A DNA stretch of 23,537 bases from positions 1 through 23,537 of IMG/VR virus record IMGVR_UViG_3300027770_000262; one strand, written 5' to 3'. Made by a program: the position numbers and the translations under genes. Position 1 is the first letter of the stretch, and the number at the start of each line of letters is the position of its first letter. This document shows positions 1 to 23,537 of the stretch, piece after piece. The stretch is from a virus. The notes under the pieces were generated by a model. It made no database searches and was not told the DNA's origin. It worked only from the letters and a program-made list of their open reading frames with translations.

Positions 1-336
1 TGATTTAATTCCTTCAATTGCTCCAGCCTCTGTGCGCTCGGGGCTGTGGCCGTAATCAAACATCCAACTAATGAAGCGACTATTGCGGCACAACAGCCCA
101 GCAATATCAACGGCCTTTTCTCCATCCGACTTCTCCTTTGGTGGGACAACCTCATCCTGATCGTTCAGGCGAGCAAGAACCATCATATAGCGTGAGCCCA
201 GCGGGTCAAGGATTAAATCTTTGGGCAAGTCAGATGGATGAATGGCCACCTTGAGGATGTGGCCATTCTTGTCTTGTGTCATTGCAATCTTCACGACCTC
301 ACATTGGATCGTGTTCTTCTCTGCCCACTCGGTCAT
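1..336 (-). CDS. Conserved small phage protein, 3' end outside window
   Basis: The frame is open for 112 codons from ATG 336 to the window edge, so the gene is partial. It begins MTEWAEKNTIQCEVVKIAMT. The middle (about residues 33-60) reads HPSDLPKDLILDPLGSRYMM followed by VLARLNDQDE. The visible end has a Cys-containing helix (GLLCRNSRFISWMFDY) followed by EAGAIEGIKS. This pattern matches, from memory, a conserved phage family of unknown function of roughly 110-190 residues that often lies beside recombination genes. The start overlaps the upstream gene's stop (ATGATGA), and AGAGG lies 5 bases before ATG 336. ATG 339 is in frame but too close to the Shine-Dalgarno sequence. No enzymatic motif is visible. 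Confidence 0.75.
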   Translation of the reverse strand, partial: MTEWAEKNTIQCEVVKIAMTQDKNGHILKVAIHPSDLPKDLILDPLGSRYMMVLARLNDQDEVVPPKEKSDGEKAVDIAGLLCRNSRFISWMFDYGHSPERTEAGAIEGIKS

Positions 337-572
337 CATGTCCTCTTTGGTTGGCGCTTCCTATTTGCAGTTTTACTGATCACGCGGGTAGGGACGCCGT
401 CAAGGCTCCCAGTGCGTGGAGCGTTTACATGATCCACCTCCTTGCCATCCCACTTCTTCACCTTGCCAGCCTCCATAGCAGCGCGGCGGGCTTTATTGCG
501 TTCGCTTCGGCGCTTGATCTGTTCCGGTGTGCCGCCGTAGTCACGGTATTCTTTTGCAAAGTCTCTTACCAA
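336..572 (-). CDS. Small basic HNH-like phage protein
   Basis: A 78-residue, Lys/Arg-rich protein. Residues 1-30 (EYRDYGGTPEQIKRRSERNK) and the motif GKEVDHVN near residues 43-50 resemble a common phage family whose DH pair is an HNH-like remnant. The usual downstream Asn/His residues of a full HNH site are not evident, so catalysis is doubtful. It may be a structural or DNA-binding derivative. The start is TTG 572, with GAGGG 7 bases upstream. It overlaps the end of the HD hydrolase gene by 7 bases, and its TGA overlaps the next gene's ATG, so it is translationally coupled on both sides. Confidence 0.75.
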   Translation of the reverse strand: MVRDFAKEYRDYGGTPEQIKRRSERNKARRAAMEAGKVKKWDGKEVDHVNAPRTGSLDGVPTRVISKTANRKRQPKRT

Positions 573-1102
573 GTTAAAGCCCTCTTCATTTCTTCATACT
601 GCCAATCCAACTCATTCCAAAGCTTGTTAAACTTGTGCGGCGTCCAAAGTGCGAACTTGAAGTAGTTGTACTCACGTTCGTACATAACCATCCACCGCTC
701 ACCATGTTTAAGTGAACGACTTTGGTTGTGACGCCTATCGCATAGCTTGATTAGGGTTGCATCGGGATCATTGCGGATTGCGTGGTATGTTCGGAGGTGT
801 CGCTCCAAACGGTTACGGCCATTTTTGTCAGTCAAGAGATTGACAACATTAGCCACGGGAGCCCCAAACTTATCCTCAATTTCCTCAAGGGTTGTTGGGG
901 TATCTTCGATTATATCATGTAACCAAGCGGCGGCTATAACCTGTTCCGGCTCAAGGATGTTTACATGAGGATCATAGTTGATCATGGCTATCTTGGCCAC
1001 ATCTGCCAAGTGATCCCCAATTTTAAGACAGCCGTGGTCTTGAGATCCGTGTCTCTCAAGAGCAAATGCTGCTGCTGCATTGTCGGCTTTGTCAAGGTTC
1101 AT
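566..1102 (-). CDS. MESH1/SpoT-type HD-domain hydrolase
   Basis: 178 residues from ATG 1102, chosen because GGAGAA lies 6-7 bases upstream and the start overlaps the preceding stop (ATGA). The HD pattern is complete: His18 and His31 near the N-terminus, H62-D63 in AAAWLHDIIEDTPTTLEEI with the ED pair following, and LIKLCDRRHN with D122 and N126. The ordering HDxxEDT...KLxDxxHN is the signature of the RelA/SpoT hydrolase domain and of stand-alone small alarmone hydrolases (MESH1), which remove the 3'-pyrophosphate of (p)ppGpp using Mn2+. The size also fits a stand-alone hydrolase. By inference the phage may lower alarmones or another pyrophosphorylated nucleotide during infection. The substrate is not shown by sequence. 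Confidence 0.8.
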   Translation of the reverse strand: MNLDKADNAAAAFALERHGSQDHGCLKIGDHLADVAKIAMINYDPHVNILEPEQVIAAAWLHDIIEDTPTTLEEIEDKFGAPVANVVNLLTDKNGRNRLERHLRTYHAIRNDPDATLIKLCDRRHNQSRSLKHGERWMVMYEREYNYFKFALWTPHKFNKLWNELDWQYEEMKRALTW

Positions 1103-1215
1103 GTGCTTTTCTCCAGTGCGGCGCGTGCCGTGGTCTCCTTCAGGCCAGTAGCCTGCCATGCCTCATCAGGCACCTGCTCAGGCGTTATCATCTTGTGAGG
1201 CAGCGTAATAATCAT
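1099..1215 (-). CDS. 38-residue phage peptide, truncated relative of the gene at 2601-2837
   Basis: Small ORF with ATG 1215 overlapping the upstream stop as ATGA, and its own stop overlapping the HD-hydrolase start as ATGA. This double coupling is the main evidence that it is translated. The N-terminal MITPEQVPDEAWQA resembles the MTITTEQIPPEVVEAA start of the gene at 2601-2837, but the central YxxH...AAIAAALNA part of that family is missing. The C-terminus (RAALEKST) is encoded by a 27-base repeat shared with the gene at 1757-2101. Function is unknown. It could be a decayed gene kept as a coupling leader. Confidence 0.6.
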   Translation of the reverse strand: MIITLPHKMITPEQVPDEAWQATGLKETTARAALEKST

Positions 1216-1445
1216 GATTTATCCTTCAGCGCGCGGATGGCGGTGGCGTCCCCGCACGGTGCCAGCGTTTGGTTGTTTTGTTTTGCGTAGATCGTTCGGA
1301 GCCGCAGCGTTCTCTGCTCCATAGCACTCGCAGCTTCCTCCAGCGTCTCGGCACGGATGAGGGCGATGGCGGCGTCTGCGGCTGTATCCCATGTCTTGCA
1401 GCTACGAATCGCGTTCGTTACACGCTTTCTCAGTTCATTGCTCAT
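1212..1445 (-). CDS. Small Ala-rich hypothetical phage protein
   Basis: 77 residues, MSNELRKRVTNAIRS..., with amphipathic helices (AADAAIALIRAETLEEAASA) and an IRALKDKS C-terminus, a style common in accessory phage proteins of unknown function. The start is ATG 1445. No strong Shine-Dalgarno sequence is seen (GAAAAAC about 3 bases upstream), but the ATG lies inside the end of the preceding small ORF, suggesting coupled re-initiation. Its TGA overlaps the next ATG. Confidence 0.65.
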   Translation of the reverse strand: MSNELRKRVTNAIRSCKTWDTAADAAIALIRAETLEEAASAMEQRTLRLRTIYAKQNNQTLAPCGDATAIRALKDKS

Positions 1446-1566
1446 GTGCGTTTTTCAATTGCTGTAAAAACTCCGAGACACACACGGCAACGATCATCTC
1501 CAGCCTCGTGCGCAACTCGTCGCGGTGCCGCCTGACAGATTTTGGGACAAATCGTTCATCGCTCAT
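1438..1566 (-). CDS. 42-residue hypothetical peptide
   Basis: ATG 1566 follows the stop of the upstream gene by 8 bases, and GAGTGAGAA upstream can act as a weak ribosome site. It encodes a charged N-terminus (MSDERFVPKSVRRHRDELRT) followed by a hydrophobic helix (MIVAVCVSEFLQQL). It ends 8 bases inside the following gene, the same tight packing as its neighbours. No family is recognised. If it is not translated, the operon would have a gap of about 130 bases, unusual for this stretch. Confidence 0.5.
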
Positions 1567-1574
1567 GTGCGTTC

Positions 1575-1760
1575 TCACTCAATGGTTTCAAAAACTGTGA
1601 CCGTGACAACCGGATTACCGCCTGTTGATTCATACTTGGACTTTACCTTGTTGATGGCATCTGCTTTGTTCCCAGCCATCACGATCCCTTTCTTGAACTC
1701 ATCGCAGTCTAACCAAAGGCCGGGGAACTTTAGCTTTGCCTCATAATAAAACGGGCTCAT
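1575..1760 (-). CDS. Small hypothetical phage protein
   Basis: 61 residues with an alpha/beta pattern: an aromatic N-terminus (MSPFYYEAKLKFPGLWLDCD), a helix (KADAINKVKSKYES) and a final strand (NPVVTVTVFETIE). ATG 1760 overlaps the upstream stop (ATGA), and the Shine-Dalgarno GGAGAAAAG lies inside the 27-base repeat at 1757-1783. Function is unknown. Confidence 0.65.
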   Translation of the reverse strand: MSPFYYEAKLKFPGLWLDCDEFKKGIVMAGNKADAINKVKSKYESTGGNPVVTVTVFETIE

Positions 1761-2101
1761 GTGCTTTTCTCCAGTGCGGCGCGGGAGAGTTCCTGCACCC
1801 GCTCAATAATACGCTCCATGACAACCGGGCTCCAGCTGCCGGTGTTGCTGCATGCCGTGTCAATCTCACGCATCGCGACCTCAAGCTTATCAATGCGGTC
1901 GGCTTGGTTATGAATATGGGCCGTACAACTGGCGTTATCCTGCCGCGCGGTGTTGAGGTCCGTGAGCGCGTCTGTCAGTTCGCTGTTCAGCCGTTCGATC
2001 TCGTCGGCGGTTTCTTTAAACAACTGATTGTTTCGTAATTCTATGTCAGTGGTCCATAGGTTTTGGCTTCTCTCTCGCAGCCTCTCCACAATGTCAGTCA
2101 T
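1757..2101 (-). CDS. Coiled-coil phage protein (MTDIVERLRE type)
   Basis: 114 residues from ATG 2101, with GGAGAAG 5 bases upstream. An earlier in-frame codon at 2134 lies inside the preceding gene and lacks a ribosome site. The protein is mostly helical with heptads: KETADEIERLNSELTDALTD, then NQADRIDKLEVAMREIDTA. The opening MTDIVERLRE and the ADEIERLN segment belong to a very common small phage family of unknown function. It ends ...LSRAALEKST, encoded by the 27-base repeat also found at 1099-1125. Overlaps on both sides indicate coupled translation. Confidence 0.75.
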   Translation of the reverse strand: MTDIVERLRERSQNLWTTDIELRNNQLFKETADEIERLNSELTDALTDLNTARQDNASCTAHIHNQADRIDKLEVAMREIDTACSNTGSWSPVVMERIIERVQELSRAALEKST

Positions 2102-2390
2102 TGGGCTTCTCCTCTGCGAGGGCTGCGCGGGCAATCCTGACGGCTGCTGACAAGTTTTTCGGTTCGTCGCAGTACGGGTAATCGAGTTCTGATATTTCGG
2201 CCAGCGCCGCCCTCAGACGTTCGATCTCGGCGTCCTTGGCGCAATACTGTGAGCCACCCTCACCACAAACAATCCCGGTTTTCCCATCAGGGTGAATGCA
2301 CGCCCATGCTGCGAGGCCTTGGCATTCAGCCCGCAGCCGTTCTATTTCGGCGTAGCAGTCTTTTAGTTCTTCCTTGAAGTCGTCATTCAT
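2094..2390 (-). CDS. Small coiled-coil/Cys-containing phage protein
   Basis: 98 residues from ATG 2390 (GGAGG 6 bases upstream). It has two copies of the E-IERLRA motif (residues about 15-22 and 54-62) flanking a Cys/His-containing middle (CQGLAAWACIHPDGKT, then VCGEGGSQYCAKD). Four or five Cys and one His in the middle could bind a metal, but spacing is irregular. The C-terminus AVRIARAALAEEK is typical of accessory phage helices. The frame extends upstream without a ribosome site, which I take as noise. Function is unknown. Confidence 0.7.
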   Translation of the reverse strand: MNDDFKEELKDCYAEIERLRAECQGLAAWACIHPDGKTGIVCGEGGSQYCAKDAEIERLRAALAEISELDYPYCDEPKNLSAAVRIARAALAEEKPND

Positions 2391-2601
2391 CACGCGCCTC
2401 CAACAGCATCTTCTTGAACCTCTCCAGCAAAAACAGTGTGTCTGCTGCGCTGCCGTAGGAGGACGCAAAATACTCGTTACCGTCCATGTCAATCCCGGCA
2501 ACTATCGCGTCTTGCAACTCGCCAATGGCACTCTTCAACACTTTGTCAGGGTTTATGTCGTGGGTGGTCAAGCCGGGATATGGAACTATGTTGTCACTCA
2601 T
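2383..2601 (-). CDS. Conserved small phage protein (MSDNIVxxPG family), paralog 1
   Basis: 72 residues from ATG 2601, which overlaps the upstream stop as TGATG, with GGAGAA upstream. The pattern is MSDNIVPYPG, then PDKVLKSAIGELQDAIVAGI, DGNEYFASS, and LFLLERFKKMLLE. This is a widespread small phage family of unknown function, and a second, more divergent copy lies at 9964-10206. The fold looks alpha/beta with an ASS turn. No catalytic residues are evident. Confidence 0.75.
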   Translation of the reverse strand: MSDNIVPYPGLTTHDINPDKVLKSAIGELQDAIVAGIDMDGNEYFASSYGSAADTLFLLERFKKMLLEARDE

Positions 2602-2837
2602 CACGCTTTCTCCTGCGGAAGGGGGAGGATGATGGCGGGGATAGCGTATGTCTGCCTGCGGCCATCATCACGGATGGTTTTCGCTCCCTCCCACGCATTG
2701 AGGGCTGCTGCGATGGCGGCACACATCGCTGCGGTAAAATCTCGGTTTGACGCATTCGTCTTGTAAATGTGCGCGGTGTATTCAGATTTGGCCGCCTCCA
2801 CTACCTCGGGCGGGATTTGTTCAGTGGTAATGGTCAT
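2601..2837 (-). CDS. Small phage protein (ITxEQIPPEVVEAA family)
   Basis: 78 residues from ATG 2837, which overlaps the stop of the HNH gene (ATGA) with GGAGA upstream. The N-terminus is MTITTEQIPPEVVEAAKSEY, followed by a helix with AAMCAAIAAALNAWEGAKTI and a Pro/hydrophobic C-terminus (AIPAIILPLPQEKA). The N-terminal helix and the AAIAAALNAW segment are typical of a small accessory family common in phages, function unknown. The 38-residue ORF at 1099-1215 looks like a truncated relative. Confidence 0.7.
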   Translation of the reverse strand: MTITTEQIPPEVVEAAKSEYTAHIYKTNASNRDFTAAMCAAIAAALNAWEGAKTIRDDGRRQTYAIPAIILPLPQEKA

Positions 2838-3127
2838 GGTTTGTCTCCATTTAGTTGACAAAGAATTTCTACCACATCAATACCATGTAGGTCAAGAAAT
2901 AATTTCTCATCGCCAAACATATGTAGCTCGTCGTGGTGGAGGCGGCACAGAGGTATTGTGTAGTTGTCTCCATTCTTAAGGGATGCAGCCCTCTTGTGCC
3001 CCACAGTGCGGAGATGGTGTGCATCCGCAACGGGGTTCTTGCAGATGCAGCAGCCTAGATCTCTGGCTGCCTGCATCCGCTTCTTGGACCTGAGCCTATT
3101 AGTTTTCCGCGCAGACAATGGTGGCAC
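2834..3127 (-). CDS. HNH nuclease, DUF968/Ref-like
   Basis: 97 residues. A basic N-terminus (ARKTNRLRSKKRMQAARDL) is followed by C26/C27-x-C29, ADAHHLRTVGHKRA (H37, H38), then IPLCRLHHDELHMFGDE (H64, H65, H69). The order CxxC...HH...C-x-x-HHxxxH-x-x-G is the zinc/beta-beta-alpha arrangement seen in the small phage recombination HNH proteins related to DUF968 and P1 Ref. Those nucleases act on DNA during recombination. The start is uncertain: GTG 3127 keeps the basic N-terminus, TTG 3118 and ATG 3076 are possible, and none has a clear ribosome site, so it may rely on coupling to the overlapping upstream gene. Confidence 0.8.
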   Translation of the reverse strand: MPPLSARKTNRLRSKKRMQAARDLGCCICKNPVADAHHLRTVGHKRAASLKNGDNYTIPLCRLHHDELHMFGDEKLFLDLHGIDVVEILCQLNGDKP

Positions 3128-3581
3128 CCGCTATATTCACATATGCGTTTAAACGAACAATTGACCCACCATTCACAGTGGCTTGTGTCAGAGTTTCTTC
3201 AAGTTTCATGTCTGCGGTTATACCTGTTCTGTGATCCCACAGCCTCACAATCAGCAGGGTTCTATCCGGCACAAGATAAAGAAAACCCCGGAAATCAATC
3301 CCGAGGCTTCGGCACACGGCAATGCCACGTTCAATCTTATCGTGGGTAATAAGCCATCTACCCTTATAGTCATTCATAAGGTGATCGTATTTCATCATCC
3401 TGCACTTAACTTCAACACCAGATACAATGGTGCCGCCCTTGATGACAAACCCGTCAATATCGGCGGGCTCATCTTTCGGGGTTTCAATAAAATCAAAGTC
3501 CGGGTATTTCCCCAAAAAGATTTGAATCGCCTCCATCTCTTGCTGTCGAGTTACTATTCCCTTCGGCGTCAGGATATCCAT
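3099..3581 (-). CDS. Predicted PD-(D/E)XK endonuclease
   Basis: 160 residues from ATG 3581 (AAAAGG 6 bases upstream); ATG 3602 and TTG 3608 are in-frame alternatives. The core is DEPADIDGFVIKGG followed by SGVEVKCRMMKYD: D41/D43 and E57-x-K59 make the D...ExK metal site of the PD-(D/E)XK superfamily, with an upstream helix carrying Glu residues. The C-terminal half (GFLYLVPDRTLLIVRLWDHR) supplies the remaining strands. The likely role is a structure-specific or recombination nuclease, consistent with the HNH and ERF genes nearby. It overlaps the upstream gene by about 90 bases in another frame, unusually long for this operon, so the start needs checking. Confidence 0.65.
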   Translation of the reverse strand: MDILTPKGIVTRQQEMEAIQIFLGKYPDFDFIETPKDEPADIDGFVIKGGTIVSGVEVKCRMMKYDHLMNDYKGRWLITHDKIERGIAVCRSLGIDFRGFLYLVPDRTLLIVRLWDHRTGITADMKLEETLTQATVNGGSIVRLNAYVNIAGATIVCAEN

Positions 3582-3726
3582 CCAAAACCTTTTTGGCTTC
3601 ATTCTCAATTAAATGCTGCATCCCAATCTTGGCCAGAAGAATGAGCGTGTCTTGGTCCATCTCAAATTCTATTGTCGCTGTACCGTCAGGATGGTCTGTC
3701 ACCTTTGTGACGCTCATACTTATCAT
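3493..3726 (-). CDS. Small hypothetical phage protein
   Basis: 77 residues. MSVTKVTDHPDGTATIEFEM, then LILLAKIGMQHLIENEAKK: a short beta-hairpin followed by a helix, a layout seen in small phage accessory proteins of unknown function. The start is ATG 3726, overlapping the methyltransferase stop (ATGA); ATG 3717 is in frame. The C-terminal 25 residues (GYPDAEGNSNSTARDGGDSN...) are polar and lie in the part that overlaps the nuclease gene, so they may be a frame extension beyond the conserved domain. Confidence 0.65.
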   Translation of the reverse strand: MISMSVTKVTDHPDGTATIEFEMDQDTLILLAKIGMQHLIENEAKKVLDGYPDAEGNSNSTARDGGDSNLFGEIPGL

Positions 3727-4334
3727 AGATAGAGCCTCGCCAATGTGCTGCCCACCTTCTCCACCCTGCTGTAAAGGCTAGATGCCCACTCATACCAAGG
3801 CTCGCGCCGCTCTGGACCATAGTAGTCATGTATAAACACGCTGGCTGCCGGGATCCAGCCGCTCCTGTCATCATAATTGCGTAGGGATTTCTTCTTGGCC
3901 TTGGCTCGAATGGTGGCCAAGATGGAGCCCCGGCAAATCCCATCCACAAAGAAAATATCCGAATCCCAGATATCAATAGGTTCGCCCTCCTCCAGAATTC
4001 CGGGGTTGATATAGCCTGAAGCAAAACAGGGATTCTCCTCATGAGGAACCCCATACCCATAGAATCGAATATCCACAAGCGGCGGTATATAGGCGTAGGT
4101 AAAGTTGGCAAGGCATTCAGAGTTATAGATGGAGGATTTAAGTTCCTCCTCTACCTTACTAAACCATTCAAGATTATGTTCGACCGACACAAATTTGCCC
4201 GTCTTGAAGTATGGGATAAACATGGTGGTTGAGCCGCCAGAGCCCCACTCAACCATCTTTGTGCCGTCAGGCTTGTTGGCCATGAAGTCCTTGAGGTATT
4301 CAATTTCATCTGGATCCAATCGAGGTTCAAGCAT
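3723..4334 (-). CDS. SAM-dependent methyltransferase-like protein
   Basis: 203 residues from ATG 4334, which has AAGGAGG 6 bases upstream. The protein shows a class I Rossmann layout: MVEWGSGGSTTMFIPYF (glycine-rich motif I), GKFVSVEHNLEWFSKVEEEL (acidic/His motif II region), DIFFVDGICRG (motif IV strand, Asp) and a late strand AASVFIHDYYGPERREPW. This resembles the class I methyltransferases found in phage and surface-polysaccharide clusters. The methyl acceptor is unknown, and the lack of a DPPY/NPPF motif argues against an N6-adenine or N4-cytosine DNA methylase. It ends in an ATGA overlap with the next gene. Confidence 0.6.
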   Translation of the reverse strand: MLEPRLDPDEIEYLKDFMANKPDGTKMVEWGSGGSTTMFIPYFKTGKFVSVEHNLEWFSKVEEELKSSIYNSECLANFTYAYIPPLVDIRFYGYGVPHEENPCFASGYINPGILEEGEPIDIWDSDIFFVDGICRGSILATIRAKAKKKSLRNYDDRSGWIPAASVFIHDYYGPERREPWYEWASSLYSRVEKVGSTLARLYL

Positions 4335-4335
4335 C

Positions 4336-4566
4336 TTAGCCTCCTTCTGATGTGTCAATTTTAAACGCCTGTCCCGGTGTCACGCTAATCCATGTATCCA
4401 TGACTTGGTGCCCACTACGATACGAACGAACACGGATCTTGTTTACACCACGCGGCACAACAAAGTTATAGGCGGTAGCAGCGGACGCTGGGAGCGTGGC
4501 CGAAACCAACGCCCCCAGCATCACAGCCCCCACGCTGCGTTTCGTTATTTTATTTTTAGCACTCAA
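4336..4566 (-). CDS. Secreted mini-protein with signal peptide and VPxGV beta domain
   Basis: 76 residues from TTG 4566, picked because TAGGAGG lies about 7 bases upstream. The frame is open to 4653, but those codons lack a ribosome site and overlap a hairpin. With the TTG start the N-terminus is a textbook Sec signal: basic (SAKNKITKR), hydrophobic (SVGAVMLGALVSATL), then PASAA with predicted cleavage before TAYNF. The mature part of about 47 residues reads FVVPRGVNKIRVRSYRSG then WISVTPGQAFKID, like the VPAGV..V.V...VTPGQ beta unit of glycine-rich tail-fibre and surface proteins. It is predicted to be exported to the periplasm. It sits alone after a 193-base gap, so it may be transcribed separately. 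Confidence 0.65.
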   Translation of the reverse strand: MSAKNKITKRSVGAVMLGALVSATLPASAATAYNFVVPRGVNKIRVRSYRSGHQVMDTWISVTPGQAFKIDTSEGG

Positions 4567-4759
4567 AATATCTCCTCCTAAAGAAGGGCCCGCCATCACG
4601 TTATTGGCGGGCGCGTCCTGCATTGCGGGGTCATAGGCCATAGAATTGAACATCTGAAAGATCCAACACTAAGCTTTTTCCAACAGGTCGGAAAGGAATG
4701 CCTGTCGCGGGAAAAGGAGGAAACCCCACAGGCCCTACGCTTCTAGCGTAGCGTCTCAG
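4567..4759 (-). other. Intergenic region with two stem-loops
   Basis: A 193-base gap in an otherwise overlapping operon. On the minus strand, just after the stop of the SSB-like gene, CTACGC and GCGTAG (4735-4740 with 4746-4751) form a 6-bp hairpin. Closer to the next gene GCCCGCC and GGCGGGC (4588-4594 with 4606-4612) form a 7-bp hairpin with an 11-base loop, just upstream of the Shine-Dalgarno of the secreted protein. Neither is followed by a T tract, so they are not classical terminators. I could not identify a convincing promoter, although the gap size suggests regulation here. Confidence 0.55.
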
Positions 4760-5020
4760 TTAAAAAGGAACTTCGTCGTTCAGGTCAACATCGCGTCCCC
4801 GAACCTTGGCAGAAGCATCGGTGCGTGCCTCCTTGATGCGGATAGATCCGCTCAAAAACTTCTCGCCGCCATTGGACGGCGTGGTGGACCACGCATTCAT
4901 CCAGTATTCCTTACCATCCTGATCGGTAAAGGTGCCGTTGAAATCGGCGTCCTTCTTGCCATCGCGCTTCTTGTTGTTACGGAAAAGCACGAAGCGGTTA
5001 GTATTGTCGTATTCAGCCAT
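4760..5020 (-). CDS. Small phage protein with SSB-like acidic C-terminal tail
   Basis: 86 residues. MAEYDNTNRFVLFRNNKKRD, an FNGTFTDQDGKEYWMNAW segment and a strand SGSIRIKEA suggest a small beta-barrel. The family (small phage proteins with an N-terminal DNTNRGxLF-type motif) is often found next to ERF genes. The last residues, DLNDEVPF, match the acidic D-x-P-F tail by which bacterial SSBs recruit partner proteins. I infer a single-strand-binding or SSB-mimicking role in the recombination set. ATG 5020 overlaps the upstream TAA (TAATG), with TAGGAG upstream. Confidence 0.65.
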   Translation of the reverse strand: MAEYDNTNRFVLFRNNKKRDGKKDADFNGTFTDQDGKEYWMNAWSTTPSNGGEKFLSGSIRIKEARTDASAKVRGRDVDLNDEVPF

Positions 5021-5349
5021 TACTGGGCTCCTATAAGTTGTTTCTTTCGATCAGCAAACGCCAACCGAATCCTTTCATAAACATCTGGCTTTATTTTCTT
5101 GGCCCAATCAAGCATGTTGATATTGGCTTTCCAATAATCCACCAGACTATCCGTATTGCGCGGCACAATGAGGGCTGCAATAATCAACTCCTCATATGAC
5201 GCCCAATCGAATTCCTTTGCCTCGCTAGAGGACGATACCTCCTGCCGAGCCTGAAGATGCACCTCCAGCTTGGGCTGATCCACGGGCACCACCACCGCCG
5301 GAAGATCCCCCACCATTGGGATTTTGCGTGGCCGCGTTCCCATCGTCAT
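5020..5349 (-). CDS. C-terminal domain of the ERF recombinase in the +1 frame, or separate overlapping gene
   Basis: The open frame is 109 codons and overlaps the last 125 bases of the ERF gene. Its last 60 residues (FDWASYEELIIAALI..., SLVDYWKANINMLDWAKKI, YERIRLAFADRKKQLIGAQ) have the helix-W-x-N-helix-RK layout I associate with the C-terminal domain of ERF proteins, which would normally be continuous with the ERF core. Here it is +1 relative to ERF. It could be reached by programmed +1 frameshifting, by initiation at ATG 5343 (GGAGGAGG just upstream), or the split could be a sequence error. The start coordinate is therefore nominal. Confidence 0.6.
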   Translation of the reverse strand: MTMGTRPRKIPMVGDLPAVVVPVDQPKLEVHLQARQEVSSSSEAKEFDWASYEELIIAALIVPRNTDSLVDYWKANINMLDWAKKIKPDVYERIRLAFADRKKQLIGAQ

Positions 5350-5830
5350 CCTCCTCCGAGGCTACTGCGCCAATCGCGCTGAGCGTATAGCGACGAGCAT
5401 AACTAATTGCACTTCCGATTGACTGCATTTTGTTTACATCACTTGGCAGTGGAAACCTCCACACCATCTCTTCTCCAGAGGAGTGGATAAGCCTAGTCTC
5501 AAGGTGAAACCCCGCATCAATGTCAACAGTCGGGGCTTGAACAACAGAAATCCCGTGCTTTGTGAAAACTGGAATAACTGCATCTCTCACTGCCGACAGA
5601 TCCGCATACCGACTACGAAAATGCGGGTTGGTTTTGTTCATCGCCACGTTCTGGCATTCGGCCTGTGCCTTAGCTAGGGCTGTTGCCAAGTTCTTCTTGA
5701 TATTGTCTGCACCAGTTGGCGACCATGCAATAGTTTCCTGCACATCGTACAGGTGTGCCGGGACGGCGTTCAACCCTGTGTCCAGATCCACATTCTTCAG
5801 CATGTTGTTTGGCGTTGTCTTCTTGGTCAT
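5225..5830 (-). CDS. erf: ERF-family single-strand annealing recombinase
   Basis: 201 residues. The ERF core is clear: ALAKAQAECQNVAMNKTNPH, FRSRYADLSAVRDAVIPVFT, KHGISVVQ (residues about 51-98), and SIGSAISYARRYTLSAIGAV followed by SEEDDDGN (about 138-165). ERF proteins anneal complementary single strands and drive phage recombination and genome circularisation. After residue 166 the frame turns into a Gly/Ser linker (GGGSSGGGGARGSAQAGG) and stops at TAG. The first 53 codons overlap the end of the upstream nuclease in another frame. The start ATG 5830 has no adjacent Shine-Dalgarno, but GGAGG lies at 5855-5859, separated by a GGCGG/CCGCC hairpin (5841-5854). A later start within the overlap is possible. 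Confidence 0.85.
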   Translation of the reverse strand: MTKKTTPNNMLKNVDLDTGLNAVPAHLYDVQETIAWSPTGADNIKKNLATALAKAQAECQNVAMNKTNPHFRSRYADLSAVRDAVIPVFTKHGISVVQAPTVDIDAGFHLETRLIHSSGEEMVWRFPLPSDVNKMQSIGSAISYARRYTLSAIGAVASEEDDDGNAATQNPNGGGSSGGGGARGSAQAGGASSGSAGGIVL

Positions 5831-6560
5831 GTAGCTTAATGGCGGATTTCCGCCCCTCCTTCATAACGGCCCACGTTTCACCTCGTAGCCACCGCTCCTG
5901 ATCTGTACAATATGGGAGTGGCGAGCCGCTGTCAACTAATTTTTTAGCCTCTTGATGATCCCTTACACGATTGTGAACAAAGTGTCCTTGGTCCTCAAGT
6001 GTCCACAGCGGAATATCCACCGTAACCACCTGTGATTGGGGATAGTCGGGCTTAAGTTCTGCCTGTTTCCGCTGCCAATCGCGCAACACAGCCACAATCT
6101 TAAGCGACCTTATGTTGCGCCCGTGTACCAGAGTTGACAGAAACGCATAGCAGTTAAGCTGTTGAATCCATTCAATTTTATCCTCCATAACCGAATACAC
6201 AGAGGTTATTTTGTAGTCGTTGATTTCCCATGTGCCGTCTGCGTTTTCGATCTGCAAATCCACAGCGCCACTGATCTTCCACCCATTGATGGTGGCAAAC
6301 AAACGCTCCTCCACAATGTGGCCCGGAATATTTTTCGACCCCTTTTCAAGGATCTTATGCACTGCCGTGCCAAGCAGCGCCGGAACCCTGTCCACAACAT
6401 CAACCGTAAGGTTGTGGGAATTTAATTCTTGTAGTAGGACTATCCTAGGCGAAGAAATAAGTTGCGTCACCGAGAGAACCGAATCGCCCCTGTCATATTC
6501 GTCATCCTTCACGGCGGCGACTATGACTTCCGGAAGATTAAACTTATTTGTTATTTTCAT
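5670..6560 (-). CDS. RecB/Cas4-like PD-(D/E)XK exonuclease
   Basis: 296 residues from ATG 6560. The motifs follow the RecB nuclease order: GTAVHKILE (H68), WKISGAVDLQ (D101), EINDYKIT (D115-x-K117) and QLNCY (Q134...Y138, the QxxxY motif). The C-terminus has PVRCAGNYCMVANWCRQYQE, three Cys with another upstream (ECGSG or PYCTDQ) that could hold an Fe-S or Zn site as in Cas4/AddB-type nucleases. Such phage exonucleases pair with ERF/RecT annealases and supply the 3' single strands. There is no Shine-Dalgarno before ATG 6560, and a promoter ends 7 bases away, so leaderless translation is predicted. The C-terminal 160 bases overlap the ERF start; the Cys motif in this frame shows the overlap is coding. 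Confidence 0.8.
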   Translation of the reverse strand: MKITNKFNLPEVIVAAVKDDEYDRGDSVLSVTQLISSPRIVLLQELNSHNLTVDVVDRVPALLGTAVHKILEKGSKNIPGHIVEERLFATINGWKISGAVDLQIENADGTWEINDYKITSVYSVMEDKIEWIQQLNCYAFLSTLVHGRNIRSLKIVAVLRDWQRKQAELKPDYPQSQVVTVDIPLWTLEDQGHFVHNRVRDHQEAKKLVDSGSPLPYCTDQERWLRGETWAVMKEGRKSAIKLHDQEDNAKQHAEECGSGHRVERRPGTPVRCAGNYCMVANWCRQYQEELGNSPS

Positions 6561-6596
6561 GTGCCGGAGAATATATGAACATCCTACCTCAGTCAA
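6561..6596 (-). promoter_or_regulatory. Sigma70-like promoter for leaderless leftward operon
   Basis: On the minus strand: -35 TTGACT (6591-6596; 5 of 6 consensus bases), 17-bp spacer, -10 TATTCT (6568-6573; 4 of 6). The start of transcription, about 7 bases after the -10, falls at 6560-6561, exactly on the ATG of the nuclease gene. The promoter lies inside the first codons of the divergent rusA gene, so the two operons are packed with only 14 bases between start codons. Confidence 0.6.
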
Positions 6597-6928
6597 CAAT
6601 AACTTTTACAATCGACGGCGAGCCCGCATCAAAGTCCAACGGTAGGCGATGGACGGGCAAGTATTTAATCAAATCACAGAAGGCCCTGAACTACGGGGTT
6701 ATGTTTAAACAGCAATGCCCCCTACTAGAGCCACTAATGGAGGGGGATTTAAGGGTAACGATCCGCATATGGTACGCCTCCCGCCGCCCAGACCTAGACC
6801 CATCCCTGATCTTCGACCTCATGCAGGGGTGCATCTATTCAAACGATAGGCAGATCAAAGAGCAGCATCTCTATTGGGGATTAAACAAGGAGAACCCCCA
6901 CTCCATCATTACGGTGGAGCGGATGTGA
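6575..6928 (+). CDS. rusA: RusA-family Holliday-junction resolvase
   Basis: 117 residues; GGAGA lies 5 bases before ATG 6575. The N-terminal strand FTIDGEPASKSNGRR, then LIKSQKALNY, a strand VTIRIWYASRRPDLDPSLIF and the end CIYSNDRQIKEQHLYWGL give the RusA pattern: D73, D75 and D81 in RRPDLDPSLIFD and D91 in SNDRQI. RusA dimers cut four-way junctions symmetrically and resolve recombination or replication intermediates before packaging. The usual DN after the second Asp is DP here and the usual Lys a few residues on is replaced, a variant also seen in other phage RusA-like proteins. Its TGA overlaps the next ATG (TGATG). Confidence 0.85.
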   Translation: MNILPQSTITFTIDGEPASKSNGRRWTGKYLIKSQKALNYGVMFKQQCPLLEPLMEGDLRVTIRIWYASRRPDLDPSLIFDLMQGCIYSNDRQIKEQHLYWGLNKENPHSIITVERM

Positions 6929-7308
6929 TGAATGCCGAGGAGAAAAAAACTTATAATAAGATTAATGAACAAAGGCGTTATACGGGAAGCTTTGAAAAAA
7001 AAATTACCCGTCTTTTGATGAAGGCCAAAAACAGAGCAAAAAAATATAATCGTGAATTTGCCATAACGCTGAAAGATTTCTCTCCGGTATCTCACTGCCC
7101 ACTTCTTGGGATACCCCTTAACTTTAGCCACAGGGGTCGGGGCGCGGCACCAGACTCGGCCACCATCGACAGAATAGATCCGTCAATGGGTTATGTGCCG
7201 GGAAACGTTTGGGTAATTTCTTTCAAAGCAAATTTAATAAAAAGCAACGCCACCCTTGGTGAGCTTGAAATGATTGCCGCCAACCTACAGACAAGGATGG
7301 GGCTATGA
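6928..7308 (+). CDS. HNH/His-Me finger endonuclease-like protein
   Basis: 126 residues from ATG 6928, overlapping the rusA stop by one base, with GGAG upstream. A Lys-rich helical N-terminus (KKITRLLMKAKNRAKKYNRE) is followed by HCPLLGIPL, SATIDRIDPSMGYVPGNVWV and ISFKANLIKSNAT. The pattern C-x-x-x-G...DRIDPxxGYxxGNxxxISxxAN-xxK is that of a phage HNH-like nuclease family related to recombination endonuclease VII: the D of DRID and the two Asn residues are the active-site positions. A single visible Cys means zinc binding is incomplete. The likely role is recombination or nicking; whether it is mobile cannot be told. Confidence 0.7.
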   Translation: MNAEEKKTYNKINEQRRYTGSFEKKITRLLMKAKNRAKKYNREFAITLKDFSPVSHCPLLGIPLNFSHRGRGAAPDSATIDRIDPSMGYVPGNVWVISFKANLIKSNATLGELEMIAANLQTRMGL

Positions 7309-7673
7309 ACGATAGATCAGAAAAAAATAGCAACTACTCCCTATTGTTTACACTGCCCGACTCAGTGTTGCAGCCCGAGAGGGTGTTGTGGTTACATGTA
7401 ATGGCGCAGGCCCTGATTGACGCATCGTCAAGAAACAAGGAACTACGCAAAGAAACCGCTGAATGGGTGGAATCGGAGGACTTTGAAATCGTGTGTGGTA
7501 TGGCATCGTTGTCATTAGAGCATATGAGGCATGCGTTTAATGCAACCCTCGCAGACAACAACCTAAAGCGCGCATTCAAAAGAGCTATGGATTTCAGGTT
7601 CATGGTGAGAAGTTTTGTGGAGTCACATACGGGTGATATCGACAAGAATAAGGGTGTTGCCCTATCCACCTAG
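7305..7673 (+). CDS. Conserved phage protein (ERVLWLHV...W-x-DF-x-x-VC type)
   Basis: 122 residues, ATGA overlap with the HNH gene. Helical: LQPERVLWLHVMAQALIDAS, KELRKETAEWVESEDFEIVC and GMASLSLEHMRHAFNATLAD. The arrangement (E-R-x-LW helix, then A-x-W-x-x-S-x-DF-x-x-VC-x-x-A, then a short helix with R) corresponds to a small phage family next to primase and helicase genes, often of similar size and of unknown function. It resembles a small DNA-binding helical bundle. Confidence 0.65.
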   Translation: MNDRSEKNSNYSLLFTLPDSVLQPERVLWLHVMAQALIDASSRNKELRKETAEWVESEDFEIVCGMASLSLEHMRHAFNATLADNNLKRAFKRAMDFRFMVRSFVESHTGDIDKNKGVALST

Positions 7674-7700
7674 ACTGTGCTAGATTGGTGATCTGCTACG
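7674..7700 (+). other. Short non-coding spacer before a palindrome
   Basis: The spacer after the gene ending at 7673 is followed by a 15-base inverted repeat (7699-7713: CGTTGAC, one base, GTCAACG). The -35/-10-like pair TTGCCC and TAGATT around 7640-7688 is too weak to call a promoter. Confidence 0.3.
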
Positions 7701-7931
7701 TTGACGGTCAACGGTGGGGCGTGGCAGCCTACCCCAACCACGGGATTTGCCAAGGGGGTGCCGCAGTCCGAAATGCAGAAGCGGGGCAACTGGCGCGACA
7801 CATGCGCTCGAAAGTGGCTGCAAAGCATAGCTAGGTGTCTAAGCTGTGCCCTACCCCTGCGATATAGCTGGGGAGGCGGAACAATCTTGGTGCAATTGTG
7901 CCGGGATTGTCAGCCTGTTGTCCTAGCTTAA
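7701..7931 (+). CDS. Putative zinc-ribbon mini-protein
   Basis: 76 codons from TTG 7701 to TAA 7931, with in-frame GTG 7758 and ATG 7773. None has a convincing ribosome site. The C-terminal half has CLSCALPLRYSWGGG followed by LVQLCRDCQPVVL: two CxxC pairs about 17 residues apart, the spacing of a zinc ribbon, flanked by hydrophobic strands. That regularity is unlikely by chance, so I call a gene despite the unclear start. Small zinc-ribbon proteins are common beside phage primase-helicases. Function is unknown. Confidence 0.5.
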   Translation: MTVNGGAWQPTPTTGFAKGVPQSEMQKRGNWRDTCARKWLQSIARCLSCALPLRYSWGGGTILVQLCRDCQPVVLA

Positions 7932-7946
7932 TTAAAAAAATAATCG

Positions 7947-7975
7947 TTGACCACACTTCTCTAAGTGTGTTAGCC
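7947..7975 (+). promoter_or_regulatory. Candidate promoter with internal inverted repeat
   Basis: A -35-like TTGACC (7947-7952) follows an A/T-rich stretch. The 17-base spacer is filled by a hairpin CACACTT/AAGTGTG (7952-7958 with 7963-7969, loop 4), then a poor -10, TTAGCC (7970-7975). The inverted repeat inside the spacer looks like an operator. The strong Shine-Dalgarno of the next gene lies 16 bases further on, giving a short leader. Confidence 0.45.
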
Positions 7976-8001
7976 TTTCTATTGTCCTTAAGGAGGATTT
8001 G

Positions 8002-8205
8002 ATGATCAAAGATCCAAAACCCGGAAGCAAGGAAGCTGTCGAGGCTGGCTGTAATTGTCCCGTTTCCGACAACCACAACGGCGAAGGCATCCCACTTACA
8101 AACCCCGAAACAGGGGAAATACAGCGCGCCTACTGGATGATGAGCGATTGCCTCCTTCACGGCATAACCGAAAAGCCCCTCATCTCACCCACCAAAACTC
8201 CTTAA
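8002..8205 (+). CDS. Conserved small phage protein (PGSxEAxxxGCxCPV family)
   Basis: 67 residues from ATG 8002, with AGGAGG 5 bases upstream. The sequence KPGSKEAVEAGCNCPVSDNH, then YWMMSDCLLHG, is the signature of a widespread phage micro-protein with conserved GCxCPVxDN and W-x-x-x-x-CxLHG motifs: three Cys and a His that could bind zinc. Function is unknown. It lies directly before the primase-helicase (4-base gap) and is the first gene after the promoter candidate, so it should be well expressed. Confidence 0.75.
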   Translation: MIKDPKPGSKEAVEAGCNCPVSDNHNGEGIPLTNPETGEIQRAYWMMSDCLLHGITEKPLISPTKTP

Positions 8206-8209
8206 CGCC

Positions 8210-9967
8210 ATGTTGTCCAATCAAGAACAATGGTTGGTGAACCACACAAAGAGTGGGCAGCATCGCTCCACTTGCCCTTGGTGTTCGCCTACACGTAAAA
8301 AGAAAACTGAAACCTGTTTATCCACCAATCGTGACTCAACCTCAATCAAGTATCAATGCTACCATGCCGAGTGCGGCGTCCACGGGCTGGTGAGATTGGT
8401 TGAGGGTGGGGCGCACATCATAAAGCTGAACCAGCAAATGAAAACCCCGCAAACATCCAAGTTGCTATCGGATTTTGATGGCATTGAAGATCGCCACCTT
8501 GATTGGCTCACCACACGCGGCATATCCTCCAAGACGGCACACGCCTATGATTTGGTGGGATGTGACATTGGTGGCCAAGCTGTGGTTGGGTTCCCATATT
8601 TCAACCCCGAGGGCGGGGTGGTGGCAGTAAAGAAGCGTTACACAGGAGAGAAGAGGTTTTCCTGCGAGGGATCCCCTAATTCATTCTTCGGTATCCGGCA
8701 CATCAAGAAGGGTGATGACCTCATCATTGTTGAAGGCGAGATGGATGTGCTTGCTATGGCAGAGGTTGGAATAAAGGCGATAAGCATCCCCAATGGGGCC
8801 TCAATGAAGCTTACTGAAGGGAAGATCGACCCGGCAGAAGACACGAAGTTTAAATTTCTCTGGTCGGCAAAAGAGTATATTGACGCAGCCAAGCGAGTGA
8901 TCATTGCCACCGATATGGATGTGCCGGGTGAGGCGGTCGCAGAAGAGCTTGCGCGTAGGGTGGGCAAGGAGAAGTGCTGGAGGGTGAGGTTCCCTGACGG
9001 CATCAAGGACACCAATGAACTGCTACTCAAGCAGGGCAAGGATGCCGTTAGGAGGGCCACTGAGGGGGCAGAGGCTTGGCCTGTTGAGGGGCTCTATGAC
9101 GCCAACCATTTTGAGAAGTCGGTTTGGGAGTTGTTTGAGAAGGGTATAGGGAAGGGCGAGTCAACTGGATATGCCGGTGTGGATGAAATCTACACCGTTG
9201 TGCCGGGTCAGGTAACTATCGTGACGGGGATACCATCGTCTGGCAAGTCAGAGTTCATTGATCAGGTCATGGTGAACATGGCCACAGCGAGGGGGTGGAA
9301 GTTCGGCATTTGTTCTTTCGAGAATGAGCCGCGTTTACACATCTCCAAGCTTATATCTAAGCGCGTTGGCAAGCCATTCTTCAAGGGCTTCCACGAAAGG
9401 ATGGATGAATATGATTACCGTGCCGCCTACACATTCGTTCAGGAGCATTTTGCGTTCGTGCATCAGGATGACGGTGGCCTTACAGGTCTTGATAGCATTC
9501 TGGACAGGCTGCGTATTGCTGTGTTGCGTTATGGCATTCGCGGTGCTGTTATTGACCCCTATAATTTCATTAGTCGTGATGCTCGCAATTCGTCTGAGAC
9601 CGAATGGATTTCAGACATGCTCACGAAGGTGAAAGCATTCGCGATGGGGCACGGGATCCACATCTGGTTTGTGGCACATCCGACCAAGCTTCAGCGCAAT
9701 GCCGATGGCCGCATCCCTGTTCCGGGTGGCTACGACATCTCGGGATCGGCGGCGTGGTTTGCAAAGGCCGACTGCGGAGTGACTGTTCATAGAGAAAAGG
9801 AGGACCCCCATGTGGCTCAGATCCATGTTTGGAAGTGTCGGTTTTCATGGGTTGGCAAACAGGGTCAATCGAACCTTATCTATGATATCGCTACGACTAA
9901 GTATCGCGAGATGCAACAGGATGATCAGTCGTTTGAAGCGCGAGACAAGGGAGAATTCAAACTATGA
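8210..9967 (+). CDS. T7 gp4-like DNA primase-helicase
   Basis: 585 residues with the domain order of T7 gp4/Twinkle. The zinc finger has C22, C25, C50 and C55 (STCPWC...CYHAEC). The TOPRIM primase fold has LIIVEGEMDVLAMAEVG (E175) and IIATDMDVPGEAV (D235, D237). The RecA/DnaB helicase has Walker A GIPSSGKSEF (340-349), a Walker B-like GAVIDPYNFI (445-454) and late motifs IHIWFVAHPTKL and GGYDISGSAAWF with WKCRFSW. Its role is to unwind DNA 5'-3' and prime the lagging strand. ATG 8210 lies 4 bases after the previous stop, without a Shine-Dalgarno, suggesting coupling. It is a full-length fusion, with no separate primase gene needed. Confidence 0.93.
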   Translation: MLSNQEQWLVNHTKSGQHRSTCPWCSPTRKKKTETCLSTNRDSTSIKYQCYHAECGVHGLVRLVEGGAHIIKLNQQMKTPQTSKLLSDFDGIEDRHLDWLTTRGISSKTAHAYDLVGCDIGGQAVVGFPYFNPEGGVVAVKKRYTGEKRFSCEGSPNSFFGIRHIKKGDDLIIVEGEMDVLAMAEVGIKAISIPNGASMKLTEGKIDPAEDTKFKFLWSAKEYIDAAKRVIIATDMDVPGEAVAEELARRVGKEKCWRVRFPDGIKDTNELLLKQGKDAVRRATEGAEAWPVEGLYDANHFEKSVWELFEKGIGKGESTGYAGVDEIYTVVPGQVTIVTGIPSSGKSEFIDQVMVNMATARGWKFGICSFENEPRLHISKLISKRVGKPFFKGFHERMDEYDYRAAYTFVQEHFAFVHQDDGGLTGLDSILDRLRIAVLRYGIRGAVIDPYNFISRDARNSSETEWISDMLTKVKAFAMGHGIHIWFVAHPTKLQRNADGRIPVPGGYDISGSAAWFAKADCGVTVHREKEDPHVAQIHVWKCRFSWVGKQGQSNLIYDIATTKYREMQQDDQSFEARDKGEFKL

Positions 9968-10206
9968 GCGATGACAAGGTGGTGAATTTTCCCGGCACAA
10001 ATGGTCCCGAAAAGACACCAGAAGAGAAGCATGTTACCGCTGATGATGTGCTGAAGGCGGCGTTGGGAAAGTTTGAGGATGTGGTGTTGATTGGTATTGG
10101 GCCGGTTAACTCTCAATGCATCTCCACCATTCATATTGAATTGGCGGTCTATGAATTGTCGCGAGCCATCCACCGCATCCACGACAGACCTTCGGGATCG
10201 GTGTAG
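9964..10206 (+). CDS. Conserved small phage protein (MSDxxVxxPG family), paralog 2
   Basis: 80 residues, ATGA overlap with the helicase and GGGAGAA upstream. MSDDKVVNFPGTN, then TADDVLKAALGKFEDVVLIG and a helix ELAVYELSRAIHRIHD, align in pattern with the gene at 2383-2601 (MSDNIVPYPG...DKVLKSAIGELQDAIVAGI...LLERFKK). The DGxxYFASS segment of that copy is replaced here by GPVNSQCIST. Two divergent paralogs in one genome, each in an early operon, suggest a useful but unknown accessory role. Confidence 0.75.
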   Translation: MSDDKVVNFPGTNGPEKTPEEKHVTADDVLKAALGKFEDVVLIGIGPVNSQCISTIHIELAVYELSRAIHRIHDRPSGSV

Positions 10207-10209
10207 GGT

Positions 10210-10539
10210 GTGGCCGGGTTCCGTAAGGATGGAAGCGTGGACCTTAGACGGCTTCCCAAGATCGTGGAGAGGCCGCTGATGAGGCATGGCGCTGATGGTC
10301 AGGCAACCCAGCTACTCCACACTGAGCCAGCGGAAAAACCCCCCACTGAACCAATTCTTGAAATCGACACTAGACTTCGGGGTCGAGTCAGGTTAGAAAC
10401 AATTATACATGAGGCCTTGCACTTAGCCTGTCCTTGGATGATGGAGCCGGTAGTGTTGAAGGTGGCGCGATATGTGGCTATGATCGTGTGGCATTTGGAA
10501 TATAGAGATAAGGATAGTGAAGATGGATATGATGCTTGA
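10210..10539 (+). CDS. Small HExxH-containing phage protein (putative metallopeptidase-like)
   Basis: 109 residues from GTG 10210, with GTAGG 0-5 bases upstream. The central helix has LETIIHEALHLACPWMMEPV, then VLKVARYVAMIVWHLEYRD: an HEALH zinc motif followed by a helix, matching a small phage family with IHEALHxxxP...V...A...LWxLGYR. These are short SprT/WLM-like proteins. The third zinc ligand is not obvious, so protease activity is uncertain. Its end overlaps the next gene by 17 bases. Confidence 0.65.
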   Translation: MAGFRKDGSVDLRRLPKIVERPLMRHGADGQATQLLHTEPAEKPPTEPILEIDTRLRGRVRLETIIHEALHLACPWMMEPVVLKVARYVAMIVWHLEYRDKDSEDGYDA

Positions 10540-10882
10540 TCGTTATGCTATTGCTCCAGCCGCTGAAACAATGTCCGAACCTTCTATGATAGGAAGCAGC
10601 CTTGATCGACGGAAAATTATGAAGGCGGCCTCGGATCTTATGGATGGGGAGAGGGCGAAGGATTATGGTGACGCGCTTGAGATGCATCGGCGGATTGCCG
10701 CTGGTTGGTCGGAAATTTTGGGTGTAAACGTGAAGGCCCATGAGGCTGCGCTTTGTATGGCGTGGTTGAAGATTGCGCGGCTGGTAGAGAAGCCGGATCA
10801 TGAAGACAGCTATGTTGATTTGGTCGCCTACGGCTCATTGGCCGGTGAAATACAGGCGAGGGATTCCGCAAAACGCGGATAG
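10523..10882 (+). CDS. DUF6378-family phage protein
   Basis: 119 residues from ATG 10523 (AAGGA 8 bases upstream; GTG 10517 is in frame but too close). IMKAASDLMDGERAKDYGDA, then HRRIAAGWSEILGVNV and CMAWLKIARLVEKPDHEDSY, then DLVAYGSLAGE. This is the DUF6378 pattern: A-x-x-x-x-G-x-R-x-x-x-YG...H-x-R-IA-x-x-W, M-x-x-x-KIAR, D-x-x-x-DLxxY. It is a helical family encoded by many phages with unknown biochemical function, sometimes compared with MazG-like all-alpha proteins. It is the last gene before the terminator of this rightward operon. Confidence 0.8.
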   Translation: MDMMLDRYAIAPAAETMSEPSMIGSSLDRRKIMKAASDLMDGERAKDYGDALEMHRRIAAGWSEILGVNVKAHEAALCMAWLKIARLVEKPDHEDSYVDLVAYGSLAGEIQARDSAKRG

Positions 10883-10895
10883 CACGGCCCGTGCT
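10881..10895 (+). other. Small hairpin at the end of the operon
   Basis: AGCACG/CGTGCT (10881-10886 with 10890-10895), 6-bp stem and 3-base loop, overlaps the TAG stop of the DUF6378 gene. No T tract follows. It could protect the transcript end or slow the ribosome. The 85 bases from here to the terminator hold no other gene that I can support. Confidence 0.4.
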
Positions 10896-10971
10896 TAGGG
10901 TGAGAGAATGATCGTTGTTTAAATGAGGTGGGGCTCTATCGCCCGGTTCTACACACATACCCAATAACTTA

Positions 10972-10999
10972 GGCCGGGGTTTCCCCCGGCCCTTTTTTT
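10972..10999 (+). terminator. Rho-independent terminator
   Basis: GGCCGGGG/CCCCGGCC (10972-10979 with 10984-10991), 8-bp GC stem with a TTTC loop, then C and seven T (10993-10999). It ends the rightward operon 6575-10882. The TAA of the convergent minus-strand gene sits inside the T tract, so there is no spare sequence between the two operons. Confidence 0.9.
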
Positions 11000-11360
11000 A
11001 GTGAAGGTTCTTGTCGCGGTCTGTTCGGTTATTTTTTAGCGCCTTCTCCACCTCTGCCTTGACAACCTCCATGTCGGTGGCCTCCATCACCTTTTTCATG
11101 GCGTCGGAGTTCATGCCCATAGCGAAGCCAAGGAAGTCGGGGCCAGCGGCAGCATAGGCGGCATGGAGTAGATCATTGCCCACCACGTTGTTGGCAACCG
11201 CTGCCATCACCGCATCAATATTGGTAATGTTGAGACGGCTATTTTTGTCAAGTCTTTCCTGTTCAACCGCAAGAATGGTGAGGAGATATCCAAGGGCTGA
11301 CCCCTTGATTTCGATTGTGTAAACGGTGTTAAGCATTTTCATAATAGCATCTTTATTCAT
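10998..11360 (-). CDS. Hypothetical phage protein
   Basis: 120 residues from ATG 11360, with GGAGAA 6 bases upstream. Largely helical: MNKDAIMKMLNTVYTIEIKG, LGYLLTILAVEQERLDKN, then an Ala/Val-rich helix (DAVMAAVANNVVGNDLLHAA) and a charged end (EVEKALKNNRTDRDKNLH). No family is recognised. Last gene of the leftward operon; its stop lies within the convergent terminator. Confidence 0.65.
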   Translation of the reverse strand: MNKDAIMKMLNTVYTIEIKGSALGYLLTILAVEQERLDKNSRLNITNIDAVMAAVANNVVGNDLLHAAYAAAGPDFLGFAMGMNSDAMKKVMEATDMEVVKAEVEKALKNNRTDRDKNLH

Positions 11361-11381
11361 TTCATTTTCTCCGTGGGAATT

Positions 11382-11407
11382 GGCCCCGATCACCATTAAC
11401 CGGGGCC
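11382..11407 (-). other. Intercistronic stem-loop
   Basis: GGCCCCG/CGGGGCC (11382-11388 with 11401-11407), 7-bp stem, 12-base loop, between the stop at 11414 and the next Shine-Dalgarno. No T tract follows on the minus strand. It is one of a series of such hairpins in this operon. Confidence 0.6.
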
Positions 11408-11413
11408 CTGCAC

Positions 11414-11776
11414 TTAAAATGTGGTGATCGTCCAACCCAGCCAAGCTTCAGGGTCAACGCCCTCCTTGTCCAGCCAGACCACCTTGTCCTCCACCTCCTT
11501 TATGGAGAGAGTGGCGGGGCGGCTCTCGCCATATTCATCAGCCAAAATCAAACCCCTTCCAGCCAGCGGCTGGTCCATTCCTTTAAGCTGGAAATACTCT
11601 TGTTCAATCTTGCTCTTCATCAGCCCCTCATCGTCGAGGGTGAGGAAGTGGCTGGCTCCCACTTGCATAACTGTGATCACCTCCACCTGCAGGATCTCAT
11701 AGAGATCATCAAGGCTGGCATCGGTGTCAATATCGGACACAGTGCGTGTAAACGGGTTGATCAGAATGGCTCGCAT
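11414..11776 (-). CDS. Hypothetical phage protein (MRAILINPFTRT N-terminus)
   Basis: 120 residues from ATG 11776, which has AGGAGG 6 bases upstream. The frame is open to ATG 11854, so a 26-residue longer form is possible, but the strong ribosome site marks the start. MRAILINPFTRTVSDIDTDA, then LDDLYEILQVEVITVMQVG, FLTLDDEGLM, and RGLILADEYGESRPATLSI suggest an alpha/beta fold. It resembles phage proteins with an N-terminal ILINPxxRTV motif, function unknown. The first 36 bases of the gene plus 35 bases upstream are duplicated at 12089-12159. Confidence 0.75.
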   Translation of the reverse strand: MRAILINPFTRTVSDIDTDASLDDLYEILQVEVITVMQVGASHFLTLDDEGLMKSKIEQEYFQLKGMDQPLAGRGLILADEYGESRPATLSIKEVEDKVVWLDKEGVDPEAWLGWTITTF

Positions 11777-11810
11777 TGGGTTCCTCCTACTTGCGGTATG
11801 GGTCATCAAC
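11740..11810. repeat. 71-bp direct repeat, copy A
   Basis: Matches 12089-12159 at 67 of 71 positions by my alignment. It covers the Shine-Dalgarno and first 12 codons of the gene at 11414-11776. The four differences are at +19, +22, +51 and +57 of the block. Confidence 0.85.
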
Positions 11811-11853
11811 ATGTGGCGCAGATCGCGCTCGGGGATTGATACGACCTTACCCA

Positions 11854-12078
11854 TCACATGGCCTCCCCTAACAGCTTGATGAATTTGCGAGGCAGGGTCA
11901 CGTCAAAGTCGAACCCTGCCTCGTCGTCCTCGGCGCGTTGCAGACAGGCGTACTGCTCGCCTGTCCGGGTGTTGACGGACAAGCGCCACTGGCGCAGGTC
12001 ACGCTTGGGTGAGCAGTCCATGAAGATGTGGTCGATCCACTCGCCGTTGTCGTTGGAGCATTGCCAGATGAAACCCAT
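11854..12078 (-). CDS. Small hypothetical phage protein
   Basis: 74 residues from ATG 12078. MGFIWQCSNDNGEWIDHIFM, CSPKRDLRQWRLSVNTRTGE and FDFDVTLPRKFIKLLGE give an all-beta look with one final helix. Its ATG overlaps the stop of a 15-codon ORF (TGATG), and GGAG lies 8 bases upstream. Function is unknown. Confidence 0.65.
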   Translation of the reverse strand: MGFIWQCSNDNGEWIDHIFMDCSPKRDLRQWRLSVNTRTGEQYACLQRAEDDEAGFDFDVTLPRKFIKLLGEAM

Positions 12079-12125
12079 CACTCGGCTCCAGTGCGTGTAA
12101 ACGGGTTAATAAGAATGGCTCGCAT
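12078..12125 (-). CDS. 15-codon leader ORF left by duplication
   Basis: ATG 12125 has the same AGGAGG ribosome site as the gene at 11414-11776 and encodes the same first 12 residues, MRAILINPFTRT, then GAE and a TGA that overlaps the next ATG. It is best read as the decayed 5' end of a duplicated gene that now acts as a translated leader coupled to the gene at 11854-12078. Confidence 0.55.
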   Translation of the reverse strand: MRAILINPFTRTGAE

Positions 12126-12159
12126 TGGGTTCCTCCTATTTGCGATATGGGTCATCAAC
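12089..12159. repeat. 71-bp direct repeat, copy B
   Basis: The partner of 11740-11810, 349 bases away. The block includes the last codons of the 26-residue membrane ORF (VDDPYRK and stop), the AGGAGG site and the 15-codon ORF. Confidence 0.85.
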
Positions 12160-12216
12160 GTAAAGAAGTATGCAGACAAAGGCGGTGATCATCAAAAAAT
12201 ATGTGAGGAAGGTCAT
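12136..12216 (-). CDS. 26-residue single-span membrane peptide
   Basis: ATG 12216 overlaps the upstream stop (ATGA), with GAGG 8 bases before. The product MTFLTYFLMITAFVCILLYV followed by DDPYRK is one hydrophobic helix of about 18 residues with a polar C-terminus, the layout of small phage membrane effectors. A holin role is not indicated by position. Its stop overlaps the next Shine-Dalgarno. Too short for family assignment. Confidence 0.5.
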   Translation of the reverse strand: MTFLTYFLMITAFVCILLYVDDPYRK

Positions 12217-12398
12217 GCTGCATCCTCACTGGCGGGCTGATACGGAAGCCAATCCTCAAGGTATGGGGGTTCGCCATTATCATAGTAGGCGACGATTTCC
12301 ACGCCTGTCGGGCCAGCGATAAGCCTCACAATTACGCCCCCCACATTTACCGTGCATCCTGCGGGAGCATCGAATTCGCTATTGGGAAGCTTTGTCAT
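12213..12398 (-). CDS. Small hypothetical phage protein
   Basis: 61 residues; AAGGAGG lies 7 bases before ATG 12398. MTKLPNSEFDAPAGCTVNVG, GVIVRLIAGPTGVEIVAYYD, and a Pro/Trp-rich end (EPPYLEDWLPYQPA). Beta-rich, no recognised family. Coupled on both sides by ATGA overlaps. Confidence 0.65.
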   Translation of the reverse strand: MTKLPNSEFDAPAGCTVNVGGVIVRLIAGPTGVEIVAYYDNGEPPYLEDWLPYQPASEDAA

Positions 12399-12643
12399 GC
12401 TTCTTCCTCCTTATCCTTGGTGAACAGAATCATTGTCGGCAGCACGTACTTCTCCATCGAGACATGCTCCGCATGACTGATCCGATACACGTCTGGCAGC
12501 GGTATGCAGCCCATCTCCCTGCACACCTCAATGGCGTGAAGCTTCGCCTCCCTCATGTTGCGGTCGCGGAACGTGTAGCCGTAGGTGATGGTATCGTTGT
12601 CTTTTGTAACGTCTAGCAACATTGCCCAATAGCTATTCATCAT
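12395..12643 (-). CDS. Small hypothetical phage protein
   Basis: 82 residues from ATG 12643 (ATG 12640 is adjacent), GGAGG 9 bases upstream. MNSYWAMLLDVTKDNDTITY, YTFRDRNMREAKLHAIEVCR and MEKYVLPTMILFTKDKEEEA suggest an alpha/beta protein with an acidic tail. No family is recognised. Confidence 0.65.
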   Translation of the reverse strand: MMNSYWAMLLDVTKDNDTITYGYTFRDRNMREAKLHAIEVCREMGCIPLPDVYRISHAEHVSMEKYVLPTMILFTKDKEEEA

Positions 12644-12831
12644 CACAGCTTTCCTCCCATTACTTCTTTAAGCGTTTGCGTTGTCCATACCGTCTGAATT
12701 TTCAGAACGTGATAATGGTAATCAAATGAATCATGCAGGGCCTGTGCGTGAGTTTTGGCCTCGCCTGACGTTTTAAATCGCGGATCGGTGTACATGTTTA
12801 CGGAAGCCCCGTGGGGCACGACATACCACAT
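12643..12831 (-). CDS. Small hypothetical phage protein
   Basis: 62 residues; GAAGGAGAACTAGA precedes ATG 12831, the ribosome-site module shared by several genes of this operon. MWYVVPHGASVNMYTDPRFK, SGEAKTHAQALHDSFDYHYH and VLKIQTVWTTQT give a strand-helix-strand pattern rich in His and Tyr. It resembles small phage proteins that start with xWYVV. Unknown function. Confidence 0.65.
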   Translation of the reverse strand: MWYVVPHGASVNMYTDPRFKTSGEAKTHAQALHDSFDYHYHVLKIQTVWTTQTLKEVMGGKL

Positions 12832-12921
12832 TCTAGTTCTCCTTCGTGAGCGGGATTGCCCTCACGCCGCCCGGTTGACCGGACGGCGGTAGAGTTTCCC
12901 GATTTGTGACAGGAAGCCGTG
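12832..12921 (-). other. Intercistronic region with two stem-loops
   Basis: On the minus strand an 8-bp stem (CCGTCCGG, TCAA loop, CCGGGCGG, one G-T pair) is followed by a 6-bp CGTGAG/CTCACG stem just before the next Shine-Dalgarno. No T tract. It belongs to the hairpin series of this operon. Confidence 0.55.
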
Positions 12922-13146
12922 TTAGCGGCGGTTAATGTAGGCTTCGCGGGACTGCTCGATTGCGATACGAACCTGATTGGTATCGGCCACCTCAAAGTCG
13001 AGGGCCTTCTGCAATTCGAGAAGGGCCTTGCCGGTTGACACAACATAGGGCAACAGGTAATCGGCGGCATTGTCGTCAACGCATGAGATGGCTGCACGAT
13101 AGTTGCCGTATGCGTGGCACAGTGCCTTGATGAATTTAGGGTCCAT
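12922..13146 (-). CDS. Small helical hypothetical phage protein
   Basis: 74 residues; AAGGAGAACTACA precedes ATG 13146. MDPKFIKALCHAYGNYRAAI, DNAADYLLPYVVSTGKALLE, LQKALDFEVADTNQVRIAIE and QSREAYINRR: helical throughout. No recognised family. The upstream gene stops in a GTTTAAAC palindrome (13160-13167). Confidence 0.65.
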   Translation of the reverse strand: MDPKFIKALCHAYGNYRAAISCVDDNAADYLLPYVVSTGKALLELQKALDFEVADTNQVRIAIEQSREAYINRR

Positions 13147-13161
13147 TGTAGTTCTCCTTGT

Positions 13162-13389
13162 TTAAACGTCTAGCGGGTTGTTGAAGTCTGTTTCGTCATT
13201 GAGGACGGGGCGGCTCACCGCCACTCCCATGCGGCGCACCAGTTCCTCCATCTCCTCCACGGTATCGCCGCAGAGGAAAGGATTGCTGTGCCCAGTGGGC
13301 TGTCCGCCGTCGTTATAGAACACCTCGCAGAGATGTAGGAGGGTTTCTTCTCCATCAGCGATGCGAACAAGGCGGTGATTCCAAATCAT
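13162..13389 (-). CDS. Conserved small phage protein (MIWNxRxVR family)
   Basis: 75 residues from ATG 13389, with AAGGAGAACTAAG upstream. MIWNHRLVRIADGEETLLHL, CEVFYNDGGQPTGHS, then SVEEM-like TVEEMEELVRRMGVAVSRPV, L. This is the common phage family with MxWNYRV...EVYYDxxGxPxxxT...xELxxxLxxMxxAxxxPVL, small alpha/beta proteins of unknown function. Longer upstream frames lack the ribosome site and are not used. Confidence 0.8.
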   Translation of the reverse strand: MIWNHRLVRIADGEETLLHLCEVFYNDGGQPTGHSNPFLCGDTVEEMEELVRRMGVAVSRPVLNDETDFNNPLDV

Positions 13390-13390
13390 C

Positions 13391-13570
13391 TTAGTTCTCC
13401 TTTTTCCAAGTGAAGTTGAGATTGCCATCTGCGAAACAATCGTCGTGGAATCGCCACGCATCGCATACAGCGCAACCCTCCAGATATTCCTCGCAGCGGT
13501 GGCCAAACATGCGGCGCGTGTAAACATACGATACGATATGATCCAGATTGTCCTTGATCCAGTAGCGCAT
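13391..13570 (-). CDS. Small Cys/His-containing phage protein
   Basis: 59 residues from ATG 13570, with GAGGAGG about 5 bases upstream. MRYWIKDNLDHIVSYVYTRR, then CEEYLEGCAVCDAWRFHDDC, then FTWKKEN. Four Cys and one or two His within 20 residues could bind zinc. No family is recognised. Its TAA forms part of the next gene's ribosome site. Confidence 0.65.
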   Translation of the reverse strand: MRYWIKDNLDHIVSYVYTRRMFGHRCEEYLEGCAVCDAWRFHDDCFADGNLNFTWKKEN

Positions 13571-13625
13571 CCGCGCCTCCTCTTTTTTGAATTTGAAACC
13601 CCGGCAACCCCGTAGGGGGGGGGGC
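13571..13625 (-). other. Gap with G10 homopolymer and CCCC/GGGG hairpin
   Basis: Ten consecutive G on the plus strand (13615-13624) directly follow the stop of the VWA-like gene on the minus strand. With ACCCCG next to them they can form a CCCC/GGGG stem with a 3-base loop. The tract is outside coding sequence, so slippage would not change a protein. Confidence 0.6.
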
Positions 13626-14450
13626 TCACGCCTCTTCCCCCCGGCCACCGTATTGCTTGACCATTCGCTCCAGCCATACCTCGGGCTTCTTGAACTCATC
13701 AGTCTGGAACACTGGCGGCACGAATAGAATCTCGCCATCAAACCATTGAGCGAGAAACTTGGGAGCAAGCCTCCTCCAATCGTCTACATTACTGAGCGGC
13801 CATCCTCCACCGCATCCAAAGGTGGATTGCAGGAGCCTGTAGAGCATCCCACGGCTCACGCCCCCGCTGCTCACCTGAAAGGCTGCGCGGGCTAGATCCA
13901 GAGGGCTGCTTTCCAACTGAAACCAAGCGGTTGAGCCATCAACCCCACGCCCGTAAGACAGGCCAGCACCTAGCCAGATAGTCACGGGGCGCAGCGAGGA
14001 AAGGATGCGGGCTAGCGCCAGAATAGCTGTGCCGCGCGTCACCAGATAGTCGGCTGGTATGCCGCCGCTGGAGGTGAGATCTATGCAGATAGTGAGGGGG
14101 GCGGCAGCGTCAGCAGTACGGCGGCGCTGCCTCATATCCATAGGCTGACAAGCAAGCATGGCGGGGACGTTAGGAACACCGCCAGCCACGTCATCGAACA
14201 CCTTGTAGCGTGAGGTGGGGAAATCGAATTTGTCCTCCAGCAGCGCCAGCATTTTGTCGGATTGTGGGACGGTGGAGAGGTCGCCCGTCTCGAATGACTT
14301 AAAACATTCCCCTCTGCCCACGCCCACCCATGAGGCGAGCCATCCCCCATCATCGCAGATTGGCTCGCACTTCTCGCGGGTCTCGCGCTGGCTTTCAAGC
14401 TTCGCGCATCGCATGCGCTTGCCATTGATTGTTGTGACGGTTTCAAACAT
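13626..14450 (-). CDS. VWA-like (DUF7192-type) partner of the MoxR ATPase
   Basis: 274 residues from ATG 14450 (GGAG 7 bases upstream). A Cys-containing N-terminus (KRMRCAKLES, CEPICDDGGWLASW) precedes a VWA-like core: LTICIDLTSSGGIPADYLVT (D124-x-T-S, a partial MIDAS), then RGTAILALARILSSLRPVTI and WLGAGLSYGRG. Later, SSPLDLARAAFQVS and a C-terminal FDGEILFVPPVFQTDEFKKP. Phage genes of this kind sit beside MoxR-like ATPases. VWA partners of MoxR proteins act as substrate adaptors for remodelling complexes. The MIDAS is degenerate, so metal binding is uncertain. Confidence 0.65.
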   Translation of the reverse strand: MFETVTTINGKRMRCAKLESQRETREKCEPICDDGGWLASWVGVGRGECFKSFETGDLSTVPQSDKMLALLEDKFDFPTSRYKVFDDVAGGVPNVPAMLACQPMDMRQRRRTADAAAPLTICIDLTSSGGIPADYLVTRGTAILALARILSSLRPVTIWLGAGLSYGRGVDGSTAWFQLESSPLDLARAAFQVSSGGVSRGMLYRLLQSTFGCGGGWPLSNVDDWRRLAPKFLAQWFDGEILFVPPVFQTDEFKKPEVWLERMVKQYGGRGEEA

Positions 14451-14487
14451 TGATATGCTCCATGTTACGGGTTGAGGTGAATAGGTG

Positions 14488-14505
14488 GGGGCGTTTACAC
14501 GCCCT
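14488..14505 (-). other. Stop codon in a GUAA-tetraloop hairpin
   Basis: On the minus strand GGGCGT, GTAA, ACGCCC (14489-14504) forms a 6-bp stem with a GNRA-class tetraloop. The TAA of the AAA ATPase gene is within the loop. The hairpin contains the repeated 9-mer GTGTAAACG. Confidence 0.65.
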
Positions 14506-15673
14506 CCACAATCTTGCGCTGCTCATCAGACAGGGGGGCGAGGTAGGTGAGGTTTGCGGCTTCATCTTCAGTGAAGCCGCCAGCGATGTAGGCCGCTCCT
14601 GCCGCCGTGTGGCGCGTGTCAATGCCCAGTTTGAGGCCAGCAGCCTTGGCACGGGCACGGGCAGCTTGTACCCGCACCGCAAACCTCACGTTGCCGCAGA
14701 AGGCTTGCTCCAGCGCCGGGTCTATATCCCACCGCAGTTTAGCGGGGAATCGTGAGAGGAAGGCGGCGTCGAGCTTGTTGCGGCCTATGTAGTCGTTGGT
14801 CGCACCCAGTCCCCAAGTGTTCGCACCGCCGATAATGATGCAATCCTTGTGACGCTCAACAAAGCGGCCATCCGGCAGCGTCATGTAATTATTGGCAAGG
14901 GGCCCGTTGAGCGACAGCGTGGGGTTTGTTTCGTAGCTGTCGATTTCATCCATCTGGATGACGCCGCCATTGATGAAGCAATCCACGAAAGCGGTCGAGT
15001 GATACTTACCGTGCCCATCCACGAACCCCATCACCTCATGCGCCATCGCCAGTGTGCCCATGACGTAGAAGTCAAGGCCTAGTGCCAGTGCCAATGCGCG
15101 TCCGGCGTGAGATTTGCCGGAAGATTTTTCCCCCATCACCCAAACATTAGGCACATAGCCGTTCGCGGCGCGGCACGTCATCATGCGAAGCAGCGTTGCG
15201 AACATGGGATGATGCAGCCCCTCCACCTTGACGGGCTCCATGCCCTGCCGCTCCAGTTCAATACGCACCGTGGGGATACCGGCCAGAGCAGTGTTGATTT
15301 GATCCGTGACGATAGCCCGCACCGTGTCCTCGCTCACGGCATTGGCCAGCACCCGGTTGAAGGCGTCAGCCAGTGCATTACCGGCGTTGCCTCCTGCCTT
15401 AGTCTCGACCTTGGTTTCGGCCTGCCCGATCGTTTCGGCCTGCTGAGATTTGCCAGCGTCGAGCCCCTCCACCACCAGCGTGCCGTCGAGGTGAAGGCGG
15501 CGCAGATTGCGGGTTGCGGTGTCGGCCTTATCGGTGGGGATCGTCACGGACAGGACCGCGCCAGCGTAGATGCTTGCTGCGCGGGTTTTCCCAACGCCGG
15601 GAATATATTGCACGTCACGTAGGAATGCGTCGAGGGTAGATGCGGCGCTGCCGCGCTTGATATTCACAAGCAT
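14495..15673 (-). CDS. MoxR-like AAA+ ATPase
   Basis: 392 residues; GGAGAAC precedes ATG 15673. An N-terminal region of about 150 residues (GVGKTRAASIYAGAVLSVTI, then an Ala/Lys/Gln linker) has no recognised domain. The AAA+ module follows: NVWVMGEKSSGKSHAGRALA (Walker A 181-188), GGVIQMDEIDSYETN (Walker B 238-245), CIIIGGANTWGLG (sensor 1 N285) and FLSRFPAKLRWDID (Arg finger R308). The order matches the AAA_5/MoxR group. MoxR proteins form hexamers that remodel or activate partners presented by VWA proteins, and here the VWA-like gene follows directly. The target is unknown. The gene ends inside a hairpin. Confidence 0.85.
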   Translation of the reverse strand: MLVNIKRGSAASTLDAFLRDVQYIPGVGKTRAASIYAGAVLSVTIPTDKADTATRNLRRLHLDGTLVVEGLDAGKSQQAETIGQAETKVETKAGGNAGNALADAFNRVLANAVSEDTVRAIVTDQINTALAGIPTVRIELERQGMEPVKVEGLHHPMFATLLRMMTCRAANGYVPNVWVMGEKSSGKSHAGRALALALGLDFYVMGTLAMAHEVMGFVDGHGKYHSTAFVDCFINGGVIQMDEIDSYETNPTLSLNGPLANNYMTLPDGRFVERHKDCIIIGGANTWGLGATNDYIGRNKLDAAFLSRFPAKLRWDIDPALEQAFCGNVRFAVRVQAARARAKAAGLKLGIDTRHTAAGAAYIAGGFTEDEAANLTYLAPLSDEQRKIVEGV

Positions 15674-15712
15674 TTTAGTTCTCCATGTTTAAACATTGCA
15701 TTGATTAGTTGA

Positions 15713-15760
15713 CCCCGGAATTGAAACTCCGGGGCCCAGCGGCGAGCGTGATCACTCGCC
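15713..15760 (-). other. Tandem intercistronic stem-loops
   Basis: GGCGAG/CTCGCC (about 15741-15760; 8-base loop holding the TGA of the SprT-like gene) followed by CCCCGGA/TCCGGGG (15713-15719 with 15728-15734; loop 8). Downstream lies GTTTAAAC (15687-15694) and the ribosome site of the ATPase. No T tract, so they are not classical terminators. Confidence 0.65.
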
Positions 15761-16345
15761 AGCCTCATCCTCTTGCACAACCATCTCGCAGCCTGCGGGG
15801 GATACGGGAACACCGTGAGCCAACCACTTCTTTGTGGTCCGGACGGTGTAGCCGGTCTCAGGGCAGACCAGCTTGATCATGCGGGTGCCCTGTTTCTTGC
15901 GCTGCGAGGGGTCAACGGCGGCGTGAGGATAGGCCCCCAACATGGGCAGCACCTCATCCTCCAGCCATTGGCGGGTGTCGGGCCCCGGCACAGCCTCGGT
16001 GGCCTTGCCAGTCAGGCCAAGCGCAGAGCAGAACGCTTTGAACTTGGGCCCATGTCCATCCTCAACCCCCACCGCCGCGTGGCCCACCTCATGGAGCAGG
16101 GTGCCAAGGGCATCGAGCGGGTTTTCAATCGTCGGGCTCACAAAAACCTCGGTATTGCCCGCGCTGCTTGCTGCCGGAGCGATACAAACCCCCAGTATTT
16201 TCTTGCCGCCCCTTGAGCCGGGTGCAAATCCGCACCCAACCTTCAGTTTTTCGGGCGGGCTATATCCTGCGTCAGCCAGACGGCGAGCCATCAGGCCCAC
16301 GGCGTGGCCCAGCCATCCTTCGCGCGTATCATGCATCTGTTCCAT
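15752..16345 (-). CDS. SprT-like zinc metallopeptidase
   Basis: 197 residues; GAGGAGAACGAAT precedes ATG 16345. The catalytic helix is ALGTLLHEVGHAAVGVEDGH followed by GPKFKAFCSALGLTG: HEVGH at 85-89 with the third ligand probably H98, the SprT/SPRTN-like order HExxH...H-G-xxF. The C-terminal part (IKLVCPETGYTVRTTKKWLA, then GCEMV) resembles the zinc-ribbon end of SprT-like proteins, but the CxxC pair is reduced. Family members cleave proteins bound to DNA or other targets. It sits first in a SprT-MoxR-VWA set. Start codon and ribosome site are unambiguous. Confidence 0.8.
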   Translation of the reverse strand: MEQMHDTREGWLGHAVGLMARRLADAGYSPPEKLKVGCGFAPGSRGGKKILGVCIAPAASSAGNTEVFVSPTIENPLDALGTLLHEVGHAAVGVEDGHGPKFKAFCSALGLTGKATEAVPGPDTRQWLEDEVLPMLGAYPHAAVDPSQRKKQGTRMIKLVCPETGYTVRTTKKWLAHGVPVSPAGCEMVVQEDEAGE

Positions 16346-16384
16346 ATTCGTTCTCCTCGGGTTTGCTAGTTTGGGGGTTCAGGA

Positions 16385-16409
16385 TGCGGCACGTTTACAC
16401 GGTGCCGCA
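16385..16409 (-). other. Hairpin with the 9-mer in the loop
   Basis: TGCGGCAC/GTGCCGCA (16385-16392 with 16402-16409), 8-bp stem, loop of 9 bases carrying GTTTACACG, part of the repeated motif. It lies between the stop of the 58-residue gene and the SprT-like gene. Confidence 0.65.
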
Positions 16410-16419
16410 GGTCTGAGCC

Positions 16420-16596
16420 TCAATGTTCGGGTTCGGGTTCGATGCCCTCAAGTTGCGTCACCCACTGCCAATAGCCGAGCCTTGTCTCGCCATCTGTTGC
16501 TGACCTTATCCAATCGGCAACTGGCCATTCTGGATGTTCGCCCCAATGGCCCCCGTTTTTTTCTTTGAGTAATTCTAGTTTTCCCAAGGTTTTCAG
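16420..16596 (-). CDS. 58-residue conserved phage protein with CTG start
   Basis: Reading starts at CTG 16596, with GGAGAA 5 bases upstream. The only in-frame alternative is TTG 16587, spaced 14 bases from it. Sequence after the start: KTLGKLELLKEKNGGHWGEH, PEWPVADWIRSATDGETRLG, YWQWVTQLEGIEPEPEH. The pattern HPxxPVxDWxxxVxxGxTRLGYWxWVxxxIE is a recognisable small phage family of unknown function, which makes the ORF credible despite the rare start. It is the first gene of the leftward operon and would be missed by ATG/GTG/TTG-based gene finders. Confidence 0.7.
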   Translation of the reverse strand: MKTLGKLELLKEKNGGHWGEHPEWPVADWIRSATDGETRLGYWQWVTQLEGIEPEPEH

Positions 16597-17497
16597 TGTC
16601 GTTCTCCGTTGCTAGAACCAAGCGGCGGTTTATTCCGCCGTTTGGCGCTAGCAGCGCGCCGGGCAGTTAAGCCGCCCGGCTGCTGCAAACGTTTGGCTCC
16701 GTTAAAGCACGGTGGCCTTGCTCTCTCCCCGCATGATGTGGGCCAGTTCTGGCATCCGCAGCACCGGTTGGAGCGGTGCTGCGTTTGCATGCTGGCGGCG
16801 TGTCAGGCCGCGCCGGGCTCATGGCCACTGGCATGCGATGGTGGAATAAAGGCCCGCCGTTCGCCATTGCGCTGCACCATGATGTGCAGCCGCGCCGGGT
16901 TCAGGCGGTGGGGAGGTGTTCACATCCACCGGGTGCTGGTTTCGGCCAGCGCCCCGGATGCCGCTCTGCGCCGCTCCTGTGGGATGTGTCGTTGTGGTTT
17001 GAATAACGGGGTCGCTTACTGATATGGCCTAGGGCCGCCCCGGCCCACGCTTCTCTAAGGTGGGCATAGCTTCCCCGGCGCAGCCCGTAGGCTCCGTGGA
17101 GAAGGGATGAACGATGTAAATCAGCAAGTAGTGATCCGCCAATGCCGGGAGAGAGAGGGGCTGTCAATAGCTGATCAAAAATTATTTTTATGTTGTGATG
17201 TTTCAATGGTTTACACAGCATCCGGAGCAGTTCTGATTGTGGCACAATTGTGGTGTGGCATTGAGAAACTGAATTAAAGATTCCCAGACTCAGCCAGTGT
17301 TGTCCCAGATCCTGAATGGTTTCCTAGGTTGTATGAGGATTTCAGGGATATGTAAAAAGGCTTGGCCGAATCAGTGGTGAAGGCGTGTAAACGGGGCGAG
17401 TGTTTCGGGCGGCACGGTGCTGCGTGTTACCATAAGGTCAAGGTAAAAAATGAAACCCCGGAAAGCCGCCCGGCGACTGAGGGGATTGGAGCGCAGC
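16597..17497. other. Divergent control region: structured hairpin array and AT-rich segment
   Basis: About 900 bases between divergent operons with no gene I can support. 16620-17065 carries at least seven stem-loops: CGGCGG/CCGCCG (16623-16640), GCCGGGC/GCCCGGC (16658-16680), CGCAGCACCG/CGGTGCTGCG (16757-16783, 10 bp), GCGGC/GCCGC (16795-16811), GCTGCAC/GTGCAGC (16871-16890), CGGTGG/CCACCG (16906-16931), GGGCCG/CGGCCC (17032-17046). The 15-mer GCCGCGCCGGGYTCA occurs twice (16807, 16889). 17165-17215 is AT-rich, and CACAATTGTG (17243-17252) is a perfect palindrome. Candidate roles are a structured leader RNA for the leftward operon, an origin, or a regulatory hub. I found no strong promoter pair. 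Confidence 0.6.
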
Positions 17498-17998
17498 ATG
17501 GATGACAAGACACACTCCCTCACAGTGATCAGTGGAGGGAAGGACAGCACAAAGAAAAGGACAGGCAAGGGAGGAACGCCCACCGGGCTCACGGAAAAGC
17601 AGGAGGCATTCGCGCAGAGGCTCAGTGAGGGGCTCACGAATAGCGAGGCCTACCGGGCTGCGTACGACACCAGTGGGATGGCGGCACCCACAATCCATAG
17701 CGAAGCGTCAAAACTGGCGGCTAGCCCCAAGATCAGCACCCGACTTCATGCCCTGCTCATCGAAAAGAAGGCGAAACACAATGTGCTGACGGTTCGGCAG
17801 GAGGATCGGGTCTGGCAAAACGTGTGGCGATTGGCTGAAGGTGTAAACGTGCCGCCTGCCGTGCAGCAATCGGCGCTGGCATTGGCTGCAAAAATGGCTG
17901 GCATGCTCACCGACCGGGTCGAGGTTAAGAACGAAATGGTGGACTCAAAAAGCATTGAAGCTGAATTACTCCAACGTTTACAAAAGCTTACGGGCTGA
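17498..17998 (+). CDS. terS: Terminase small subunit
   Basis: 166 residues from ATG 17498 (GGAG 7 bases upstream; ATG 17450 is in frame with a weaker AAGGT site). GLTEKQEAFAQRLSEGLTNS, EAYRAAYDTSGM, then IHSEASKLAASPKISTRLHA is the Terminase_2 helix-turn-helix: LTxKQxxFxxxLxxGxxxxEAYRxAY...ASKLLxxPxIxxRI. The C-terminal half is helical with an oligomerisation-type segment. The small subunit recognises the packaging site and hands DNA to TerL. It lies 5 kb from terL, with lysis and other genes between. Confidence 0.85.
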   Translation: MDDKTHSLTVISGGKDSTKKRTGKGGTPTGLTEKQEAFAQRLSEGLTNSEAYRAAYDTSGMAAPTIHSEASKLAASPKISTRLHALLIEKKAKHNVLTVRQEDRVWQNVWRLAEGVNVPPAVQQSALALAAKMAGMLTDRVEVKNEMVDSKSIEAELLQRLQKLTG

Positions 17999-18289
17999 CA
18001 TGCGCTAATTGACAATTGCCGCATGCTCAATGCAGCGATCAGAACGTGTAAACGCCACCGATTCGGGGCATAGAATAGTGGAACGCGAGAGGCACCCGGT
18101 GGGGGTGGCAGACCCCCCGCAGCGAGATCGGGAGTCACATACTGTATACATATTATTCCCCTCTCCCGATTACCTTTATTTTACAAAACCTTAGCCTATT
18201 CAAAACCACCCCCGGGGGCTTGATTTCTTTCCACAAATCGTTTAAATATAGGCCCCCGGTATATTTGCAAAATTTAGGAAAACCTCATT
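17999..18289 (+). other. Intergenic region with long-loop inverted repeats
   Basis: No gene is supportable. It contains the 9-mer GTGTAAACG (18046-18054), a GGGGGT/ACCCCC hairpin near 18103-18118, ATCGGGAG/CTCCCGAT (18127-18134 with 18163-18170) around a GTATAC palindrome, and CCGGGGGC/GCCCCCGG (18212-18219 with 18252-18259). TTGACA at 18009 has no matching -10. Because it follows terS, a packaging site (pac/cos) is conceivable, but nothing proves it. Confidence 0.45.
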
Positions 18290-18829
18290 GTGACTGCTAA
18301 AAGATCTTTTATTATCAACGACCTACCAAAAAAAAGATCAGATGCCATTTCACTTCACTCCGCCTTCTACTACACGGGGATGCCCTGCAAACGGGGGCAT
18401 ATCTCACCCCGCAGAACGTCAGGATCGAAATGCCATAAGTGTCACGCGGAGAATAATGCCCGCACAGCCCGAACGCCCAAAGGAATTATTCGACATCGTG
18501 AGGATGTGAGCCGATGGAGATCAACCCAAAAGGGGAAGATGGCGTGCCGTCAAAAAAGCTCAAATAGGCGAGCCATGAAGCGAAACGCCCTCCCTCAGTG
18601 GGCCAACATAGTGAGGATCAACGAATTCATTGCCCACTGCCCTCCCGGCTTTGATGTTGATCACATCCTCCCCCTAGCGGGCCATTACGTATGCGGCCTT
18701 CATGTCCTTGAGAACCTTCAATACCTTCCCAAAGCTGATAACTGCTCCAAACACAACAAGGTGGATCCCCTCACCCTCCTCCACACTGTATGCCCACTCC
18801 CGGGACACCGTACCTACATGCATATCTGA
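18290..18829 (+). CDS. HNH endonuclease, probably free-standing homing nuclease
   Basis: 179 residues from GTG 18290 (AGGA about 10 bases upstream). The N-terminal zinc part is YYTGMPCKRGHISPRRTSGS, then KCHKCHAENN (C33, H37, C48, C51). A basic middle is followed by GFDVDHILPLAGHYVCGLHV and LENLQYLPKADNCSKHNK: D124-H125, H138, N142 and the closing N/K residues of the HNH motif. This is a typical phage HNH nuclease. Position between terS and an unrelated gene, separate flanking non-coding DNA and a palindrome at its end suggest an inserted homing gene. Confidence 0.85.
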   Translation: MTAKRSFIINDLPKKRSDAISLHSAFYYTGMPCKRGHISPRRTSGSKCHKCHAENNARTARTPKGIIRHREDVSRWRSTQKGKMACRQKSSNRRAMKRNALPQWANIVRINEFIAHCPPGFDVDHILPLAGHYVCGLHVLENLQYLPKADNCSKHNKVDPLTLLHTVCPLPGHRTYMHI

Positions 18830-18836
18830 TATGCAT
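18818..18836. repeat. 19-bp inverted repeat at the end of the HNH gene
   Basis: ATGCATAT, CTG, ATATGCAT: perfect 8-bp arms around 3 bases, spanning the TGA of the HNH gene. No T tract. It may mark an insertion boundary or a transcript end. The following 100 bases hold no gene I can support. Confidence 0.6.
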
Positions 18837-18938
18837 TTATCACATACCTCCTCTAATCTCTTCGGGGTTTCTTCACAATGATTTAAAATTGAGGAAATAT
18901 TTCTCTCTTCACTCATCTCCCCCATCAAGGATTTAAAC

Positions 18939-20234
18939 ATGGTATCTCCCCTAAAGCCTAGCGCCACCCCAAGGGTGAGTATTTTTTCAAAGAATGCTCG
19001 CGCCAAAGTGGATGCCACCATTGCCGCTGCCAAGGCTGCCAAGGCCAAGGTGGGGGAAATCAAGGATAGTGGCGGCGGTACTGCGCCCGCGCCGAGCCGC
19101 TCCATCTCCACCTTTGGCAACAAGGTTGGAACCCCGCGTGGGTATGTAGACAAGGCAGCCCGCGACAAGGTTGACGAGGCGATGCAGCCCGTGGCTGAAA
19201 TCGGCAAGGAACTTCCTTATTTCATTCCCGGCCCCGGAGAAGTTATTGGCGCTGCGCGTCTTGGCGGGAAGGCGATTGAGATTGGTTCTGCCATTGCTCG
19301 TCGCTTCGGTGGAAAAACGGCGGCAAAGATTGCCGAGACAGTCGCTGAGAAGGCGGTTCCCAAGGCTCTGGAGTACAAGCCAGCAGGAACAGATTTTGCC
19401 AAAATCAATGCCCGCCGCGATGCAGTGTCTTCAAAGGTTCTAAGTGGAGGCAAGACAGCGGAAAAAGGTGCCGTGATGACCAAGGGCCGTCAGAAATTGA
19501 TGGACACTTTGGAGAAGTCGCGTCAGGCTGGTGCCAAGGCCCGCAATACATTCCGTAAGGACAGCGGCACACTCTCCTCCCGCGTTGACAAGGCCACCGC
19601 CACCAATCCGTCCACCCCCCGTGATGGCGAGAAGTTCGGGGCCCTTGTCAAGAAGGGCGACAACCTTCCTGCCAAGCAGGGAACCCGGGCCGTGACGCCG
19701 TATAAAGAGGCGTCCAAGGGCGTTACCAAATATAAGGCTCCCGGTGGTGCAGTCGCCAACTTCGCCTCCAAGGTGGGGGATAAGGGCGCGGGCAGCCGTC
19801 TTGGAAGCGCCCTGAAGTATGGCGCTGTTGGTGCTGCCGTTGGCGGTGCTGGATATGGCCTCTATAAGGGTGCCGACAAGCCAAAAGCCGAGCAGGCTTC
19901 TCGCGGAATTACTGGTGGCGACCTCCGAATGACACCCGATGGCCGCTCTCCCATTGGCATCAACCGCTCCAAGCTCACCAAGGATGGTAAAGCTCTATTT
20001 GATAAAAGGCAGGGTCAGACCGCTAAAAAGACCGTCACCGCCAAGGCTCCGGGCAAGGCCACCAACAAGTCTCGGGCGGCACCCAAGAAGATGAATGCTT
20101 TTGAGCAGATGAAGCAGCGTCAGTATGAGAAGGAGGGTGGCTCTAGGGGCCCGATGACTTCTTCCGGTGCCAAGGCTCAGGTGCAGAAAGAACGCGCCTA
20201 TAAGTTTAAGGATTTGTTTGGCAAAAAGAAATAA
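18939..20234 (+). CDS. Basic Lys/Ala-rich hypothetical protein, possible virion-internal protein
   Basis: 431 residues; AAGGAT lies 7 bases before ATG 18939. The composition is dominated by Lys, Ala and Gly with low complexity (AKVDATIAAAKAAKAKVGEI; KTVTAKAPGKATNKSRAAPK). Hydrophobic segments are ELPYFIPGPGEVIGAARLGG and KYGAVGAAVGGAGYGLYKGA, the second able to span a membrane. The end is KERAYKFKDLFGKKK. No family is recognised. A basic, partly membrane-active protein in the packaging/late region could be an internal or ejected virion protein or a DNA-condensing protein. It is isolated, with its own terminator, so it is likely strongly expressed. Confidence 0.75.
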   Translation: MVSPLKPSATPRVSIFSKNARAKVDATIAAAKAAKAKVGEIKDSGGGTAPAPSRSISTFGNKVGTPRGYVDKAARDKVDEAMQPVAEIGKELPYFIPGPGEVIGAARLGGKAIEIGSAIARRFGGKTAAKIAETVAEKAVPKALEYKPAGTDFAKINARRDAVSSKVLSGGKTAEKGAVMTKGRQKLMDTLEKSRQAGAKARNTFRKDSGTLSSRVDKATATNPSTPRDGEKFGALVKKGDNLPAKQGTRAVTPYKEASKGVTKYKAPGGAVANFASKVGDKGAGSRLGSALKYGAVGAAVGGAGYGLYKGADKPKAEQASRGITGGDLRMTPDGRSPIGINRSKLTKDGKALFDKRQGQTAKKTVTAKAPGKATNKSRAAPKKMNAFEQMKQRQYEKEGGSRGPMTSSGAKAQVQKERAYKFKDLFGKKK

Positions 20235-20257
20235 TTCATTTTGCGGCACAATTAAAG

Positions 20258-20281
20258 GGGGAGATTTTCTCCCCTTTTTTT
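20258..20281 (+). terminator. Rho-independent terminator
   Basis: GGGGAGA/TCTCCCC (20258-20264 with 20268-20274), 7-bp stem, TTT loop, then seven T (20275-20281), 24 bases after the stop of the basic protein. Confidence 0.9.
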
Positions 20282-20282
20282 A

Positions 20283-20309
20283 TTGACTAATGCCCCGAAA
20301 ATATTTAAT
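20283..20309 (+). promoter_or_regulatory. Candidate promoter for the lysis/late operon
   Basis: TTGACT (20283-20288) and TTTAAT (20304-20309) each match five of six sigma70 consensus bases, with a short 15-base spacer. It follows the terminator directly. The predicted start, about 20316, leaves almost no leader before ATG 20319. Confidence 0.5.
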
Positions 20310-20318
20310 TAACGCTCA

Positions 20319-20486
20319 ATGACCCACCCACTCGACGAAGCCGCACAGCGCGCAGCCCGTAAGATGAAGATCCTTCTCCAGCACAAAGTGCTTGAGCTTC
20401 TCCTCCATGACATGGTGGCGGTGCAGGGGCTTTCCTCCACCAGAGATATTTTGCTCTGGTGGCACAAACGTCTCGACGAATTTTAA
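20319..20486 (+). CDS. 55-residue hypothetical protein
   Basis: MTHPLDEAAQRAARKMKILL, QHKVLELLLHDMVAVQGLSS, TRDILLWWHKRLDEF: helical and amphipathic, with a paired Trp near the end. No Shine-Dalgarno precedes ATG 20319, but the predicted promoter sits so close that leaderless translation is likely. It lies just before the lysozyme gene, so a lysis-associated role is possible, but there is no clear transmembrane helix of holin type. No family is recognised. Confidence 0.55.
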   Translation: MTHPLDEAAQRAARKMKILLQHKVLELLLHDMVAVQGLSSTRDILLWWHKRLDEF

Positions 20487-20503
20487 CAACGATGGAGAAG
20501 TGG

Positions 20504-20995
20504 ATGAAAAAGCACTTAGGAGTGCTTGCGCTATTGCTTTGCTCGACCATTCTAATGGGCATGGGCAGTCAATCCGTACAGAATATTGTTCGGGCAGAGG
20601 CAGCAAGGCAGGGTGTGCCGGTTGGATTGGCACTAGCAGTGGCCAAGCATGAAAGCGGGTTTAAATGTAATTTGATTGGAAGGGCGGGGGAACGCGGCGT
20701 GATGCAGATCAAGCCCTCCACCGCCCGTGGGATTGGATATAGGGGGTCTGCTTCCGGTCTATCAAATTGCGCCACCGGCATTCATTGGGGCATGATATAT
20801 TTGAGGATGGCCTACAGGAAGGCTAGAGGCAACACCTACCTTACTGCAATCCTATATAATGGCGGTCTTGGATCCAAAAAAACACGGAGTAGTTATGCCG
20901 AAGCCCTCCACAAAAAAACCCACGTTAAGGCAACGCGGAAAGCAACCAAAAGAATTATTGGAATCCATGATTTTGGGCGTGACAGAGGAAGGTGA
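20504..20995 (+). CDS. SLT-type lytic transglycosylase/lysozyme
   Basis: 163 residues from ATG 20504 (GGAGAAG just upstream). ATG 20492 is in frame. The N-terminus MKKHLGVLALLLCSTILMGM is a signal peptide or anchor. The SLT (goose-lysozyme-like) core is RQGVPVGLALAVAKHESGFK (catalytic E50), GRAGERGVMQIKPSTARGIG, CATGIHWGMIYLRMAY and AILYNGG (118-121), all diagnostic. The enzyme cleaves the MurNAc-GlcNAc bond of peptidoglycan in the periplasm; it may act in lysis or as a virion-associated entry enzyme. The basic C-terminus (KKTHVKATRKATKRII) overlaps the next gene by 101 bases. Confidence 0.85.
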   Translation: MKKHLGVLALLLCSTILMGMGSQSVQNIVRAEAARQGVPVGLALAVAKHESGFKCNLIGRAGERGVMQIKPSTARGIGYRGSASGLSNCATGIHWGMIYLRMAYRKARGNTYLTAILYNGGLGSKKTRSSYAEALHKKTHVKATRKATKRIIGIHDFGRDRGR

Positions 20996-21113
20996 ATGTG
21001 TTTATATTCACACGTTCGACGATGATATTCAGGCCCTAGAATTTATGGAAACGGCAGCCGCAGGACTAAGGGCTGAAATTCTTAGTTCAATGTTTAAGAG
21101 GTCGGTAAATTGA
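20895..21113 (+). CDS. Small hypothetical protein overlapping lysozyme
   Basis: 72 residues from ATG 20895, with GGAG 5 bases upstream. A basic N-terminus (MPKPSTKKPTLRQRGKQPKE) precedes LLESMILGVTEEGECVYIHT, FDDDIQALEFMETAAAGLRA. The strand EGECVYIHT followed by a helix looks folded. Its TGA overlaps the TTG of the next gene. No recognised family. Confidence 0.65.
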   Translation: MPKPSTKKPTLRQRGKQPKELLESMILGVTEEGECVYIHTFDDDIQALEFMETAAAGLRAEILSSMFKRSVN

Positions 21114-21367
21114 AAGAAGTGGATACCGAAGACAACTTTGCCTACTGGCTTGCGAGGGCCAAGAAGGGTGGCAAGGTTGTTTATTTTGATGGATTTCTGA
21201 TGTATGAACGTCAGAAATGTGTGATGGCGGGGTTTGATAAAACTGAATTCCCGCAGAAAATTAAAACTGCAATGGCAGCATGGAGAGCATATCTTGAAGG
21301 CAAGCTGGTCTTGGTCCAGAGGAAACGCGACAATGGCGAATATGAATACATCGCAATCAAGAGCTAG
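21110..21367 (+). CDS. Conserved small phage protein (FAYWLxxAxxGGxVxYxxGxL family)
   Basis: 85 residues from TTG 21110, overlapping the previous stop, with AGAGG about 9 bases upstream. DNFAYWLARAKKGGKVVYFD, GFLMYERQK..., and a strand end GKLVLVQRKRDNGEYEYIAI. This family is common near phage lysis and terminase genes and is all-beta in appearance. Function is unknown. The TTG start is required by the frame; no ATG precedes FAYWL. Confidence 0.75.
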   Translation: MKEVDTEDNFAYWLARAKKGGKVVYFDGFLMYERQKCVMAGFDKTEFPQKIKTAMAAWRAYLEGKLVLVQRKRDNGEYEYIAIKS

Positions 21368-21542
21368 GGTCATTGAAACCCGGTATGTGTGGGGGCCCAC
21401 CGTTGAGTCATGCATGAATAAGGCGCAAGCCATGTGCCAATATTGGGCGTGGCGTATCGAAGGAAACCCGGCACCAATGACTTGGGCTGGGCAGCAGGGA
21501 ACTGGGGTAGCAATTAGCAGGGAAAACGATGGCGGTTGGTGA
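21333..21542 (+). CDS. Small hypothetical phage protein
   Basis: 69 residues from ATG 21333 (GAGG about 10 bases upstream; ATG 21342 possible). RARVIETRYVWGPTVESCMN, KAQAMCQYWAWRIEGNPAPM, TWAGQQGTGVAISRENDGGW: aromatic-rich with two Cys. Overlaps both neighbours in other frames (35 and 14 bases), in keeping with the compact arrangement here. No recognised family. Confidence 0.55.
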   Translation: MANMNTSQSRARVIETRYVWGPTVESCMNKAQAMCQYWAWRIEGNPAPMTWAGQQGTGVAISRENDGGW

Positions 21543-22377
21543 AATTCTAATTGATGTGGCGGGCCTCAAGGGGAAAAGCATTATGATTGCAACCCCGATG
21601 TATGGCGGCATGGGCGGCACAATGTATATGTCAAGCCTTCTTAGGCTTCAGGCCGAGTGCTTTAAGCTTGGCATTGGGTTTGAACACTGCTTTATGATGA
21701 ATGAAAGCCTGATTGATCGCGCAAGAAATGGGTTGGTTGATCAGTTCTTAACCAAAAGCAACGCTGATTTCATGCTCTTTATTGATGCAGATATCCAATT
21801 TCGCTACGAAGATATCCTTGCCATGATGCATTATGACAAGGAGGTTATTTGTGCCCCATACCCAAAGAAGCACATTAGCTGGCCAACAATTATAGAGGCA
21901 ATCAAGCACGGGATCACCGACATCCCCACCCTTGAAAAGCTTGTGGGCGAATATGTGTTTACAATGCTTGAGCCAGAAACAAAAATTAAGGAAATTGTGA
22001 AGGTGAGCGAGGCAGGAACGGGCCTGATGCTCATCAAGAGGTCTGTGTTTGCCAAAATGCAGGAGGCATTTCCAGAAAACAACTATATTTCAGATGCTTC
22101 TCAGGATTTGGCAAACAAAATAGAGCATAAAATGCATGCTTTCTTCAAGACGGGTATCTCTGATGGGAGATATTTGTCGGAAGACTACTATTTCTGCCAT
22201 AAGTGGAGAGAGATTGGTGGAGATGTGTGGTTGTTTCCTTGGGCAATCACCTCCCACTTTGGCTCCTACCCATTTCAGGGGTCGTTGGGCACATTCATCG
22301 ACACCGCCCGCCTGTTTCAGGAGGAGGAAAAGAAGAAGGAAGAGAAGAAAAAGGGAAAAAACAATGAAAAGCCTTGA
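21529..22377 (+). CDS. Phage glycosyltransferase-like protein (GT-A fold)
   Basis: 282 residues. IMIATPMYGGMGGTMYMSSL, LIDRARNGLVDQFL, then FMLFIDADIQFRYEDILAMM with the D-A-D metal/sugar-nucleotide site (86-88), EVICAPYPKKHISWPTI, GTGLMLIKRSVF, and SEDYYFCHKWREIGGDVWLF with SHFGSYPFQGSL. This is the family annotated as glycosyltransferase next to large terminase genes in many phages. Its acceptor is unknown; capsid, tail or DNA modification are all conceivable. The C-terminal Glu/Lys tract (EEEKKKEEKKKGKNN) is low complexity and includes the next gene's ribosome site. Confidence 0.8.
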   Translation: MAVGEILIDVAGLKGKSIMIATPMYGGMGGTMYMSSLLRLQAECFKLGIGFEHCFMMNESLIDRARNGLVDQFLTKSNADFMLFIDADIQFRYEDILAMMHYDKEVICAPYPKKHISWPTIIEAIKHGITDIPTLEKLVGEYVFTMLEPETKIKEIVKVSEAGTGLMLIKRSVFAKMQEAFPENNYISDASQDLANKIEHKMHAFFKTGISDGRYLSEDYYFCHKWREIGGDVWLFPWAITSHFGSYPFQGSLGTFIDTARLFQEEEKKKEEKKKGKNNEKP

Positions 22378-22861
22378 AACTCTCATGTCTGAACAGCTTG
22401 ATGGCAAGTTCTTTTGGGAGCACACCGTCACTGATGAAACCACCACGTCTAAAAATGTGTTGGAAATCAGGAGGGGGCAAAAAAAGTTTGCAGGAAATGC
22501 CTCCTCTGTAACCTCCCGCAATAAAATCCCGCATATTGAAAGAAAGATTGAAGCCCAGCAGCAAAAAATCCTCCTCAAGAAAGAGCAGGAATTTCTAAAG
22601 CCCGTGATAAGTGCGGTGGCCGCCGCTCATAACATCTCAGTGGTTGATCTGCTTGGAAAGTCAACATCCCCCCTCTTCACAAAAGCCAAGCAGCACTTTT
22701 ACTGGGCTATGTTTAAATACAACCCATCTTTGGGTGTTCGTGAAGCCGGGATCATCTTGGGAAAGTGCCGCACAACAATCCGATACGGGCGTCTCATGTT
22801 CAATAAAAAGCAGGATTTCGCCAAGGTGGTTGAGGTGGAGAAGTTGTTGGGGATATTATAA
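22364..22861 (+). CDS. Protein with DnaA domain IV-like DNA-binding region
   Basis: 165 residues from ATG 22364 (AAGGGA 8 bases upstream), overlapping the glycosyltransferase by 14 bases. Residues 77-147 read FLKPVISAVAAAHNISVVDL, LGKSTSPLFTKAKQHFYWAM, then LGVREAGIILGKCRTTIRYG. The order (helix, IxxxDLLGKSxxxxxxxARQ-like helix, SLxxxGxxLGxxxxTIxxG) follows the C-terminal DnaA/TrpR-type helix-turn-helix that reads DnaA boxes, with Lys for Arg and a CRTT turn in place of DHTT. There is no ATPase domain. It is probably a DNA-binding regulator or origin/packaging factor placed directly before terL. Confidence 0.7.
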   Translation: MKSLETLMSEQLDGKFFWEHTVTDETTTSKNVLEIRRGQKKFAGNASSVTSRNKIPHIERKIEAQQQKILLKKEQEFLKPVISAVAAAHNISVVDLLGKSTSPLFTKAKQHFYWAMFKYNPSLGVREAGIILGKCRTTIRYGRLMFNKKQDFAKVVEVEKLLGIL

Positions 22862-22864
22862 AAA

Positions 22865-22938
22865 GCCCGCTTGGTGAAGTGGCATCACGGCTGTTTTGTA
22901 ATCAGCAATCGAGAGTTTGATTCTTTCAGCGGGCACCA
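22865..22938 (+). tRNA. tRNA-Thr (anticodon UGU) with encoded CCA
   Basis: Folds by eye into a full cloverleaf of 74 bases. Acceptor GCCCGCT/AGCGGGC; D arm GTGA/TCAC with loop AGTGGCA; anticodon stem GCTGT/TCAGC with loop TTTGTAA (anticodon TGT, positions 34-36); variable AATC; T arm GAGAG/CTTTC with loop TTTGATT; then ACCA. One mismatch closes the anticodon loop (T31-T39). It begins 3 bases after the preceding stop and ends 12 bases before terL, so it lies within one transcription unit. Confidence 0.9.
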
Positions 22939-22950
22939 TATACTGTGTTG

Positions 22951-23537
22951 ATGAATTACGCAGAAATCATAAACAAAATCCCAGAAGCAGAGAAGCCGGA
23001 AATCCTCCGGCTTCTTCGTGCTTTGGATGAAGCCAAGCGGGTGGAGGCTTCCCGGGAGCATTATCTCCCCTTTGTGAAAGAGATGTGGCCGGGGTTTATT
23101 GATGGTCGGCACCATAAAATTATGGCTGAAGCCTTTGAGCGTGTGGCTAAGGGAACCCTGAAGCGTCTTATCATTAATATGCCGCCCCGCCACACTAAGT
23201 CTGAATTTGCCTCATATCTTCTTCCGGCTTGGTTTTTGGGCAAGTACCCAAACAAGAAAATCATCCAGACTGCCCACACCGCCGAACTGGCAGTGGGATT
23301 TGGCAGGAAAGTTAGGAATCTTGTGGGGAGCCCAGATTATCAGAAGATATTCCCCGGAGTGGGCCTTCAATCCGATTCTAAGGCCGCTGGGCGGTGGTCC
23401 ACTAATAAGGGCGGGGAATACTTCGCCATTGGTGTGGGGGGCGCTGTGACCGGCAAGGGTGCCGACCTATTGATCATTGACGATCCACATTCCGAACAGG
23501 AGGCTATGGTTGGGCAATTTGACATGTCTGTGTATGA
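22951..23537 (+). CDS. terL: Terminase large subunit, 5' part
   Basis: The frame is open for 195 codons from ATG 22951 to the window edge. The ATPase motifs are present: LIINMPPRHTKSEFASYLLP (Walker A-like, 77-85), IIQTAHTAELAVGFGRKVRN (the adenine-binding and motif Ia region), and GKGADLLIIDDPHSEQEA (Walker B 173-179). This is the PPRxxKS type of tailed-phage packaging motor. The C-terminal RNase H-like nuclease lies outside the window. No Shine-Dalgarno is evident before the ATG; 12 bases after the tRNA leave little room, so initiation may depend on tRNA processing. Confidence 0.9.
   Translation, partial: MNYAEIINKIPEAEKPEILRLLRALDEAKRVEASREHYLPFVKEMWPGFIDGRHHKIMAEAFERVAKGTLKRLIINMPPRHTKSEFASYLLPAWFLGKYPNKKIIQTAHTAELAVGFGRKVRNLVGSPDYQKIFPGVGLQSDSKAAGRWSTNKGGEYFAIGVGGAVTGKGADLLIIDDPHSEQEAMVGQFDMSVY

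Follow-up and report, generated by a model that had tools for sequence, protein, structure and literature searches.

Gene arrangement at the ERF locus

The window, by which we mean the whole 23,537-base virus record that was analysed (IMGVR_UViG_3300027770_000262), carries on its minus strand four adjoining genes in the order exonuclease, ERF annealase, ERF C-terminal domain and SSB (Table 1). The ERF annealase core gene was recognised by PF04404 and by two PHROG families, and the profile of the clade to which the window belongs also matched Gp77 (9y6u), an ERF relative of solved structure, with an E-value of 3.7e-23. An AlphaFold2 model of the ERF core was poor (mean pLDDT 57) and was left unused. 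The ERF frame finishes with a Gly/Ser-rich stretch followed by TAG, and the domain that usually follows the core in the same polypeptide of ERFs, although outside the Pfam definition, is absent from it; this domain is encoded in the +1 frame in 13 of 13 clade members. The maximal extent of the +1 ORF is 5349-5020, which corresponds to 109 aa from the ATG at 5349 and 107 aa from the ATG at 5343, and 125 bases are open in both frames. The zero frame of the window ends with GCA GGA GGT ATC GTC CTC TAG C. The ORF coordinates, the length of the two-frame stretch and this terminal sequence had all been given correctly in a first-pass annotation of the window.

Table 1. Features of the ERF locus, with positions numbered along the window.
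Feature	Position	Strand	Description and evidence
Exonuclease gene, PD-(D/E)XK	5670-6599	minus	PHROG 2139, PF12705; upstream of ERF; start codon putative
Gene for the ERF annealase core, zero frame	5830-5225	minus	201 aa, TAG at 5227-5225; PF04404 77.9 bits (curated cut-off 25), PHROG 2324/155; kept in 12 relatives
Shine-Dalgarno (SD)-like AGGAGG	5350-5355	minus	6 nt before ATG 5343; ERF codons E159-E160-D161; pairing to anti-SD -12.1 kcal/mol
Internal ATG	5341-5343	minus	Needs the GAT codon of ERF D163; GAT in 13/13
+1-frame gene, split-off ERF C-terminal domain	5343-5020	minus	107 aa, ATG 5343, TAA 5022-5020; 13 members align from a common Met; frame under selection from the ATG
Dual-coded overlap	5225-5343	minus	119 nt; silent-site change 0.10 in the first 13 codons vs 0.48 in the ERF core
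Zero-frame tail GGIVL-stop, proposed slip site	5225-5242	minus	Tail pattern in 13/13; codons used and stop differ among members
Folded helical domain of the +1 protein, residues 43-107	5023-5217	minus	hhalign, model with pLDDT about 90, BFVD matches
SSB-like gene	4760-5020	minus	86 aa, ends NDEVPF; PHROG 18154/7364; downstream of the C-domain gene

The neighbouring genes are also tightly packed. The 3' end of the exonuclease gene overlaps the start of the ERF gene out of frame by 161 nt (5670-5830) in the window and by 158-215 nt across 13 of 13 members; silent change is lowered in this overlap as well as in that between the ERF and C-domain frames described below. At the other end, the ATG of the SSB-like gene and the stop codon of the C-domain gene have one base in common in the window, and wherever the SSB start was located, it is no more than a few bases away from the C-domain stop. 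In contig L004, the gene past the C-domain (after position 3802) does not encode the usual SSB-like protein, as it starts with MANFVPKPNTGRVWPNKYRK, yet NDEVPF is found at its end.

Two further observations were made on the minus strand of the window. At 5828-5870, a GGAGG SD-like element is located about 25 nt upstream of the ERF ATG, with the GC-rich hairpin GGCGG-AAAT-CCGCC in between; a similar hairpin is possible in relatives, where the pairing falls in differing registers and so gives no covariation support. At 13626-15673, there are ORFs that resemble, by eye, a MoxR-like ATPase (14495-15673) and a companion gene (13626-14450).

The +1-frame protein and the distribution of the split

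We searched viral contigs with each frame separately and thereby found 12 relatives of the window. Together, the +1 proteins of the 13 members aligned from a common Met, with the N-terminus M-A-x-R-R-R-I-P-M-V-G-D, a variable linker that is proline-rich in some members, and a domain with the consensus F-D-W ... L-V-D-x-W-K-x-N-x-N-M-L-D-W-A-K-K ... R-I-R-x-A-F-x-x-R-K. No match for the +1 protein was found among Pfam and PHROG families or by tblastn against 50,697 phage records, and a search of the bacterial/archaeal genome collection gave no relative of it.

The domain profile was then compared by hhalign with the tails of in-frame ERFs. Against the pooled tails, the probability was 93% and the score was 39.1, as compared with 15.7 for the best of 100 column shuffles, and a broader set of 13 ERF tails gave a probability of 96% and a score of 44.7 (unshuffled), the hhalign E-values being those of single comparisons and uncalibrated. 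Comparisons of the domain with single distant ERF tails were mostly insignificant; L127, L116 and the pooled profiles gave the signal. The C-domain is predicted to fold into a unit of four helices, at a pLDDT around 90. Its best fold matches in BFVD, a set of viral predicted structures, were Erf and SAK3 proteins; over the whole list of matches the E-values ranged from 0.01 to 0.5 with a Foldseek probability near 1, with those to Erf proteins at E 0.014-0.23 and probability 1.00, and Bet proteins lower down at E 0.3-0.5 only. A fold search of the PDB yielded nothing significant (best Foldseek E 2.1), and the best VIA-align Z against the PDB, 8.2 to PheRS, was within the noise for helical bundles. 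Taken together, the 13-member alignment, the hhalign scores and the BFVD matches support the first-pass assignment of the +1 ORF as a typical ERF C-terminal domain.

Several stand-alone viral proteins of 62-75 aa (for example, A0A516L599, A0A7D9N094 and A0A516MIR1) share the predicted fold of the ERF C-domain when the model of 5023-5343 is used as the query. On this structural likeness, freed ERF C-domains may exist in other phages too.

The two-frame layout was present in 13 of 13 clade members, that is, in the window and the 12 related viral contigs. All 12 relatives share the end point of the ERF frame and have the same +1 ORF, with 41-74% identity among the +1 proteins; the distance from EEDDDG to the zero-frame stop varies from 111 to 144 nt across members. 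The comparison with related phages that had been suggested in the first-pass annotation thus revealed a two-frame structure kept without exception in these contigs. The same annotation had considered a sequencing error, and the fact that ERFs are single-frame outside the clade would agree with one gene having been broken by an error of sequencing or assembly. However, 12 further contigs share the identical split despite differing linker lengths, and both frames are under selection; therefore, this explanation is refuted and we assign it practically no probability. It is just as hard to credit that the +1 ORF is an untranslated leftover of the C-terminal domain, given that the domain and its N-terminus are kept in the 13 members at the above level of identity with no stop, and that silent sites are constrained within the overlap.

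Outside the clade, a comparable split, namely a short zero-frame end together with a +1 ORF past it, was found in none of 121 distinct ERFs. The ERF tail after the motif had a median length of 90 aa in this set and was 60 aa or shorter in only three. Two ERFs from a Flavobacteriaceae metagenome bin (L140 and L149) stop 23-31 aa past the motif, with no +1 ORF beyond the stop. An Erf match in MW202520 reached into two annotated genes; these overlap on opposite strands and so do not represent a split. In the open-licence literature searched, for which coverage was partial, a split ERF was not reported.

Single continuous ERFs among relatives had been named in advance as evidence against a genuine split. 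Such ERFs were indeed found, but all of them lie outside the clade, indicating that the split is derived and not an error. In the ERF-core tree, the 13 split members formed one group (90/99), and the nearest outgroups, L059, L060, L012 and L137, were all single-frame (100/94). Hence, the split probably arose once, from a one-piece gene, as judged from the tree. The ERF split in this clade is real, conserved and derived.

Selection and translation signals in the two frames

Silent-site change between relatives was 0.48 in the ERF core and only 0.10 across the 13 codons that follow ATG 5343 (Mann-Whitney p 3e-5 overall, and 1e-5 and 3e-4 inside the two sub-clades, under the assumption that codon columns are independent). 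In the rest of the overlap, it was 0.16 in the window's sub-clade and 0.46 in the other sub-clade. Differences in the ERF core fell mostly at third codon positions (0.52-0.63), and in the overlap they shifted to first ERF codon positions (0.42 in the window's sub-clade), a pattern that is expected if protection acts on the +1 frame. In the last five zero-frame codons, the differences were at third positions again (0.53-0.54) and the tail (G/D)-G-(I/V)-x-(L/F) was preserved in 13 of 13 members, indicating that the zero-frame protein really ends there. On these substitution patterns, the zero-frame tail is separately protected and the +1 frame is under selection upstream of the zero-frame stop, the latter being what internal initiation predicts for a second frame within an overlap.

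The first-pass annotation had proposed that ribosomes slip at CTC-TAG-C as in prfB. Programmed +1 shifting of this kind where the zero frame stops, together with the upstream AGGAGG, would produce a full-length fusion of ERF and the C-domain, consistent with the C-domain being part of ERF in relatives, with the GGAGG before the stop in the window and some relatives, and with the CTN Leu codon that precedes the stop in 12 of 13 members. However, every element of this site varied among the 13 members: the pre-stop codon was CTC in 9, CTT in 2, CTA in 1 and TTC in 1, the stop was TGA in 9, TAA in 3 and TAG in 1, and the base after the stop also differed among relatives. Furthermore, AGGAGG before the stop was exact in the window only; GGAGG was found in six relatives and neither form in L007 and L040-L044. 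The shift site of RF2, CUU_U, is highly conserved and shifted far more efficiently than the other variants tested (PMC5009743). Neither CUU_U nor another +1 re-pairing site was conserved here, where +1 movement of a tRNA from CUC or CUA would leave it mismatched at the middle position, and the spacing from AGGAGG to CTC in the window was 7 nt instead of the 3 nt that separate the SD from the shift codon in prfB. In addition, a shift at the stop would leave the upstream +1 frame free to drift and gives no explanation for its selection; since the silent sites are constrained, the +1 frame is used from the ATG onward. Slippage at the stop is thus very improbable, and the proposal was dropped.

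We then examined the start of the +1 frame. An SD-like stretch and an ATG with proper spacing occurred at the same position in 13 of 13 members, within the ERF codons GAR GAG GAY GAY GAT GG that specify E-E-D-D-D-G. The SD was weaker in L008-L010 (GAAGAGG, -5.8 kcal/mol) than in the window. The first two Asp codons of EEDDDG varied, but the third, from which the ATG derives, was GAT in 13 of 13 members; among ERFs outside the clade, as counted in the ERF-tail survey with a narrow motif, it was GAT in 25 and GAC in 31. Note that EEDDDG is conserved in ERF, so that the SD and the ATG are partly forced by the protein, and the invariant GAT supplies the sole free base of the ATG. The other possible start codon, ATG 5349, directly abuts the SD with no spacer and is replaced by ACG in L002 and L004, and a start at ATG 5343 is therefore the likely one. 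Internal initiation at ATG 5343 behind GGAGGAGG, which was the first alternative offered by the earlier annotation, is accordingly favoured by the conservation of the SD and ATG, the invariant GAT and the drop in silent-site change.

If ribosomes shifted to +1 near EEDDDGN, early in the overlap, the +1 frame that follows would equally come under selection. Shifting ribosomes would make a fused protein and the others the short form, which agrees both with the selection on +1 downstream of the motif and with the protection of the zero-frame tail. However, no conserved slippery sequence was recognised near EEDDDGN, and the invariant GAT, the ATG-GC start context and the spacing after the SD would all be left unaccounted for, making an early shift unlikely.

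From the sequence comparisons, we consider it highly probable that two proteins are made from one mRNA stretch through two independent starts, the second being ATG 5343. Translation from the ERF start (5830) would run through the annealase core and the linker to 5227-5225 and yield a 201-aa annealase whose short tail is conserved. Other ribosomes would bind the SD in the EEDDDG codons and enter the +1 frame at ATG 5343; their product, a C-domain protein of 107 aa, would correspond to the helical domain held in the same polypeptide by ERFs outside the clade. In this small group of uncultured phages, the combination of ERF with a separate out-of-frame C-domain amounts to a known protein arranged in a new way and not to a new type of decoding.

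Possible role of the freed domain and comparison with known systems

The C-terminal region of annealases is dispensable for annealing and serves partner contacts (PMC11783212). Specifically, the C-terminal domain of Red-beta interacts with lambda exonuclease and potentially with SSB (PMC9512822), and its truncation abolished recombination but not annealing (PMC5052646). By analogy, the freed C-domain could be an adaptor acting in trans. A wider scenario can be offered tentatively, as one that we hold to be possible but somewhat short of even chances: the codons of EEDDDGN, a motif found in nearly all ERFs, provided a ready-made SD and +1 ATG, a single indel in the linker, the presumed cause of the split, divided the gene with the C-domain kept, and the two halves were retained as separately dosed proteins, with the domain serving as a trans adaptor between exonuclease, annealase and SSB.

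The locus represents a clear natural fission of a gene into out-of-frame overlapping genes, in which the second start would lie inside the codons of a conserved motif. As the annealing core is separated from the presumed partner-binding domain, action of the domain in trans becomes testable. Gene finders that do not permit extended overlaps would overlook the second gene or cut it short.

Compared with the ERF family (PF04404; P22 Erf and relatives), the clade has the common core, the EEDDDGN motif, a homologous C-terminal helical domain and an adjacent SSB gene. In that family, however, the C-domain is in frame, whereas here the core and the C-domain are two out-of-frame overlapping genes. 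Lambda Red-beta, like the clade, combines an annealing core with a small C-terminal helical domain and has an adjacent exonuclease gene, and its domain mediates partner contacts; the likeness to the clade domain is an analogy, given that Bet folds matched only at E 0.3-0.5. Moreover, Red-beta is a single polypeptide whereas the clade annealase would be two. The window resembles prfB (RF2) in that an SD-like AGGAGG precedes a Leu codon and a stop, but the window lacks CUU_U, the spacing differs, the element is unconserved in relatives and the stop is not always TGA. Out-of-frame overlap with an internal start is also seen in the phage genes D/E of phiX174 and Rz/Rz1 of lambda. As in the clade, an internal SD and start lie within another gene and both frames are selected; unlike in those pairs, the second gene here encodes a domain that belongs to the upstream protein in relatives.
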